From a bacterium (GTDB taxonomy: Bacteria > Bacteroidota > Ignavibacteria > SZUA-365): a stretch of DNA of 64,000 bases. Each line of letters opens with the position of its first letter. Positions within the stretch are counted from its first letter, which is position 1. The notes below the pieces were generated by a model. That model worked only from the letters and a program-made list of their open reading frames with translations. It was not told the origin of the DNA and searched no databases. A program made the translations under genes and the position numbers. Location of the stretch: contig JAHLLD010000001.1 of NCBI GenBank assembly GCA_020444325.1, positions 186,001 to 250,000 of the forward strand, written 5' to 3'. Of this stretch, positions 1-64,000 are shown one piece after another.

Positions 1-102
1 GGTGAACTTCTTTGCCGCTTTGATGTTATTATCGTGGAGTATTCCATCGGCGGCGAGCGCCGCATCAAACACTATCGCAACGCATTTACGTCCATGACCT
101 GA
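1..102 (+). CDS. C-terminal fragment of a YraN/UPF0102-like protein (5-prime end outside window)
   Basis: The frame is open from base 1 and stops with TGA at 100-102, giving 33 residues. The visible tail RFDVIIVEY...IKHYRNAF matches the usual end of UPF0102 (YraN) proteins, small predicted nucleases of the restriction-endonuclease-like fold that finish with an RFDV strand and an I-x-H-x-x-NAF helix. That likeness is from memory of the family; the catalytic part lies outside the window. The next gene starts 2 bases after this stop, so the two are probably co-transcribed. Function of the family is not firmly established. Confidence 0.55.
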   Translation, partial: GELLCRFDVIIVEYSIGGERRIKHYRNAFTSMT

Positions 103-104
103 CC

Positions 105-521
105 ATGCTCGAAACCCTCGCCACATGGCATCACTTCCTCGTGCACTTCGCCGTGGCCTTCGCCATCGGCAGTGTCGCCTTCGACGTCCTCGATTTCTTC
201 CTGAACAAGGAGAAATTCGAGCAAACCGGCTTTCACCTGATGATCGCCGCGATCCCCTTCCTCCTTCTCGCGGTGCTCACCGGCAACCTGGCCGAGACCT
301 ATCTGACCGGACTCGCTTCGCACGCAGCGGATCTCGAAAAGCACAAAACCTACGCAAACATCGCCGTCTGGGTATTTTCCGCCGCCGGTCTCTGGCGCCT
401 CTTCCTCCATTTCCGCCGCGAATACAACGGCATCCGCAAAGTCATCTACATTTTCATCATTACCACCGCGGCCATGAGCGTCTACCTCGCCGGCCTGCAC
501 GGGGGTATGTTGCGCCACTAG
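105..521 (+). CDS. DUF2231-like four-helix membrane protein
   Basis: 138 residues, almost all hydrophobic, with about four membrane segments (roughly residues 8-28, 42-62, 84-100 and 112-132). The pattern of an N-terminal H-x-x-x-V-H (WHHFLVHFAVAFAIG) followed by TGNLAETYLTG between helices 2 and 3 is typical of DUF2231 predicted membrane proteins; histidines in helices 1 and 4 could be haem or metal ligands, but this is inference. It starts 2 bases after the YraN-like stop, so it is likely the last gene of that operon. No signal peptide beyond the first helix. Specific function unknown. Confidence 0.6.
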   Translation: MLETLATWHHFLVHFAVAFAIGSVAFDVLDFFLNKEKFEQTGFHLMIAAIPFLLLAVLTGNLAETYLTGLASHAADLEKHKTYANIAVWVFSAAGLWRLFLHFRREYNGIRKVIYIFIITTAAMSVYLAGLHGGMLRH

Positions 522-755
522 AGCTCCCGCTCCGCGGTCGCGCGTGAGCGGCTTCGCCGCGCTTGAGCGCCGCTGCGCGGCGCGCAGGAGTTCTCCCGAC
601 TTCGTCGGCGGAACGCTGGAGATCCCGCTTCGCGGGATCGCGTGAGCGTAGCGAACTCAAGCGTGAGCGTAGCGAACTCAAGCGTGAGCCCCGCCTCGGC
701 GGGGCGAACTCCCGCGCGGCGAGTCCCAGAGGGACGAGCCGCTTTTTTCCATTGC
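522..755. repeat. Island of short GC-rich hairpin repeats
   Basis: The gap between the DUF2231 gene and the T9SS protein is packed with short palindromes, each with a small loop: GGCTTCGCC, GCCGCTGCGCGGC, CCGACTTCGTCGG, GATCCCGCTTCGCGGGATC and CCCCGCCTCGGCGGGG. Between them a 21-base word GTGAGCGTAGCGAACTCAA(GC) occurs twice in tandem (about 642-683). No open frame here looks like a real gene; the listed frames are low-complexity readings of the repeats. A similar but not identical island follows the next gene. Could act as transcript 3-prime structure or REP-like DNA. Confidence 0.75.
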
Positions 756-815
756 AACACTCCCGGGCATTTCCGATACTGCATTGATTTTACACATAGA
801 GTCCATTCAAACGGA

Positions 816-3005
816 ATGCCCATGCGAGTTGCTGCTGTTGTTATTGCCTGCGTTGTGATGTGTGCTGTGCCTGGACGGGCGCAGCAGGGTTGGGAGTGGC
901 AGAATCCGCTTCCCCATGGACAGTCGGTGAATGATATCGTCATGCTGGATGACATTCGGGGCGTGGCGGTGTGTGAAAATGGATATTACATGCACACGGC
1001 CGACGGCGGGAAAACGTGGAGTACCTGGCGGCTCGGACGCATGAACCTCGAGAAGGTGATTGCACTCCATGATGGCAGTCTTATCACGATAGCCGACCAA
1101 CAGCGCATTTACCGCAGCACGGACTTTGCCTATTCGTGGGACCTGGTGTACGAGGGCGGAACCTCCAATTCCGGGCTGCCGTCGGATATGGTGCTGGCGG
1201 ATGAGAACACGCTGGTGGGCTTCCTCAACGGTGCGCATGTCGTGATCTCGGAGGATGGCGGCAAAACCTGGAGACAGTTCACGAATTTCAATGTCTTCGG
1301 ACAGACACTCTACAGCATCAGCGCACAGTCGTCGACCACCTGGTATATCGTCACTTCCACCAATCTGTATAAAACCACCGATCGCGGGAAAAGCTGGTTC
1401 AACAATAATGGCAGTTTTGATGTGCGCGGGCTCACCCGTTTCGTGTACGTCGACTCATTGTATGGCTACCAGTTGCGGGAGGGACAGCTGCTCCGCACAC
1501 ACGATGGGGGACTGGGCTGGGAGGAGATGGATATTTTCGGTTTCGATACCGTCACCGATCTCGAAGCAGGACCGAAACTCGGCAGTACAGTATTCTGCAT
1601 GAGTGCGGGCCGCTATATCATCAATAAATCGAGTGACGCCGGTGGGAGCTGGAATATCAGCCTCACCGGATCCGCCTTCCCCGACGCCAATCCAAAGACC
1701 ATCGCCTTTGCCAACAGTCAGCTCGGATTTGTCGCCGGTGATGGGGGACGCATTCTCCGTACGGAAGATGGCGGACTCTCCTGGGCTATCGTGCATGGTA
1801 TCGGATACATTTCCACAATTTCAGACCTCGTCTTTTCAACTCCCGATTTCGGTATGGCGGCCACGTTCTCCTCCACCCTGTTGATCACAACGAATGGCGG
1901 ACGACGATGGGATGAAGTGCTACCCTCCTCGGAACATACACTGAGAAATGTCGCCGTGGCACCTGACGGGACATGGTACCTGACCGGGTTGACCAGTGCG
2001 AATGTGTATGACCTTCTTCGCAGTACCAATAATGGACTCACCTGGGAAGTGCTGAGCAGAATGCCGCTTGATTATGAAAGCAATCGTCCCGAACAGCCGT
2101 TGTCGCTTTACGCGCGTGCCAACGGTGAACTCTGGGTCGGCGCAACGTACAGCCTCCTCCTCCACTCCACCGATGGCGGTGTAACATGGGACCGGCAGGT
2201 CGTGGGCAATACGACACGCAATCCTTACAGCACCGGAGAGGACATCTTTTTCTTCGACCCGTCCATCATCATCTACGTGCGCGGCTCATCCATTGAGTAT
2301 TCCACGGACAACGGGCAGACCTGGGACAGCAGATACACAAACAATGGGCGCTCCCTGCGCGAGGTGCAGTTTGTGACGCCGGATGTGGGGTATGCGCTCA
2401 CACCTTCGGATTTCGGTCGCACCTCCGATGGCGGGGTGACCTGGGATGTCACATGGGGATTCATGCCCCAGCTGCTGCACTATTTCGATGAGTGGAACGG
2501 TGTTATGCTGTGGACAAATGCGGACCAGGACGATCTGGGTTATCTGCTGCGCAGCAGCGATGGCGGACAGACGTATGAAAAGCTCTCCCTGAACGAAAAT
2601 GTCAACTGGTCCGACTGGTACTGGCATTCCCGTGACCTCGCATGGGCATACGGGTATGGCGGACTCATCAGGCGCAATGACAGCGGCGGACTCGTGTCAG
2701 CTGATCCACTCGCTGCACTGCCCTCCCTCCTGCAGCTCCAGCCCGGCTATCCCAATCCCTGGTCCCGCACAAGGCACAGCACGGTTACCGTGCCCTTCAC
2801 CCTCAGCAGCTCCGCCCCGGTACAGCTCACACTGTACGACATGCTCGGGCGTCCCGCAACCGTGATGGATCAGGGACTGCTGTCCCCCGGATTCCATCAG
2901 GTCACCATCGACCGCTCCCGGCTCGTCACCCTGGCACCCGGACTCTATCTCTACCGCCTCAGCGCCGGCGATGCCTCCCGCACCGGACGACTGGTCGTCA
3001 AGTAG
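816..3005 (+). CDS. Secreted Asp-box/YCF48-type propeller protein with T9SS C-terminal sorting domain
   Basis: 729 residues from the ATG at 816 (a second in-frame ATG at 822 is equally possible); the frame extends upstream through repeat DNA, which I exclude because the signal peptide MRVAAVVIACVVMCAVPGRA starts only here. The mature part carries about a dozen Asp-box motifs (TDGGKTW, EDGGKTW, TDRGKSW, EDGGLSW, TDGGVTW, TDNGQTW, SDGGVTW), the signature of BNR/YCF48-like beta-propellers. The last ~85 residues (YPNPW..., VQLTLYDMLGR, LAPGLYLYRL, GRLVVK) are a type A T9SS sorting domain, so it should be exported through the outer membrane and anchored or released. Ligand unknown. Hairpin-repeat islands lie on both sides. 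Confidence 0.85.
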   Translation: MPMRVAAVVIACVVMCAVPGRAQQGWEWQNPLPHGQSVNDIVMLDDIRGVAVCENGYYMHTADGGKTWSTWRLGRMNLEKVIALHDGSLITIADQQRIYRSTDFAYSWDLVYEGGTSNSGLPSDMVLADENTLVGFLNGAHVVISEDGGKTWRQFTNFNVFGQTLYSISAQSSTTWYIVTSTNLYKTTDRGKSWFNNNGSFDVRGLTRFVYVDSLYGYQLREGQLLRTHDGGLGWEEMDIFGFDTVTDLEAGPKLGSTVFCMSAGRYIINKSSDAGGSWNISLTGSAFPDANPKTIAFANSQLGFVAGDGGRILRTEDGGLSWAIVHGIGYISTISDLVFSTPDFGMAATFSSTLLITTNGGRRWDEVLPSSEHTLRNVAVAPDGTWYLTGLTSANVYDLLRSTNNGLTWEVLSRMPLDYESNRPEQPLSLYARANGELWVGATYSLLLHSTDGGVTWDRQVVGNTTRNPYSTGEDIFFFDPSIIIYVRGSSIEYSTDNGQTWDSRYTNNGRSLREVQFVTPDVGYALTPSDFGRTSDGGVTWDVTWGFMPQLLHYFDEWNGVMLWTNADQDDLGYLLRSSDGGQTYEKLSLNENVNWSDWYWHSRDLAWAYGYGGLIRRNDSGGLVSADPLAALPSLLQLQPGYPNPWSRTRHSTVTVPFTLSSSAPVQLTLYDMLGRPATVMDQGLLSPGFHQVTIDRSRLVTLAPGLYLYRLSAGDASRTGRLVVK

Positions 3006-3230
3006 GTGTTTGCGCTGACGCGCAGTTGTTTGCGCAGATGCGCAGGTGTTTCCCGCTGCGTTCGTCCCACTTCGCGGGAGAACTTCGCGGGAGGTGTTTG
3101 CGCTGATGCGCAGGTCTTGCCGAATACGTCCCGCGAAGCGGGACGACAACTCCCCCGCAACGCGGGGGAAACGACACAGCGACCTGTCCGCCGAAGTTCG
3201 AGCGGAGCGAGAACGAAGGGGGAGCTGTGA
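3006..3230. repeat. Second hairpin-repeat island, after the T9SS gene
   Basis: Directly after the stop codon a ~20-base word GTGTTTGCGCTGATGCGCAG occurs three times with small changes (about 3006-3025, 3027-3046, 3093-3112); each copy can form TGCGC-TGAT-GCGCA. Further palindromes follow: CCCGCGAAGCGGG, CCCCCGCAACGCGGGGG and GTTCGAGCGGAGCGAGAAC. The style matches the island at 522-755 but the words differ. No credible gene. Confidence 0.75.
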
Positions 3231-3236
3231 TAACAG

Positions 3237-3298
3237 CCTCGCAAGCAAAAAAAAACCGCCAATCCTAGAAGATTGGCGGTTTATTTTTGCTTGCGAGG
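3237..3298. terminator. Bidirectional intrinsic terminator
   Basis: An inner perfect stem ACCGCCAATC / GATTGGCGGT (3255-3264 / 3271-3280, loop CTAGAA) sits inside an outer perfect stem CCTCGCAAGCAAAAA / TTTTTGCTTGCGAGG (3237-3251 / 3284-3298). A/T tracts on both sides of the inner stem let it end transcripts from either direction: the T9SS gene on plus and korA-korB on minus, which converge here. Confidence 0.9.
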
Positions 3299-3300
3299 TA

Positions 3301-4353
3301 TTACTTACCGTTGCCTTCGATTTCCCAGGTGGCGCCGTTGTGGAGGAGGGCGTTGAGGTCGCCCGCGCCCTCCTTTTCGATGGCGAGCTGGACATGTTTA
3401 TCCAGTTCTTCTTCGTAGGTGGGACGTTCGATGTCGAGGAAGACGCCCAGCGGCATGGGGAAGTCAGGCTGGTCGTTCATGTGGCCGAGGATGAAGGCCA
3501 GTTCCTTCGACTTTTCGTCATGCACGAGCAGGTCGCTTTCGCTGTAGTCGTCGAGCGACACAATCTGGGGACGGAAGCCGTCGAGGCGGATACCCTTGTC
3601 GCGGTTGTTGCCGAACACCAGCGGTTTGCCATGTTCGAGCAGGACGGTGTTGTCGCCGCGGGTTTCCTTGTTTGTATAGATATCGTAGGCTTTGTCGTTG
3701 AAAATGACACAGTTCTGCAGCAGGTCAATGAACGACGTACCCTTGTGCTGGGCCATGCGCAGCAGCATTTCCTTCAGGTGCTTCGGATCGCGGTCCATCG
3801 AACGCGCGACGAATGTGCCTTCGGCGCCGAGCGCGATGAGCACGGGATTGAAGGGATGATCGATCACGCCCTGGGGCGAGGTTTTCGTCTTCTGGCCATG
3901 CTGTGAGGTCGGGGAATACTGTCCCTTCGTCAGCGCGTAGATGCGGTTGTTGAACATCATGACATTGATGTCAACGTTGCGGCGCAGGGCATGGATGAAG
4001 TGATTGCCGCCGATGGAGAGGCAGTCGCCGTCACCGGTGGAAACCCAGACCGACAGCTTGGGATGTCCCGCTTTGAGTCCGGAGGCGATGGCGAGCGCGC
4101 GTCCATGGATGCCGTGGAAGCCGTACGTGCTCATGTAATACGGGAAACGGCTGGAGCAGCCGATACCCGCGATCACGGCGATGTCTTCCTTTTTCACCCC
4201 GATTTCGGGGAGGGTGCGCTGCAGCTGTGAGAGCATGGAATAGTCACCGCAACCCGGACACCAGCGAACATCCTGATCGGAAGCGAGGTCCTTCGGGGTA
4301 AGTTTCTTTACCTGGTCGTCGAGCTGTTCTTTTGTTGCTTCTTCGTTACTCAT
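3301..4353 (-). CDS. korB: 2-oxoacid:ferredoxin oxidoreductase, beta subunit
   Basis: 350 residues, the usual length for KorB. The subunit binds thiamine diphosphate and a [4Fe-4S] cluster and, with KorA, catalyses the reversible oxidative decarboxylation of a 2-oxoacid (probably 2-oxoglutarate) with CoA and ferredoxin. Seen: WCPGCGDY at 31-38 and IGCSSRFPYYM near 64-74 (cluster cysteines), and the ThDP motif GDGD...NN from 107 to 136. It lies 15 bases after korA and ends 3 bases from the bidirectional terminator. Substrate choice between 2-oxoglutarate and other 2-oxoacids is inferred from overall resemblance. No ferredoxin-type delta subunit gene is adjacent, as is normal for this two-subunit form. 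Confidence 0.92.
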   Translation of the reverse strand: MSNEEATKEQLDDQVKKLTPKDLASDQDVRWCPGCGDYSMLSQLQRTLPEIGVKKEDIAVIAGIGCSSRFPYYMSTYGFHGIHGRALAIASGLKAGHPKLSVWVSTGDGDCLSIGGNHFIHALRRNVDINVMMFNNRIYALTKGQYSPTSQHGQKTKTSPQGVIDHPFNPVLIALGAEGTFVARSMDRDPKHLKEMLLRMAQHKGTSFIDLLQNCVIFNDKAYDIYTNKETRGDNTVLLEHGKPLVFGNNRDKGIRLDGFRPQIVSLDDYSESDLLVHDEKSKELAFILGHMNDQPDFPMPLGVFLDIERPTYEEELDKHVQLAIEKEGAGDLNALLHNGATWEIEGNGK

Positions 4354-4368
4354 GTATTCCTCGCACGC

Positions 4369-6240
4369 TTAAATACTTTTCAGGATTTCGTTCGCCTTGT
4401 CCTCAATCTCGCCCGGAGTGAAGGGCAGACCCTGCACCTTGGAATAGGTGATGGTGTCAATGCGGTACTGTGCGCGCAGCAGGAAGGCCAGCTGTCCGAG
4501 ATTCAGCTCGGGGATGAGCACTTTCTTGTAGCGGCGCAGCATGTCGCCCAGGTTTTTCGGGAAGGGATTGAGATGCTTGACGTGGATGTGCGCGACGGAC
4601 TTGCCGTCACTCTGCAAACGTTCGACGGCGGAACGAATGGCACCGTAGGTACCGCCCCAGCCGACAATGGCGAGCTCGCCTTCGTCCGCACCGAAGACGG
4701 TCTGGTCGGGGATATCGTTGGCGATATTCGCGACCTTGCGATCACGCATTTCCACCATGAACTGGTGATTCGCCGGATCGTGACTCACGTTGCCGGTGAT
4801 GTGCTGCTTCTCGAGTCCACCAATACGATGTTCGAAGCCTTCCATGCCGGGCACCGCCCAGGGACGGGAAAGATGCTCGTCGCGGACGTACGGCTTGAAA
4901 TTCTCGGGATCGGTCGCGAAAGGCACGGAGATGTCGGGCAGGTCTTCGGCGTTCGGGATGAGCCATGGCTCGGAGCCGTTGGCGATGTAGCCGTCGGTGA
5001 GGAGAATGACCGGCGTCATGTACTTGATCGCGAGGCGTGCGGCCTCAAAGGCGCCGTAGAAGCAGCCGGCCGGAGAGCAGGCCGCGATCACGGGAACAGG
5101 GGCTTCGCCGTTGCGTCCAAGTATGGCCTGGTACAGGTCTGACTGCTCGGTCTTCGTGGGAAGTCCTGTCGAGGGTCCGCCACGCTGCACGTTGATGATG
5201 ACCAGCGGCAGCTCGACCATGAGGGCGAGTCCGATGGCTTCGGTTTTCAGCGCCATACCCGGACCCGAGGTGGTCGTGAATGCCAGTGAGCCGCCGTAGG
5301 ACGCGCCGATCGCGGTACAGATACCGGCGATTTCATCTTCCGCCTGGAACGTGCGGAAGTTGAAGCGTTTCTGATGCGAAAGCTCCTGCAGGATTTCACT
5401 TGCGGGGGTAATGGGATAGGAACCGAGGAAGCCCGGCAGACCGGCCTTCTGCGTTGCGGCCACCATGCCGAGTGCCGTGGCTTCGTTGCCCGTCACATTG
5501 CGGTAGGTGCCTGCCGGCAGTTCCGCGGGACGCACTTCGTACTGCACGGTAAAAGTCTCGGTAATGTTGCCAAAGTTGTATCCGGCCTTAAGCGCCTTCG
5601 TATTGGCATCCGCCACTGCGGGCAGCTTACCGAATTTCTGCTGTATCCATTCAAGCGTCTGATCCATGGGACGATTGTACATCCAGTACAGCAATCCCAG
5701 GGCGAAGAAATTCTTCGAACGCATCATATCTTTCTTTGAAAGACCGGTGTCTTCGAGCGCCGCCGTCGTCAAGGTGGTAATGGGCACGGGGAAGACTTTG
5801 TAACCCTTCAGCGAGTTGTCTTCCAGAGGGCTCGTATCATACTTGGCGAGTTTCAGGTTCTTGGCATCGAAGGCATCGGTATTGACGATGATATTCCCTC
5901 CTTCGTGCAGCAGCTTCAGGTTCACTTTCAGCGCGGCGGGATTCATCGCGACGAGCGTATCGAAACGATCGCCCGGAGTATGAATGGCCTTGCTGCTGAA
6001 GTGAATCTGGAAACCGGAGACACCGTAGAGGGTTCCGGCCGGTGCGCGGATTTCGGAGGGGTAGTCGGGGAAGGTGCTGAGATCGTTACCGAGCTGCGCC
6101 GTTGTGGAAGTGAACTGGTTTCCGGTCAGCTGCATGCCGTCTCCGGAGTCGCCAGCAAAGCGGATGGTTACCTCATCGACTTCGATGTACTGCACCGATT
6201 TGGTTTTTTTTCCGTCCGCCGTTTCAACTGTTGTTGCCAT
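4369..6240 (-). CDS. korA: 2-oxoacid:ferredoxin oxidoreductase, alpha subunit (gamma-alpha fusion)
   Basis: 623 residues. The N-terminal ~200 residues are the gamma domain ([14 protein letters not shown] near 28-41), fused to the alpha pyrimidine-binding domain starting with [15 protein letters not shown] near 275 and [10 protein letters not shown]. This fusion is standard for KorA. It partners KorB in reductive or oxidative carbon flow between succinyl-CoA and 2-oxoglutarate (reverse or ordinary TCA cycle). The first gene of a two-gene operon with a clear promoter 38 bases upstream of the ATG. Nothing truncated. Confidence 0.92.
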
Positions 6241-6277
6241 CTTGTTACCTGATCACTGAACAAATGTCCGATAATAT

Positions 6278-6308
6278 TAAATATAGAATGTCCCCATGAA
6301 GGGGACAA
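6278..6308 (-). promoter_or_regulatory. korAB promoter with inverted repeat in the spacer
   Basis: On the minus strand TTG (6306-6308), 20 bases, then TATATTTA (6278-6285), the Bacteroidota-type promoter form. The spacer contains a perfect inverted repeat TGTCCCC-TTCAT-GGGGACA (6289-6307), which overlaps the TTG box and would suit a repressor dimer. korA starts at 6240, about 31 bases downstream of the expected start point. Confidence 0.7.
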
Positions 6309-6365
6309 CCTATTTATACAGTATGATCTTTTTTTCTGGCGCGCGTATTATGTGCTGTCAGAGGG

Positions 6366-6821
6366 TCAGGATTCGAGCCTCGTCACCCATACCTTGACCT
6401 TTGCCATGACATTGGTATGCAGCTTGATCTTGACCGTATAGATACCGAGAACCTTGATGGGTTCGTCGATTTCAATCTTGCGACGATCGATGTTGAAGCC
6501 CTTTTCCGCGAGCTTCTCCGCGATCATTTCCTTGGTGACGGAACCGAACAACTTGTCTTCCTCACCGACCTGCATGGGAATGGTGATGGCATTCTCATGC
6601 TTTTCGAGTTCGGCTGCGAGGGATTCTGCATCCTTGAGTTCACGGTTCATCTTGACCTGCAGGCGCTTGCGCTCCTGTTCGAGGACCTGCATGTTGCCTT
6701 CGGTCGCGACATAGGCCATACCACGGGGCAGCAGGTAATTGCGTGCGTACCCGTCCTTGACCGACACGACTTCACCCATGTTGCCAAGGGTTTCAATGTT
6801 CTGACGAAGGATTACTTTCAT
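6366..6821 (-). CDS. rplI: 50S ribosomal protein L9
   Basis: 151 residues, normal length. The N-terminal L9 domain shows MKVILRQNIETLGNMGEVV and the family signature GYARNYLLPRGMA; a long charged connecting helix (EQERKRLQVKMNRELKDAE) leads to the C-terminal domain. Binds 23S rRNA at the base of the L1 stalk. Last gene of rpsF-ssb-rplI, 48 bases after ssb; rpsR, expected between them, is absent. Confidence 0.96.
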   Translation of the reverse strand: MKVILRQNIETLGNMGEVVSVKDGYARNYLLPRGMAYVATEGNMQVLEQERKRLQVKMNRELKDAESLAAELEKHENAITIPMQVGEEDKLFGSVTKEMIAEKLAEKGFNIDRRKIEIDEPIKVLGIYTVKIKLHTNVMAKVKVWVTRLES

Positions 6822-6869
6822 GATTATCTCCAGTCGGGAATCGTTAATTGCTCTCTAAAATCTGTATGG

Positions 6870-7355
6870 TCAGGAATCGTCGCCTGACCGGGAAAATGAG
6901 TCTGCGTCGAGATTGAAGAAACTGTCGTCGCCGTCGAATACGAACAGGTGATCGTCGTCTTCACCCTCACTGAACTCGTGGTGATCATGACCGTTGCCGT
7001 TGTGGCGCTGAAACTTGTTGAGAAACTGGATGCGCCGTGCCTTGACTTCAAGGATGCTCCGGTGACTGCCATCTTCCGTGCGCCAGTTGCGCGTCTGCAG
7101 TTCACCTTCCACGAGCACCGCGCTGCCTTTCCGCAGACGCTGGTTGCAGCTTTCGGCAAGTTTGTTCCAGGCGACGATGCCGATATAGCACACGTCTTCC
7201 TGCCAGTTATTGTTTCTATCCTTGTACCGCCTGTTCGAGGCGATGGAAAAATTGACGACGGGCGTATTGTTGGATGTCGTGCGGAACACCGGATCCTTGG
7301 TCAGATTACCAACGATCAAAACGTAGTTCAGTTCCGGCATCTTGAGATCTGCCAT
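6870..7355 (-). CDS. ssb: Single-stranded DNA-binding protein
   Basis: 161 residues. The first ~115 form the OB fold (LNYVLIVGNLTKDPVFR, VVNFSIASNRRYKD, VLVEGELQTRNW). The tail is short and acidic (GEGEDD-like, DGDDS) but ends in SRSGDDS and lacks the usual DDD-x-PF tip that binds partner repair and replication proteins. It sits between rpsF and rplI as in most bacteria, with an 80-base gap after rpsF that contains the hairpin GCACGG-ATGA-CCGTGC (7412-7427). An in-frame second Met (residue 6) is an alternative start. A second SSB with a canonical tip may exist elsewhere. Confidence 0.92.
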   Translation of the reverse strand: MADLKMPELNYVLIVGNLTKDPVFRTTSNNTPVVNFSIASNRRYKDRNNNWQEDVCYIGIVAWNKLAESCNQRLRKGSAVLVEGELQTRNWRTEDGSHRSILEVKARRIQFLNKFQRHNGNGHDHHEFSEGEDDDHLFVFDGDDSFFNLDADSFSRSGDDS

Positions 7356-7435
7356 TGAGCATCCTCATCATTTCGAGTTCATCTACATCGCGTCCGGCAT
7401 AGGCATGCACAGCACGGATGACCGTGCACAGCCCA

Positions 7436-7981
7436 TTATGCGTCCTTGGATTCCTCTTCGGTTTCCTTCTCCGCTTTCTCGTCGGCCTTCTCTTCTTCTT
7501 TCTTCTCTTCCTTTGCGTCGGCCGGCTTCTCGTCAGCCTTCGCATCGTCGGCCTTCTTCTCGTCGGCCTTCTTCTCATCGGCCTTCTTCTCATCGGCCTT
7601 TTTGTCGTCAGGCTTCCTGTCTTCCGACTTGCCGTCCTTGCCGCGATCCTGCATGGCGAAAGCGAGGCGATCCTGCTTGGCTTTGAGTTCGCGGGCATCG
7701 AGAGTCAGCGTCAGGAAGCGCATCACGTTCTCATCCAGCGTCAGAAAACGCTCGACCTTTTCGATGATGCGGCCTTCGGCCTGGAACTCGACGGTGATGT
7801 AGTAACCGTTATGTTTTTTGGAAATCGGGTAGGCGAGACGACGGCGGCCGATATGCTCGGTGTTGACGAGTTCCCCACCGTTTTTCACGATGGTATCCTC
7901 GGCCATCTTGACCGTGTTTTCAATCTGTCCATCATCCAATCCCGGATTGACGATGAACGTACATTCATAGTAGCGTTTCAT
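7436..7981 (-). CDS. rpsF: 30S ribosomal protein S6 with long charged C-terminal tail
   Basis: 181 residues from the ATG at 7981, which begins with the typical MKRYYECTFIVNPGL; the frame runs further upstream but through a terminator hairpin. Residues 1-~95 are the S6 fold (GRRRLAYPISKKHNGYY, the YxI strand and ERFLTLDENVMRFL). From about 110 the protein is a low-complexity tail of Lys, Ala, Asp and Glu with a repeated KADE motif, nearly doubling the usual length. S6 binds the platform of the 30S subunit with S18, whose gene is not here. A terminator for hppA lies just upstream, so this operon should have its own start, though I see no clear promoter. Confidence 0.94.
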   Translation of the reverse strand: MKRYYECTFIVNPGLDDGQIENTVKMAEDTIVKNGGELVNTEHIGRRRLAYPISKKHNGYYITVEFQAEGRIIEKVERFLTLDENVMRFLTLTLDARELKAKQDRLAFAMQDRGKDGKSEDRKPDDKKADEKKADEKKADEKKADDAKADEKPADAKEEKKEEEKADEKAEKETEEESKDA

Positions 7982-8017
7982 AGGAAAAGCGCCCTGTGGA
8001 CTGTGAAACAAAAGGCC

Positions 8018-8039
8018 CGGCGGCGCAACAGCGCCGCCG
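8018..8039 (-). terminator. Intrinsic terminator after hppA
   Basis: Perfect 9-bp stem CGGCGGCGC / GCGCCGCCG with a 4-base loop, followed on the minus strand by GGCCTTTTGTTT. It lies 36 bases after the hppA stop and separates that operon from rpsF. Confidence 0.75.
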
Positions 8040-8074
8040 AGCAGGGACATACATTCTAAAGAACAACTTCCGTT

Positions 8075-10084
8075 TTATTTCGCGAGATGTGCGATCAACG
8101 GAGCAATCACTAAAGATACGATGGACATCAATTTTATCAAAATGTTCATCGCGGGACCGGAGGTATCCTTGAACGGATCGCCTACAGTATCACCGACGAC
8201 AGTAGCTTTGTGCACATCGGAGTTTTTTCCGCCGAGGTTCCCCATTTCGACATATTTCTTCGCGTTATCCCATGCACCACCGGCGTTCGCCATAAACAGT
8301 GCCATGAGCACACCCGTGACGGTTGCGCCGGCGAGCAGTCCGCCCAGCGCTTCGGGTCCAAGCACAAAGCCAACAACAACCGGTGCAATAACCGCGGTCA
8401 AACCGGGGAGTACCATTTCGCGCAGCGCGGCTTTCGTGGAAATATCCACACATCGCGCGGCATCGGGTTTGGCTTTTCCTTCCATCAGTCCGGGAATCTC
8501 CTTGAACTGGCGGCGCACTTCTTCCACCATGCTGAAGGCGGCCTTACCGACGGAGGTCATGGTCATGGCAGCGATTGCAAACGGCAGCAGTCCGCCGATC
8601 AGCAATCCGATAACTGTGGTGTGATCCAATATATTGATGGTAAACACCGCCTCGTTGCCCATGGCAACATTGATGGTGCTGGAGTACGCGGTGAACAGTG
8701 CGAGGGCGGTCAGCGCTGCAGAGCCGATTGCAAAGCCCTTGCCCATGGCCGCGGTTGTGTTCCCGAGGGAATCGAGCGTGTCGGTGATTTTGCGGACCTC
8801 CTTGCCGAGCATGGCCATTTCGGAAATACCGCCGGCGTTGTCGGCGATGGGACCGTATGCATCGACGGACATGGTGATACCTACCGTGGCAAGCATACCG
8901 ACAGCGGAGATGGCGATGCCGTAGATGCCCGCGGTTTCGTAGGACACGAAGATGGCGAGCACAATCAGGAGAACGGGACCGATAACGCTTTCCATACCCA
9001 CTGCCAGTCCGCTGATGATATTCGTCGCGACACCGGAACGGCTGGAATCGGCGATGCGGCGAACCGGAGGACCACCGGTGTAGTATTCGGTGACAAAGCC
9101 GATGAGCAGTCCTGCAACGGCGCCAGCGAGCAGCGGCCAGAAATAGGCCACGTCGATATCCATCGCGCCCATCACGAAGAACGATGCGATGAGCATCAGC
9201 ACCAGCGCAATAATCGTCGAATAGCGCAGCGCGGCCGCGGGATTCGAGGATGCGAACACGCGAATGGAGGCGATACCGAGCAACGATGCCATGAGTCCGA
9301 GCATGGCAATAATCAAGGGCAGAGCCATGAAAGTCACACCCATGGCGGTAGAAGCCGCGATGGCGATGGATGCGATAATGGATCCGACATAGGATTCGAA
9401 GATATCCGCACCCATGCCGGCCACGTCACCGACATTGTCACCGACGTTGTCGGCGATCACGGCGGGATTACGGGGGTCATCTTCGGGGATACCGGCTTCG
9501 ACCTTGCCGACGAGATCAGCACCCACATCCGCCGCCTTTGTATAGATGCCACCACCGACGCGTGCGAACAGCGCGATGGAGCTGGCGCCCATGGCGAAAC
9601 CACTGAGCACCTCGGCGCTCTCCCCGAGACCGAAGATGAGGAAGAAAATGCCCACGCCCAGGAGTCCAAGGGAAGCGACGGAAAGTCCCATCACGGAGCC
9701 ACCGAGAAAGGAGACGACGAGCGCACGGGCCTGGCCTGAACTGCGTGCTGCTTCACTGGTGCGGACGTTTGCCTTCGTTGCCGACATCATGCCAAGAAAT
9801 CCTGCCAGTACGGAGCAAACAGCCCCGGCAAGAAAGGCAATCGCGGTGTTACTGCCGATGAAACTGAACAGCAATATGAAGACAGCCACCACAAAGATGG
9901 CCAATACCTTGTATTCACTTCTGAGGAACGCCATGGCGCCGACATGAATCTGCTGAGCAATGTCGCGCATGACATCGGTACCCTCCGGCTGGCGTTTGAT
10001 CGAATAATAGATCACCAGCGCAATGAGCAGACCGATGGCCCCCATAATGGGCGGCCAGTATCCCAGTGAACCCAATTCATTCAT
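8075..10084 (-). CDS. hppA: Membrane-bound ion-pumping pyrophosphatase
   Basis: 669 residues with about 16 membrane helices. It hydrolyses pyrophosphate and pumps H+ or Na+ across the cytoplasmic membrane. Catalytic signatures are present: [30 protein letters not shown], and late [14 protein letters not shown]. The motif [10 protein letters not shown] has Ala where potassium-independent enzymes have Lys, so this should be the potassium-dependent class; H+ versus Na+ specificity cannot be settled by eye. The start overlaps the pth stop by 4 bases, so it belongs to prs-rplY-pth-hppA and would remove pyrophosphate from biosynthesis while conserving energy. Confidence 0.95.
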
Positions 10085-10716
10085 AATGAATCCTGAAGTT
10101 TTGTTGGTGGAGTGTTGAAAGTATTCATCGTTTTCTCGAAGCCAATGTCCATCACCGCGCGCACTGCTTCAGCAGCACGGTCAATCATGGTTGCGGCAAG
10201 GGGGATTTCATCTTTGTCGAACGGACTCAAGACATATTCTGCAAGATCAGGCGCGTCGGAGGAAAATGCAACTCCGCATCGGAGACGCGGGACCTCCTCG
10301 CTGCCACAGTGATATATGATGGAAGCCAGGCCATTGTGCCCCCCGTCACTTCCTCTTTTGCGCAGTCGCAGCTGTCCGAGGGGTAATTGCACCTCGTCAT
10401 AAACGATGAGAAGCTCGGAAGGGTTCAATCCGAGTTCATCCATGAGCACCACTGCCGCTTCACCGCTGCTGTTCATCCATGTCCATGGCTTGCAGAGCAC
10501 GACCTGCCAGTCATCATACCGCCCTTCCGCCCTGTAATGATTGACGAAAAAAAAAGACTCGCGAATATGCAGCATATCCGCGAGCCTGTCGATTACGTGA
10601 AAACCGATATTGTGCCTGGTCTGCGCGTAGCGCTGCCCGGGATTGCCGAGTCCGATAACGCACAGCCGTTTTTCGTCTGCAGTGTCCTCCGCGGGACCTG
10701 TAGCTGCCGAAAGCAA
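10081..10716 (-). CDS. pth: Peptidyl-tRNA hydrolase
   Basis: 211 residues. Recycles peptidyl-tRNA that drops off stalled ribosomes. Seen: [18 protein letters not shown] (22-39) with the catalytic His at 35, the substrate Asn in [10 protein letters not shown], and the Asp in [10 protein letters not shown] followed by [12 protein letters not shown]. The first ~17 residues are an extra low-complexity lead before the normal start of the fold. It follows rplY after 5 bases and overlaps hppA, the common rplY-pth pairing. Confidence 0.95.
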
Positions 10717-10721
10717 AACGA

Positions 10722-11369
10722 TCAGGATTCCTCGGCTTCTTCGTCTTCCTTGCCCTTGGCAATAACCTCGGGTTCTGCCTCTTCGTCGCCTTCGCCTTCC
10801 TCGGTCTCGGGCTCTTCCTCGACACGGGCATGTGCGACGATGGCAACCGCCTGATTGGGATCGCTCAGCAGGGTCACTCCCTCGACACTGAGGTCGCCCA
10901 CAGTCAGCGTTTCACCGGTCTCGAGATGTGTCACGTCAACGGCAATATGCTCGGGGAGGTCTTTCGGCATACATTCGATTTCCACCTTCTGAATAATCTG
11001 CGTCAGCACGCCACCGGCCTTGACACCGACGGGAATGCCTTCGAGATTGACCGGGATTTCGAACTTGACAACCTGTCCCTTGATCAGACCCATCAGGTCG
11101 AAATGCACGACCTTGTCGGTGATGGGGTCAAACTGCACGTCGCGCAGCATGCACATTTCGCTGCTGCCGTCGCTGAGTTCGAGGCTGACAATATGCGTTT
11201 CGGCCGTATAGATCAAAGAACGCAGATCAAGCGCTTCGACTTCTATGGGAATGTTCTTCTCGTTTTTGAGATAGAACACACCGGGCACCTTCCCGTCATT
11301 CCGGGCCTTGTTCGCATCTGCGCGACCCTTGTAATCACGGATCTGCGCTTTAAGGATGATTTCTGCCAC
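10722..11369 (-). CDS. rplY: 50S ribosomal protein L25/general stress protein Ctc
   Basis: 215 residues, the long Ctc form with N-terminal 5S rRNA-binding domain (GKVPGVFYLKNEKNIPIEVE) and C-terminal TL5 beta domain (FEIPVNLEGIPVGVKAGGVL), ending in an acidic tail rich in Glu (EEEPETEEGEGDEEAEPEV). Binds 5S rRNA in the central protuberance. It lies 28 bases after prs and 5 before pth; prs-rplY-pth is a widespread gene order. Confidence 0.95.
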   Translation of the reverse strand: MAEIILKAQIRDYKGRADANKARNDGKVPGVFYLKNEKNIPIEVEALDLRSLIYTAETHIVSLELSDGSSEMCMLRDVQFDPITDKVVHFDLMGLIKGQVVKFEIPVNLEGIPVGVKAGGVLTQIIQKVEIECMPKDLPEHIAVDVTHLETGETLTVGDLSVEGVTLLSDPNQAVAIVAHARVEEEPETEEGEGDEEAEPEVIAKGKEDEEAEES

Positions 11370-11397
11370 GGGTTTCTCCTGAATTATCGTGTATCAA

Positions 11398-12345
11398 TTA
11401 CATGAGTTTGTCTTTATCAACGTCAAAGAGCGAGCTGATGGACTGATGCAGATGCGTGCGCTTGATCGCCTCGGCAAACAGCCCGGCCACACTCTGAATG
11501 CGAATCAGCCCCGTCTCCTCCATTTCCTTGCGCAGCGGGATGGTGTCGGTCACCGTCACCTGCTTCACGCCCGATTCCTTGATCTTTTCAGGTGCTTCGC
11601 CTGAAAATACCGGATGCGTACATGCGCCGTATACGGCGTCGGCTCCGGATTTGACCAGCGCCTTGACGGCGTTGGCGAAGGTACCACCGGTGTCGATCAT
11701 GTCATCCACCAGCAGAACATTGCGTCCTTCGACCTGCCCGATGATGTTCATCACCTCGGCTTCGTTCTGTCGGGGACGCCGCTTGTCAAGCACGACGAGA
11801 TCGGCCTTCAGGCGCTTGGCAAAGCTGCGCGCCATTTTGATCCCGCCCACATCGGGTGACACCACCGACAGATTCGGAATCTGCTGCTCGCGGAAGGATT
11901 TCAACAGCACCGCCGACGAATAGAGATGGTCGAAGGGGATGTCGAAAAATCCCTGGATCTGCGGAGCATGCAGGTCCATCGAAATCACACGGTCCGCTCC
12001 CGCACTGGTGATCAGGTTGGCGACCAGTTTTGCCGTGATCGCCACGCGGGGCTGATCCTTTCTGTCCTGCCGCGCGTACCCGAAATACGGGATGACGGCA
12101 GTGACCCGCCGCGCTGACGCGCGTTTGGCGGCATCGATCAGGATCAGCAGCTCGAGCAGGTTTTCCGCCGGAGGCGTCGTGCTCTGGATAATGAACACGT
12201 CGCGTCCACGGATGTTCTCGCGGTACTTGACCCAGAGTTCACCGTCACGGAACGTCTTTATCTCACAGGCGCCAAGCGGCTCGCCGATCTGCGCGGCGAT
12301 GTTTTCGGCCAGCACCGGGTTGGAACGGCCACTGAAGACAAGCAT
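11398..12345 (-). CDS. prs: Ribose-phosphate pyrophosphokinase
   Basis: 315 residues from the ATG at 12345. The frame continues upstream through the tRNA-Gln gene, so the longer reading is rejected. Makes PRPP from ribose 5-phosphate and ATP for purine, pyrimidine, His, Trp and NAD synthesis. Seen: the flexible-loop region RVTAVIPYFGYARQDRKD, the metal/ATP site DLHAPQIQGFFDIP, and the PRPP loop VLLVDDMIDTGGTF. It begins 41 bases after the tRNA and was probably transcribed with it from the promoter at 12497-12527. Confidence 0.96.
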   Translation of the reverse strand: MLVFSGRSNPVLAENIAAQIGEPLGACEIKTFRDGELWVKYRENIRGRDVFIIQSTTPPAENLLELLILIDAAKRASARRVTAVIPYFGYARQDRKDQPRVAITAKLVANLITSAGADRVISMDLHAPQIQGFFDIPFDHLYSSAVLLKSFREQQIPNLSVVSPDVGGIKMARSFAKRLKADLVVLDKRRPRQNEAEVMNIIGQVEGRNVLLVDDMIDTGGTFANAVKALVKSGADAVYGACTHPVFSGEAPEKIKESGVKQVTVTDTIPLRKEMEETGLIRIQSVAGLFAEAIKRTHLHQSISSLFDVDKDKLM

Positions 12346-12385
12346 GTGCAAGAACCTCTGTTCGGGTTGCCGGATCAGTCTGCTG

Positions 12386-12457
12386 CTGGGGCGGCAGGAT
12401 TCGAACCTGCGCATGTCGGCTCCAAAGGCCGATGCCTTACCGCTTGGCTACGCCCCA
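12386..12457 (-). tRNA. tRNA-Gln (anticodon UUG)
   Basis: On the minus strand the sequence starts TGGGGCGTAGCCAAGCGG and folds as a cloverleaf: 7-bp acceptor stem TGGGGCG/CGCCCCA, D arm with AGCGGTAAGGC, anticodon stem TCGGC/GCCGA closing the loop CTTTGGA with anticodon TTG, and T arm GCAGG-TTCGAAT-CCTGC. The discriminator is G and CCA is not encoded. It leads the prs operon. Confidence 0.95.
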
Positions 12458-12474
12458 TCGATAGGCGTACGTTT

Positions 12475-12527
12475 TACTGCAAAATGCAGTAGTTAGCAAA
12501 TATACTGTCACGGGGTTTAGGAATCAA
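12475..12527 (-). promoter_or_regulatory. Promoter of tRNA-Gln-prs with palindrome at the start point
   Basis: Minus strand TTG (12525-12527), 20 bases, TATATTTG (12497-12504), a perfect match to the Bacteroidota -7 consensus. A perfect 17-bp inverted repeat TACTGCA-AAA-TGCAGTA (12475-12491) covers the expected transcription start near 12490, where a bound protein could block initiation; as RNA it could also fold into a small leader hairpin. The tRNA begins at 12457. Confidence 0.75.
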
Positions 12528-12654
12528 CCTGAAGGGAAACGGGCAGGAACGGGCGGAAAAACGACCTCGCTGAAGGACCGTGTGGAGGGAATCCGGGTTG
12601 CAGGCGCGGTTTTTCTCCGCGTTCCGCTGTTTTTTCCCGGACCCTGCAAAATTA

Positions 12655-13356
12655 TCACTCACCTGCGCGCAGACGCTCGGCGAGTCGTGGGGGGAGTCCG
12701 CTTTCGCGAATCTTGTGCATGGCCGCTTCCACATCGTATTCGACGCGGCGCGCCTCGTAGCTGCCCGCCACCGTATCCAGCAATCCATACGCACTGCGCC
12801 AGTCCCGATCCCGCGGCTGTCCGACACTGCCCACATTGATCAGGAAGCGTCCGGTGGGCGCATACTCCCGGACCCCGCTGTCGAGCGGATACACGCCGGG
12901 TATATGCGAATGTCCGACGAAACACAGGCGTTCGAAAAAATGTCGCGTCTGCATGCGCGCTTCCATGCCACTGAACACATACTCCCATTCCTCCGGTGCG
13001 CGGGGAGACGAATGCACGAACAGCATGTTTTCAAAGGAAACGCGGTACGGCAGCTGTTTGAGGAAAGCGACGTCGTCCGCATTGAGCTGCTGCGCGGTCC
13101 ATGTCACCGCTTCAAGCGCATAGGGATTGAAGTAGGCGCGATGATGCGTGGCGAACACGGCGGCGTCATGGTTGCCGAGGACACAAATGGAGGCATGCTC
13201 GCGTACAAGCGCGACGCAGGCTGCCGGATCGGCGCCATATCCGACGATGTCTCCGAGACAGACAATGCGGTCCGCCTGCCGGATGCGGATGTCATCCAGC
13301 ACGGCGCGCAGCGCCTCCAGGTTGGCGTGTATGTCAGAAATAATTGCGAGACGCAC
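12655..13356 (-). CDS. Metallophosphoesterase, YfcE/MJ0936-like
   Basis: 233 residues from a GTG at 13356, chosen because the calcineurin-like fold starts right there (VRLAIISDIHANLEAL). Metal-binding motifs occur in order: D-x-H in SDIHAN, GDIVGYGADP, GNHD, H in FVHSSP and GHSHIP. This is a two-metal phosphodiesterase or phosphatase of the small cytoplasmic class; the substrate is unknown. An upstream ATG at 13446 would add a short hydrophobic leader and cannot be fully excluded, but it would overlap the promoter space of the divergent OstA-like gene. Confidence 0.8.
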   Translation of the reverse strand: MRLAIISDIHANLEALRAVLDDIRIRQADRIVCLGDIVGYGADPAACVALVREHASICVLGNHDAAVFATHHRAYFNPYALEAVTWTAQQLNADDVAFLKQLPYRVSFENMLFVHSSPRAPEEWEYVFSGMEARMQTRHFFERLCFVGHSHIPGVYPLDSGVREYAPTGRFLINVGSVGQPRDRDWRSAYGLLDTVAGSYEARRVEYDVEAAMHKIRESGLPPRLAERLRAGE

Positions 13357-13483
13357 GGGTGCGGTGGACTGTGAAAAACGCGGGTCGGCCTTGTGTAGAT
13401 CGCAGGGCAAACTAGGCACGAACACAGCAAAAAACAAGGACAACACATCCGCATATCAGATGGAATACCGTATCTTTGAAGAC

Positions 13484-14878
13484 ATGACGAAACCAGCAGC
13501 CATAACGCGGCGGCGTGGCAGCATTCTCCTTGCCGTCCTTTTTCTCGTGTTTCCCGCACTGCTCGGCGCGCAGCAGCGCTCACTCGTGCGCGTGCTCGGG
13601 GCGGATCAGCTGGTGGGACGCACGATTGGAGACATGCAGCTGCGCGAACTTATCGGCAACGTGCGCCTGCAGCAGGACAATGTCTATATCGACTGCGACC
13701 GCGCCGTACAGAACATCTCGCAGAATTCCGTGCAGCTGATCGGCAACGTCGTGATTACGCAGGACACGCTCACGCTGAAAACCGATCGCGGACATTATAA
13801 CGGGCAGACGGGACTGGCATCCTCGCGCCAGGGCGTGTTTCTCAATGACGGACATGTGACACTCACCGCGAAACTCGGCACGTACGGGACGGAGAGCAAG
13901 GTCGCGGAGTTTCTCAATGACGTCACCATCGACGACACCGCGGCCGTCATCACCTCGCAGCGCATGCATTATTTCAGGGACAGTTCCCTGGTCGTGGCAT
14001 GGGATTCGGTGCGTATTCGTTTCAAGGACGAAAACGTACAGATCCATGCCGACAGCGTGCGGCATTTTCCGGACGACCAGCGCTCTGAATTCTACAAGCA
14101 GCCCGTGCTCTGGCAGATCGACACCTCGTACGTGCGGCGCACGGCGGCGGGACGCATCGATTCGCTCGCACTCGACACGCTCAACATCGCCGGCGGCTAC
14201 ATGGAAGCGCTGCGCGATACGTCGAATATCTTCATCGTCCGCGACAGCGTACGCATTGTGCGGCGGGAAATGTCCGCCCGCTCCGATGCCGCCATTTTCC
14301 TCCGCTCAGACAGTCTCATCGATCTGTCAGGCGACCCCATTCTCTGGTACGGGGAAAACCAGATTACCGGCGACTCCATCACCGCCCTGCTCTCCGACAA
14401 CAAGCTGCGCACGCTCGACGTCATCGGCAATGCGTTCTCCATTTCACGCAGCAAACCGGAAGAAGCGGATACCCTCTATCCCCCCGGACGCTTCGACCAG
14501 ACCAGCGGCAAGCGCATTCTGATGGAGTTCGCCGACAGTAAACCACAGTACATTCGCGTCGAAGGCACCGCCATCAGTCTCTACTATCTCTATGACGAAG
14601 GCGCCCTCAACGGCGTGCGCCGTGAAAGCAGCGACCTGATCATCATTTCGTTCGACGACGGAAAAGTCACGGAAATCCGCAGCATCAAAGGCGTGGAAGG
14701 CACGTACTACCCCGAGAAATACGTGAACGGGAAAGAAAGCAGCTACAACCTCACGGGCTTCAGCTGGCGTGAAGACCGCCCGCGCATGATTCCGCTGCTT
14801 TCCGTTCCCCCTGTCCCTGCCGACAGTTCCCGTGTCCCTGCCGACAGTTCTCTATCTCCCTCCGACAGCTCCCGGTGA
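13484..14878 (+). CDS. OstA/LptA-like exported envelope protein
   Basis: 464 residues from the ATG at 13484 (an in-frame ATG at 13460 would add 8 residues). Signal peptide RRRGSILLAVLFLVFPALLGA. The rest is a ladder of beta strands of the OstA-like type (LIGNVRLQQDNVYIDCDRAVQ, LIGNVVITQDTLTLKTDRG, FLNDVTIDDTAAVITSQRM), as in proteins that shuttle lipopolysaccharide across the periplasm; Bacteroidota have long versions like this. The final residues are three 7-residue tandem repeats (PVPADSS, RVPADSS, LSPSDSS) produced by a 21-base tandem repeat at 14815-14875. The box TATCTTTG ends 5 bases before the ATG. Role in LPS transport is inferred. Confidence 0.75.
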   Translation: MTKPAAITRRRGSILLAVLFLVFPALLGAQQRSLVRVLGADQLVGRTIGDMQLRELIGNVRLQQDNVYIDCDRAVQNISQNSVQLIGNVVITQDTLTLKTDRGHYNGQTGLASSRQGVFLNDGHVTLTAKLGTYGTESKVAEFLNDVTIDDTAAVITSQRMHYFRDSSLVVAWDSVRIRFKDENVQIHADSVRHFPDDQRSEFYKQPVLWQIDTSYVRRTAAGRIDSLALDTLNIAGGYMEALRDTSNIFIVRDSVRIVRREMSARSDAAIFLRSDSLIDLSGDPILWYGENQITGDSITALLSDNKLRTLDVIGNAFSISRSKPEEADTLYPPGRFDQTSGKRILMEFADSKPQYIRVEGTAISLYYLYDEGALNGVRRESSDLIIISFDDGKVTEIRSIKGVEGTYYPEKYVNGKESSYNLTGFSWREDRPRMIPLLSVPPVPADSSRVPADSSLSPSDSSR

Positions 14879-14887
14879 AACATCGGC

Positions 14888-14919
14888 GGGCATGTTCCGT
14901 ACATAACGGACAGATGCCC
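14888..14919 (+). other. Hairpin between the OstA-like gene and the PspC gene
   Basis: Two nested perfect arms, GGGCAT/ATGCCC and TCCGT/ACGGA, form a stem-loop 10 bases after the OstA-like stop. A clear T tract is lacking, so it is either a weak terminator or an RNA-stability structure. Confidence 0.4.
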
Positions 14920-14953
14920 CCCTTGAATTATGGGACTTCCCAAGGAGAACACC

Positions 14954-15415
14954 ATGGAAAAGAGATTATATCGCAACACACGCAATAAGATGATCGGCGG
15001 GGTTTGCACAGGACTCGCAGAATACTTCGCCATTGATCCGGTGCTCATCCGACTCGTTTTCGTCATCCTTGCGCTTTACAGCGGCGTCGGCATACTCGCC
15101 TACATCATCCTCTGGATCGTCGTGCCGGCCAGCTTGGAGCCCACCGTGGCAGCGGAAAGCGCCACCGGCGGATCGGCAGCCGACATCACCCACGAAAGCG
15201 TCCAGCCGATGCAGCAGGCGGAAACCGATCGCAGCAAAGGCAGCCTGTACGGCGGGGTAATCCTGATCGTCATCGGCGCCCTTTTCCTTCTTGACAACTT
15301 CATGCCGAGTTTCGGCTTTGAAGATTTCTGGCCGCTGCTGCTGGTTGCCATCGGCGGTGCCATGCTCTGGAATTCCTGGCCTGCACGCAACGAGGATAAA
15401 GAGGTACTTTCATGA
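14954..15415 (+). CDS. PspC domain membrane protein
   Basis: 153 residues; start fixed by AAGGAG 6 bases before the ATG at 14954. Residues 1-60 are a PspC domain (KRLYRNTRNKMIGGVCTGLA, YFAIDPVLIRLVFVILAL), with one membrane segment ~35-58; two more hydrophobic segments (about 97-112 and 118-135) resemble the DUF5668/LiaI-type pair. PspC proteins act in envelope-stress signalling in many bacteria. The stop overlaps the next gene by 4 bases, so the two are translationally coupled. Confidence 0.85.
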   Translation: MEKRLYRNTRNKMIGGVCTGLAEYFAIDPVLIRLVFVILALYSGVGILAYIILWIVVPASLEPTVAAESATGGSAADITHESVQPMQQAETDRSKGSLYGGVILIVIGALFLLDNFMPSFGFEDFWPLLLVAIGGAMLWNSWPARNEDKEVLS

Positions 15416-16347
15416 AATCCGGACGCATTTTCTGGGGAACGCTGTTTGTCATCATCGGCGTTCTCGGCATTCTCAACAATTACTTCGCCCTGACCCTGTC
15501 GTGGGACGCCCTGTGGAAGCTGTGGCCGCTGCTACTGGTCTTTCTCGGCATCAGCACATTTCTCAAAGACAGCCGATCGAAATGGATCGTGGTCGGAGGT
15601 GTAGGGCTTATCGCCGGCATCGTGCTCTTCTCATCGGTACAGAAGGGCTGCAACAGCGTTGACCGCATCATCGAACATCACGGGAGCGAAGAAGAGTACC
15701 GCGACATCAGCCAACAGGTGCTGACCGAACATATGGACAGCATCGTCACCCGCGCACGCTTCCAGTTTGAAGGTGGCGCGGGACGTTTTGAATTCCGCGA
15801 CACCACCAGCGACTTCGTCCATGCCGAAATTCGCTCGAGCATTACGTCGTACACACTGCGCAGGGACGACTACATGGGCATCCCCCGCTTCCGCCTTTCG
15901 ATGAACGACGCCAATGTGTCGTGGGAAGGCAAAGGCATGAAAAACCGGGTGTACATGTACCTGAATCCCACACCAGAGTGGGAACTTGACATCGACGGTG
16001 GTGCGGCCAGTATGGATTTCGATCTGCGTCCTTACATCATCCGCACGCTCGACGTGGAAGCCGGCGCGGCATCGATTGACATCCGCCTCGGGGAACGCGC
16101 CGACACCTGCGATGTGAGTGTTGAAACCGGCGCATCCTCGGTCACGATTCACGTACCTGAATCCGTCGGCTGCGAAGTGCATACTGAATCGGCGCTCTCC
16201 TCCAAGTCACTGCCTGATTTCAGGAAGCTCGACTCCGGTCACTACCGCAGTGAAAATTTCGAAGCTGCCGCGAAGAAGATGTTCATCAGCGTCGAATCGG
16301 GACTCTCGAGCATCAAGGTCAAGCGCTACGACGCCGGGAGCTGGTAA
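15412..16347 (+). CDS. LiaF/toastrack-like envelope-stress protein
   Basis: 311 residues. Residues 1-80 hold three or four membrane segments of the LiaI/DUF5668 kind (GRIFWGTLFVIIGVLGILNN, LWPLLLVFLGISTFL, KWIVVGGVGLIAGIVLF). The rest is a beta-rich extracytoplasmic domain with repeated glycine turns (EGGAGRFEF, DIDGGAASMDFDL, VEAGAASIDIRLG, VETGASSVTIHV, VESGLSSIKV), as in DUF4097/LiaF-C toastrack folds that sense envelope damage. It overlaps the PspC gene by 4 bases, suggesting one sensing unit. No linked LiaRS-type kinase or regulator is present. Confidence 0.75.
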   Translation: MKSGRIFWGTLFVIIGVLGILNNYFALTLSWDALWKLWPLLLVFLGISTFLKDSRSKWIVVGGVGLIAGIVLFSSVQKGCNSVDRIIEHHGSEEEYRDISQQVLTEHMDSIVTRARFQFEGGAGRFEFRDTTSDFVHAEIRSSITSYTLRRDDYMGIPRFRLSMNDANVSWEGKGMKNRVYMYLNPTPEWELDIDGGAASMDFDLRPYIIRTLDVEAGAASIDIRLGERADTCDVSVETGASSVTIHVPESVGCEVHTESALSSKSLPDFRKLDSGHYRSENFEAAAKKMFISVESGLSSIKVKRYDAGSW

Positions 16348-16381
16348 GAATTTCCGTATCCGGTAGGTGGGAACGGAATCA

Positions 16382-16417
16382 AGAAAGGTCATGCTGCGAA
16401 TGCGGCATGACCTTTCT
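16382..16417 (+). terminator. Intrinsic terminator after the PspC/LiaF pair
   Basis: Perfect 13-bp arms AGAAAGGTCATGC / GCATGACCTTTCT (16382-16394 / 16405-16417) with a 10-base loop. The T content after the stem is modest (CTTTCTGCTTT), but the length and position 34 bases after the stop support termination, possibly in both directions. Confidence 0.75.
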
Positions 16418-16458
16418 GCTTTGACGCACGGGCGGCGGGAATACGCCCCGTAAAAGGG

Positions 16459-16575
16459 TTACTCCTTATTGAAGTTGTCGCCGCCGCTTTTCATGATTTT
16501 GAAGAGACAGAACGCCAGGAGAGAGATGGCCATACCCCAGCCAAATGCCATGAAGATGATTCCACCGGTTTCCAT
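16459..16575 (-). CDS. 38-residue single-pass membrane protein
   Basis: A short gene on the minus strand: ATG at 16573-16575, stop TAA at 16459-16461. A strong ribosome site AGGAGG lies 4 bases before the start (AGGAGGACGCATG), which is unusual in this window and argues it is translated. The peptide METGGIIFMAFGWGMAISLL... is one hydrophobic helix (about 5-27) followed by a charged tail ending KSGGDNFNKE. This layout resembles small accessory subunits of membrane transporters (MetS-like small subunits of sodium symporters), but I do not recognise it firmly and no large transporter gene is adjacent. Confidence 0.7.
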   Translation of the reverse strand: METGGIIFMAFGWGMAISLLAFCLFKIMKSGGDNFNKE

Positions 16576-16643
16576 GCGTCCTCCTGTCTCTGCGTTAAAA
16601 CTGTCTGTCTCTGTGGGTCTATGTCGTTCCGACTGTTGTGTGA

Positions 16644-17033
16644 TCAGGCCTTGACGGCGATGCAGCTGATTTCCACCAGTCCGTCTTTCGGCAGACGGGC
16701 GACTTCGAAGGCCGCGCGGCTTGGCGGATTCTCCGTGAAATACCCGGCATATACTTCATTCATGGCCACGAAGTCATTCATGTCCTTCATGAACACGGTG
16801 CAGGCGGTGACATCGTCCATGCTCGCGCCAGCGGCTTCGAGAATGGCGCGCATGTTCTGCAGCGCTTTGTCCGTCTGTTCCTTCACGCCGCCTTCCACGA
16901 AATTGCCGGTCGCGGCGTCAAGTCCGAGCTGACCGGAAACGAAAATCATGTTGCCCGCGATGTTCGCCTGGCTGTAGGGACCGATGGCGGCAGGGGCTTT
17001 GTCTGTGCTGATAATTTCTCGAAGATGACTCAT
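16644..17033 (-). CDS. ridA: RidA family reactive-intermediate deaminase
   Basis: 129 residues, standard RidA length. Hydrolyses 2-aminoacrylate and other enamine/imine products of PLP enzymes to 2-oxoacids and ammonia, protecting transaminases. Seen: APAAIGPYSQA near the start, VSGQLGLDAATG, and PPSRAAFEVARLPKDGLVEI with the catalytic Arg. It lies 68 bases after the small membrane protein gene in the direction of the minus strand, so one transcript could carry both. On the minus strand a box TATACTTG (17125-17132) upstream is a possible weak promoter. Confidence 0.93.
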   Translation of the reverse strand: MSHLREIISTDKAPAAIGPYSQANIAGNMIFVSGQLGLDAATGNFVEGGVKEQTDKALQNMRAILEAAGASMDDVTACTVFMKDMNDFVAMNEVYAGYFTENPPSRAAFEVARLPKDGLVEISCIAVKA

Positions 17034-17173
17034 GCTGATTGCTTCTCCATAGCTGAATTCTCGTAACGGCGGTACGGCGGTCGCGGCGTTGGAGTTGCCG
17101 CAGCGGCTCCGTGACCGTATCGATCAAGTATACGCAATCACCCGCTATTTCTCCATACGTCCCGCGAGCGGAC

Positions 17174-17204
17174 TTGACCCTGCGGTGTCGATGTCGTATA
17201 ATAG
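17174..17204 (+). promoter_or_regulatory. Promoter of the HIT gene
   Basis: TTGACC (17174-17179), 17 bases, TATAAT (17197-17202): close to the general sigma-70 consensus and also readable as TTG-N20-TATAATAG, the form seen elsewhere in the window. Expected start near 17209, about 60 bases before the HIT start codon. Confidence 0.7.
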
Positions 17205-17225
17205 TCACCTAATCGACACTGACGG

Positions 17226-17248
17226 CACGACATTCGTCGTGTTTTTTT
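17226..17248 (+). terminator. Terminator-like hairpin in the HIT leader
   Basis: Perfect stem CACGAC-ATTC-GTCGTG followed by seven T residues (17242-17248), only 20 bases upstream of the HIT ATG and downstream of its promoter. No plus-strand gene lies upstream that would need terminating here, so it may act as an attenuator or define a ~40-base small RNA. Confidence 0.65.
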
Positions 17249-17268
17249 CTTACTATCGGTGACCTGTC

Positions 17269-17610
17269 ATGTCTGACTCACTGTTTACAAAAATCATCCA
17301 GCGAGAGCTTGACGCTGATATCGTCTATGAAGATGATACCGTCATCGCATTCAATGACATCGCACCCCAGGCTCCTGTGCACGTGCTGATCGTGCCGAAG
17401 CAGCAGATTCCCATGCTCGACGACCTGAAGGAAAAGGACGAGCAACTGGTGGGACATATGGTGATGGTGGCGACCAAGATCGCAAAAGAGCGCAAACTCG
17501 ATCACGGCTACCGCGTCGTCATGAATTGCAACCATCAGGGGGGACAGACGGTATTTCATATTCATGCCCACCTGCTCGGTGGCCGGCAGATGCAGTGGCC
17601 TCCGGGCTGA
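17269..17610 (+). CDS. HIT family nucleotide hydrolase (HINT-like)
   Basis: 113 residues, HINT length. Start supported by GGTGA 6 bases upstream. The histidine triad is intact as HIHAHLLGG near the C-terminus, preceded by NCNHQGGQTVF; the N-terminal half has LFTKIIQRELDADIVYEDD and APVHVLIVPKQ. HINT enzymes cleave purine nucleoside phosphoramidates and adenylated amino acids by forming a nucleotidyl-His intermediate. The upstream leader contains a terminator-like hairpin. The ferredoxin gene follows after 32 bases. Confidence 0.92.
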   Translation: MSDSLFTKIIQRELDADIVYEDDTVIAFNDIAPQAPVHVLIVPKQQIPMLDDLKEKDEQLVGHMVMVATKIAKERKLDHGYRVVMNCNHQGGQTVFHIHAHLLGGRQMQWPPG

Positions 17611-17642
17611 GCGGCCGCGTCAGTTTGTAAGGGATTGCTTTC

Positions 17643-17981
17643 ATGGCAAGATTCAAACGTCACATTCTCATCTGCGAGAACGTAAGGGATGAAGATCATC
17701 CACGCGGCTCCTGCGGCAGGAGGTGCGCGGAAGACATCCGCATCGCATTCAAAACTGCGCTGAAAAATCGCGGACTCACCACCGTATACCGCGCCAACAA
17801 ATCCGGCTGCCTCGACGCCTGCGAACACGGGCCCGTGGTTGTCGTCTACCCGGACGGAATCTGGTACGGCGGGATCACGCCGGCGGATGTCGACGAAATC
17901 ATCGAAGAGCATGTGATCGGCGGAAAGCCGGTTGAACGCCTCATGATCAAGGACAAACGCTTCCACCAGGAATTTGAGTAG
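17643..17981 (+). CDS. Thioredoxin-like [2Fe-2S] ferredoxin
   Basis: 112 residues. Four or five cysteines fit the thioredoxin-like ferredoxin family: Cys11 (HILICENV), Cys24 and Cys28 (GSCGRRC), Cys56 and Cys60 (GCLDACEHG), followed by PVVVVYPDGIWYGG as in stand-alone 2Fe-2S ferredoxins and NuoE-like domains. A soluble electron carrier; partner unknown, though the KorAB enzyme in the same window uses ferredoxin. Short repeat-rich DNA follows the stop. Confidence 0.88.
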   Translation: MARFKRHILICENVRDEDHPRGSCGRRCAEDIRIAFKTALKNRGLTTVYRANKSGCLDACEHGPVVVVYPDGIWYGGITPADVDEIIEEHVIGGKPVERLMIKDKRFHQEFE

Positions 17982-17992
17982 TTACCGCAACA

Positions 17993-18075
17993 CCTGAACC
18001 CGCGAAAATCCGCGCCAAATCAGCGAAAATCTGCGTTCCTCTTCTCTCCCTCTCCCCTGCGAAAATCCGCGTTCC
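17993..18075. repeat. Degenerate repeats GCGAAAATCYGCG
   Basis: Three copies of CGCGAAAATCCGCG or GCGAAAATCTGCG (about 18001-18014, 18022-18034 and 18058-18071), two of them followed by TTCCTCTTC. Each is a near palindrome. It fills the convergent gap between the ferredoxin gene and kdsC and may serve as shared 3-prime structure. Confidence 0.6.
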
Positions 18076-18078
18076 TCT

Positions 18079-18609
18079 TCACATTCCCGCTTCGTCCTGC
18101 GACTGCACCAGCATGGTGAGCACTTCGCGCACGGCCCCGTGTCCCCCGCGATAGCGGGAAACGTAATGTGCCGCCATCCGTGCGCTGGGATGCGCGTTTG
18201 AAGGAGCGGCGGCAAAGCCCACCTGTTTGAGCACACTCACATCGAGCATGCCATCTCCCATGAAGGCGATTTCCGCATCGTCGAGTTCATAGAGGGATTT
18301 GAACTCGTCGTAGGCTTCGGCCTTGTCATAAGAGCCGTGGTAAATGTCATGGATGTTCAGCTCACGTGCGCGTTCGAGTACGGCGTCGGATGCATGCGTG
18401 GTGATAATGCCGAAATGTACCCCGATGCTCTGTGCGGCCTGGATGCTGTCGGTATCCATCATGTGGAATACGCGCGACTCGAGTCCGTCCGGCGTCAGGG
18501 TGATGGCGCTGTCTGTCAGCACCCCGTCGACGTCGAGGAGAAAAGCTTTGATACGGCGGAGTCGGAGAGCGAGCTGGGGATTGAGGTTGGATGTAGCGGC
18601 GATATTCAT
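18079..18609 (-). CDS. kdsC: 3-deoxy-manno-octulosonate-8-phosphatase (HAD)
   Basis: 176 residues, typical KdsC size. A cap-less HAD phosphatase that converts Kdo 8-phosphate to Kdo for lipid A core synthesis. Motif I FLLDVDGVLTDSAI, motif II IITTHASDA (Thr in place of Ser), and motif IV IAFMGDGMLDVSVLKQVG are present, and the C-terminal RGGHGAVREV region fits KdsC. Overlaps kdsA by 4 bases in the order prfA-kdsA-kdsC. Implies an LPS-type outer membrane. Confidence 0.92.
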   Translation of the reverse strand: MNIAATSNLNPQLALRLRRIKAFLLDVDGVLTDSAITLTPDGLESRVFHMMDTDSIQAAQSIGVHFGIITTHASDAVLERARELNIHDIYHGSYDKAEAYDEFKSLYELDDAEIAFMGDGMLDVSVLKQVGFAAAPSNAHPSARMAAHYVSRYRGGHGAVREVLTMLVQSQDEAGM

Positions 18610-19448
18610 TCTGTAGCTTTCGATGCGTTCATGGTACGGATCACCGCGTCCACCGCCAGTACTTCCGCCAGCAGCGCTTCGAGCTGGGCGAGAGGAAGCT
18701 GACTGCCGGCATCACTGAGGGCGCGGGAAGGTTCGGGATGTGTTTCGACGAACAGGGCGTCGATGCCCACGGCGGCGGCAGCACGCGCGAGGGGGAAGAT
18801 AAACTCCGGTCTGCCGCCCGAGCTTCCTCCGCGTGAAGGAATCTGCACAGCATGCGTGCCGTCCATCACCACCGGGTAGCCCAGGGCGCGCATCTGCACA
18901 AGGCCACGCATGTCCACCACCAGGTCATGATAGCCGAAGCTTGTGCCGCGTTCGCACAGGAGAATATGTTCATTCCCCGTGCTGGCGACTTTCGCGGCCG
19001 CATGTTTCATGTCTTCCGGGGCGAGGAACTGTCCTTTCTTGATGTTCACCGCGCGGCGGCTGTTTCCGGCCGCAAGCAGAAGATCTGTCTGCCGCGAGAG
19101 AAAGGCCGGGATCTGCAGCATGTCGACCACCTCCGCGGCAGCAGTCACATCGTCGATGGTATGGACATCGGTCACAAGGGGAAGTCCGGTTTCATCACGC
19201 ACGTCGGACAGGATACGCAGAGCCTCGTCTCTCCCGATGCCCGTAAAGGCCCCGAGGCTTGTCCTGTTCGCTTTCTCAAAAGAGGATTTGAACACGGCGG
19301 GAATGCCGAGCCGCGCAGACACGTCGCGGATCTGCTCAGCAGTACGCATGACGATGTCACGGCTTTCGACGACACAGGGACCCGCGAGTACGACCAGCGG
19401 GGCGCCCCCGCCGACGGGAATGGGTCCTGCCTGCACCTGCTTTGTCAT
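18606..19448 (-). CDS. kdsA: 3-deoxy-8-phosphooctulonate synthase
   Basis: 280 residues. Condenses arabinose 5-phosphate and phosphoenolpyruvate to Kdo 8-phosphate. Seen: VLAGPCVVESRD, FKSSFEKANRTS, VTDVHTIDD, FLSRQTDLL, LCERGTSFGYHDLVVDMR and VMDGTHAVQIP, all typical of KdsA. Starts 1 base inside the prfA stop region and overlaps kdsC, so the three genes form one tightly packed operon. Confidence 0.95.
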   Translation of the reverse strand: MTKQVQAGPIPVGGGAPLVVLAGPCVVESRDIVMRTAEQIRDVSARLGIPAVFKSSFEKANRTSLGAFTGIGRDEALRILSDVRDETGLPLVTDVHTIDDVTAAAEVVDMLQIPAFLSRQTDLLLAAGNSRRAVNIKKGQFLAPEDMKHAAAKVASTGNEHILLCERGTSFGYHDLVVDMRGLVQMRALGYPVVMDGTHAVQIPSRGGSSGGRPEFIFPLARAAAAVGIDALFVETHPEPSRALSDAGSQLPLAQLEALLAEVLAVDAVIRTMNASKATE

Positions 19449-20527
19449 CAGCCTTCTCCTTCCATGCCCGCTTCCAGTCGTGCGGTGCGATCGGCGATCT
19501 TCAGTTTCTCGAATACTTCATGCAGGTCGCCGTTGACAACGTCGGACAGGTTATACAGGGTCAGTCCGATACGGTGATCCGTCAGGCGATTCTGAGGAAA
19601 ATTGTAGGTACGGATTTTATCGGAACGGTCGCCGCTGCCGATCATGGATTTCCGTACGGCGGAAATCTCGGCGTCCTGCGCCGCCTGACGCTGCTCGTAA
19701 AGCCGCGCACGCAGCACTTTCATGGCCTTCTGCCGGTTCTTCAGCTGCGAACGCTCTTCCTGGCATGACACCACGATGCCCGTGGGGATATGCGTCAGGC
19801 GCACGGCGGTTTCCACTTTGTTGACATTCTGGCCGCCTTTTCCCCCGGCACGGAAGATATCGGTTTTCAGATCGTTCTCGTTGATGTCAACGTCCACATC
19901 TTCCACTTCCGGAAGCACCGCAACAGAAGCGGCGGAGGTATGCACGCGTCCGCTGGCCTCGGTGGCCGGCACGCGCTGCACGCGATGGACGCCGCTCTCG
20001 AATTTCATCGTACCGAACACGCCGTCACCGGTAAGCGTGAACGTGATTTCCTTGATGCCCCCGGCAGCAGCTTCGCTGACGGAAAGCACCTCCTGCTTCC
20101 AGCCCTTGACCTCTGCATAGCGGGAATACATGCGGTACAGATCTCCCGCGAACAGCGCGGCTTCCTCACCGCCCGTCCCTGCGCGGATTTCGACGATGAC
20201 ATCGCGGCTGTCATCGGGATCCTTCGGGATCAGAAGCATTTTCAGCTGCTGCTCCGATGCCGCGAGCTGCTGCTCGAGTCCCGACAGCTCTTCCTCCGCC
20301 AGCGCGCGCAGGTCCTCATCCGCTTCGCTGCGGATGATTTCACGGTGTCCTTCCACATCACTGCGCAGGCGTTTGAAACGAAGATACTCCTCGACGATGG
20401 GCTCGAGCTGACTGCGTTCCTGCGCCAGCTTGCGGTAGCGCACCTGGTCGGACACCACCGCGGGATTGCTCATCTCGAGACCGATGTCCTCGAAACGCTG
20501 TACTGTAATATCTAATTTGTCGAACAT
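19448..20527 (-). CDS. prfA: Peptide chain release factor 1
   Basis: 359 residues from the ATG at 20527 ([16 protein letters not shown]); the frame runs upstream without start evidence. Recognises UAA/UAG. The RF1 tripeptide PAT is in [17 protein letters not shown], and the catalytic GGQ is in [18 protein letters not shown]. Leads prfA-kdsA-kdsC. A box TATATTGC (20549-20556, minus strand) is a possible -7 element, but no TTG lies at the right distance. Two operator-like palindromes sit 92-141 bases upstream of the start. Confidence 0.95.
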
Positions 20528-20618
20528 GCCTGCTTTCCTGTCAATCCTGCAATATACGCATCCCGGCACACTTCCTTCCACCCACAGCTGCGGTCCCACA
20601 CCCCGGATCGCCCGCAAT

Positions 20619-20668
20619 TATGCAGAAACTGCATATTTTCCGACAGCAGATTATGCAGAAACTGCATA
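20619..20668. promoter_or_regulatory. Paired 17-bp palindromes TATGCAGAAACTGCATA
   Basis: Two identical perfect inverted repeats TATGCAG-AAA-CTGCATA at 20619-20635 and 20652-20668, centres 33 bases apart, about three DNA turns. This looks like a double operator for a dimeric regulator in the region upstream of prfA. A related copy lies upstream of the fatty acid hydroxylase gene. No T tract follows, so they are not terminators. They occupy part of the 477-base gap 20528-21004. Confidence 0.6.
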
Positions 20669-20699
20669 TTCTACGTGCCAGGGATCACTGGATGGAATG

Positions 20700-20794
20700 A
20701 ACGCAGAGCGTTCGGGATATGCCTCCCCACGCAGAGCGTGGGGACGATGAGAGCTGAGCGTTGGGACGATGTATCGCTGGTCGTGGGGACGATG
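20700..20794. repeat. GTGGGGACGATG hairpin repeats
   Basis: Within the gap 20528-21004 the words ACGCAGAGCGT and GTGGGGACGATG or GTTGGGACGATG recur (for example CCCCACGCAGAGCGTGGGG at about 20725-20743, and GGGACGAT at three places). They are small palindromes of the same general style as the islands near the window start. No gene is supported here. Confidence 0.6.
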
Positions 20795-20946
20795 CAGGAA
20801 ACAAATGCGAAAAAAATGGAACAATTCTCTCTCCGAAGCGTACATTTTTTTGCACTCGGGGTAACGTTTTTTGCCCTTTCGGTGTCTTAGTATGGAGGCC
20901 CGGAATTCCCGCATACAGCAACAGCGGTGCCGGAGCCGCACAGAAC

Positions 20947-20977
20947 TTGAAAGCTTGAAAGAAAATCAATATATTTT
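20947..20977 (+). promoter_or_regulatory. Promoter of the second T9SS protein gene
   Basis: TTG (20947-20949), 20 bases, TATATTTT (20970-20977). The expected start point is near 20984, 21 bases before the ATG at 21005. Confidence 0.7.
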
Positions 20978-21004
20978 GATACTTACGCGAATAACGGAGT
21001 TGAT

Positions 21005-21763
21005 ATGAAAAATATTGTACGAATGTCCTTTTCTTCCCTGCTGCTTCTGGCATTGCTTGCATACGCCGCCCCGATGGCGAGTGCACAGAGCTTCACGATT
21101 GAGAAACAATCATCAGAGGCGTCAGGGGACCTGAACGGATACATTCCCGTACTGATCAAGGTGACGAATGTCAGTGGCAAGGATCTGAACCTCCGCGTTG
21201 AAATCACGAACAAGAGTTCGCTGCCGCAGGACTGGATGACGCAGATCTGCTTTTTCGCCAACTGCTTCCAGCCGAATCAGGATCTGATCGACGGCGTTTT
21301 CCCCAGCGGTGAGGTAGAAGATCTCGACATCACGTTCATGACGGGCACGACTTCCGGGCAGTTCTGCGTCGAAGTCACGCTCACGAATCTCGATAATACG
21401 AACGAGAAAGAAGTCATGACCTTCTGCGCGGCAGCCGGCGTCAGCGGTGTCAACGACAACGCGCCGACGGTTCGCGGACTGAACATGTCGCAGAATTATC
21501 CGAACCCGTTCTCACTCGGCAACAGCGGTGTGACGAACATCACCTGGTATCAGCCCAGCACGAGCAACGTGACGCTGAAGGTGTTCAACCTGCTCGGCAA
21601 GGAAGTGCGGACGTTGGTCAACGGCTCACGCACCATGGGGAAATCCACCGTCAGCTGGGACGGACGCGACAACAATAATCGTCCCGTCGCCCCGGGCGTG
21701 TATATTTACAAGCTCAGCAGCAACACGCAGTCGCTCACGCGCCGCCTGATGATCACGCGCTGA
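21005..21763 (+). CDS. Secreted protein with T9SS FlgD-like sorting domain
   Basis: 252 residues. Signal peptide to about residue 28 (SLLLLALLAYAAPMASAQS). Residues 30-145 form one Ig-like beta domain (VPVLIKVTNVSGKDLNLRVE, CVEVTLTNLDN) with four cysteines, two in CFFANC, perhaps as disulfides. Residues ~160-252 are a T9SS sorting domain (MSQNYPNPFS, VTLKVFNLLGKEVRTLV, VAPGVYIYKLSS, LTRRLMITR). Its own promoter upstream and terminator downstream make it a single-gene unit, probably well expressed. Surface function unknown. Confidence 0.88.
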   Translation: MKNIVRMSFSSLLLLALLAYAAPMASAQSFTIEKQSSEASGDLNGYIPVLIKVTNVSGKDLNLRVEITNKSSLPQDWMTQICFFANCFQPNQDLIDGVFPSGEVEDLDITFMTGTTSGQFCVEVTLTNLDNTNEKEVMTFCAAAGVSGVNDNAPTVRGLNMSQNYPNPFSLGNSGVTNITWYQPSTSNVTLKVFNLLGKEVRTLVNGSRTMGKSTVSWDGRDNNNRPVAPGVYIYKLSSNTQSLTRRLMITR

Positions 21764-21806
21764 TCCGGCGGGATGCCATAATCCCCTGACCACGATTTTT
21801 CTTCCC

Positions 21807-21839
21807 GAAGGCAGTCTGAAATGACTGCCTTCTTTTTTT
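21807..21839 (+). terminator. Intrinsic terminator after the T9SS gene
   Basis: Perfect stem GAAGGCAGTC-TGAAAT-GACTGCCTTC (21807-21832) followed by a run of T to 21839. Classical rho-independent form, 43 bases after the stop. Confidence 0.93.
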
Positions 21840-21880
21840 GCATGGCGCTATTTTCTAACTTGTTTTCCAGTACGAACACC

Positions 21881-22330
21881 ATGCCCATGAATGTCCAGAT
21901 GCGCCTCATCCTCCCCATGCTTGTCCTTGTCCTGCTGACCGGCTGCGCTCCGCAGTTCTCACTGACCGATCCCGCGTCAATGGGACCGTCACCACGCATG
22001 TCACAGCAGATGCGGGAAATGCCGGGCGGCGTGCAGGATGTGCCGAACGGACTGCAGGTACGCACGCATGACAACAGCACCATGCTGTTCCGGGGTGACC
22101 AGTGGCAGCTGACACCATCCGGCATTCGCGGGACGGCGGAAGTTCGCACCGAAGCGGGCGACAGCTTTACCACGGACACCACACTCTCGTACTGGGATGC
22201 CGCGGAGGCGGCGCCAGCGGGCAGACAGGGTACCATGTCCCAGTTCATGCTCACCATTCTCGGTGTCATCCTCATTCTCGGCCTCGCGGCCATCATTCTC
22301 TACGCAGCCTTTCTCGCCACCGACCGCTGA
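21881..22330 (+). CDS. Small lipoprotein with C-terminal membrane helix
   Basis: 149 residues from the ATG at 21881; the longer frame starts inside the terminator. The lipobox LVLLTGCAPQ around residue 21 predicts lipidation. The middle (residues 25-110) contains a predicted short beta region (GLQVRTHDNSTMLFRGDQWQ, GIRGTAEVRTEAG), and a final hydrophobic helix MLTILGVILILGLAAIILYA lies near the C-terminus. Eleven bases separate it from the next lipoprotein gene, so they are co-transcribed. I do not recognise the family. Confidence 0.75.
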   Translation: MPMNVQMRLILPMLVLVLLTGCAPQFSLTDPASMGPSPRMSQQMREMPGGVQDVPNGLQVRTHDNSTMLFRGDQWQLTPSGIRGTAEVRTEAGDSFTTDTTLSYWDAAEAAPAGRQGTMSQFMLTILGVILILGLAAIILYAAFLATDR

Positions 22331-22341
22331 CAGAGCAACGC

Positions 22342-23301
22342 ATGTCCCTGCGTCCCCACATCGCTCCTCTCCTTCTCCTCCTCCTGCTCAGCGCCTGCGG
22401 AACGCGCAGCATTGTCGTTCCCGTGCAGCGTCCCGCTGCGTTCGACTTTCACGGCTGCGACCGCGTGGCCGTCGCACCGATTCCATATCTCCCGATGCCC
22501 GACAGCCTGACCATGCTGCTGCATGCCTCTCTCGACCGTCAGCTCGCACCGACGCTGGCCGAAAGTGATTCCATCCGTTTCGTCGCTGCCAAACATACGG
22601 CGATGAGCCTGCTCACCCGGCGTGGCACCGTTGATCTCGGGGTGGCGACATCGCTCGCACGACGGGAGCGCGCACAGTGTCTGCTTATCTGCGAGCTGCT
22701 GACGACGTCATTCCAGGAAGAAATTCTCGAGGCGGAAATTCAGAGTATGGCGGATCCGGGGAAAGTAAAACGCGTGCGCCAGGGACGCGCGAACGCGCAT
22801 TGCCGAGTGATGCTCGTGGATGTCGAAGCACGCAACATTCCTTTCGTGGAAAATCTCTCCGTGGAGGCCCGCCGTGAAACCCACGCGACGGAAAAAGATC
22901 CGCCCCCGATTGAAACGAAAGTGATTGCCGAGGATCTCGCACAGAAAGTGACCGAAACACTGCGGGCAGCGACAGAGCCTGTGACAGACCGCGAGCTGGT
23001 CACTTTCCTGGTCGACGGCGCCTATCCCGCCATCGAAGAAGCCATCACACTCGCAGAAGCGGGTCAATGGGAAAAATCCGAAGCACTGCTTCGCGGCATG
23101 CTCGATGAGGCGAATGTCGGCGAGAATACCGATATTCTCTGGTACAATCTCGGACTTACGTTGCAGTATCAGCAGAATTTCAGCGGCGCCATGAAGGCGT
23201 TCCGCCAGGCGCTGTCCCTTCGTGATCGCAGCCGCTATCACCATGCCGTCGACAATCTCCTGCGCGCCGAGCAGGAATATCTCGACACGCTGAAACAGTA
23301 A
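22342..23301 (+). CDS. Lipoprotein with C-terminal TPR, DUF6340-like
   Basis: 319 residues from the ATG at 22342. Lipobox LLLSACGTRS near residue 18. Residues 25-210 look like the Bacteroidota lipoprotein domain in which conserved opening residues (PAAFDFHGCDRVAVAPI) precede a helical body; the likeness to DUF6340 is tentative. The last ~90 residues carry TPR-like helices (EEAITLAEAGQWEKSEALLR, WYNLGLTLQYQQNFSGAMKA). It follows the small lipoprotein after 11 bases and precedes the PP2C regulator by 54. A surface or periplasmic assembly role is possible, not shown. Confidence 0.7.
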   Translation: MSLRPHIAPLLLLLLLSACGTRSIVVPVQRPAAFDFHGCDRVAVAPIPYLPMPDSLTMLLHASLDRQLAPTLAESDSIRFVAAKHTAMSLLTRRGTVDLGVATSLARRERAQCLLICELLTTSFQEEILEAEIQSMADPGKVKRVRQGRANAHCRVMLVDVEARNIPFVENLSVEARRETHATEKDPPPIETKVIAEDLAQKVTETLRAATEPVTDRELVTFLVDGAYPAIEEAITLAEAGQWEKSEALLRGMLDEANVGENTDILWYNLGLTLQYQQNFSGAMKAFRQALSLRDRSRYHHAVDNLLRAEQEYLDTLKQ

Positions 23302-23355
23302 GAACCTCTGACACGTACTCCGAGGGAAACGCAACCCCATGCAGCAACAAGGGTC

Positions 23356-25914
23356 ATGACAGGCTGGAGCATATACAATAACCGACCGCAGCTCGTGCGC
23401 ACGGTGTACATCGTGGTGCTGATGCTCGTGCTCGCACTGTCCTCCACATGGCTTGTGCGCTTCGCCACCATAACGACGGATCAGAACCGGTACAGGGATG
23501 TCGACGGCAAGGTTGTCATCAAATCCATCGAAGAGGGGGGCGTGTCTGACCGGGCCGGACTGAAAGTCGGCGACGCGATCGTCAAGATCAACGGCAATCC
23601 GGTGAAGGGGATGGTGGACGCAAACAACTATCTTGTCGAGTCCAGCGGCGGAGATGTGCTCGAATACACGATCGAGCGGGATGGAAAGATACTCGTCAAG
23701 AGTATCATCACGGCAGACTTCGGGCTTCCACTCTACTACATCGCACTGGTGGTTACCGGACTCGCGTTCCTCCTCATCGGAAGCTGGGTGATACTGAAGC
23801 GGCCGCAGTATCCGGCTGCGAGACTGTTCGGCTGGGCGAATATTCCGATCGCCCTGGCGCTGATTATGAGCATGCAGATCAGCAGATTCCATTATCCCGA
23901 CACGCTCACCATTCTCGGATCCATCCTGCGCGTCGGTCTGTGGCCGATTGCGCTCTCGGTGTACATGCATCTGCTGCTGTATTTCCCCTGCAGGCGCTTC
24001 GCGCGTCCCGTTCCCGTACCCATGTACGTGCTGATTTACGTGCTGCCTGTGAGCGTACTCATGCTGTCGGTGTTCGTTCTGAACTTCGTCTTCCATGTTT
24101 CAGGCATCGGGGGACTCATCGTCTTCGCACTGCTGTTTGCAAGCGTGACCGCGGTGCAGATCATCCTCGCCCGCAACATGAAAAACACGCAGCGGGTGGA
24201 ATACCGCGAGCGCAGCCGTCCCATACTCGCGGCCATCGGCTTTGGCATTCTCTACACGGCCGCCATGTCCCTCGTCGGCAGGCATGCGCTCTGGCAGGCG
24301 GCCTTTTTCGGTGGCGTCGCCGTCCCCGCTCTGCTGTTCCGCAGCATCATCCATCAGCGCATCTTCGATCTTTACGTCGTTATTCGCCGCGGCTCACTCT
24401 ACAATGCACTGAGCGCAGGCTTTCATGCCACACTGCTCGCACTTTTCATCGCCATTCTCGTCATGCTGCCGTCACGGGATCCGGATCTCCCCGTTATCAA
24501 CATCAGCGGGGGACGCGTGGAGGTGATCCAGCTCAAGGCACTCTCGGAAGAGCGGCGCGAGACATTTGAACGTCGGATTTTCCTGGTCACCGGCATGCTG
24601 CTTGCCGTGGGATTCTGGTGGACCTACCGCAAGGGCAAACGTGTGCTGGATCGGCGTTTCTATCGGGCGTCACTCGATTATCGCCGTGCGCTGTCGGCCT
24701 TCAGCAAACTCTCGCACAGCCATTTTGACCGCCTTTCCCTGGCGGAAACAGTGGTCAAGGATCTCACTGCACTCATGCATGTCAAAAGCGCCGCGTTTCT
24801 TTCCTACAGCGATGGGAAGCTCGTACAGCTGGCCGACAACAGACTGTCGGCGGGTAATGAAATGATGTCGCTCGACGAGCAGGATCTGGAGCACCTCAAA
24901 CCCTATCTCGAAAAAAACAGCTGCGTGGCAGTCGACAATCTGCCGCTCCGCGATCGCTTTCGCGAAGCGGGAGTGGAATTTTTGACTGCCGTCCTTCGTG
25001 ACGGTGAAATTGAAGCGCTGTTGCTTCTCGGGGAAAAACAGTCGGAAACGAATTACACACGCGAGGATATCGAGCTGCTCGAAGCCCTGACCACCAACGT
25101 TGGCGATGCGCTCATGACCATGCGCTTTTACGATGCGGCACGCGAGAAGGAACGCATGCGCAAGGAGCTGGAGGTCGCACGCAGCATACAGCTCGCATCC
25201 CTGCCAGCGGAGCTGCCGGAACTGCCGGGAATGGACATCGCCGCACATTCCCAGCCTGCACTCGAAGTCGGCGGCGACTTCTATGATTTCCTCCCCCGTT
25301 ACGACTCCACGACGTTCATCATCGGTGATGTCTCGGGCAAAGGCACGTCAGCAGCCCTGTACCTCGCGCGCATCCAGGGGATTATCCGGACGATAGAATC
25401 GTATCAGCCCACGCTGTGGGAGCTTTTCGTGCGTCTCAATACGCAGATTTTCGACCATATCGAAAGGCGAAGCTACCTGACAATGGCCGGACTGCGGGTG
25501 GATCTGCTGAAAAACGAAGTGTGCTTCCTGCGGGCAGGACATCTGCCTCTCCTGCATTTCAATGCGCTGAGCCGTGAAGTGGTACTGCATCAACCGGCCG
25601 GCATGGGGGTGGGTCTCGATCACCACCTCTTCGGAGATCAACTCGAAGAGAGCAGCATTTTCACGCGAGGCGGGGATATCCTCGTCCTGCTTTCCGACGG
25701 GATGAGCGAAGCCATGAATGAAAAAGGGGAAGAACTCGGACTGGAGGGCATCAGCGACTGTATCGCCCAGCACGCCGACAGCAATGCGCAGGAGATTCTC
25801 GAAGCGCTGTTCACGCTGGTGGGACGCTACACGGGCAGCACCGAACGCCACGACGACGCCACCGCCGTCGTCATCAAGTTCGCCATTTCGCATGAAAGAG
25901 AACCACGCACCTGA
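23356..25914 (+). CDS. PDZ-multi-TM-GAF-PP2C (RsbU/SpoIIE-type) phosphatase
   Basis: 852 residues. Order: membrane helix ~15-35; PDZ domain ~45-120 (VVIKSIEEGGVSDRAGLKVG, VKINGNPVKGM); six or seven membrane helices ~125-350; two more helices near 365-385 and 420-435; GAF domain ~455-590; PP2C/SpoIIE domain ~605-845 with QLASLPAELPELPG, GGDFYDF, IGDVSGKGTSAAL, and HDDATAVVIK. These phosphatases dephosphorylate anti-sigma-factor antagonists. The outer PDZ and helices suggest a membrane signal input. No anti-sigma factor or antagonist gene is adjacent, so its partner lies elsewhere. Confidence 0.9.
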   Translation: MTGWSIYNNRPQLVRTVYIVVLMLVLALSSTWLVRFATITTDQNRYRDVDGKVVIKSIEEGGVSDRAGLKVGDAIVKINGNPVKGMVDANNYLVESSGGDVLEYTIERDGKILVKSIITADFGLPLYYIALVVTGLAFLLIGSWVILKRPQYPAARLFGWANIPIALALIMSMQISRFHYPDTLTILGSILRVGLWPIALSVYMHLLLYFPCRRFARPVPVPMYVLIYVLPVSVLMLSVFVLNFVFHVSGIGGLIVFALLFASVTAVQIILARNMKNTQRVEYRERSRPILAAIGFGILYTAAMSLVGRHALWQAAFFGGVAVPALLFRSIIHQRIFDLYVVIRRGSLYNALSAGFHATLLALFIAILVMLPSRDPDLPVINISGGRVEVIQLKALSEERRETFERRIFLVTGMLLAVGFWWTYRKGKRVLDRRFYRASLDYRRALSAFSKLSHSHFDRLSLAETVVKDLTALMHVKSAAFLSYSDGKLVQLADNRLSAGNEMMSLDEQDLEHLKPYLEKNSCVAVDNLPLRDRFREAGVEFLTAVLRDGEIEALLLLGEKQSETNYTREDIELLEALTTNVGDALMTMRFYDAAREKERMRKELEVARSIQLASLPAELPELPGMDIAAHSQPALEVGGDFYDFLPRYDSTTFIIGDVSGKGTSAALYLARIQGIIRTIESYQPTLWELFVRLNTQIFDHIERRSYLTMAGLRVDLLKNEVCFLRAGHLPLLHFNALSREVVLHQPAGMGVGLDHHLFGDQLEESSIFTRGGDILVLLSDGMSEAMNEKGEELGLEGISDCIAQHADSNAQEILEALFTLVGRYTGSTERHDDATAVVIKFAISHEREPRT

Positions 25915-25946
25915 ACCAAGAAAACCACGATGACGCGAAGGTCGAC

Positions 25947-27629
25947 TCAGCGGCGGAGACCGTTATTCCAGACATACTTCAGGCGGGCGTCGTAGTAGGT
26001 ATCCTGCACGTCTTCGTAGAGAGTGAGAATGGGGATGTCCCAGCTTCCGGTGAGCTTGCGCAGGAAGCGCTCGAGTTCACCGCGGCGCTCACGCGCTTCG
26101 GTCATGGTCTTGCCGAACACCTGGATTTCAATCTCGAATATCTGCTGGCGTGGCGCACTGCGAATCAGGTGCAGCATCTGGATGAATGCCTTGCTGTCTT
26201 CATGCACCGCGCTGCCGCGGCCGAACATTTCCGAAAACACCCATGACATCGTTTCCGTGGGATTGTAGCTGCTGCCCTTCAGCGGTGTCGGATCGAGTCC
26301 ATCGGGCGTTCCGTCACCGTCGGTATCCGGATTGCGCGGGTCGGTCATGAGACCGAAGATCTCGCTGTAGTCAGTCGCACGGTCGTTGTCGGTATCCGGC
26401 TTTTTCGGATCCGTTCCGAAGCGCAGTTCCGCCTCGTCGAAAAGTCCGTCCGCATCAAAATCCTCATCATACGAACGCAGTCCCATGGCGCTTTCTTTTG
26501 CGTCCGGGAGACCATCACCGTCGGTGTCCGCCATCAGGGGCGAGGAGCGCGTCTCGGCGCCGTCCGGCAGTCCGTCATTATCCGTATCATGCCGCAGCGG
26601 GTCCGTTCCGTGCGCCAGCTCCACGCTGTCGTTGAGTCCGTCACTGTCGGTGTCGGCACGAAACGGATTGCTGCCGATCACGCTTTCGTGCAGGTCGCTG
26701 AGTCCGTCATCGTCTGTGTCCTTTTTCAGCGGATTCGAGCCCCAGCGATGCACCTCCTCTCCATCCAGCAATCCGTCATTGTCCGTATCCGGGAACAGTG
26801 GCGACGTTCCTGCGGCGATTTCCTCATCGTCACGCAGTCCATCACCATCAGTATCCGCGTTATAGGGATCGGTATGCGTCTCCAGTCGCTCGCGGCGATT
26901 CAGCAGTCCGTCGTAATCCGAATCCTTGTCCGGTTCCGGAAACGCGTACGTAAATCCGATGCCCGCGGTGAGATAGGTATCCGCCCACTCTCCCAGCTCG
27001 AGTCCATCGAGATAGTCGGTGAACGTCGGATGGAGACTGGTCTGCAGAGTGAAGGAAAAATGATCGGTGAGCATATAATCAAACATCACCGTGATCGGAA
27101 TTCCCACCGTCCATTTCCCGTAATTTTCCTGCGGTTTCGGCAGCGCGTTGCCGTTCTGGTTCATGGGGGAATAGTACGTGAGTTCGAGTCCCGCCCCGAG
27201 AAACAGTTCGGCTTCGGGACCGATACGCTTGCGCCACAGTGCCTGAGCCGAGAGCGGAAGGACGAAGCAGCGGTTGATGTCATTGATGCGCACAGCCGTC
27301 GTGTCGAAATACTGCAACATGGTGCCATCGGCCCGCCACTGCAGATCGTAGAACCCGATGCCACCCATCACATACAGCGAACCACGGTCATGCGCAAAGT
27401 CCCGCAGGTGCCTGCGCAGCGTCAGTGCTCCGCCATTGGAGAAGCGCGTGTCAGAAAAATCGTCGAGCAGCTTGGTCGCCTCACCCTGCAGCGTCAGTAT
27501 CCACTGCCGCGGCGTGATGGCGAGATCTTCCTGGGCATAAAGGGACTGCTGCATTGTGCAGAGGAGAACGCCGAGGAAAAAAATGCGGGAAGCGTGGGAA
27601 AGGAAATGACGGGACCGGTGAGGGGACAA
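25947..27629 (-). CDS. Outer-membrane beta-barrel protein with thrombospondin type 3 repeats
   Basis: 560 residues. Signal peptide ~1-32 (FFLGVLLCTMQQSLYAQ). Residues ~35-230 resemble an outer-membrane barrel (YVMGGIGFYDLQWRADG, LFLGAGLELTYYSPM, YLTAGIGFTYAF). Residues ~233-460 hold about ten calcium-binding DTDGDGLxDxxE repeats, including DTDNDGLLDGEEV and DTDGDGTPDGLDP. The last ~100 residues (FEIEIQVFGKTMTEARERR, FLRKLTGSW) resemble an OmpA-like helical-strand domain but lack a clear peptidoglycan motif. Likely links the outer membrane to a stiff calcium-bound spacer. Convergent with the PP2C gene. Confidence 0.8.
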   Translation of the reverse strand: MSPHRSRHFLSHASRIFFLGVLLCTMQQSLYAQEDLAITPRQWILTLQGEATKLLDDFSDTRFSNGGALTLRRHLRDFAHDRGSLYVMGGIGFYDLQWRADGTMLQYFDTTAVRINDINRCFVLPLSAQALWRKRIGPEAELFLGAGLELTYYSPMNQNGNALPKPQENYGKWTVGIPITVMFDYMLTDHFSFTLQTSLHPTFTDYLDGLELGEWADTYLTAGIGFTYAFPEPDKDSDYDGLLNRRERLETHTDPYNADTDGDGLRDDEEIAAGTSPLFPDTDNDGLLDGEEVHRWGSNPLKKDTDDDGLSDLHESVIGSNPFRADTDSDGLNDSVELAHGTDPLRHDTDNDGLPDGAETRSSPLMADTDGDGLPDAKESAMGLRSYDEDFDADGLFDEAELRFGTDPKKPDTDNDRATDYSEIFGLMTDPRNPDTDGDGTPDGLDPTPLKGSSYNPTETMSWVFSEMFGRGSAVHEDSKAFIQMLHLIRSAPRQQIFEIEIQVFGKTMTEARERRGELERFLRKLTGSWDIPILTLYEDVQDTYYDARLKYVWNNGLRR

Positions 27630-27679
27630 GGGAACTCCGGGTTAGCATTTATGAAATCATCAGGAGGCCGGACAGCCGC

Positions 27680-28663
27680 TCAGGTAAAATTCTGTGCGTC
27701 GGGCAGCGGCGGCCTGTTGTAGCGGCTTTGCCGCGCTTCCAGCCATGCGGCTTCATCTTCTTCCTGCTGCTGCAGGGTGTCGGGACTGAAAAGACGTGTG
27801 AGCGCGTGGACATGTTCCGGTCCGCTGCCGCAGCAGCCACCGATAATGCGTGCGCCGTCTTCCACGCAGCCGCCGGCACTTGCGGCAAAACCATCCACAT
27901 CCACATCATGCGTCGTTTCCACATGCTCGCCCGGTTCCGGGTTTCCGGTATTGGCATAACAGCCTGTGGACAGTGTGGTCGCATCATGCAGCATGCGATG
28001 CACCTTGCGGATATGCAGCGCAGACACGCAATTGATCATCAGGGCTGAAGGACCGTGCACTTCAACCGCTGCCACGGCATCCGCGAGCGATTCGCCGGAA
28101 AGCAGGGTGCCGTCTTCACGAGTGACAAAGCTCACGGCGAATTCCCTGCCAGTATCCGCGCATGCAGCCGCGGCTGCAGCAGCTTCACGCACGCTCATCA
28201 TGGTTTCCACAAGCAGCATGTCGGCGCCGCACATCGCCAGCAGGGAAGCCTGCCTGGCGTGCTCTTCGCGCAGCTGATCGTCCGAAGGCACCAGATCGGG
28301 TGAGTAACAGTCTTCGAGCGGCGCGAGTCCCGCGGCGACGAGTACGGGACGCGAAGGATGGTAGCGTTCACGTGCTTCAAAGGCCATTTCCACTGCCCGC
28401 AGATTCAATTCCTCCCATCGCTCACCGAAGCCCGCCTTTTCAAGCGTGCGGGGATTTGTGCGAAAGGTGTTGGTCGTCAGGATATCCGCGCCTGCCTTGA
28501 GCATATGGAAATGGATATTCCGTACCACATGCGGAGCACGCAGCAGGGCGTTGGCGGACCACAGCGGGAGGCCGATGTCCACGTCCTGCGCCTGCAGTTC
28601 GGTACCCATGGCACCGTCGAGGATGACGACGGCTTTGCTGTCGAGCAGAGATGAGAAGGTCAT
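27680..28663 (-). CDS. Homocysteine S-methyltransferase family protein
   Basis: 327 residues, a single Hcy-binding barrel as in MetH N-terminus, MmuM or BHMT. Opening DGAMGTELQAQDVDIG and the zinc cysteines in MINCVSALH and GGCCGSGPEH are intact, so transfer of a methyl group to homocysteine or a similar thiol is expected; the methyl donor is unknown. No cobalamin or folate domain is attached. The start overlaps the larE stop by 4 bases, so it is translated with the nickel-pincer genes larB and larE, an unusual partnership. Confidence 0.85.
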   Translation of the reverse strand: MTFSSLLDSKAVVILDGAMGTELQAQDVDIGLPLWSANALLRAPHVVRNIHFHMLKAGADILTTNTFRTNPRTLEKAGFGERWEELNLRAVEMAFEARERYHPSRPVLVAAGLAPLEDCYSPDLVPSDDQLREEHARQASLLAMCGADMLLVETMMSVREAAAAAAACADTGREFAVSFVTREDGTLLSGESLADAVAAVEVHGPSALMINCVSALHIRKVHRMLHDATTLSTGCYANTGNPEPGEHVETTHDVDVDGFAASAGGCVEDGARIIGGCCGSGPEHVHALTRLFSPDTLQQQEEDEAAWLEARQSRYNRPPLPDAQNFT

Positions 28664-29493
28664 GATGCGGGAAGTTGTATCTGAATGCTGACGCTGCCGG
28701 AACGGAAGGGACGACTCTGCACCTCGCGAAAGTCGAGATCACGCAGCAGCGTGGCGCAGCGATCGAGATCCACTCGCGGGAGCAGCTCTTCATCGAGTTC
28801 AATCATCGCGTGGTCCTCCGCGAGCATGCGCACACGGAAGTTTGCGCTGGGGGGAAGCGCGTACTGATCGCGGATGCGCGCTTCGGCCTGCTCAATGCGC
28901 GCGAGATGCGCGGGTGTGGCTTCGATGCCGGATGCGAGGCGTGAACGCAGACAGGGACTCGCCGCATGCTCCCAGTTCGGGAGTCCCGCATGCCGGGAAA
29001 GCGCACGCACGGTGTCCTTGCTGAAACCGTCCAGCGGCGAACACACTGCATGTTCGCGCGCGGCACGGAGTCCCACGCGCGTCGGATCAGCGCTGTCGTC
29101 GGCGTTGTTTCCGCTGAACAGCACAGCGCCATCGTCTGCCGCCTCGCGAGATACGGCACGCAGGGCTTCGTAAATATGTGTTTTGCAGATATAGCAGCTC
29201 ATTCCCTCATTCGCCACATAGGTGGCGTCGCGGAATTCTTCCGTTTCCACAAAGCGGAGGGGAATACCGATATGCGCGGCGATCTGTTCCGCCTGTCGGC
29301 GCATATCGTCGGACACGGAAGGAGAAAGCGCCATCACGGCCGTGCTCGACCCGGGATAGACCGCATGCACGGCATGCGCCACCAGACTGCTGTCGACTCC
29401 GCCGGAGAACGCCACGAGGTTGGGTCCCGAGGGACTCCCATCCTCTGCCACGCGGTCGAGCAGCTGTTTATATGTCGTTTCCACGGGCTTCAT
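28660..29493 (-). CDS. larE: ATP-dependent sacrificial sulfur transferase LarE
   Basis: 277 residues from the ATG at 29493 (MKPVETTYKQLLDRVAEDG). A PP-loop enzyme (VAFSGGVDSSLVAHAV at ~28-43) that adenylates pyridinium-dicarboxylate mononucleotide and inserts sulfur for the nickel-pincer cofactor. The sulfur-donor Cys is in AASPCLRSRL (about residue 175), and another pair occurs as CYICK. It overlaps larB by 26 bases and the methyltransferase by 4. larC, which inserts nickel, is not in the window. Confidence 0.92.
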   Translation of the reverse strand: MKPVETTYKQLLDRVAEDGSPSGPNLVAFSGGVDSSLVAHAVHAVYPGSSTAVMALSPSVSDDMRRQAEQIAAHIGIPLRFVETEEFRDATYVANEGMSCYICKTHIYEALRAVSREAADDGAVLFSGNNADDSADPTRVGLRAAREHAVCSPLDGFSKDTVRALSRHAGLPNWEHAASPCLRSRLASGIEATPAHLARIEQAEARIRDQYALPPSANFRVRMLAEDHAMIELDEELLPRVDLDRCATLLRDLDFREVQSRPFRSGSVSIQIQLPAS

Positions 29494-30265
29494 GCACACG
29501 TCGTTCGATAAGAAGATTGATACGATGCGCGGCGGCCGCTGCGCCAATGCCGTTGTCGACGTTGACCGTCATCACACCGGGTGCACAGCTGCCAAGCATC
29601 GAGAGCAGAGCGTTGATCCCGCCTTCGTTGACGCCGTACCCGATCGAGGTGGGGAGTCCGATGACAGGAATGGGGAGCAGTCCGGCCAGCACCGACGGAA
29701 GGGCGGCTTCCATGCCGGCCACACAGATGCAGACATTGCAGCGGGAGACATCAGGCACCACATTCAGCAGCCGTTCGAGACTGGCTACTCCTACATCGGC
29801 AAAACGCTGCACGGCACTTCCGGCATAGACGCAGGCAAGCTCCGCTTCCTCCGCGGCAGCGAGGTCTGATGTCCCGGCCGTAATGATGGCGACGCTGCCG
29901 GTTCCGCTTTCAGGCGCGCGCTGTCCGAACACCGCTGTCCGCGAACGAGAATAATAGCGGGCGTTGTCATCCTCCTGCGCCAGGCGGTCATACAGGTCCT
30001 GCGCCAACCGGGAAACCAGGATGTTGTTCTGTCCATGCTCCCGCAACGAGCGCAGAATACCGCGCAGCTCGTCCTCGGTTTTCCCGGGGGCGAAAACGAC
30101 TTCCGGGAAACCCGTGCGTGCACGCCGGCCGGGATCCAGCTTCGCAAAATCCCCGACGGGAACGTGGCGTTCAAGTTTCTGCAGGGCGTCGCCGCACTGG
30201 GTGGGACTGATTTCACCGTCCGCCAGACGCTGCAGTAAAGTCAATATGGCAGCATTCGCATCCAT
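29468..30265 (-). CDS. larB: Nickel-pincer cofactor biosynthesis protein LarB
   Basis: 265 residues. Carboxylates and hydrolyses nicotinic acid adenine dinucleotide, the first step of the pincer cofactor. The PurE-like C-terminal half shows VAIITAGTSDLAAAEEAELA, ICVAGMEAALPSVLAGL and VIGLPTSIGYGVNEGGINAL. A -7-like box TATATTAG (30271-30278, minus) ends 5 bases before the ATG, so the message may be leaderless or nearly so. First gene of larB-larE-methyltransferase, divergent from the P-type ATPase. The target enzyme of the cofactor (a racemase of the LarA family or relative) is not seen here. Confidence 0.93.
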   Translation of the reverse strand: MDANAAILTLLQRLADGEISPTQCGDALQKLERHVPVGDFAKLDPGRRARTGFPEVVFAPGKTEDELRGILRSLREHGQNNILVSRLAQDLYDRLAQEDDNARYYSRSRTAVFGQRAPESGTGSVAIITAGTSDLAAAEEAELACVYAGSAVQRFADVGVASLERLLNVVPDVSRCNVCICVAGMEAALPSVLAGLLPIPVIGLPTSIGYGVNEGGINALLSMLGSCAPGVMTVNVDNGIGAAAAAHRINLLIERRVHEARGNDI

Positions 30266-30382
30266 GTCCCCTAATATAACGGGAAGCGGGCATTCAGGAC
30301 AGTGCCAAAGAACCCCGCAACGGGTTTTTGTGTTGCATGATGATATACGGCAATTTGTGCTGGTAATTCAGACAGGAAATTC

Positions 30383-33124
30383 ATGCAGCAATGGCATTTA
30401 TGGACGGTAGACGATACCGTCCGGCATTTCAGATCGGATCTTCAGCAGGGATTGAGCGAACAGGCAGTGACGCAGTCACGCGATGCGCACGGCATCAACG
30501 AACTGCCGCGCGAGCAGCTGCGTCCCTGGTACATCACGCTGCTTCTGCAGATTCACAACCCGATCATTTACATCCTTCTCGTCGCGGCGGTACTTACGGC
30601 CCTTCTCGCCGACGCTGCCGATGCCATCGTTATCTTCGTCGTTGTCATCGTCAACACCCTCATAGGATACTCGCAGGAGAGCAAGGCCGAATCGGCCCTG
30701 CACGCGCTCAAGGAGCTTACCTCCCCGACCGTGCGCGTTCTGCGCGACGGGACGCAGGTCACCCTTCCCTCATCCGAACTCGTGTGCGGCGATATCGTCA
30801 TGCTGGAATCCGGCAGCAAGGTCCCGGCCGATATTCGTCTCATCGAAACACAGGAACTCAGCATCGATGAATCGATGCTCACCGGTGAGAGTCTGCACGT
30901 GCGGAAATCCGCCGACGCGGAAATCCCGGAGGATGCGGCGCTGGGTGACCGCCTGAACATGCTATACAGCGGTACGGTGGTGCAGCGCGGCAGAGCGCGC
31001 GGCATCGTCGTCGCTGTCGGGGCGGAGTCGGAACTCGGACAGATCACGCGCAACATCGTCGAAGCGGGAGAAAGCATCTCTCCGCTACAGCTGCGACTCG
31101 AGCGTTTTGGCAAGAACCTCAGTGTCGCTATCGGTATCGCCATCGGCGCCATCTTTCTCGGCGGCTGGCTGCAGGGGAACTCGCTGCTGCAGATGTTTCT
31201 CACGTCGGTGGGACTCGCGGTTTCCGCAATTCCGGAAGGACTCCCGGTGTCTGTCACCGTCGCGCTTTCCATCGGGGTCTACACGATGGCGAAGAAGCAG
31301 GCCATCATCCGAAAGCTGTCTGCGGTTGAAACGCTGGGCAGTACTACTGTCATCTGCACGGACAAGACAGGCACGCTCACGGAAAATGCCATGACGGTCA
31401 CGCATGTGTATGCGGGCGGTGCGCATTACGGGGTGACGGGACAGGGGTATGCGGAGGAGGGAGAACTTACGGCAAGAAACGACGCGCCGGATCCCGCAGG
31501 CAACGCGGCGCTCAGGCGCACGCTGATGATCGGCGCCTTGTGCACGGAGTCGCGTCTCGAAAAGAGTGGAGATGGCGTGAAGCTGGTGGGTGATCCCACC
31601 GAAGGTGCATTGCTCGCATCCGCTGCCAAAGGCGGCATGCAGAGCCGCATGCTGTCTGAGCGTTTCCCCGTCATCAACCTGCGTCCCTTCGAATCGGAGC
31701 TGCAGTACATGGCGGTCACCGTACGAGAGGACGGGAAAAAGCTGCTCCTGATCAAAGGTTCGACGGAGCGTATTCTCGGCATGTGCTCAAGCATGCAGTC
31801 CCCCACCGGCAGCGAGTCCCTCGACCGCGACGCAATACAGCACGCCGCAGAGGCACTGTCATCCGAGGCCCTGCGCGTGATCGCCTTCGCCTGGAAATAC
31901 ATTCCTGAAGACACGACACTGTTTGAAGATGATGTCTACGCAGACTGCGTTTTCGCGGGATTGCAGGGCATGTACGATCCCCCGCGTGCGGAAGCGATGC
32001 AGGCGGTGGCCGACTGCCGCAATGCGGGCATCAAGGTTATCATGATCACCGGCGACCATCGCGAAACCGCGAAAGCCATCGCGACGAAGCTGAAACTCGA
32101 CGATGAACAGATCGACGTCATCACCGGAGCAGAACTTGATAACATGAGCGACAAGCGTCTCCGTGCGCTCAGCGACATGACGGAAGTCTATGCGCGCGTC
32201 TCCCCCATGCACAAGCTGCGCATCGTCAAGCAGCTGCAGAAGCGCAGGCATATCGTGGCAATGACCGGCGACGGGGTCAATGATGCACCTGCTCTGAAAG
32301 CCGCCGATATCGGCGTCGCCATGGGTGCAGGAACCGATGTGGCGAAAGAAGCGTCGAGCATGGTGGTGATGGACAACAATTTCGCGTCCATCGCAGCAGC
32401 CGTACGCTACGGACGCGTCATTTTCGACAACCTGCGGCATATCATTCTTTTCGTGCTCAGTACCAGTTTCGGCGGCGTGCTCACGTTGACCGCATCCATC
32501 CTCGCCGGTATGCCCCTGCCGCTGCTTCCCGCGCAGCTGCTGTGGATCAACCTCGTTACCGACGGGATCAGTACCTTCCCGCTCGCCTATGAGAAAGAGC
32601 ATGGCGATGTCATGAAGCGTCCCCCGCGCGCTTCGAATGCCGGACTGGTTCCGAAGGAAATGCTGCTCAGCATCCTCATTGCGGGCATGATCATGATGAT
32701 CGGGACACTGGGGATATACGAGTGGGCACTGCGTGCGCATGGCTATTACTCGCTCGTGCCGGATCTGCGTGGATTCCCGCTTGAAAAAGCCCGGACCATG
32801 GCCTTCGTCACGCTCGCGCTCTTTCAGATTTGGAACGTGCACAATTCACGCTCCCTTCGCGCATCGCTGTTTTCCATCGGTCCGGTCAGCAATCGTCCGC
32901 TGCTTTACGTCATGTTCGTTTCCCTTACCCTGCAGGTGTCGGCCGTGCATATTCCCGGACTCAATGATTTGCTGCACGTGGTACCGCTGAGTGTGTCGGA
33001 ATGGCTGATCTGCGTAAGCACATCGCTCAGCATCCTGGTGTTGCTCGAAGTGCGGAAACTGCTCGGCAGGAAATGGGCACGTGAACACAGTGGCATACGT
33101 GCCGCCGCGAACACAAAGAAGTAA
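30383..33124 (+). CDS. Cation-transporting P2-type ATPase
   Basis: 913 residues with ten predicted membrane helices. N-terminal cation-ATPase domain, actuator motif DESMLTGES (about 170), phosphorylation motif CTDKTGTLTENAM (about 330), hinge MTGDGVNDAPALKAADIGVAMG and C-terminal helices. It looks like P2A/P2B calcium or PacL-type pumps; the PEGLP motif in helix 4 (VSAIPEGLPVSVTVAL) is present and fits calcium transport, but manganese or sodium cannot be excluded. The leader contains AACCC-CGCAAC-GGGTT then T5. It stands alone between larB and copA, convergent with copA. Confidence 0.9.
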   Translation: MQQWHLWTVDDTVRHFRSDLQQGLSEQAVTQSRDAHGINELPREQLRPWYITLLLQIHNPIIYILLVAAVLTALLADAADAIVIFVVVIVNTLIGYSQESKAESALHALKELTSPTVRVLRDGTQVTLPSSELVCGDIVMLESGSKVPADIRLIETQELSIDESMLTGESLHVRKSADAEIPEDAALGDRLNMLYSGTVVQRGRARGIVVAVGAESELGQITRNIVEAGESISPLQLRLERFGKNLSVAIGIAIGAIFLGGWLQGNSLLQMFLTSVGLAVSAIPEGLPVSVTVALSIGVYTMAKKQAIIRKLSAVETLGSTTVICTDKTGTLTENAMTVTHVYAGGAHYGVTGQGYAEEGELTARNDAPDPAGNAALRRTLMIGALCTESRLEKSGDGVKLVGDPTEGALLASAAKGGMQSRMLSERFPVINLRPFESELQYMAVTVREDGKKLLLIKGSTERILGMCSSMQSPTGSESLDRDAIQHAAEALSSEALRVIAFAWKYIPEDTTLFEDDVYADCVFAGLQGMYDPPRAEAMQAVADCRNAGIKVIMITGDHRETAKAIATKLKLDDEQIDVITGAELDNMSDKRLRALSDMTEVYARVSPMHKLRIVKQLQKRRHIVAMTGDGVNDAPALKAADIGVAMGAGTDVAKEASSMVVMDNNFASIAAAVRYGRVIFDNLRHIILFVLSTSFGGVLTLTASILAGMPLPLLPAQLLWINLVTDGISTFPLAYEKEHGDVMKRPPRASNAGLVPKEMLLSILIAGMIMMIGTLGIYEWALRAHGYYSLVPDLRGFPLEKARTMAFVTLALFQIWNVHNSRSLRASLFSIGPVSNRPLLYVMFVSLTLQVSAVHIPGLNDLLHVVPLSVSEWLICVSTSLSILVLLEVRKLLGRKWAREHSGIRAAANTKK

Positions 33125-33132
33125 GAACGCGC

Positions 33133-35424
33133 CTAGTTCTCGCCGACTCCCCTGTAGCGGCGCAGCAGCAGGGAATTGCTCACCACACTGACCGAACTGA
33201 AGGCCATCGCAGCTGCGGCAATCATGGGACTGAGCAGTCCGACCGCGGCAAGCGGGATACCTATGACGTTGTAAATAAATGCCCAGAAAAGATTCTGATG
33301 GATTTTCTGCAGCGTGCGCCGTGAAAGCTGCATGGCATCTGGTACGCCCTGCAGGTCACTGTGCATCAACGTAATGTCCGCTGTTTCCATGGCGATGTCA
33401 GTGCCGCTACCCATGGCTATACTCACGTCGGCAAGCGCCAGCGCCGGGGCGTCGTTGATGCCGTCTCCCACCATGGCGACACGCAGTCCCTGTTCCTGCA
33501 GGCGGCGCACTTCCTCTGCCTTCTGTTCAGGCCGGACTCCTGCGAGGACATGTTCTATTCCCGCCTGCGCGGCAATCTCCCGTGCCGCTTCTTCGCTGTC
33601 TCCCGTCAACATGGTGACGTCAACACCCTGACGTTTCAACTCTTTGATTGCTGCGATTGACGTTTCACGCACGCGATCAGCCAGGGTGATGCCTCCGGCG
33701 AGCACGCCGTTAACCGCGACGAACAGCACCGTGCGTCCCGCACTGCGCGACGCCTGCAGCCACTGCTCATCCGGCAGCTTCACGGCATACGATTTCATGA
33801 GTGCGGCATTCCCGACCTGCACGGCGTCGCCATCGATGAACGAGGTCACACCCGCACCCGGTTCATACTGGAAGGAATCGGGTTCCTGAAGCTTGAGTCC
33901 CCTCTCCCGCGCTTCGCGCAGCACCGCTTCACCGAGGGGATGCTCCGATGGGATTTCCGCGGACGCGGCAAGGGCGAGCAGGTCATTTTCGGTCTGCTCT
34001 CCCAGGGGCAGCAATTCGGCGATGGCGGGGCGTCCTTCGGTCACGGTTCCCGTTTTATCGAGTACCACGCGGTCGACGGATTTTGCGCGTTCAAGACTCT
34101 CGGCATCCTTGATAAGGATTCCTCTTCCCGCACCCACACCCACACCGACCATGATGGCCGCGGGAGTTGCGAGTCCGAGTGCACAGGGACAGGCGATGAT
34201 CAGGACGGCGATACTGTGCAGCAGCGCAACAGCAAATACGCTATCCGGCAGCAGCATCCAGACCACGAAGGTGACCACGGCAATGCTGATCACCACGGGA
34301 ACGAACACCGAAGCGATGCGGTCCACAAGATTCTGCACCGGCGCTTTCGATCCCTGTGCTTCATCGACCATGCGCACGATATGTCCCAGCACCGTATCCG
34401 CTCCTACCGCGGTGGCTTCCAGCGTCAGACTGCCTTCCTTGTTCACCGTCCCGCCCACGGCGGTGTCACCTTCCGACTTCTCCACGGGCAGCGGTTCTCC
34501 GGAGACCATGGATTCATCCACGGACGATGCGCCGGCAACCACACGCCCGTCAACGGGAATGCGTTCACCAGGACGTACGAGTACGCGATCTCCGATGCGC
34601 ACATCCCTGGTCGGGATTTCCATTTCCTCGCCGTTACGAACCACTCGCGCCGTCCTCGGCTGTAATCCAATGAGCTTGCGAATGGCATCCGTCGCACGGT
34701 TCTTCGCCCGCGCTTCGAGCCAGCGTCCCATGAGTATCAGTGTGATGATGGTAGCGCTCGTATCGAAATACACTTCCATTCCACCACCGGGATGACCCAG
34801 CCATTGCGGGAACAGTACCGCGACCATGCTGTACACAAACGCCGCCCCCGTTCCCACGGCGACCAGCGTATTCATGTCGGCGGCTCCGTGCCGGAGCATC
34901 GTCCACGCACCGGTAAAAAAACGCTTGCCAGGAATGAACAGAACAGGCGTGGTCAGTATGAGCAGCAGCCTGCTGTTTTCCTCCATGCTCAGCGGCCACG
35001 CGGCGCGCACGGCCGAAAGCATGGGCAGCATGCTGATAATCCAGATGGGAATGGTGAGCAGCAGTGCGACGATGAGACTGCGGCGCAGTTCTTTCGCCTC
35101 CCTGTCGAAGCCGGTGGATGCGGAGAGCTCTTCGCCGGACGAAGCGTCGTCCCCGGTGCCGCCCTCCTTCGGGAGTTGCACATCATACCCCGCGCGGCGA
35201 ACGGCCTCTTCCAGTGCGTGCATATCCGTGTCCGCCCCGATTTCCACCGATGCTTTTTGCGAAGCCAGGTTCACGGCAGCGGAATGTACGCCCGGTACGC
35301 CCTGCAAGGCCTTCTCCACCCGCAGCACGCAGCTGGCGCAGGTCATGCCCTGAACGGGCAGTCCCAGCTTTTTTATCGCCGGCGCGGCATTCTGTCCGTT
35401 GCTGTCATGCGCATCAGGACTCAT
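33133..35424 (-). CDS. copA: Copper-exporting P1B-type ATPase
   Basis: 763 residues, one N-terminal heavy-metal domain with [15 protein letters not shown] (about 26-40), eight membrane helices, the metal motif CPC in [15 protein letters not shown], phosphorylation site [10 protein letters not shown], and [15 protein letters not shown]. The CPC motif and CXXC domain identify it as a Cu(I) exporter. It overlaps copZ by 11 bases and is the last gene of csoR-copZ-copA, convergent with the P2-type ATPase. Confidence 0.95.
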
Positions 35425-35626
35425 GTGCGACGACCCGGAAACCTGCGCGTTCCACGGCGAGATCGATGTGCTCGGGATTGACGGCCGAAGTGTCGAACTG
35501 GACGACAGCCGATCCGATATTCACATCCTCCACCTGCAGGTTTTCCACCTGTGCGAGCTCTCTGCGTACGCTCATCACACAGTGATTGCAGTGCATTCCC
35601 TCGATGCGGAGTGTTTCAGTTTTCAT
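35414..35626 (-). CDS. copZ: Copper chaperone CopZ-like
   Basis: 70 residues, a single heavy-metal-associated domain with the metal site [11 protein letters not shown] at 10-20. Carries Cu(I) to CopA or the repressor. It lies 46 bases after csoR and overlaps copA by 11 bases. The long strand after the site ([19 protein letters not shown]) matches the family. The 70-residue length is exact for the family. Confidence 0.93.
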
Positions 35627-35672
35627 TGCTTTCCTTCCTTTCGCGAATACGGTTTGAGTTCTGGAAACAGGC

Positions 35673-35996
35673 TCATTTCATCAGGCGGCGCATGGTTTTC
35701 ATCAGCTCGTCCATGATCTCAGGATCATGTTCCTGCAGCTGTTCCACAACACAGCTTTTCATGTGATATTCCAGGAGCAGACTGCTTACGCCACTGAGCG
35801 CCGATTGAACGGACGCAATGACGTTGAGAACATCATCGCAATACACATCTTCATCGATCATGCGCTTGACCGCGCGTACCTGTCCTTCAATGCGGTTGAG
35901 CCGCGATGTGAGACCGGATTTGAGTTTCTCCGAGTGATGGCTTTTCCGCGCTGTTCCATCGGTGTGACAGTGCCGTACTGATGATTCCTGAGCCAA
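35673..35996 (-). CDS. csoR: CsoR-type copper-sensing repressor
   Basis: 107 residues, DUF156/CsoR fold. The core after a His- and Ser-rich N-terminus (HCHTDG) reads LTSRLNRIEGQVRAVKRMIDED. The Cu(I) ligands are visible as Cys in VYCDDVLN, then His and Cys in YHMKSCVV. Copper binding releases DNA. The gene begins the operon and its promoter overlaps a CsoR-like operator (36047-36063), so it is autoregulated. Confidence 0.92.
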   Translation of the reverse strand: MAQESSVRHCHTDGTARKSHHSEKLKSGLTSRLNRIEGQVRAVKRMIDEDVYCDDVLNVIASVQSALSGVSSLLLEYHMKSCVVEQLQEHDPEIMDELMKTMRRLMK

Positions 35997-36041
35997 GGGT
36001 CCTCCAGGTTGTGATACGCCGGTATATCTGATCGGCTCATA

Positions 36042-36072
36042 TAATATACCCCCCTACCCTATCGCACGCAAG
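36042..36072 (-). promoter_or_regulatory. csoR-copZ-copA promoter with CsoR operator
   Basis: Minus strand TTG (36070-36072), 20 bases, TATATTAT (36042-36049). The plus-strand run ATACCCCCCTACCCTAT (36047-36063) covers the spacer and touches the -7 box; its left half equals the half-site ATACCCCC known for CsoR operators, the right half TACCCTAT is less symmetrical. csoR starts at 35996. Confidence 0.75.
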
Positions 36073-36141
36073 GGCATTTCCCTGTCTCCTCCACAGCCGC
36101 AATCGCAAAGGCGGTCTCTTTTCGTATATTTCCCGGGATAC

Positions 36142-37815
36142 ATGAATCACAATCTGCACCGCATACTGCCCTATCTGGCGCTTATGCTGCTTGCCGCGCA
36201 GGCAGCGGCACAGCCGCGTATGTTGACGACGGAAATCCAGAGCGGCATGCAGCAGCTATCCGCCGATACGGTGCTGCGGCATGCTGCCGAGCTGGCGTCG
36301 GACAGTATGAAGGGACGCGGAACCGGAACAGCGGGTGCACGCAGGGCGGCGGCATATCTGCGTGCGCAGTTGCGCCAGTATGGTGTTGCTCCCGCAGTGA
36401 AGGATACGTCGTACTTCCAGACTTTCCCGCTGCACGGGGCGGAGCCGCTGCCGACGAGCAGTCTGACACTGTACTACGGCGACAAGGTGCAGCGATTGCT
36501 GCTGGGGCGCGACTATACGCTTTTCAAATCTGGCGCACAGACGTTCATCCCGCGTCCCATACGCCTGGTATTCGTGGGCTACGGCATCGTCGCACCGGAG
36601 TACGACTACAACGACTATCAGAACGTGAATGTAGATAACGCCATCGTGGTGTACCTCTCCGGTGAACCGGTGTCGAAGGATGAAAATTATTTTCTTGGCG
36701 CGCAGCCGACGCTGTATTCCATCCCTGAAATGAAACAGCGCATCGCACTTTCCCGCGGCGCACGTGGGAGCATCATGCTGACGCAGCCCCGGGAAGAGCG
36801 GGGTTATGCATGGCGCGACTGGCAGCGCATTTTTGCATTTGAAGATATAAGCCTGCCCATCACCACGCCCGCACATCTGAGTGTGCTGCTGCGTTTCGAT
36901 CTCGGGGGCCTGCTCTTTGAAGACAGTCCCTACACCCTCGACGACGTTGTACGCATGGATGCGGAAGGCGCCATGCGCAGTTTTCCGCTCAAATCGCGCG
37001 CACGCTTTTCGGGAAAATTCCGTGAACGGGATTTCCTCGCGCATAATGTGGCCGGCCTGCTGCGGGGCAGTGATCCACTGCTGCGGGATTCCTGGGTCGT
37101 CGTCAGTGCCCATTATGATCACCTTGGGGTGGGTCCCGTCGTCGAAGGCGACAGCATTTACAACGGTTTCGTGGACAATGCGCTCGGCAGCGCCGCGCTG
37201 CTTGAACTCGCAAGAGTCATGATGAAGGGAAATGTACGTCCGCGGCGATCCATTCTGTTTCTCTTCGTGACCGGAGAGGAAAAGGGACTGCTCGGTTCCC
37301 AGTACTATTGTCGTCACCCCCTGGTGCCGCTGCAGAATACCATTGCGAATCTCAATGTCGACGGACTCGCGATCTTCGATACGTTCGATGATATCGTAGG
37401 CGTCGGAGCCGAGTATTCCACATTGAAGCAGCATCTCGAGCGACTGGCCGCGGAACTCCAGCTCACAGTCTCTCCCATACCACCGGGATTCGATGTCATG
37501 GAAGCTTTTTCGAGCAGCGACCAGATCAGTTTCGCGCAGGCCGGCGTTCCCTCCATTCTCATCATGGAAGGCAGCCGGTACCGCAACATGAGCGAAGAGG
37601 AAGGACGCGTCCGTTTTCTGCGCTGGGGTGAGGAACATTATCATCTGCCCGGTGACGATGCTCTGCAGCCTGTCGATACCGCTGCTGTCAGACAGCATAT
37701 GGACATTCTTTTTGCGTATCTTTGCGGCATAGCGAATACGTATGAGCCACCGCAATGGGTGAGTGGTTCACGCTTCATCAATGCAAGACTTCGATCCCTG
37801 GCTGAAGAGCGATGA
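36142..37815 (+). CDS. Secreted M28 family zinc aminopeptidase with PA-like insert
   Basis: 557 residues. Signal peptide ~1-22 (LALMLLAAQAAAQ). A PA-type protease-associated region (IRLVFVGYGIVAPEYDY) spans ~135-270, then the M28 core with SAHYDHLGV, the zinc Asp in FVDNALGSAALLEL, and VTGEEKGLLGS. Zinc ligands therefore are visible. It probably cleaves peptides outside the cell or in the periplasm. A box TATATTTC (36125-36132) precedes the ATG. The stop overlaps the PstS-like gene by 4 bases, an unusual coupling. Confidence 0.9.
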   Translation: MNHNLHRILPYLALMLLAAQAAAQPRMLTTEIQSGMQQLSADTVLRHAAELASDSMKGRGTGTAGARRAAAYLRAQLRQYGVAPAVKDTSYFQTFPLHGAEPLPTSSLTLYYGDKVQRLLLGRDYTLFKSGAQTFIPRPIRLVFVGYGIVAPEYDYNDYQNVNVDNAIVVYLSGEPVSKDENYFLGAQPTLYSIPEMKQRIALSRGARGSIMLTQPREERGYAWRDWQRIFAFEDISLPITTPAHLSVLLRFDLGGLLFEDSPYTLDDVVRMDAEGAMRSFPLKSRARFSGKFRERDFLAHNVAGLLRGSDPLLRDSWVVVSAHYDHLGVGPVVEGDSIYNGFVDNALGSAALLELARVMMKGNVRPRRSILFLFVTGEEKGLLGSQYYCRHPLVPLQNTIANLNVDGLAIFDTFDDIVGVGAEYSTLKQHLERLAAELQLTVSPIPPGFDVMEAFSSSDQISFAQAGVPSILIMEGSRYRNMSEEEGRVRFLRWGEEHYHLPGDDALQPVDTAAVRQHMDILFAYLCGIANTYEPPQWVSGSRFINARLRSLAEER

Positions 37816-38687
37816 AAGCAGTTTCTCCCATACGCCTGGCCCGTTCCCCAGCGCTTCTCTCCCTGCTGATCGGCATCCTTCTCATCTCAGGCTGCGCTTC
37901 CTCTCGTTCTCAAAGCGATGAGGAAACGAAGGTGATTCGCATCAAGGGATCAGACACCATGCTGCTTCTGGTCAATCGCTGGGCGGAGGCTTTCATGAAG
38001 CTGAACCCCGACATCGCCATCTATGTCGAAGGCGGAGGGACGGGGACCGGAATACGCGCGTTGATCGAAGGCGATGTCGAACTCTCATCCGCATCACGTT
38101 CGCTGCGTCCCTCCGAAGTGCAGCGGCTGCTTGAGAAACGCGGCTCACTTGGACTCAGCATCCTCACGGCGAAGGACGCGCTCAGCGTGTACCTGAATCC
38201 TGGCAACCCTGTCAACAATCTCACCATCGCCCAGCTGAAGGCAATCTTCAGCGGCAGTGTCAGCAATTGGAAGGATGTCGGCGGGATAGACATGCCCATT
38301 ACCGTCGTCGGACGGCCTCCGAATTCCGGCACATACCTGTTTTTCAGGGAGCATGTACTCGATGGAGATCCGTATGGACCGTCGACCGAAACCGTGCCGA
38401 CCACTTCGGCAGTGATCCGTTTCGTGAAGTCGCAGCCGGGCGCGATCGGGTATGGCGGACTCGCATACGGCAGCGACGTCACCCATTGCGCCATTGAAGG
38501 AGTGGAACCGACAGCGGAAAACGTGCGCAGCGGAAGCTATCCCATCGCACGCTACCTGTACCTGTTTTCGGCTGCGCCGCCGGAAGGCGCGATCAAAGCG
38601 TTCACCGACTGGGTGCTGAGTAATGCCGGACAGGAGGTCGTACGTGAGGTCGGCTACGTCCCGCTCTGGGAGCTGCCCGAAGAATAA
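37812..38687 (+). CDS. PstS-like phosphate-binding lipoprotein
   Basis: 291 residues. Lipobox LLISGCASSR near 28 anchors it to a membrane. The body fits PBP-like domain of PstS (IKGSDTMLLLVNRWAEAFM, VYVEGGGTGTGIRAL, LSSASRSLRPSE, GRPPNSGTYLFF, GAIGYGGLAYG), so it should bind phosphate or a related oxyanion. No pstC, pstA or pstB follows, so it may work with a distant transporter or as a sensor. It is translationally coupled to the M28 peptidase. Confidence 0.85.
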   Translation: MKAVSPIRLARSPALLSLLIGILLISGCASSRSQSDEETKVIRIKGSDTMLLLVNRWAEAFMKLNPDIAIYVEGGGTGTGIRALIEGDVELSSASRSLRPSEVQRLLEKRGSLGLSILTAKDALSVYLNPGNPVNNLTIAQLKAIFSGSVSNWKDVGGIDMPITVVGRPPNSGTYLFFREHVLDGDPYGPSTETVPTTSAVIRFVKSQPGAIGYGGLAYGSDVTHCAIEGVEPTAENVRSGSYPIARYLYLFSAAPPEGAIKAFTDWVLSNAGQEVVREVGYVPLWELPEE

Positions 38688-38690
38688 AAA

Positions 38691-38719
38691 CCGCCATGAC
38701 ACGCGTGGCGCCATGGCGG
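38691..38719 (-). terminator. Intrinsic terminator after ftcD
   Basis: Stem CCGCCATG / CATGGCGG (38691-38698 / 38712-38719). On the minus strand it is followed by TTTTTAT, so it ends the ftcD transcript; it may also serve the convergent PstS-like gene. Confidence 0.8.
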
Positions 38720-38747
38720 AAAACGACCAGGGATTTTACATCCAGCC

Positions 38748-40364
38748 TTACCGGGCGTCGAGCACGCCCAGTACTTCAATACATTTCTCTTTCGCGCGTG
38801 CGAGCAGCGCATCGGCTTCACCGGTGATGCGCAGCTTGAAATCTTCGTCCTTGATGCTGCCGAGGTTGATCATGACGTTTTTGTACGCGCCCCAGCTGCC
38901 TGTTTCCAGCGCCTTGGCGCCGACCTCTAGATCGGACTTCGAGTTCATGTTGCCATGTGACGCCATTTCCACCATGGCATCCCAGCAGGTGTCGGCGATA
39001 CGCATCGTGCCGAGCGGTACGTCCACGGCCTTCTTGAGTCCTTCCTGCATGGCCGCAGTGCGGGCTGCCTTCTGCTCGTCCGTGTCCTTCGGCATGCCGA
39101 GGGCATCCATGTAATCGTTGAAGGCGTTGGTGTCTGCATCGATCATCGGGATGAGACGGCGCATGGCTTCGTCCAGCGGCGGAATGAGACGGCGCATGGT
39201 CGCGTCCTGCTCCTCGAACTTGCGCTTCCCGTACGTCATCCATCCCACCATCGCGCCGAGCGCCGCACCGAGTCCGGCAATGAGCGCTGACGCCGAGCCG
39301 CCACCGGGAGCGGAGGTGCGCGCACCTGTCAGTTCGATGAAGTCACGCACGGACATCCCGGCCAGGGGCTCGCTGTTCTCTTCCTCGATCATGTATTCGA
39401 TGATGCGCTTTTCAGGGATGAAGGGGGAGACGGAATTGAGTCCGAGCCGCTCGATCGCGAGGCGAATTTTCTGTCCCTCATCAATGATGAACAGGTTTTC
39501 CTTCTCGATGTAATAATCGGCAGCCATGAGCATGGCCTCGAGGGGAATGAGTCCGACGATTTCCGAACCCGCCGTGGCCAGATTCAGCTCACGCGCATCC
39601 TTCGCGCATTCCTCGAACGCGACATGCGGCGGCGTGATTTTATAATTGTCGAGATTCATCGAGACCTGGGCAGTGTTGTACTCGTCCACATACCAGCCTA
39701 TACCCTTGACGGCCTTCAGGCGTCCGGGCTCCTCGGGTCCGCGCCCCTGCTCACGAATGTTCAGCGCAATGCGATGCGCCTGCTCCTTCGTGCCAAGGAT
39801 GTTGACGTTGTATGCGACGAGGAAGAAGCGCGCACCGGTGGCCGTGGTGCCCCAGCGCGGGACGAATTTGGCAGGACCGAAGTCGGGCTTCCATTTCTCT
39901 TCAACAATTTTCTTTTCCATGCCCTCGTATTCACCGGCACGGATCTGCTTGAGGCTTTTGCGGTAGTCGACAGTCGAGGCTTCCTCGTAAAGGAAAAGCG
40001 GAATACCGAGTTCTTCCGCGGCACGGGCACCGAAGGCTTTGGCGCATTCCACGCACTCTTCCATGGTCACGTTTGCGACGGGGACGAAGGGACAGACGTC
40101 CATCGCTCCCATGCGCGGATGTTCGCCTTCATGCTTTGTCATGTCGATAAGTTCATATCCCTTGCGGGCGGCGCTGAGCGCTCCTTCGACCACGGCTTCC
40201 GGCGATCCCACAAAGGTGTACACCGTGCGGTTCGTCGATTTGCCGGGATCCACATCGAGCAGCGTGCAGCCAGGGGTTTCGCGGATACTCTGCGCGATGG
40301 CTTCGATAATCTCGGCGTTGCGGCCTTCGGAAAAATTCGGAACACATTCGACAATTTTTTTCAT
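38748..40364 (-). CDS. ftcD: Bifunctional glutamate formimidoyltransferase/formimino-THF cyclodeaminase
   Basis: 538 residues from the ATG at 40364 (MKKIVECVPNFSEGRN), the fused animal-like length. Residues ~1-325 are the transferase (VPNFSEGRN, HEGEHPRMGAMDV, VKGIGWYVDEYNTAQVSMNL); residues ~340-535 are the helical cyclodeaminase (ARTSAPGGGSASALIAGLGA, MIDADTNAFNDYMDALGMP). It moves the formimino group from N-formimino-glutamate to tetrahydrofolate and makes methenyl-THF plus ammonia, the end of one histidine-degradation route. No hut genes are adjacent. Followed by an intrinsic terminator. Confidence 0.93.
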   Translation of the reverse strand: MKKIVECVPNFSEGRNAEIIEAIAQSIRETPGCTLLDVDPGKSTNRTVYTFVGSPEAVVEGALSAARKGYELIDMTKHEGEHPRMGAMDVCPFVPVANVTMEECVECAKAFGARAAEELGIPLFLYEEASTVDYRKSLKQIRAGEYEGMEKKIVEEKWKPDFGPAKFVPRWGTTATGARFFLVAYNVNILGTKEQAHRIALNIREQGRGPEEPGRLKAVKGIGWYVDEYNTAQVSMNLDNYKITPPHVAFEECAKDARELNLATAGSEIVGLIPLEAMLMAADYYIEKENLFIIDEGQKIRLAIERLGLNSVSPFIPEKRIIEYMIEEENSEPLAGMSVRDFIELTGARTSAPGGGSASALIAGLGAALGAMVGWMTYGKRKFEEQDATMRRLIPPLDEAMRRLIPMIDADTNAFNDYMDALGMPKDTDEQKAARTAAMQEGLKKAVDVPLGTMRIADTCWDAMVEMASHGNMNSKSDLEVGAKALETGSWGAYKNVMINLGSIKDEDFKLRITGEADALLARAKEKCIEVLGVLDAR

Positions 40365-40487
40365 GGGGAGAACTCTCTCCGTATGTGACAGGAAGCAGTG
40401 TGCGAAACGCACGCCTGCGAGGCGCACGTGAAATTGAAAATTACCACTTGTGCCTCTGAATTGGAAATTGGCAGGGGACCGGCGCTG

Positions 40488-41621
40488 TCAGCCACGCACG
40501 AAGGACGCCGCAGCCTCAAGCACGGTGTCGATCTCCTGCGTGGTGTTGTAGCAATGCGGGGAAAGACGCACGTGTCCCACGCGGGCGGAAACGATCATGT
40601 TCTCCCCGGCGAGATACTGCTGGATTTCATCGGCACGTTCGTGACGGAAGGTGCAGATGCCGGCGCGGGAGGATTCCTCTTCCGGTGTGACAACCTCGAA
40701 GCCCATTTCCCTGGCCCGCCGTATGGCGTAGGCGCTGTTCGCGAGCACGAGTTCCTGCACACGATCATGTCCGATGCGCTCAAACAGTTTCAATGCACCG
40801 TGATAGCCGGTGATGCCGATGGAGTTGAAGGTGCCGTTTTCGTAGCGACGGGCATCGGACTGCAGCTGCAGTTTGTAGTCGAAAAAATCCCAGGCGTTTT
40901 CAACGCTGATCCAACCGAGATGTGCCTGCTGAATCTGCTGCTGCGCGCGCTCCGATACGGCGATGATGCCCACGCCCTGGGGACCCAGCTGCCATTTCTG
41001 AACGCCGGAGGAAAGGAAATCCACCGGGGTCTCACGCAGGTTGAGCTTCAGCGCGCCAATCCCCTGGATGGCGTCCACACTCAGCAGTGCGTCATGCCTG
41101 TCGCAGATCGCACGCAGCGCAGCGAGGTCGATGCGGAAACCGGAAAGGAACTGCACCCAGCTGACAGCGACGAGGCGTGTGCGTGGCGTCATGGCACGCT
41201 CGATGTCATCGAGATCGATGCGCCCATCCCGCTGCGGCACGAAATCGACTTCCACCCCGCGGTGTGTCAGATTGAGGAAAGGATAAATGTTCGAGGGAAA
41301 TTCCCGGTCGATCAGCAGCACCCTGTCACCCTCCTTCCAGGGCAGTCCCTGCGCCAGCACGTTGAGTCCTTCAGACGTATTGAGCACGAACGCAAGGCGT
41401 GAGGCTTCGGTGCCGATCATGGCTGCCGCCATGCTGCGAGCCTCATTGATGATCCCGATGGTTTCTGAAAAAATTTCCACCTTGCCGCGCGTTCTGCCTT
41501 CGACGTGTCGCTGCACCGCAGCTTCGACATCGAGGGACCAGGGACCGGTGGCCGCATGATTGAGATACACCATATCGTTCTGCAGGTAGGGGAAACGGGA
41601 TCGGATTTCTTCAACGGTCAT
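40488..41621 (-). CDS. Class V (cysteine desulfurase-like) PLP aminotransferase
   Basis: 377 residues. YLNHAATGPWSLDVEAAV at the start, SVDAIQGIGALKLNL for the PLP ring Asp, and the Schiff-base Lys in SSGVQKWQLGPQGVGI mark class V. It resembles the isopenicillin-epimerase/CsdA-like group; there is no obvious NifS-type mobile-loop Cys, so desulfurase activity is doubtful. It lies 124 bases upstream of ftcD (minus) and 16 bases after the propeller protein gene. Substrate unknown. Confidence 0.8.
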   Translation of the reverse strand: MTVEEIRSRFPYLQNDMVYLNHAATGPWSLDVEAAVQRHVEGRTRGKVEIFSETIGIINEARSMAAAMIGTEASRLAFVLNTSEGLNVLAQGLPWKEGDRVLLIDREFPSNIYPFLNLTHRGVEVDFVPQRDGRIDLDDIERAMTPRTRLVAVSWVQFLSGFRIDLAALRAICDRHDALLSVDAIQGIGALKLNLRETPVDFLSSGVQKWQLGPQGVGIIAVSERAQQQIQQAHLGWISVENAWDFFDYKLQLQSDARRYENGTFNSIGITGYHGALKLFERIGHDRVQELVLANSAYAIRRAREMGFEVVTPEEESSRAGICTFRHERADEIQQYLAGENMIVSARVGHVRLSPHCYNTTQEIDTVLEAAASFVRG

Positions 41622-41637
41622 GCTGCAGTTCTCTCAT

Positions 41638-43860
41638 CTAGTTGGGATTGTATGTCATGCCGCCACCCCTGCGGCGCCGGCGTTCACGTGCGAGCAGCCA
41701 GGCGTGACGCTGGCGCTGGGCGATATACCCGAGGAAAAATGCCAGTGCGATCAAAAGCAGCCAGAACCAGAAGGTATCGGTAAATGGCGGGGTCACCTCG
41801 ATATCCATCATCCGGTAGCGGTCTGTCCACGCCCCTTCCCCGAGCGCAGCCTGCACAACCAGTGTGTAGCTGCCCGGAGGCAGTCCCGTATACAGGATTT
41901 CGCCCGTACTGGATTCATGCCAGCTGTACTCCATTCCCCAGAGCTGATAGAAATACCGGAGCTTGCCGGGGTTGCGGAAAGTCGGCAACAGCAGGCGCAG
42001 GCGCAGCACATGGTCATCCGGTCCGATCGTGATGTTGTAGCGCATCGTCGTGCAGGTGTCATTGATGCAGAGATCGGCGATGTGAATGCGGTAACGCGGC
42101 ACATCGTCTTTTTCAAGGACGGGGCGGCAAAGCGGAGGCTGCCAGTATCCGCGGCCTGTGGGACGCGGAGGATTGTAACTGCTCACCCCCCGGCTGTTGC
42201 TGAACCAGAGCCGTCCGATGCCATCACGCATCACTGATCCACGCACGTACTCCGCCGTGAGCAGTCCCGTACTGCGGTCGAGCACGTGCATGGCGGTACG
42301 CTTCAGATAGGGGAGATGAGCGAACAGATCAGTACTGCGATACCTGTCGGCGGAATCGACGGGCATGAGATACCTGATGTTCGCCTCTGGCAAAACCGAC
42401 ACCCCGGCTCCGGTTCCGAAATACAGTGTCCCATGATTATCGGCGGTGATAAAACCCACGTTCATACCGGCAAGTCCGCCTTCACGCGTGATCTGTACCG
42501 AGCCATTCCGGCTGTGGACGTACACGCCGGCGCCACCGGTTCCGATCCATATTCTGTCCTTGTTGTCGGCATACAGCGAGAGCACGGGCATGTCGCTCAA
42601 CTCGTTGTCCATGACGGGGGACATGGTATTGTCGGATGAGAGGCGCACCAGACCTTTTGAAGTACCCACCCACAGCAGATCATATGCGTCCTCAGCCAGT
42701 GCATGAATGTCGGCGGAAGGCAGTCCGTCGGCCCGGGTGAACACCTGCTGCCGCGTTCCGTCCCAGTGCAGCAATCCTCCCCGCGTCGCAATCCAGTAGC
42801 TTCGGTCTTCCGCCTGGAGCATTGCCGTCACGCGGCGGTCCGGAAGCGTAAGCGCATCGGGTGCCGCGGTGAAGGTGCTGCCCGTCCACACCACCAGACC
42901 ATCATCCGTCCCCACCAGCAATTCGCCCGTCGGCAGCTCCAGCATGGCGCGCACGGGTGCGGAAGGAAGTCCGTCCACTTCGCTCAGCCGCAGGGTGGGA
43001 CCCCCGAAAAAGCGCAGCAGACCGCCGTCGCCTCCCATCCAGACACTGCGATCATGACTTTCGAGCACGCAATGCACGGCGCCGAAATCGGCGGGAAGCG
43101 AATTCCCGATGCTGTAGTTCACCACGCGACCCGGCACATGCATGTAGAGTCCCTCGGACGTACCACACCAGACATTCGCTTCGCGGTCGATCATAACCGA
43201 GTACACATCCTGTGCAGGAAGTCCGTTTGCCGCATCGAACAGCCACTGCTGCGAGTCATCGCGCAGCAGCAGTCCGCGATCCGTCGCCACCCACTCCCGC
43301 TTCAGGCAGTCGCGCGCCGCATCCCGTACGGTGAATTCCGGCAGCGTGCCGGAAAGGACGCCATGAGGCGGGGGACGCAGTTCTGCTTCCGTGAGTGTGC
43401 TGTCCCGCAGGTCCAGCTCATACGCCCCGGAGGCGTTCTCGATGTAAAGAATCTGTGGAGTGCGCATTTCCAGGCGACGCACGGGACCATCGATCTTTCG
43501 CAGCTTCGCACTCAGCACATGTTCGACGCTGTCATGGGCATCCTCATGCAGGCGTACCGCCACCACGCCGGCGTTCCCTCCCACGAACACATGATGCACC
43601 TGGTCAGTGGCCAGTGCGAACGCTTCGCGTGAAAGCGGCTGCTGTGCCGAGCGCAGCGCAACGGCATTGCTTCCATCGAGCCGCCGCACGCCCGCATGCG
43701 CCAGCGCCACCCATACAAACCCCCGGTAATCCTGCAGCATATCGGTGACGATATCCCGCGGCACCCCGCGTTCGGGGCCGTAAGGTGTAAACACATACTC
43801 CTGGGCCTGCAGTCCCTGTGCGAGCAAACACAGCAGCACTATCGGTAAAACACTTCGCAT
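41638..43860 (-). CDS. Reg_prop/Y_Y_Y sensor-like membrane protein without kinase
   Basis: 740 residues. Signal peptide ~1-19 (LPIVLLCLLAQGLQA). About a dozen Reg_prop repeats (GVPRDIVTDMLQDYRGFVWV, GLPAQDVYSVMIDREANVWC, GLPSADIHALAEDAYDLLWV) form two beta-propellers, followed by a Y_Y_Y Ig-like domain (LRYFYQLWGMEYSWH, GLPPGSYTLVVQA) and one membrane helix FWFWLLLIALAFFLGYIA. In hybrid two-component sensors of Bacteroidota a histidine kinase follows; here only ~25 charged residues follow, ending in GGGMTYNPN. So it is a sensor lacking its own output. Confidence 0.85.
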   Translation of the reverse strand: MRSVLPIVLLCLLAQGLQAQEYVFTPYGPERGVPRDIVTDMLQDYRGFVWVALAHAGVRRLDGSNAVALRSAQQPLSREAFALATDQVHHVFVGGNAGVVAVRLHEDAHDSVEHVLSAKLRKIDGPVRRLEMRTPQILYIENASGAYELDLRDSTLTEAELRPPPHGVLSGTLPEFTVRDAARDCLKREWVATDRGLLLRDDSQQWLFDAANGLPAQDVYSVMIDREANVWCGTSEGLYMHVPGRVVNYSIGNSLPADFGAVHCVLESHDRSVWMGGDGGLLRFFGGPTLRLSEVDGLPSAPVRAMLELPTGELLVGTDDGLVVWTGSTFTAAPDALTLPDRRVTAMLQAEDRSYWIATRGGLLHWDGTRQQVFTRADGLPSADIHALAEDAYDLLWVGTSKGLVRLSSDNTMSPVMDNELSDMPVLSLYADNKDRIWIGTGGAGVYVHSRNGSVQITREGGLAGMNVGFITADNHGTLYFGTGAGVSVLPEANIRYLMPVDSADRYRSTDLFAHLPYLKRTAMHVLDRSTGLLTAEYVRGSVMRDGIGRLWFSNSRGVSSYNPPRPTGRGYWQPPLCRPVLEKDDVPRYRIHIADLCINDTCTTMRYNITIGPDDHVLRLRLLLPTFRNPGKLRYFYQLWGMEYSWHESSTGEILYTGLPPGSYTLVVQAALGEGAWTDRYRMMDIEVTPPFTDTFWFWLLLIALAFFLGYIAQRQRHAWLLARERRRRRGGGMTYNPN

Positions 43861-43924
43861 GAGAGAAATGTACGGAACTCCTGCAAATCGGCACAGGTGA
43901 AAAATTCGTGGAGAAGAGCGGGAG

Positions 43925-43997
43925 AAAAAAATGAGGGGCAGTGTGCGGAGGAGGGTACCCGCGGGGTGAAGGGAAATTACTGATTACACTGCCCCTC
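43925..43997 (-). other. Long-loop hairpin with T tract in the leader of the Reg_prop gene
   Basis: In the 307-base gap 43861-44167 perfect 12-bp arms GAGGGGCAGTGT / ACACTGCCCCTC (43933-43944 / 43986-43997) enclose 41 bases that include GGGTACCC. On the minus strand the stem is followed by ATTTTTTT, as in a terminator or attenuator, 65 bases upstream of the sensor gene start. The rest of the gap shows only a small palindrome AACGAT-TTGC-ATCGTT near 44049-44064. Confidence 0.45.
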
Positions 43998-44167
43998 TCC
44001 TTTTCGCTCTATATGGGAGGGTATTGCAATATCAGTCTGAAATGTTACGCAACGATTTGCATCGTTTGGCATTTGTGTTAGGATCGCGTGAGTGCGCTGC
44101 GGATGCCGGGATGGAATGGGAATTGTCGCCCCGTGGTTCTATAATACAGGTGAAACATGGAGGACGC

Positions 44168-44524
44168 ATGAGCGCGAAATTGAACGATCTGTCCGATCTC
44201 GGCGCACTGTTCGGACGCAGTCCGGAAGACGCACAGGAAAACGTTTCTTCGGGAAAGAAAAGCGGGAAAGAAGCTGACCGCACGACGTCACTGGTGAAGC
44301 TGCATGTGCAGCTGGAAAAGAAAGGGAGAAAGGGAAAGGGCGTCACCGTGATCATGGGCTTCTATCACATGAAACGCGATATGGAAGACTATGCGCGCGA
44401 ACTCAAGGCGCGCTGCGGCGCCGGTGGTACCGTGAAAGACGACACCATTGAAATACAGGGAGATCACCGCAAAACAGCGGCGGAATATTTTCGCGCCAAG
44501 GGCTTCAGGGTTACGGGGGGGTAA
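44168..44524 (+). CDS. SUI1/eIF1-like translation factor (YciH)
   Basis: 118 residues; start fixed by GGAGG 5 bases before the ATG at 44168. The C-terminal ~80 residues are the SUI1 fold (LHVQLEKKGRKGKGVTVIMG, YARELKARCGAGGTVKDDTIEIQGDHRKTAAEYF), with the typical GxGGTVKD-x-x-IEIQGD motif. Bacterial YciH proteins act in initiation fidelity under stress. The N-terminal part is short and less conserved. It overlaps the convergent lipoprotein gene by 14 bases. Confidence 0.92.
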   Translation: MSAKLNDLSDLGALFGRSPEDAQENVSSGKKSGKEADRTTSLVKLHVQLEKKGRKGKGVTVIMGFYHMKRDMEDYARELKARCGAGGTVKDDTIEIQGDHRKTAAEYFRAKGFRVTGG

Positions 44525-45656
44525 TCCTGCTCATCGGTCCCCGCAGCAGCATGGAAGCGGTGGTGTTGAAGGGACGCACGGCCATGACCGCCAGGCTGTC
44601 ATGGAAGGCCAGGGAGGTGATATTATACCCTTCAGGATTGACAACCCCATCGTAATCGATATGCACGCCGAACCAGTAGGTGTCGTCGCTCCATGCGGCC
44701 GACATGTCATACCCACCTGCGAGTATCTGTCCACTCGGTGCCAGTGCTGCGCAGAGAAGCGAGCCACCGACGCGTGATCGATATTCCTGGTTGAATTTCT
44801 CCCCGTCCCATCTGTACACTGCCTGTCCGATTCCCAGCAAACCGGTATCCCTGTGCGGGAGCAGCGCAGCGAGTCCACGATTAATCTGGCCGGTCGTATC
44901 AACAGCACCTTCCGCGTAAATCGGCTCCCAGCCGCCGTTATTGAATTTCAGTATCACGCGGCCGGCTGGTTCCGTGGGAGTACCGGCCCTCCCGGCCCGA
45001 ACGAGCATCCAGGCATCGTTGCTGGTTACGGCGAGGTCGAGAATGTATCGCGAGCTGTCAGCATAGCTGCCAAACGCGCTGTCGGGAATCATGGACGAGG
45101 TGAACGCTCCGTTTTCGTAATGAAGAACGGAAAAACGGGAGCCATACATCCAGACATCGTCTTCGCCCGCCACGGTAAGTCCCGACAGCACGAAATTCTC
45201 CTCGGAGCCGACCACCGCCCAATTGTCGTCGATGCCGCGCATGATGAGACTCTGATTTTCAGGCGTGGGATCCGAACGCAGTCCGATCGCCCAGATTGTC
45301 CCCATTGGTGACGTGCCGATGCTTATGACATAATTCACACGGCTCCGCATCGATGCATCGAGGACGCTGCGCCAGATGCCGTCTTCACTCAGCTTCCAGA
45401 TATTGCCCTGGACGTTGGTAGTCGTGTCATCGAGGAACATCAACTCGTATCCCCCCGCATAGAATTCCCCCTGAGGAGTCATGACGACATCCTCAATCGA
45501 GACGTACTGCATGCTCGGATCGCTGAGTACGATGCTGTCTTGCTGCAGGTCAATGCGGGGATTGCCGCTGGTCGCGGTAGGAACGGGATCCTCCGAGCAG
45601 GCGGCAGCAATGATAATGGAAAGAAGAAGTAACGGGAGAATGAGCCCCTTGCGCAT
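44511..45656 (-). CDS. Predicted lipoprotein with beta-propeller-like repeats
   Basis: 381 residues. Lipobox SIIIAAACSEDP near residue 20. The body has repeated WxVxxSxDxxWxxG-like strands (DNWAVVGSEENFVLSGLTVA, DDVWMYGSRFSVLHYENG, SNDAWMLVRAGRAG) as in bacterial propeller lipoproteins. It may be a surface binding protein. Its end overlaps the SUI1 gene by 14 bases on the opposite strand, so both 3-prime ends share sequence. No family assigned with certainty. Confidence 0.7.
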   Translation of the reverse strand: MRKGLILPLLLLSIIIAAACSEDPVPTATSGNPRIDLQQDSIVLSDPSMQYVSIEDVVMTPQGEFYAGGYELMFLDDTTTNVQGNIWKLSEDGIWRSVLDASMRSRVNYVISIGTSPMGTIWAIGLRSDPTPENQSLIMRGIDDNWAVVGSEENFVLSGLTVAGEDDVWMYGSRFSVLHYENGAFTSSMIPDSAFGSYADSSRYILDLAVTSNDAWMLVRAGRAGTPTEPAGRVILKFNNGGWEPIYAEGAVDTTGQINRGLAALLPHRDTGLLGIGQAVYRWDGEKFNQEYRSRVGGSLLCAALAPSGQILAGGYDMSAAWSDDTYWFGVHIDYDGVVNPEGYNITSLAFHDSLAVMAVRPFNTTASMLLRGPMSRITPP

Positions 45657-45771
45657 AATGCTCCTCGGCAGCGTGGGTAAATGCTTGGGGAATAATAGAA
45701 GTTTTGATTCTTACGGACAAGGGAGGAAGTGTGCCCCCGGACAGCAGACCTGCCCGGGGACAGTTTTGAAG

Positions 45772-48384
<2,613 letters not shown>

Positions 48385-48399
48385 ACTGATACCTCTATC

Positions 48400-49215
48400 C
48401 TAAAATTTCATTCCCCAGCGTCGGAACATCTCCGCCGCTTCCTCACGCTGCGCATCGCTGAGCGAAGAGGGCAGTGACAGATGGCTGCGAATGTACAGGT
48501 CACCCGTCGTGCCGCTCGCGGCATAGCCCATGCCCCGGAGGCGCAGCACGGATTCCGGCGGTCCGCCAGCGGGAATTTTCACATTTACTTTCTTTCCCTG
48601 TGGCGTGCGCACGCGAATGGTGCTTCCGAGCATCGCCTGGGCCAGATTGACCGGGATATCCACGTACGCGTCATTTCCCTTGCGCTTGAAAAAGGGATCG
48701 GACGTCGCCTGCGGCTCGCGTGGCTGGGCTCCGTGCGGAGTCCCGTGCGGTGCACCGTGCGTGGCGCCGCTTCGCGTGCCGGGACGGCCGCCGCCGGAGA
48801 AGTCGAAGTGGAAGCCGCCGGGATTCCGCCGCGTGCGACGCGACGAACGGGCTCCTCCACCAAAAAGTGACGAGAAAATATCATCCAGACTGCCGCCACC
48901 GAAACCCCAGGTGAATTCCTCGTTCGTACCGGACCGCTGTCCGCCGAAGCGGCTCATGAAATCCTCGTACGACATCGACCCCTGTCCCCCGCCCATACTG
49001 TAGCGGCGAAGCTCGTCATACTTCTTCCGCTTCGCGGGATCCTTGAGAACGTCATATGCTTCCCCGATCTCCTTGAAACGCGCTTCCGCACCCTCATCCC
49101 CCGGATGCGTATCCGGGTGATTCTCCTTCGCCAGCTTGCGGTACGCTTTCTTGATATCGTCCGCACTCGCGTTCTCACTTACCCCGAGTATCTGATAATA
49201 GTTTTTCTGTTCCAT
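48400..49215 (-). CDS. DnaJ-like co-chaperone (CbpA type)
   Basis: 271 residues from the ATG at 49215, which follows AAGGAG. J domain ~1-70 with the HPD motif ([10 protein letters not shown]), a Gly- and Phe-rich linker with an unusual run of His/Pro/Gly/Ala ([14 protein letters not shown], near 155), then the C-terminal beta domain [20 protein letters not shown], ending in RRWGMKF. The zinc-finger is absent, so this is the CbpA class, not DnaJ proper. It stimulates DnaK and sits directly upstream of clpB. Confidence 0.9.
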
Positions 49216-49310
49216 TCGTTTTTTCTCCTTGTCCGGCTGTCCGATCTCGTCTGAAATGCTCCGTTCTAAAGAACATCTTCGGTACAGCGGATTTCTCCGG
49301 ACTGTCACAA

Positions 49311-49394
49311 CTATTATACATGTCGCAATAGTCGTACCAGAGTGATAAATCGCTCAATTGCCGCCATTATGTCAGCCAATAGCGACATATTGGC
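49311..49394. promoter_or_regulatory. Divergent control region dnaJ-like/hsp20: inverted repeat
   Basis: This 336-base gap (49216-49551) holds a perfect inverted repeat GCCAATA-GCGACA-TATTGGC (49375-49394), a possible activator site, and on the minus strand a weaker box TATAATAG (49311-49318) with CTG 19 bases upstream that could start the dnaJ-like gene. Nearer dnaJ, GTTCTAAAGAAC (49263-49274) is a perfect small palindrome. Confidence 0.55.
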
Positions 49395-49480
49395 GCATGT
49401 CAACTGCAGAATTGTCATGCTGCATACTCAGATACGCCACAATGACGCTATTTCCTGAAGGAATGGCAGATTTTTCAAAT

Positions 49481-49496
49481 TGGCACAGCTTATGCA
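49481..49496 (+). promoter_or_regulatory. Candidate sigma-54 promoter of hsp20
   Basis: TGGCACAGCTTATGCA matches the RpoN consensus TGGCAC-N5-TTGC apart from one base in the -12 box; GG (49482-49483) and GC (49494-49495) are 12 bases apart as required. Expected start near 49507, 45 bases before the hsp20 ATG. An inverted repeat lies about 120 bases upstream, the normal place for an activator site. Confidence 0.6.
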
Positions 49497-49551
49497 GCAT
49501 TACTGGTGTACGAGCAAAACAACCACCAACCTTAACAGGAGGTATGATACT

Positions 49552-49989
49552 ATGACAGTCGTTCGTTGGAATCCCCTCAATGACATGATGAATCTGCAGC
49601 GTGAGTTCAACCGTGTATTCAATGGAATGGATACCAAGCGGCATGATGAGGATTATGAGTCCGCCGTGTGGAGTCCGATGGTTGACATCGTCGAAAACGA
49701 AGACGCATACACACTGACCTTTGACCTTCCGGGCATGAAGAAGGACAACATTCACATGAATTTCTCCGACGGTACGCTGAAGATCAGCGGTGAGCGTGCG
49801 GCGATCGAGGAGAGCAAGGACAACACCTGTCACCGCGTCGAGCGCGTGAGCGGAAAGTTCTATCGCTCCTTCAATTTCCCGACGCAGGTCAACTCCGACG
49901 GCATCAGCGCCCGCTATGAAGACGGCGTGCTCACCGTGAGCGTGCCGAAGGCCGAGGAAGTCAAGCCCCGTCAGATCTCCATCAACTAA
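49552..49989 (+). CDS. Small heat-shock protein (Hsp20/alpha-crystallin)
   Basis: 145 residues from the ATG at 49552, with AGGAGG 9 bases upstream. The alpha-crystallin domain runs about 42-135 (PMVDIVENEDAYTLTFDLPG, DGTLKISGERA, GKFYRSFNFP, ARYEDGVLTVSVPK) and the C-terminus ends with a shortened IxI-like element (RQISIN). An ATP-independent holdase that keeps unfolded proteins for DnaK/ClpB, whose partners are encoded next door. The promoter region looks sigma-54 controlled. A strong terminator follows at 50168. Confidence 0.94.
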   Translation: MTVVRWNPLNDMMNLQREFNRVFNGMDTKRHDEDYESAVWSPMVDIVENEDAYTLTFDLPGMKKDNIHMNFSDGTLKISGERAAIEESKDNTCHRVERVSGKFYRSFNFPTQVNSDGISARYEDGVLTVSVPKAEEVKPRQISIN

Positions 49990-50038
49990 GGGCTGAAACG
50001 TCCGCTTGACAACGGACAGGTTCGCGCAGCGAACAGGC

Positions 50039-50117
50039 TCGCACGACGATCACCTTCGCACGGCGATCACCTTCGCACAGCGATCACCTTCGCACGACGA
50101 TCACCTTCGCACGGCGA
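50039..50117. repeat. 17-bp tandem repeat CGCACGRCGATCACCTT
   Basis: Four and a half copies in tandem (50040-50056, 50057-50073, 50074-50090, 50091-50107, then a partial copy), differing by single bases. It lies in the gap between hsp20 and its terminator. There are no spacers, so it is not CRISPR. Function unknown. Confidence 0.85.
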
Positions 50118-50167
50118 GCCGGTAACAGCACACGATCACAACAGCACACAGATCCTGTGACCTCAGC

Positions 50168-50200
50168 AATGCCGCTTCCCTCCGGGGAGGCGGCATTTTT
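50168..50200 (+). terminator. Intrinsic terminator of hsp20
   Basis: Stem ATGCCGC/GCGGCAT with an inner CCC/GGG pairing, followed by TTTTTATTT. The gene lies 179 bases upstream; the tandem repeat is within the transcript. Confidence 0.85.
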
Positions 50201-50213
50201 ATTTCACAACTTC

Positions 50214-50289
50214 GCTGCTATTTCTCGGCCCGGCTGCTATTTCTCGGCCCGGCTGCTATTTCTCGGCCCGGCTGCTATTTCTCGGCCCG
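50214..50289. repeat. 19-bp tandem repeat containing a stop codon
   Basis: Four exact copies of GCTGCTATTTCTCGGCCCG (50214-50232, 50233-50251, 50252-50270, 50271-50289). The fourth copy is the 3-prime end of the AI-2E gene, reading RAEK-stop on the minus strand, so the downstream three are duplicates of a gene end. Confidence 0.95.
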
Positions 50290-51324
50290 GCTGCTCATGA
50301 GCACGGCGATGGGCCTGAGGCTCTCCACGTTCTCGAATATGATTTTGAGCGTCGACATCATCGGGACCGCAAGTATCATCCCCATGATGCCCCAGATCCA
50401 TCCCCAGAAGAACAGGGCGACGAGGACGAGGAGGGGACTCAGGTTCAGACTGAATTCCATGAGTTTTGGTTCGATGACGTTGCCCATGAGAAACTGTGTC
50501 GCTCCGAGAAGGATGAGCACGAGCAGCGGCGTGGCGATGCTGTCGAACTGCAGGAAGGAAATGAGCAGAGGGAATACTACCGAGATGGCGGATCCGATAT
50601 TGGGAATGAAATTCAGCAGAAATGTCAGGAAACCCCAGAGCAGCGCGAAGTCCACCCCGAGAATCAGGAGAATGACCGTCGTCAGCGCACCTGTCCCGAG
50701 ACTGATCAGCGTCTTGGTAATAAGGTACTGGCGCACGCGGAGATCGATTTTCTCTAACATCGAGGCCAGGCGCTCACTGTGACGCTCCGACATCGAGACA
50801 TGAAGCTTGCGTATCATTTCCCCGCTGCCGGCGAGAATGAAGAACATCAGCAGCACCACGACAATGAGATTGCCCAGGAGGGTGATGAAGGATCCTGCTC
50901 CGCTCGTAAGCATGGTGGTCACTGCGGAAACATCGACGATGTTGGTAAGACTGAAGCTTTCGGGTTTGATGTCATAGCGCGCCGCGAGAGAATCGAGCAT
51001 GGCCGTCGCATCATTCACCATTGTGGTCAGCTTCTGCTGATACTTCGGGAATTCCCGGACGAAGGATTCGAAACTGGAATAGATGATCGATGAGAGGCCG
51101 AAAAACAGTGCCAGGATGAACACCACGACCACCAGCAGGGCGATGGCGGAGGGAACGCGCTTCTTTTTCAGGTACAGGACGATCGGCTTGAAGATGTAGG
51201 AAAGAAATATCGCGAGGACGAAAGGCAGGATGACCGACTGCAGCTGATGCAGTACGATCCCCGCAACGAACACGACGATAATTCCCAGAAATACGGTAAT
51301 AATGCGCAGTTCTCTCTGTTCCAT
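50275..51324 (-). CDS. AI-2E family transporter (PerM/YdiK-like permease)
   Basis: 349 residues from the ATG at 51324, 5 bases after GGAGG; the longer frame is unsupported. Eight membrane helices of the AI-2E exporter family, with a long helical loop (~70-140, SSFESFVREFPKYQQKLTTM) and the late motif GFLTFLLNFIPNIGSAISVVFPLL near 240-265. Members move autoinducer-2, sodium/protons or small solutes; specificity cannot be told here. The 3-prime end lies in a 19-bp tandem repeat. Confidence 0.88.
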   Translation of the reverse strand: MEQRELRIITVFLGIIVVFVAGIVLHQLQSVILPFVLAIFLSYIFKPIVLYLKKKRVPSAIALLVVVVFILALFFGLSSIIYSSFESFVREFPKYQQKLTTMVNDATAMLDSLAARYDIKPESFSLTNIVDVSAVTTMLTSGAGSFITLLGNLIVVVLLMFFILAGSGEMIRKLHVSMSERHSERLASMLEKIDLRVRQYLITKTLISLGTGALTTVILLILGVDFALLWGFLTFLLNFIPNIGSAISVVFPLLISFLQFDSIATPLLVLILLGATQFLMGNVIEPKLMEFSLNLSPLLVLVALFFWGWIWGIMGMILAVPMMSTLKIIFENVESLRPIAVLMSSRAEK

Positions 51325-51536
51325 GGAGCCTCCGGCAGGTGATGGACGCCTGAAATGTAGCAGTATCGGCGATGATATGAAACTCCCTGAATCCCTCAAC
51401 CCATATTGTTCATCCCATGTATTCAGGCCGGAATTGCGGCAGCTTCGCCACCAGACCTGTGGATGAAGCCCCGCCCCCGGTACAGCGTGGAAATGCTGTA
51501 TGACAAATGCATACACGATGTTGCTGTTGAAAAGTG

Positions 51537-51568
51537 TTGCCTGGTGAATACAAAAGGCAGTAACTTTG
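51537..51568 (+). promoter_or_regulatory. Promoter of the NlpC/P60 gene
   Basis: TTG (51537-51539), 21 bases, TAACTTTG (51561-51568), a full match to TAnnTTTG. Expected start near 51575, about 48 bases before the ATG. Confidence 0.75.
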
Positions 51569-51622
51569 TAACTGCGCCGTATGCGACCGGCCACGAGATA
51601 TGTAGTATTAGTTCTGGACGTA

Positions 51623-52357
51623 ATGAACAGGAAACGACTGATTAAACTGCTTGCGCTGCTCACGCTCGCCGCCGCTTTTTTCATGAAGCCGGCGATGATG
51701 GCGGGAGCAACGCATGAGGGACGCCTGCAGGTCACTGCCTTCAGCTCCCCTGACAAGAAGAAATCCCGCCGCAAAGAGCGCGCACTCTCTGTGCTCCGTG
51801 AATACCTGCCGGCCTACGCAGATATTCTCGAAGCGGAGATGGTACGTTTCGAAAAAGTGTTTTACAACGGAAGCAGTACCCTTCCCGTATCCGATAGCTA
51901 CGATCCGCGCTCTCCCTTCGTGAATCCCATCATGCGCCTGCAGCTGATGCAGACCATCGACAAGTGGCTCGGAACCCGATACCGTTATGGTGGACGCTCC
52001 AGGCGCGGCATCGACTGCTCAGGATTTACTTCCAAGGTGTACACAGAGGCGCTGGGAAAGACATTCCGCGGTTCCTCGCGCATGCAGGCACGACAGTTCA
52101 CCCCGATTTTCGATGTCGACAGCATGCAGTTCGGTGATGTGATTTTCTTTACCGGGACCAACCGCAACAGCCGCCGTATCGGACATGTAGGGGTGTACCT
52201 CGGACACGGCGTGTTTGCCCACGCTTCCACATCGCGCGGTGTCACCTTCAACCATATCAAAGACGGCTACTACGAACGCCGATTCCGTTTCGGTGGACGC
52301 TTCATCAGCGAACATGCAGCCGATGCCGGGAAGTCGGGCGTTTTCGCCAGTCCCTGA
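51623..52357 (+). CDS. Exported NlpC/P60 cell-wall hydrolase
   Basis: 244 residues from the ATG at 51623; the frame upstream lacks signals. Signal peptide or anchor ~4-24 (LIKLLALLTLAAAFFM). Catalytic domain ~110-235 with the Cys in RRGIDCSGFTSKVY, His in GHVGVYLGHGVFAHAS and YRYGGRSR before it. Cleaves the gamma-D-Glu-diaminopimelate link or similar bond of peptidoglycan. A basic linker SSPDKKKSRRKERAL follows the signal peptide. Own promoter and terminator. Confidence 0.9.
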   Translation: MNRKRLIKLLALLTLAAAFFMKPAMMAGATHEGRLQVTAFSSPDKKKSRRKERALSVLREYLPAYADILEAEMVRFEKVFYNGSSTLPVSDSYDPRSPFVNPIMRLQLMQTIDKWLGTRYRYGGRSRRGIDCSGFTSKVYTEALGKTFRGSSRMQARQFTPIFDVDSMQFGDVIFFTGTNRNSRRIGHVGVYLGHGVFAHASTSRGVTFNHIKDGYYERRFRFGGRFISEHAADAGKSGVFASP

Positions 52358-52380
52358 TATCTGCTTTTTCCGAATATCAC

Positions 52381-52417
52381 AACGCCCCATCCTTTCCGGG
52401 ATGGGGCGTTTTCTTTT
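52381..52417 (+). terminator. Intrinsic terminator after the NlpC/P60 gene
   Basis: Stem AACGCCCCATCC / GGATGGGGCGTT (52381-52392 / 52399-52410), then TTCTTTTC. 23 bases after the stop; probably also usable by the convergent hydroxylase gene. Confidence 0.88.
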
Positions 52418-52464
52418 CAATCACTTTGAAGCCTATGCAGCGCTGCGAACGACGCGGCCGATCT

Positions 52465-53109
52465 TCAGCCCTCCGCCTCGCGAGCAGAAGGAGACTTGCG
52501 CTTCAGCTGCGTCCCGAACACGTGGTCCCACAGCGGTGAACTCACGCCGAAGCCATTGTCGGGGTCCTGAAAATGATGCCGCATATGCCATTCACGCAGG
52601 GTACCAAACACCGCACCCTTGATGGGGAAGTGATGGACGGCGTAATGGGTGATATCGTAGAAAAGGTAGCCGGTTAGAAAACCGGCGGTAAACGGCGCTG
52701 CATACGAACTGCCCAGCGTTACGTGGAAAAGCAGATAGAAAAGCGATGCGAGGGGAAGACTCACCGACGGCACCATGACCAGGCGCAGGGGATCGCTTGG
52801 ATAATCATGATGCACACCGTGAAAGGTCCAGTGCACGCGCCGGCCCCACTCTGAACTGGGTTCATAATGAAACACGAAGCGGTGCAGCACGTACTCGGTC
52901 AGCGTCCAGAAAAACAGACCGGCAAGGAGCAGCAGGACGAGAGTCGTCAGCAGCAGGGCATAGCGAAAAACCGCGAGGTAGACGAATAGCAGAATGACGG
53001 GTACGAAAATAATCAGCGGCACCGTCCAGTGTACCCGTGAAAAAAACTCGATGAAATTACTGCGAAACATCCGCGGAGTTTCACGTCGGTTGGAAACGTA
53101 ATGCTTCAT
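52465..53109 (-). CDS. Fatty acid hydroxylase superfamily membrane enzyme
   Basis: 214 residues with four membrane helices. Histidine boxes of the fatty acid hydroxylase/sterol desaturase family: EYVLHRFVFHY, FHGVHHDYP, HYAVHHF and HMRHHF. They bind a di-iron centre that uses O2 and an electron donor to hydroxylate acyl chains, possibly of ceramide or lipid A. The combination matches FA2H-like enzymes. The gene is alone; a palindrome of the TATGCANAAANTGCATA type lies 49 bases before the start. Confidence 0.88.
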   Translation of the reverse strand: MKHYVSNRRETPRMFRSNFIEFFSRVHWTVPLIIFVPVILLFVYLAVFRYALLLTTLVLLLLAGLFFWTLTEYVLHRFVFHYEPSSEWGRRVHWTFHGVHHDYPSDPLRLVMVPSVSLPLASLFYLLFHVTLGSSYAAPFTAGFLTGYLFYDITHYAVHHFPIKGAVFGTLREWHMRHHFQDPDNGFGVSSPLWDHVFGTQLKRKSPSAREAEG

Positions 53110-53157
53110 GTGTCCAGAACACGTCCGATGGTTGATTGACCCGGAATTCCCGGGAAA

Positions 53158-53174
53158 TATGCAAAAAGTGCATA
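53158..53174. promoter_or_regulatory. 17-bp palindrome upstream of the hydroxylase gene
   Basis: TATGCAAAAAGTGCATA matches the prfA-upstream pair at the outer arms TATGCA...TGCATA and AAA centre; the inner bases differ. It is 49 bases before the hydroxylase start codon, so it could overlap that promoter. Confidence 0.55.
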
Positions 53175-53238
53175 AACCGGAAAATCCCTATTGCTTCTAG
53201 ATTTGAAACACAATCGAACATGGTTGCATTCCTTGAGA

Positions 53239-53268
53239 CAAAAAAACGCGGACCCCGTGGTCCGCGTT
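53239..53268 (-). terminator. Intrinsic terminator of the YVTN gene
   Basis: Stem AACGCGGACC-CCGT-GGTCCGCGTT (53245-53268), followed on the minus strand by a run of seven T. It lies 54 bases after the YVTN propeller stop. Confidence 0.9.
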
Positions 53269-53322
53269 GGCAGGCTGTGACGCGGCGTCAGCCGCTGCAG
53301 CTTACACGTTCTGTACCTGTTA

Positions 53323-54339
53323 TCAGCGCTCGATAACGACGATTCCGCCGATGGTCGTACGCAGCGAGATCGAACGAATGTGCTCAAGCGTGAGCAGATT
53401 GTACCATTTCAGATCGGTCGATGCGACGTAGCACACCTTGGAATCATCCGTGATGGCCAGTCCCTGCAGCACCTTCCCGGCATTGAAAATTTTGATCACA
53501 TCGTTATTGGAAGCATCGATCACGTTGACACCTTCGATTTCCCGGAAGGTCTGCTTGTCATTGATCACGAATGCGTACTTGCCGTCCGGCGAGAAGGTGA
53601 TCTGCTTCTGAATGCCCGTATGGTACTTGGGCATGTCGATCACAGCCGTTTCCTTGTTCGTCGCGGTATTGATGACCTGAATCTTGTTTGCCGGACCGTA
53701 GGACACGTACGCGAGTGCTTTTGTCGGACTGCAGGCCATGGCATAGAGGTCTTTCTCATATCCCTTGATCGGCGCAACGCTGCCCATCGGCTTGTAATCC
53801 TGCGTGCTGAACACCCTGATGCCTTCACCCTTGTTGACGACGTACAGTTTCGATCCGTCTGACGAAATCGCCAGCGCGTTGATGCTGCGTCCGGCATCGA
53901 ACTGTGCGATAATGTTTTCCTTCTGCGTATCGATGACGTACACGCGAAGTTCCTTCGAGGCATCGTCCGCGCGTTCGGCAACGAAGATACGTGTTCCTTC
54001 CCAGTTGCGAATCATCACTCCGGCATTGATGCCGCGACGATTCACCGGGAGGCGCAGAACCTGTTTTTCCGTGTTTTCCGCCAGATCAACGATGGATACA
54101 GTGATGTCACCGGTGTTGCTGACGTAAAGGCGACTCTTGTCCGCGTTCGGCACGACGTACAGAGGATCGCGTCCGACCTGGATACGCTGCAGCAACTGGC
54201 TGGTCGCCGGATTGACCACGGCGATATTGCCTTCATCCGTGAGCGCGGCGTATACATAAGTTTCCTGAGCAACAGCTGTCGAATGCAGGAAGGAAATACT
54301 CAACAGCAGGAAAGCGAAGAGGGTAAGGAATTGTTTCAT
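53323..54339 (-). CDS. Exported YVTN-type beta-propeller protein
   Basis: 338 residues. Signal peptide ~1-24 (FLTLFAFLLLSISFLHSTAVA). About seven YVTN-like blades (TYVYAALTDEGNIAVVNPAT, RLYVSNTGDITVSIVDLAEN, IFVAERADDAS, KLYVVNKGEGIRVFST, YAFVINDKQTF). Such proteins often bind a redox partner or ligand in the periplasm or surface, and some are linked to cytochrome or nitrite enzymes, but none is nearby. It has its own promoter upstream and terminator downstream. Function unknown. Confidence 0.85.
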   Translation of the reverse strand: MKQFLTLFAFLLLSISFLHSTAVAQETYVYAALTDEGNIAVVNPATSQLLQRIQVGRDPLYVVPNADKSRLYVSNTGDITVSIVDLAENTEKQVLRLPVNRRGINAGVMIRNWEGTRIFVAERADDASKELRVYVIDTQKENIIAQFDAGRSINALAISSDGSKLYVVNKGEGIRVFSTQDYKPMGSVAPIKGYEKDLYAMACSPTKALAYVSYGPANKIQVINTATNKETAVIDMPKYHTGIQKQITFSPDGKYAFVINDKQTFREIEGVNVIDASNNDVIKIFNAGKVLQGLAITDDSKVCYVASTDLKWYNLLTLEHIRSISLRTTIGGIVVIER

Positions 54340-54385
54340 AGCTTTGCTCGTTTCGTGAAAAGTGGAGAAGGTGGTCGGGCAATTA

Positions 54386-54416
54386 CAATGGTAGTAAAGA
54401 CAGATGTTTCAAACAA
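54386..54416 (-). promoter_or_regulatory. Promoter of the YVTN gene
   Basis: Minus strand TTG (54414-54416), 20 bases, TACCATTG (54386-54393), one base away from TAnnTTTG. Expected start near 54379, 40 bases before the ATG. Confidence 0.65.
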
Positions 54417-54527
54417 GGTCGGCTGGTCAATTTCATCCGCGGCTGATTCGCGGCGAATGACGCGCCTGCATGCGTTTCCCCCGCGGCGCAATACTGCTGA
54501 TACCTCTGACCGGAAGGGTATGTTCCC

Positions 54528-55745
54528 ATGAGAGTGTACTTCCCCGTTATTTTCAGCATGGTTTCCATCGCCATTTTGAGCGTTGTGGAGATCGTGCTGC
54601 TCAAGCTGCTGCATCGCGACTGGTGGCAGATGCAGCGTATACGCAGGTTGTCGTACGCCCTGCCGCTGGCGGGATTGCTGGGACTCGCACTCTGGGCGGG
54701 AGGCATCGCGCTGGAAGCGGATCTGATGCTGACTGTGGGCGCGACACTCACCGCGCTGATTTTCGTCCTCGGTATCGCCCTCATGCTCTCCCTGCCCTTC
54801 AGCGGGGTGTTCCATGTCATCGACCGCATCATCCGCTGGGTGGGCAGAAAAAACGCGCCGAGCGAACAACAATCCACTCCCGATCCCGGGCGCCGGCGCA
54901 TCCTGACCACATCCGCGGCGGCTTTCCCGCTGCTGGCGATCACGGCCGGCGGCAGCGGCGTCGCCAATGCGTATCGCGATCCCCGCACCCCGGAGATCCC
55001 CCTCCACTTCCCGCAACTGCCTCCTGAGCTCGAGAATATGCGGATTCTGCATATTTCCGACGTGCACATTGGCTACTTCATCGGCTTCGATGATCTCGAA
55101 CGCATCATCGAACTGGCATCAGCACAGAAACCGGATCTCGTGCTCATCACCGGCGACTTCTCCGATGACGCCGCAACCTATCTCGACGCGCTGCGCCTGG
55201 CAGGAGAAATACCCAACCGCTACGGCATCTACGCTTCCATCGGGAATCATGAATATTTCCGCGGCATTCGCAGCATCTTCCGATCCTATGAACGCGGTCC
55301 CATTCCCCTGCTCCTCGACAGCGGCACACGGGTGGATGTCAACGGTGCATCCCTCTACCTGGCGGGGGCGGACGATCCCCGATCCATCCGTAACAATCCC
55401 GAACATTTCTACGAACAGACGATCGACCGCGCAATGCGGGATGCACCGTCCGACGCCTTCAGCATCCTGATGAGCCATCGTCCCACGGGCTTCGACCGGG
55501 CCGCGCAGTCCGGTATCCCCCTGACACTTGCGGGACATACGCATGGGGGACAGATCGGCTTCAACGGACGCAGTCTGCTCTACGCGCTGAATCCGGAGAA
55601 ATACATGTGGGGACTCTACGAGAAAGGTGACAGCAAACTCTATGTCAGCGCCGGGGCCGGACACTGGTTCCCTTACCGCCTGGGCTGTCCGACGGAACTC
55701 CCGGTCTACCGTCTGACTCGCCATGCAGCTTCCGGCCGCACGTAA
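54528..55745 (+). CDS. Membrane-anchored metallophosphoesterase (YaeI/YkuE-like)
   Basis: 405 residues. Four membrane helices in the first 110 residues, then GRRRILTTSAAAFPLLA (~125-141), which looks like a Tat-type or fifth membrane segment, and a calcineurin-like catalytic domain from ~170: HISDVHIG, GDFSDD, IGNHEYFR, LMSHRPTG and LAGHTHGGQIG. It should be an exported phosphoesterase acting on the outside of the inner membrane (some YaeI relatives act on UDP-sugars or lipids). The end of the gene is duplicated in a tandem repeat. Confidence 0.87.
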   Translation: MRVYFPVIFSMVSIAILSVVEIVLLKLLHRDWWQMQRIRRLSYALPLAGLLGLALWAGGIALEADLMLTVGATLTALIFVLGIALMLSLPFSGVFHVIDRIIRWVGRKNAPSEQQSTPDPGRRRILTTSAAAFPLLAITAGGSGVANAYRDPRTPEIPLHFPQLPPELENMRILHISDVHIGYFIGFDDLERIIELASAQKPDLVLITGDFSDDAATYLDALRLAGEIPNRYGIYASIGNHEYFRGIRSIFRSYERGPIPLLLDSGTRVDVNGASLYLAGADDPRSIRNNPEHFYEQTIDRAMRDAPSDAFSILMSHRPTGFDRAAQSGIPLTLAGHTHGGQIGFNGRSLLYALNPEKYMWGLYEKGDSKLYVSAGAGHWFPYRLGCPTELPVYRLTRHAASGRT

Positions 55746-55790
55746 TGCGCCTTCCGGCCGCGCGTAATGCGCCTTCCGGCCGCGCGCAAT
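55725..55790. repeat. 22-bp tandem repeat duplicating a gene end
   Basis: Three tandem copies starting GCAGCTTCCGGCC / GCGCCTTCCGGCC, at 55725-55746, 55747-55768 and 55769-55790. Copy 1 contains the TAA stop of the metallophosphoesterase; copy 2 repeats TAA; copy 3 has CAA in its place. Confidence 0.9.
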
Positions 55791-55871
55791 GCAGCACATC
55801 GGAAGTTCGGGCCGCTCGCATTCTTCAGCGGGGCAGCAGCGGTATTTGCATTCAACGCAGCAACATACGCG

Positions 55872-56579
55872 TCAGGAATGCTCGGCGAGCCAGCGGACGA
55901 ACGGTGACATCGCGCTGAAATCCCGTACCAGTTCTTCGAGGAATTCCGCCTCATGAATCAGTGAACCCGGGACTTCCTTCCAACACAGAAACTGTTTTTT
56001 CTTCAGCAGATCGGCCGCGGGATGTTCGCGGTCGTATCCCTGCGGCACACGCTGCAGTTCATCTCCGATCATTCCTCCAAATTCCTTGACGAACTTCTTT
56101 TCACCGATGATGGCGCGCAGCGCATCGGCATCACTGTCGATAGCGGCGCGAAGGTTTTTCAGGCGGTCTCCCATGGGATTGTAGAGTCCGCCCCCGATGC
56201 CCACTTCACCCGGAGTAATGTGAAAATAAAACGCGGCGTCGTGCTTGCGGTCATAGCCGTTGAACGTGAATGCCGCTGCAATCCAGGTCTTGTACGGCGA
56301 TTTGTCCTTGCTGAAACGCACATCGCGGTAGATGCGGTACATGGCCTTTTTCGGTTCAAGTATGATATCCGGCTGCAGACCTTTCATGCGCACGGCGAGG
56401 GTGGACAGCAGCTGCAGCATGGGTTCTTTCACATTCTGTTCATAGACCGGTTTGTTCGCGTTGAACCAGTCGCGATCATTATTCTTTTTCAGGTCGCGCA
56501 GAAAACGCATGGTTGCTTTCGGGAAGCCGTTGAACGGTGGCAGCGCGTCCTGTTCGAAGGGATTTATTTTTCTGGCCAT
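55872..56579 (-). CDS. DUF2461 family protein
   Basis: 235 residues, the DUF2461/TIGR02453 length. Opening PFNGFPKATMRFLRDLKKNN, the central HKP-like YRIYRDVRFSKDKSPYKTWI and AFYFHITPGEVGIGGGLYNP are family hallmarks. Function of the family is unknown. It overlaps the trmO gene by 16 bases on the same strand, so the pair is translated together. Confidence 0.9.
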   Translation of the reverse strand: MARKINPFEQDALPPFNGFPKATMRFLRDLKKNNDRDWFNANKPVYEQNVKEPMLQLLSTLAVRMKGLQPDIILEPKKAMYRIYRDVRFSKDKSPYKTWIAAAFTFNGYDRKHDAAFYFHITPGEVGIGGGLYNPMGDRLKNLRAAIDSDADALRAIIGEKKFVKEFGGMIGDELQRVPQGYDREHPAADLLKKKQFLCWKEVPGSLIHEAEFLEELVRDFSAMSPFVRWLAEHS

Positions 56580-57352
56580 GGGCAGTCCTCAGTGAATTGT
56601 CGATGCAGGGATTTGTCTTCATACGGGTCATAGCTGTCGTGCAGCTCTTCTGCTGAATACCCGGAACGCACACCCTCGACACGCACGACTTCCGCGTCTT
56701 CGTCGATGCTGAACTCGATGCGCCAGGTCCGGTACGCAATTTGATAACGGTCATCGGAGATGCGCTGCACACGTTTACGGCTGCTGTCAGCAGGCTGCGC
56801 TTCGAGCTGGGATTCCGCGAACGGGAGCAGATCGATATTTTCGGATCGCAGCCAGAGAAAATGCTCCATCGCAAGAGAGGAAAACTCCACGCGATATTTC
56901 ACTTCTTCGCCGGGTACCCAGCCGGTCGCCGCATCGGGGAATGCGTCCGCATAGGGCAGATACGGTTTTATGTCGATAATCGGTGTGCCATCGAGCAGAT
57001 CGCATTCGCTCACGACAAGCTCGCGTCCCCTGACCTCAAGCAGCCTGACACAGCTGAGTCCGATCGGATTGGGCCGATAGGGTGCACGCGTCGCGAAGAC
57101 ACCCACTTTATCCTTCCGATGCCGCGGCACCTGGACACGCGGTTTCCACCCTTCGTTGAGGTGGAAAACATACAGCAGCCAGATGCGCTCGAAACCTTCG
57201 AGATCCGAAAGCGCCTGTTCGAAATTCCTGCCCTCGTCAAGGACGACCCGGGCTTTGTGACTGCCATCGAGCGTCCCCTGGCGGGGGACGTCATAACGGT
57301 GCTTGCGCGGCGAGAGGAGGACGCCGATGGATTCGAGAGTGATGCTGTGCAT
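56564..57352 (-). CDS. trmO: TrmO-like tRNA t6A-N6-methyltransferase
   Basis: 262 residues from the ATG at 57352; the frame continues upstream for 59 residues without family likeness. Residues ~1-150 form the TrmO/UPF0066 barrel (LESIGVLLSPRKHRYDVPRQ, LEGFERIWLLYVFHLNEGW, FATRAPYRPNPIGLSCVRL, LLDGTPIIDIKPYLPYAD), known to methylate t6A37 in some threonine tRNAs. A C-terminal ~110 residues with a helix-rich region is the usual TrmO tail. It overlaps the DUF2461 gene. Confidence 0.9.
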   Translation of the reverse strand: MHSITLESIGVLLSPRKHRYDVPRQGTLDGSHKARVVLDEGRNFEQALSDLEGFERIWLLYVFHLNEGWKPRVQVPRHRKDKVGVFATRAPYRPNPIGLSCVRLLEVRGRELVVSECDLLDGTPIIDIKPYLPYADAFPDAATGWVPGEEVKYRVEFSSLAMEHFLWLRSENIDLLPFAESQLEAQPADSSRKRVQRISDDRYQIAYRTWRIEFSIDEDAEVVRVEGVRSGYSAEELHDSYDPYEDKSLHRQFTEDCPWPEK

Positions 57353-57544
57353 GGGGAAAAATACTTTGTTCGTGGCTTTTTCCATAACACAGGCAAAATC
57401 AGGGGCAAGGTTCCTGGGCAGGGGAGGAATTAATCCTGTGCTTTCAGCGCAAGCTCTCGTATTTTTGGGGATGTACCTGAATGCGGGACGTTTTCCGGTC
57501 GTCAACATCGGAGCGTACCGCGTCTTCACAGCAAGAGCAGACAG

Positions 57545-59113
57545 ATGAATACACTTCTCGAATTGATACCGTCACCGGAAGAAATCCCCTCGCAGTTCCG
57601 CTTCCCCGAGACCGTGAATCGGCAGTACCTGCTCAATGGTCTGCAGAAGTGGGAGGGTACACAGCTCGCAGTGCACTCCCCCATTCCGCTGCGCATGGGG
57701 GACGGCAGTATCGTGCAGCCTGCGCTCGGCAGCATTCCGCGCCTTACCGAAGCGGTCGCGAACGAAGCGGTTGCGCGTGCGGCGGCAGCATTCGACGCAG
57801 GTGACGGTCCCTGGCCTTCGCTTTCGCTCGAACAGCGCGCGGATGTCGTGCGGCGCTTCGTTGCCGATCTCAGGCCCCTGCGCGACCGCATCGCCCTGCA
57901 TATCATGTGGGAAGTCGGGAAAGTATTCGAGGAAGCGCAGAACGAATTCGACCGTACGCTCGAATATGCGCTCGAAACCGTGGAAGCGGCGCTGGATCTC
58001 GATAAACGTGAACGGCGCGACACATCACTGCAGCAGGTGGTGGGACGCGTGGATCTGCTTCCTGTTGGTCCCGCCCTCTGCGTCGGACCATACAACTACC
58101 CGTTCTACGAGACGCTGACAAACGCCATCCCCGCCCTGCTCATGGGCAACACCGTCATCATCAAGGCGCCTCCGCAGGGTGCCCTGCTCTACAGCCTGCT
58201 GCTGCCGGTTTTCGCGACGCATTTTCCCGGCGGTATTGTAAGCGTGCTGTTCGGAGACGGCGAAGAGCTTCTCGCACCGATGATGCGCAGCGGCCGCATC
58301 AGCATATTTGCCTTCATCGGCACCAGCTCCACCGCCGATGCGCTTGTCAAAATGCATCCGGCCCCGCATCGCCTGCATACGGTGCTCGGACTGGAGGCCA
58401 AAAACGCGGCAATCGTGATGCCGGACGCGCCGCTGGAAATCACGCTCGAGGAGGTGGTGAAAGGAGCCCTTGCATTCAACGGTCAGCGCTGTGCGGCAAT
58501 CAAGATGCTTTTCGTCCATGAGCAGATTGCCGAGACCTTCATCGACCGTCTCTCCGCAGCGTTCGCCGACAGCGTTCCGGGTATGCCCTGGGATGCCGTG
58601 CGCTGTACACCGGTCATTTCGCCCGCGCACGCGGAGTATCTCGAAACGCTGCTTCATGACGCGATTGAAAAAGGTGCGCGCCTGCTCACCCCGCACGGCG
58701 GGGAACGCACGGCCACACTGCTGCGCCCCGCGCTGCTCGGCGACGTACACGAAGGCATGAGGCTGTACGACGAGGAGCAGTTCGGACCCCTTCTCCCCGT
58801 AGTCGTTTTCAACGATGCGGCCAGCGCCCTGCAGTATATCAAGCATGCGCGCTACGGTCAGCAGTGCAGCATTTTTGGCTCGGATCCCGCCCTGCTGCGC
58901 GACATGATTACCGCGGCAGCGCGGTATGTGGGACGTGTGAATATCAATGGGAAATGTCAGCGTGGACCCGATCATTTTCCGTTTACGGGCAAACGCGATT
59001 CAGCCCTCGGAACCGTATCAATAGAAGAGGCGCTGCGACGGTTCTGCATCAGTACCGTGATCGCAACGCCTGAATATCCTGAAAACACCGCCCTGTGGAA
59101 ACGGCTGGGGTGA
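57545..59113 (+). CDS. Aldehyde dehydrogenase, GapN-like
   Basis: 522 residues. ALDH fold with VGPALCVGPYNYPFYE, catalytic Cys in FNGQRCAAIKM, catalytic Glu in GLEAKNAAIVMPDA and GPDHFPFTGKRDSALGT near the end. The last motif, QRGPDHFPFTG, is typical of non-phosphorylating NADP glyceraldehyde-3-phosphate dehydrogenases (GapN), which make 3-phosphoglycerate and NADPH. The N-terminus (~40 residues) is longer than usual. A related aldehyde could be the true substrate. Confidence 0.65.
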   Translation: MNTLLELIPSPEEIPSQFRFPETVNRQYLLNGLQKWEGTQLAVHSPIPLRMGDGSIVQPALGSIPRLTEAVANEAVARAAAAFDAGDGPWPSLSLEQRADVVRRFVADLRPLRDRIALHIMWEVGKVFEEAQNEFDRTLEYALETVEAALDLDKRERRDTSLQQVVGRVDLLPVGPALCVGPYNYPFYETLTNAIPALLMGNTVIIKAPPQGALLYSLLLPVFATHFPGGIVSVLFGDGEELLAPMMRSGRISIFAFIGTSSTADALVKMHPAPHRLHTVLGLEAKNAAIVMPDAPLEITLEEVVKGALAFNGQRCAAIKMLFVHEQIAETFIDRLSAAFADSVPGMPWDAVRCTPVISPAHAEYLETLLHDAIEKGARLLTPHGGERTATLLRPALLGDVHEGMRLYDEEQFGPLLPVVVFNDAASALQYIKHARYGQQCSIFGSDPALLRDMITAAARYVGRVNINGKCQRGPDHFPFTGKRDSALGTVSIEEALRRFCISTVIATPEYPENTALWKRLG

Positions 59114-59133
59114 ATGGGAACACCCCGCGGGAT

Positions 59134-59517
59134 TCAAACCTCGATATAATGCTGAATCTGGGTAATGAATGTACCCGGATTGATCGGCTTCGGAATATGA
59201 TCGGTGAATCCGTGCTTGAGCAGCCGCTCACGGTCGCCGGGGTTGGCCAGCGCAGTGACGGCGAGCACATTGAGATCCGCGCCATGCGGGAGTGTCCTGA
59301 TAAAGGACAACACCTCTTCACCATGCATGCCGGGGAGCATGATATCACAAAGCACAAGTGTCGGTTGATTTTCCTTCAACCACTCGCAGGCAGCTTCCCC
59401 GGTCTCAAAGGTCTCGACTTCGAACCCCGCCTTGCGAAGAATAATGGAGAGAAGTTTGGTAATGGAACCAATATCCTCAATTACGACGATAGTATTGGAA
59501 CGTCTGATCGCGTTCAT
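59134..59517 (-). CDS. Single-domain response regulator (CheY-like)
   Basis: 127 residues, one receiver domain. Phospho-acceptor Asp in VLCDIMLPGMHG, acidic pair in VIEDIGSI, Thr in AVTALANPGD and Lys in HIPKPINPGTF. No output domain, so it passes phosphate or docks with a partner. It lies 206 bases from the chaperone-like gene with the same orientation as the large hybrid kinase, forming one signalling cluster. Confidence 0.92.
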   Translation of the reverse strand: MNAIRRSNTIVVIEDIGSITKLLSIILRKAGFEVETFETGEAACEWLKENQPTLVLCDIMLPGMHGEEVLSFIRTLPHGADLNVLAVTALANPGDRERLLKHGFTDHIPKPINPGTFITQIQHYIEV

Positions 59518-59722
59518 GTTCGTTCTTCCGCTGCGAGCTTGTGAAACAGTGCGTTCTCTTGCCGGGCTGCCGCCCCGCCGCCTCTCAATGATGGGACCCG
59601 GAGCTCCAGTGTCCGAATCGTGCAGGGGAATGTAATGAATTCCCCGCTCTTAGGGTAATGCTTTCGCTCCGTGCGCTGTCTTTTTCTGTCTCATGCACGC
59701 AGTCCCGCCGCATGCATGACAT

Positions 59723-60436
59723 TTACTTCATCGTAAGGACGATTTTATAATTTTTGGGCATGACCGGGATGGCCTTGTCTCCGAGATCTTTCCGCTCGGA
59801 ATCGAAGGCCATACGCACGGTATAGCGTCCTTTCGGAACACGCGCGGAAGGAAGGCGTACGGTCTGCTGGGAGCTCCCGTAGACATCGACATGGCCCGCC
59901 TGCCGATGAATTTCCTTTCCACTCCCGTTTTCGATGGTCAGAACGCAATTCCCCCGGTACGCCGCATTCCCCATCTGTGAGAGTTCAAACATGAAGGTCA
60001 CCGCTTCCTCGTCGCGCTGCGCCCCGGCATTCGTCAGCTTTACATCACTGTACACTTCACCGACGCGGACATGGATCGGAATCCGCAGTGCTTCGCTGCC
60101 GTCGTCCGGACGAAGGACGATATCGCTGCAGTATTCGCCTTCGCTGCTCCCACCCGGAATGGTGGCGCTGACATGGAGACGCGCCGCCGATTGTGCCGCA
60201 AACGTAAGTTCGTCTTCCTGCACCTTCAACCAGTCATGGCAGGAATTTCCGCGACCGAGGCTGTCCCTGTCCTCCACAGACACCGTGTACACCGTGGCCT
60301 GAGTCGAGCGGAGCTGCAGCGTCCCTGAACTGCGGTCCGTACTCAGATACAGTCCATACGCAGGCTGCACCTGCAGTTGTGCACAGGTGACGAAAGGAAG
60401 CAGCAAAAACAGGAAAAGGGCGGGAATACGCCGCAT
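59723..60436 (-). CDS. Exported chaperone-like Ig protein (pilus-chaperone-like fold)
   Basis: 237 residues from the ATG at 60436. Signal peptide ~1-18 (IPALFLFLLLPFVTCAQ). Predicted two Ig-like beta domains: residues ~20-125 (LQVQPAYGLYLSTDRSSGTL, LRSTQATVYTVSVEDRDS) and ~130-235 (VYSDVKLTNAGAQRDEEAV, SSQQTVRLPSARVPKGRYTV). The layout resembles the periplasmic pilus chaperone fold, but no pilus or usher gene is nearby. The start codon shares a base with the stop of the preceding response regulator, so the two are coupled. Confidence 0.65.
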   Translation of the reverse strand: MRRIPALFLFLLLPFVTCAQLQVQPAYGLYLSTDRSSGTLQLRSTQATVYTVSVEDRDSLGRGNSCHDWLKVQEDELTFAAQSAARLHVSATIPGGSSEGEYCSDIVLRPDDGSEALRIPIHVRVGEVYSDVKLTNAGAQRDEEAVTFMFELSQMGNAAYRGNCVLTIENGSGKEIHRQAGHVDVYGSSQQTVRLPSARVPKGRYTVRMAFDSERKDLGDKAIPVMPKNYKIVLTMK

Positions 60437-60807
60437 CAGAGAAATTTCTCCATCACGCTTTTGAGATGCACCCACTGAAACGGTTTGGAAACATAATCGT
60501 TGCAGCCAGCTTCGAGGCTGCGCTTTCTGTCCTCCGGAAACGCGTGGGCGGTCAACGCGATGATGGATATGTCCTTGAAACGCATATCCTGGCGAATCTT
60601 ACGGGTAATCTGCAGACCATCCTCCCCATCGCGAAGTGACAGGTCCATCAAAATGAGGTTGATGGAATGTTCTTCCAGAATTTCCCAGGCTCGTTGTCCG
60701 GTCGCGGCAATATGCACGTCGTACTCCCGTGACAGCAATATGCGCATGTATTTCTGACTCTGCTCGTCGTCTTCGACAACCAGAATGCTCGTAGTCTTCT
60801 CGGACAT
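60436..60807 (-). CDS. Single-domain response regulator
   Basis: 123 residues from the ATG at 60807 (the frame continues upstream but lacks family likeness). Receiver domain with VVEDDEQSQK, Asp in ILMDLSLRDGED, ALTAHAFPED and Lys in DYVSKPFQWVHL. No output domain. Directly downstream of the large kinase (52 bases), whose phosphate it probably receives, and coupled to the exported Ig protein by TGATG overlap. Confidence 0.92.
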   Translation of the reverse strand: MSEKTTSILVVEDDEQSQKYMRILLSREYDVHIAATGQRAWEILEEHSINLILMDLSLRDGEDGLQITRKIRQDMRFKDISIIALTAHAFPEDRKRSLEAGCNDYVSKPFQWVHLKSVMEKFL

Positions 60808-60859
60808 GAATAGTCTCCAGTTAAGTGACCCGGGCTCAGGTACCGGGTAATATAGGACA

Positions 60860-63800
60860 TCAGGCTGAATAAGTCGAACGTGTCTCGGATTCCTCCGGTT
60901 TCCGGGCGGAAGGGAAGTCAACGGTGAAGGTACTGCCTTTTCCCTTCTCACTTTCAACGGTTATCTGGGCGCCGTGCGCTTCGAGATACAGTTTCACGAG
61001 CGTCAATCCAAGTCCAACCCCCTCGTAGCTTCGGTCAAATCCGATATCTTCCTGCACATACGGATCGTACATGCGTTCGAGGAAGTCTTCGCTGATACCG
61101 ATGCCGGTATCACGCACCACGAGCCGCGGACCGCCGGTTTCACCATCCTCCAGCAGCAGCTGTACGCTGCCGATGGGGGTGAATTTCACCGCGTTGTCTA
61201 TGAGATGATCGATAGACTCCGCCAGGTAGTGCTGATCGGCGAGGATCTCACTGTCAGAGCAGTGATTATGAAACTCAAGCTGCAATCCCTTTTCCCGTAC
61301 GGCATTCTCGAATCGGTCGAGGCAGCTGCCCACGAGCTTGTCGAGACGGATGGATTGTTTCTGCAGGGATATATCGCTCGCCTGGAAGCGCGAGATGTTC
61401 ATGATCGAATCGACGGTACGAATGAGCCGCTGACTCGCATCCTCGATGGCGCGCAGGAAATCCCTGGTATCCTCATCAGACTCGTCATTACTCAGCTCCA
61501 TCACCAGCGCGAGGTATCCGAGAATGATATTGAGTGGCGTGCGCACTTCATGCGACATGTTGGCGATAAAGGCCTGCTTGATCTCATCGGCGCGCTCGGC
61601 GCGCTCTTTCTCGGCAATCAATTCCTCTTCGGCCTGCTGCCGATGGACGGCCGCTCCGAGCGTCTGCGCACAGACGAGCATGGCATCGATTTCAGAACGC
61701 AGCCAGCTTCTGCGCAGGCGGCATTCATCGAAGCGCAAAAAGCCCCACCAGGTACCTCCGGAGAAGACCGGGACCATGGCCGTACTGCGGACGTTCTGAC
61801 GGGCGAGCGTCATCTGTTCTTCCTGCGGCAGATCGTCGACTACCGACGCGATGCTGCGTCCCTGTGCAAGCTCCTCCGCCCAGCGTGCGTACGGCATCTC
61901 CTCCCACGACTGTCCGTCGGGGATACGGTCGAGTACGCTGTCCTGCATTTCCCGGCGCACCCACACGTTTCGCTGATACCGGCGGGTCACACCGTTTTCA
62001 TCCTCCCGGTTCTGCATCAGCAGCACACGGCAGACATTCGCGGCATCGCCAAAATGGCCGAGTACTTCGAGAATGGAATCTTCCCAGGCGGCGGACTGCA
62101 GGAAACGTGCGGCGGCGAAACCGGCGGAGCGCAGCAGGGTGTCGCTGCGGCGCACTTCCTCCTCATGCGATTTGCGGGATGTCACATCACGCACCGTAAC
62201 CAGAGCCGCGGGCTTACCCTCGTAGCGAATGATGGTCGCCGCGAATTCCCCCGCACGTATGGTTCCGTTTCGCGTCAGCACGCGTCCCTCATAAACGATG
62301 GGACCCGAAATATCTTCGCGCCGCGCCGCCGAGATTTCCTGGATGCGTTTTCTGTCCTCGGGATGAATCAGCGACCAGGCATTCATCTCCGCCAGTTCTT
62401 CACGGCGGTATCCCGTCAGTTCGCAGGTGCGCTCGTTGGCGAACATCAGCCTGTCGTCCTGATGAATAAAAATGGCGTCGTGACTTTTTTCGACCACGGC
62501 ACGATACAGCAGTTCGCTGTCGCGAAGCGCTTCTTCCGTTGACAGCCTGCTCAGCACCCCGCCCACATACGATGCGATCGATTGCGCCGTACGCCGCACG
62601 TCGGTCACAAAATCCTCATATGTCAGTGACACGATGTCGACAGCTGCCACCACCTTGCCCCCGTGCGTGATCGGCAGGATACCCATACAGCGCACACCCT
62701 GATCCCGCAGAACGCCTGCGGCTGGCAATGTCGACAGCGAGGTGTCGTCGAAATAGCGCGTGACGCTCTCGCGAACGATCTGCGCATGCACGGAAGTGAA
62801 TTCCTCATTCTCCTGCAGTTTGGTGATGGGATCCTGAACACCGCGACTGTGTACGAGTGTATACACACCGGCTTTCCCTTCACGCAGATACAGTCCGGCT
62901 GCATCGATGCTTTCAATGCGCAGAAGTGCCCGGACGATGTGCTCGAACATCACTTCCATGTCGGCGGCATAGGCGAGGTCGACTGCCAGCTGATGCTGCA
63001 CCTGCATGAAATACGCATTGCGTCGTTTTTCGGAGATATCTTTCAGCGTCCCCATAACTGCCATCCTGTCACCCAGCGGGATGCGGCCCACGTTGATCTG
63101 CACCTTGCGCCGTGCGCCGGATTTCTGCAGCAGCGTGAATTCATATGCTTCAGGCATTTCCTCACCCGCCAGGCGTCCGCGGTAGTGCTCGAGCACATTG
63201 TTCCGGTCTTCCGGGGCGACGAAGCGCTCGATCGGCGTGTGCAGCATTTCATCGTGCGCATAGCCGCTGATGTCGGCCAGCATCTGGTTGGCGAACACAA
63301 TGTTCCCTTCCATCACGATGAATACCCCATCCTGGCTGTGCTCGACCAGGGCGCGATATTTCTCATCCGGATGTTCGTCCATTTGCAGTGATGGATGCGT
63401 CGGCAGAAATCCCCCCACGAGCATGCCTGGCAGCTCCCCTTCGAAGGGTGCCAGCATGAGCAGCATGCTCCCCGCGTGGGTATCTTCGCCCTGGCGCAGC
63501 GTTACCAGCATGGTCTCTGCGAGTCCCTGATTGAGCACTCTTGCGTGCATCGATTCGACCATGCTGCGCTGCTCCTCGGTCACCACGTTGAACAGGGAAC
63601 GGCTCTGCGTGGAAACGGATTCGAGCAGCATGTCGAGCTGTTCGGAATTATGTATGAGTCCATCACCGTCGACGAGGAAAGAGGCGCCTGGGGGAATGGG
63701 GCGGTCTGAGCTGAGCGGACTCCGCACGGCCACCTGCCTGCTGCGTGCCATCGCGTAGCGGACGACACGCGTCATGATTTCACTCGTGATATTCCCCTTG

Positions 63801-64000
63801 ACGAGGTAATCCTGCGCCCCGTGCCGGATGCAGCGCACGGCCAGTGCATCGTCGGCAACGGCGGAAATAATCACCACGGGAAGTGAAGGCGCGATCGCGT
63901 GGATGCGGTCAAAGGTCTCGATGCCGCGACTGTCGGGAAGATTCAGATCGAGCAGCAGCACATCAAAGCTCTGCTCCTGGAGAATCGTGACAGCTTCGTC
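60860..64000 (-). CDS. Hybrid sensor histidine kinase, 5-prime end outside window
   Basis: 1046 residues are visible; the frame is open to base 64000. It begins inside a receiver domain (LLLDLNLPDS holds the phospho-Asp; ends DYLVKGN). Then a linker, PAS domain ~220-330 (ALVEHSQDGVFIVMEGNIVF), GAF ~345-490, PAS ~495-620 (DAIFIHQDDRLMFANERTC), GAF ~625-790, HisKA ~815-880 with MSHEVRTPLN, and HATPase ~925-1035 (LIDNAVKFTP, DTGIGI, GVGLGLTLVKLYLEAHG). A cytoplasmic multi-input kinase with no membrane helix seen; the N-terminal receiver suggests input from another kinase. Confidence 0.93.
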   Translation of the reverse strand, partial: DEAVTILQEQSFDVLLLDLNLPDSRGIETFDRIHAIAPSLPVVIISAVADDALAVRCIRHGAQDYLVKGNITSEIMTRVVRYAMARSRQVAVRSPLSSDRPIPPGASFLVDGDGLIHNSEQLDMLLESVSTQSRSLFNVVTEEQRSMVESMHARVLNQGLAETMLVTLRQGEDTHAGSMLLMLAPFEGELPGMLVGGFLPTHPSLQMDEHPDEKYRALVEHSQDGVFIVMEGNIVFANQMLADISGYAHDEMLHTPIERFVAPEDRNNVLEHYRGRLAGEEMPEAYEFTLLQKSGARRKVQINVGRIPLGDRMAVMGTLKDISEKRRNAYFMQVQHQLAVDLAYAADMEVMFEHIVRALLRIESIDAAGLYLREGKAGVYTLVHSRGVQDPITKLQENEEFTSVHAQIVRESVTRYFDDTSLSTLPAAGVLRDQGVRCMGILPITHGGKVVAAVDIVSLTYEDFVTDVRRTAQSIASYVGGVLSRLSTEEALRDSELLYRAVVEKSHDAIFIHQDDRLMFANERTCELTGYRREELAEMNAWSLIHPEDRKRIQEISAARREDISGPIVYEGRVLTRNGTIRAGEFAATIIRYEGKPAALVTVRDVTSRKSHEEEVRRSDTLLRSAGFAAARFLQSAAWEDSILEVLGHFGDAANVCRVLLMQNREDENGVTRRYQRNVWVRREMQDSVLDRIPDGQSWEEMPYARWAEELAQGRSIASVVDDLPQEEQMTLARQNVRSTAMVPVFSGGTWWGFLRFDECRLRRSWLRSEIDAMLVCAQTLGAAVHRQQAEEELIAEKERAERADEIKQAFIANMSHEVRTPLNIILGYLALVMELSNDESDEDTRDFLRAIEDASQRLIRTVDSIMNISRFQASDISLQKQSIRLDKLVGSCLDRFENAVREKGLQLEFHNHCSDSEILADQHYLAESIDHLIDNAVKFTPIGSVQLLLEDGETGGPRLVVRDTGIGISEDFLERMYDPYVQEDIGFDRSYEGVGLGLTLVKLYLEAHGAQITVESEKGKGSTFTVDFPSARKPEESETRSTYSA

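Follow-up and report, generated by a model that had tools for sequence, protein, structure and literature searches.

A likely bidirectional sigma-54 control region with one dyad enhancer between hsp20 and dnaJ-clpB in a genome of the Ignavibacteria

The stretch of DNA analysed here, in the following called the window, comprises 64 kb of a genome of the Ignavibacteria (Bacteroidota) and contains an hsp20 gene that is transcribed divergently from a dnaJ-like gene and clpB. These three gene calls of a first-pass annotation were upheld by Pfam. The region has the following features:

45772-48384, minus strand: clpB, downstream of the dnaJ-like gene (Pfam Clp_N, AAA_2, ClpB_D2-small)
48400-49215, minus strand: dnaJ-like (CbpA-type) co-chaperone gene, divergent from hsp20 (PF00226 and PF01556)
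49324-49339, minus strand: putative sigma-54 -24/-12 promoter of dnaJ-clpB, TGGTACGACTATTGCG, predicted start near 49313, conserved in relatives
49362-49374, no strand: putative enhancer copy 1, CGCCATTATGTCA, centre 113 bp from the plus-strand -24 element and 29 bp from the minus-strand -24 element
49375-49394, no strand: perfect palindrome GCCAATA-N6-TATTGGC, present here and in 0 of 14 relatives
49383-49395, no strand: putative enhancer copy 2, CGACATATTGGCG, overlapping the palindrome, centre 92 bp (plus -24) and 50 bp (minus -24)
49435-49447, no strand: putative enhancer copy 3, CGCCACAATGACG, centre 40 bp (plus -24) and 102 bp (minus -24)
49456-49468, no strand: putative enhancer copy 4, TGAAGGAATGGCA, degenerate, with a single intact half site
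49481-49496, plus strand: putative sigma-54 -24/-12 promoter of hsp20, TGGCACAGCTTATGCA, predicted start near 49507, the sole TGGYACNNNNNNTGCW in the window
49552-49989, plus strand: hsp20, 145 aa, ATG at 49552, Hsp20/alpha-crystallin (PF00011, 8.8e-26 in Pfam)

The first-pass annotation had read 49481-49496 as a sigma-54 promoter of hsp20. A lone match of TGGYACNNNNNNTGCW in 64 kb, taken by itself, is poor evidence for such a promoter, the chance expectation being 0.48. It is the conservation of the box in relatives that makes the match acceptable as real. Orthologues of hsp20, taken from relatives within the genus up to others within the class, have a TTGGCAC...WTGMW box, for the most part 70-115 nt upstream of the start codon. 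The hsp20-side box was matched in 12 of 14 relatives, as compared to 0.11 expected from shuffling; for a broad -24/-12 pattern, about 0.01-0.02 matches per strand are expected by shuffling in the 250 nt before hsp20. The -12 element of many of the relatives' boxes is TGA and not TGC. The -24/-12 scoring matrix was hand-made and served for ranking only. As the box is also positioned as had been annotated, and as rpoN was found in the genome, the original reading of this arm holds. A sigma-70 or HrcA/CIRCE promoter for hsp20 was considered and rejected, since there is no sigma-70 match in 49200-49560 and no CIRCE element in the window, even when up to 2 mismatches are allowed; hrcA is present in the genome, though no CIRCE inverted repeat precedes hsp20. 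Two further observations concern the surroundings of this gene. The first bases past the predicted start (49509-49525) are partly conserved in relatives, roughly as GGGYGAANRAGCAAAAC, and might possibly constitute a 5'UTR element; no Rfam element matched the hsp20 upstream region or these positions. Behind hsp20, at 50020-50290, there are two short tandem repeat arrays, with units like cgatcaccttcgcacgg and four ctatttctcggcccggctg units.

For the opposite arm, no sigma-54 match had been recognized in the first pass, and it had been concluded that the two arms would respond differently. The first statement is wrong, as the minus strand has TGGTACGACTATTGC at 49325-49339, oriented towards dnaJ-clpB. 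Both boxes fit TGGCAC-N5-TTGCW, with GG and GC 10 nt apart, and the pattern TGGYAYRNNNNWTGC has only two sites in the 64 kb (0.61 expected), which are the plus and the minus box. The minus-strand box is kept in closer relatives, e.g. as TGGTACGGGATTTGCA or TGGTACGATGATTGCA, and the dnaJ-side box was matched in 11 of 12 relatives, with 0.13 expected from shuffling; the dnaJ-like gene is divergent beside hsp20 in relatives too. Alignment of relatives gives an identity of 0.75 and 0.65 for the boxes, as compared to 0.41 for the DNA that separates them. With this degree of conservation, both sigma-54 promoters are almost certainly genuine. The conclusion of a differential response falls as well, because dnaJ-clpB is preceded by a conserved sigma-54 box that stands in the same helical phase to the same upstream sites.

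Which of the elements between the boxes could be the activator site? It had been suggested that such a site lies about 120 bp upstream of the predicted hsp20 start, in the palindrome GCCAATA-N6-TATTGGC. A site at about this distance is supported, but the palindrome is not the conserved element. It is unique within the window and absent from all 14 relatives examined, and 28% of shuffled versions of the stretch contain some perfect 7-bp inverted repeat whose spacer is 3-20 nt long; the palindrome was therefore rejected as activator site. What is conserved is the 13-mer YGNCA-N3-TGNCR, of which the window holds three intact copies. In an unbiased count of every dyad of the form xxNxx-gap-inverse, for which 150 nt before each of 26 boxes of hsp20 and hsp20-dnaK were used, TGNCA-N3-TGNCA came first with 13 of the 26 promoters; in shuffles, no dyad was present in more than 3. 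The degenerate copy 4, which is overlapped by the call of a terminator-like hairpin, corresponds in the alignment to intact copies of some relatives, which lie about 19 bp from one box and 123 bp from the other. Strict dyads between the boxes were found in none of three relatives (L029, L030, L031) that retain both boxes. Counted over the whole genome, the dyad has 34 sites, as compared to 30 for the reversed control, i.e. there is no overall excess; the dyad is therefore informative only beside a sigma-54 box, and genome-wide counting alone was abandoned as a measure.

The distances between dyads and boxes are not random. In the hsp20 and hsp20-dnaK set, the distances from dyad centre to -24 element cluster with a period near 10.5 bp (R=0.74). 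In dnaK/groES promoters, mostly from other classes of distant Bacteroidota, the same phase is found with a peak at 10.5 bp (R=0.87, p ~5e-9; p ~3e-6 if only distinct distances are used), and these p-values are indicative only, since the genomes are related and not statistically independent. This second set was hand-picked, with the exclusion of five loci that have no convincing sigma-54 box (L317, L318, L324, L326, L341), and the last of these would be out of phase. The six distances found in the window (113, 92 and 40 on the plus side; 29, 50 and 102 on the minus side) without exception fall at 7.5-8.5 of 10.5, and the upstream activator sites thus share a DNA face with both promoters. The two -24 boxes are about 142 bp apart, and in 10 of 11 genomes the spacing is either 141-143 or 160-164 bp, two classes that differ by about two helical turns. 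As the dyad copies stand in one helical phase to both -24 boxes, one common enhancer would drive the two divergent promoters, and we regard it as very probable from these sequence patterns that the dyad serves as enhancer of both.

The combination of dyad and box is not restricted to this region. In the own genome, a strict dyad followed by a strong sigma-54 box occurs only at hsp20/dnaJ-clpB, at a second hsp20 gene immediately before dnaK, and at a single prophage-like site. The sigma-54 box of hsp20-dnaK is conserved in relatives, and with hsp20, dnaJ-clpB and hsp20-dnaK, several core chaperone loci of the genome have predicted sigma-54 promoters and would belong to a chaperone regulon under sigma-54 that recurs throughout the Bacteroidota. 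The prophage-like site (G000:C1:431018-431101) consists of a sigma-54 box and two dyads before a 60-aa ORF without Pfam match, with a Mu Gam-like gene nearby and an IS1595-type transposase downstream, and the mobile element may use the chaperone activator of its host. At groESL, no sigma-54 promoter was encountered, but CIRCE with a sigma-70-like box instead, and CIRCE lies upstream of groESL in most relatives checked. In three relatives (G006, G010, G011) dyads occur near this CIRCE/sigma-70 promoter, which is why the dyad-binding protein may act beyond sigma-54. The groESL upstream region of G006 contains TGCCATTATGTCATAAAATATGACATAATGGCA, two mirror-image dyads before the CIRCE/sigma-70 promoter, and lacks a convincing sigma-54 box in forward orientation. 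Sigma-54-like boxes are seen at groESL beside an EBP (enhancer-binding protein) cluster in Bacteroidota of other classes, and all 9 fetched dnaK genes have a sigma-54-like box with dyad elements (strict dyad in 8 of 9); in a wider dnaK sample, the occurrence is patchy. A very strict combined pattern was found in 6 of 197 genomes across the class and was dropped as a measure of spread, which it undercounts because many promoters read TGA and not TGCA at -12. Two Neomarinimicrobiota hsp20 loci (L058, L083) have TGGTACACTGATTGAA and TGGCATGGTGATTGAA at about -60, and sigma-54 control of hsp20 may therefore extend past the Bacteroidota.

An enhancer of this kind would need an EBP. About 14 EBPs (14 substantial activator domains) were found in the genome, most of them with receiver domains and at least one of the GAFTGA kind, and one of them stands out:

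G000:C5:94291-95445: P0001, sensor-less EBP, 384 aa, beside lptE

P0001 has an AAA+ domain and a Fis-type HTH, and no sensor domain. Orthologues are present in G001, G005, G007, G013, G036 (four EBPs) and G017 (two EBPs), in a comparison that drew on the best 30 EBP loci and covered G012 and G008 in part for P0001; a strong match was obtained in 118 of 118 Bacteroidota. In the relatives examined, lptE follows the P0001 type, and in several Bacteroidota genomes secG-groES-groEL does. Its recognition helix SERTLYRK is near-invariant, as would be expected if the dyad site is invariant, and it differs from that of most other own EBPs. A search for autoregulatory dyads upstream of the own EBP genes yielded nothing useful. 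On the grounds of co-occurrence and gene neighbourhood, we favour P0001 as the probable activator of the chaperone sigma-54 promoters. The same promoters and the same dyad enhancer could in principle be served by a different EBP, for instance by a response regulator of the NtrC type and its cognate kinase: the genome offers many receiver-containing candidates, and one further own EBP (L003) has part of the SERTLYRK helix. This appears unlikely, as no other EBP type occurs in every genome compared, judged from the EBP loci read, as the second EBP of G017 is of the receiver type and has no clear own orthologue, and as P0001 is the only EBP in G284, a complete genome.

Taken together, 49324-49496 is likely a bidirectional sigma-54 control region with one dyad enhancer that P0001 may well drive. 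In such a mechanism, the EBP would bind the dyads as oligomerising dimers and reach, by looping, the RpoN-polymerase poised at the one box or the other; ATP hydrolysis by the EBP would then fire hsp20 and dnaJ-clpB together. The same EBP, most likely P0001, would also act on the hsp20-dnaK operon at its separate locus, whereas groESL would remain under HrcA/CIRCE. P0001 would be controlled not by a receiver domain but by a partner protein, perhaps free chaperone. Heat or misfolding is the signal that we consider somewhat better than an even guess.

Could the dyad belong to something other than a sigma-54 activator? A regulator other than an EBP might bind it and act at chaperone promoters irrespective of their sigma class, in which case sigma-54 activation would have another source, and the dyads near the groESL promoters of the three relatives described above would fit this idea. 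We regard it as improbable, as dyads are phased to -24 boxes across different genes and classes, and as pairs of dyad and sigma-54 box in the own genome are found only at chaperone genes and the one prophage-like site. That the hsp20 -24/-12 match is due to chance, with an ordinary sigma-70, HrcA or ECF promoter in its place, is extremely improbable, for although a single match in 64 kb arises in 38% of shuffles, the boxes of both arms are conserved in relatives and neither sigma-70 nor CIRCE matches accompany them.

A small heat-shock gene with a sigma-54 promoter is known from E. coli, where ibpB has a sigma-32 plus a sigma-54 promoter; there, sigma-54 supplements sigma-32, which is the difference to the hsp20 gene described here. 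PspF resembles P0001 in combining AAA+ and Fis-type HTH without an N-terminal sensor domain, and this makes the partner-protein control of P0001 plausible. The two nevertheless differ in the genes and sites they would act on, and P0001 scores 272 bits, below the curated pspF cut-off of 443.6 bits. In Chlamydia, the hrcA-grpE-dnaK operon likewise has a sigma-54 promoter, but in tandem with a sigma-66 promoter in a pair that includes an HrcA-repressed promoter, and with AtoC of a two-component pair as activator (PMC8762339).

The closest parallel is Flavobacterium psychrophilum of the same phylum, in which sigma-54 (SM4) -24/-12 starts were mapped at groESL, dnaK, grpE-dnaJ, htpG, lon and clpB (PMC9723704); in our genome, the control of chaperone genes by sigma-54 is read from sequence alone. 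A 2025 COG-enrichment survey predicts DnaK, DnaJ, GrpE, GroESL and IbpA under sigma-54 in Bacteroidota and Planctomycetota (PMC12316311), and in the passages considered here neither an enhancer element for chaperone genes nor its phasing nor a dedicated EBP was found; its text makes no mention of Ignavibacteria. Sigma-54 control of chaperones itself is thus already known in the Bacteroidota. What appears to be new, within the open-access literature, are the enhancer element, the phasing, the divergent layout and the activator assignment: the SM4 table of F. psychrophilum contains neither hsp20 nor a divergent hsp20/dnaJ-clpB layout, the enhancer is unassigned there, and groESL is under sigma-54 in that organism as opposed to CIRCE in ours (PMC9723704). 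The region between hsp20 and dnaJ-clpB offers, within a short distance, a natural example of two sigma-54 promoters that share an enhancer. We put forward more tentatively, at somewhat less than even odds, that the P0001 type is the dedicated protein-quality-control activator of the Bacteroidota, which would bind TGNCA-N3-TGNCA, fire chaperones via sigma-54, probably be restrained by chaperones, and play the role that sigma-32 has in proteobacteria. A conserved enhancer with a single EBP would, if true, explain phylum-wide chaperone coordination. In F. psychrophilum, the authors left the activators unassigned, with three PF00158 proteins as candidates (PMC9723704), and its genome resembles the P0001 locus in that a sigma-54 regulator gene is followed by lptE, few genes before groESL by locus tag. 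The conserved, phased enhancer and the universal sensor-less EBP make this activator question directly testable in cultured Bacteroidota.
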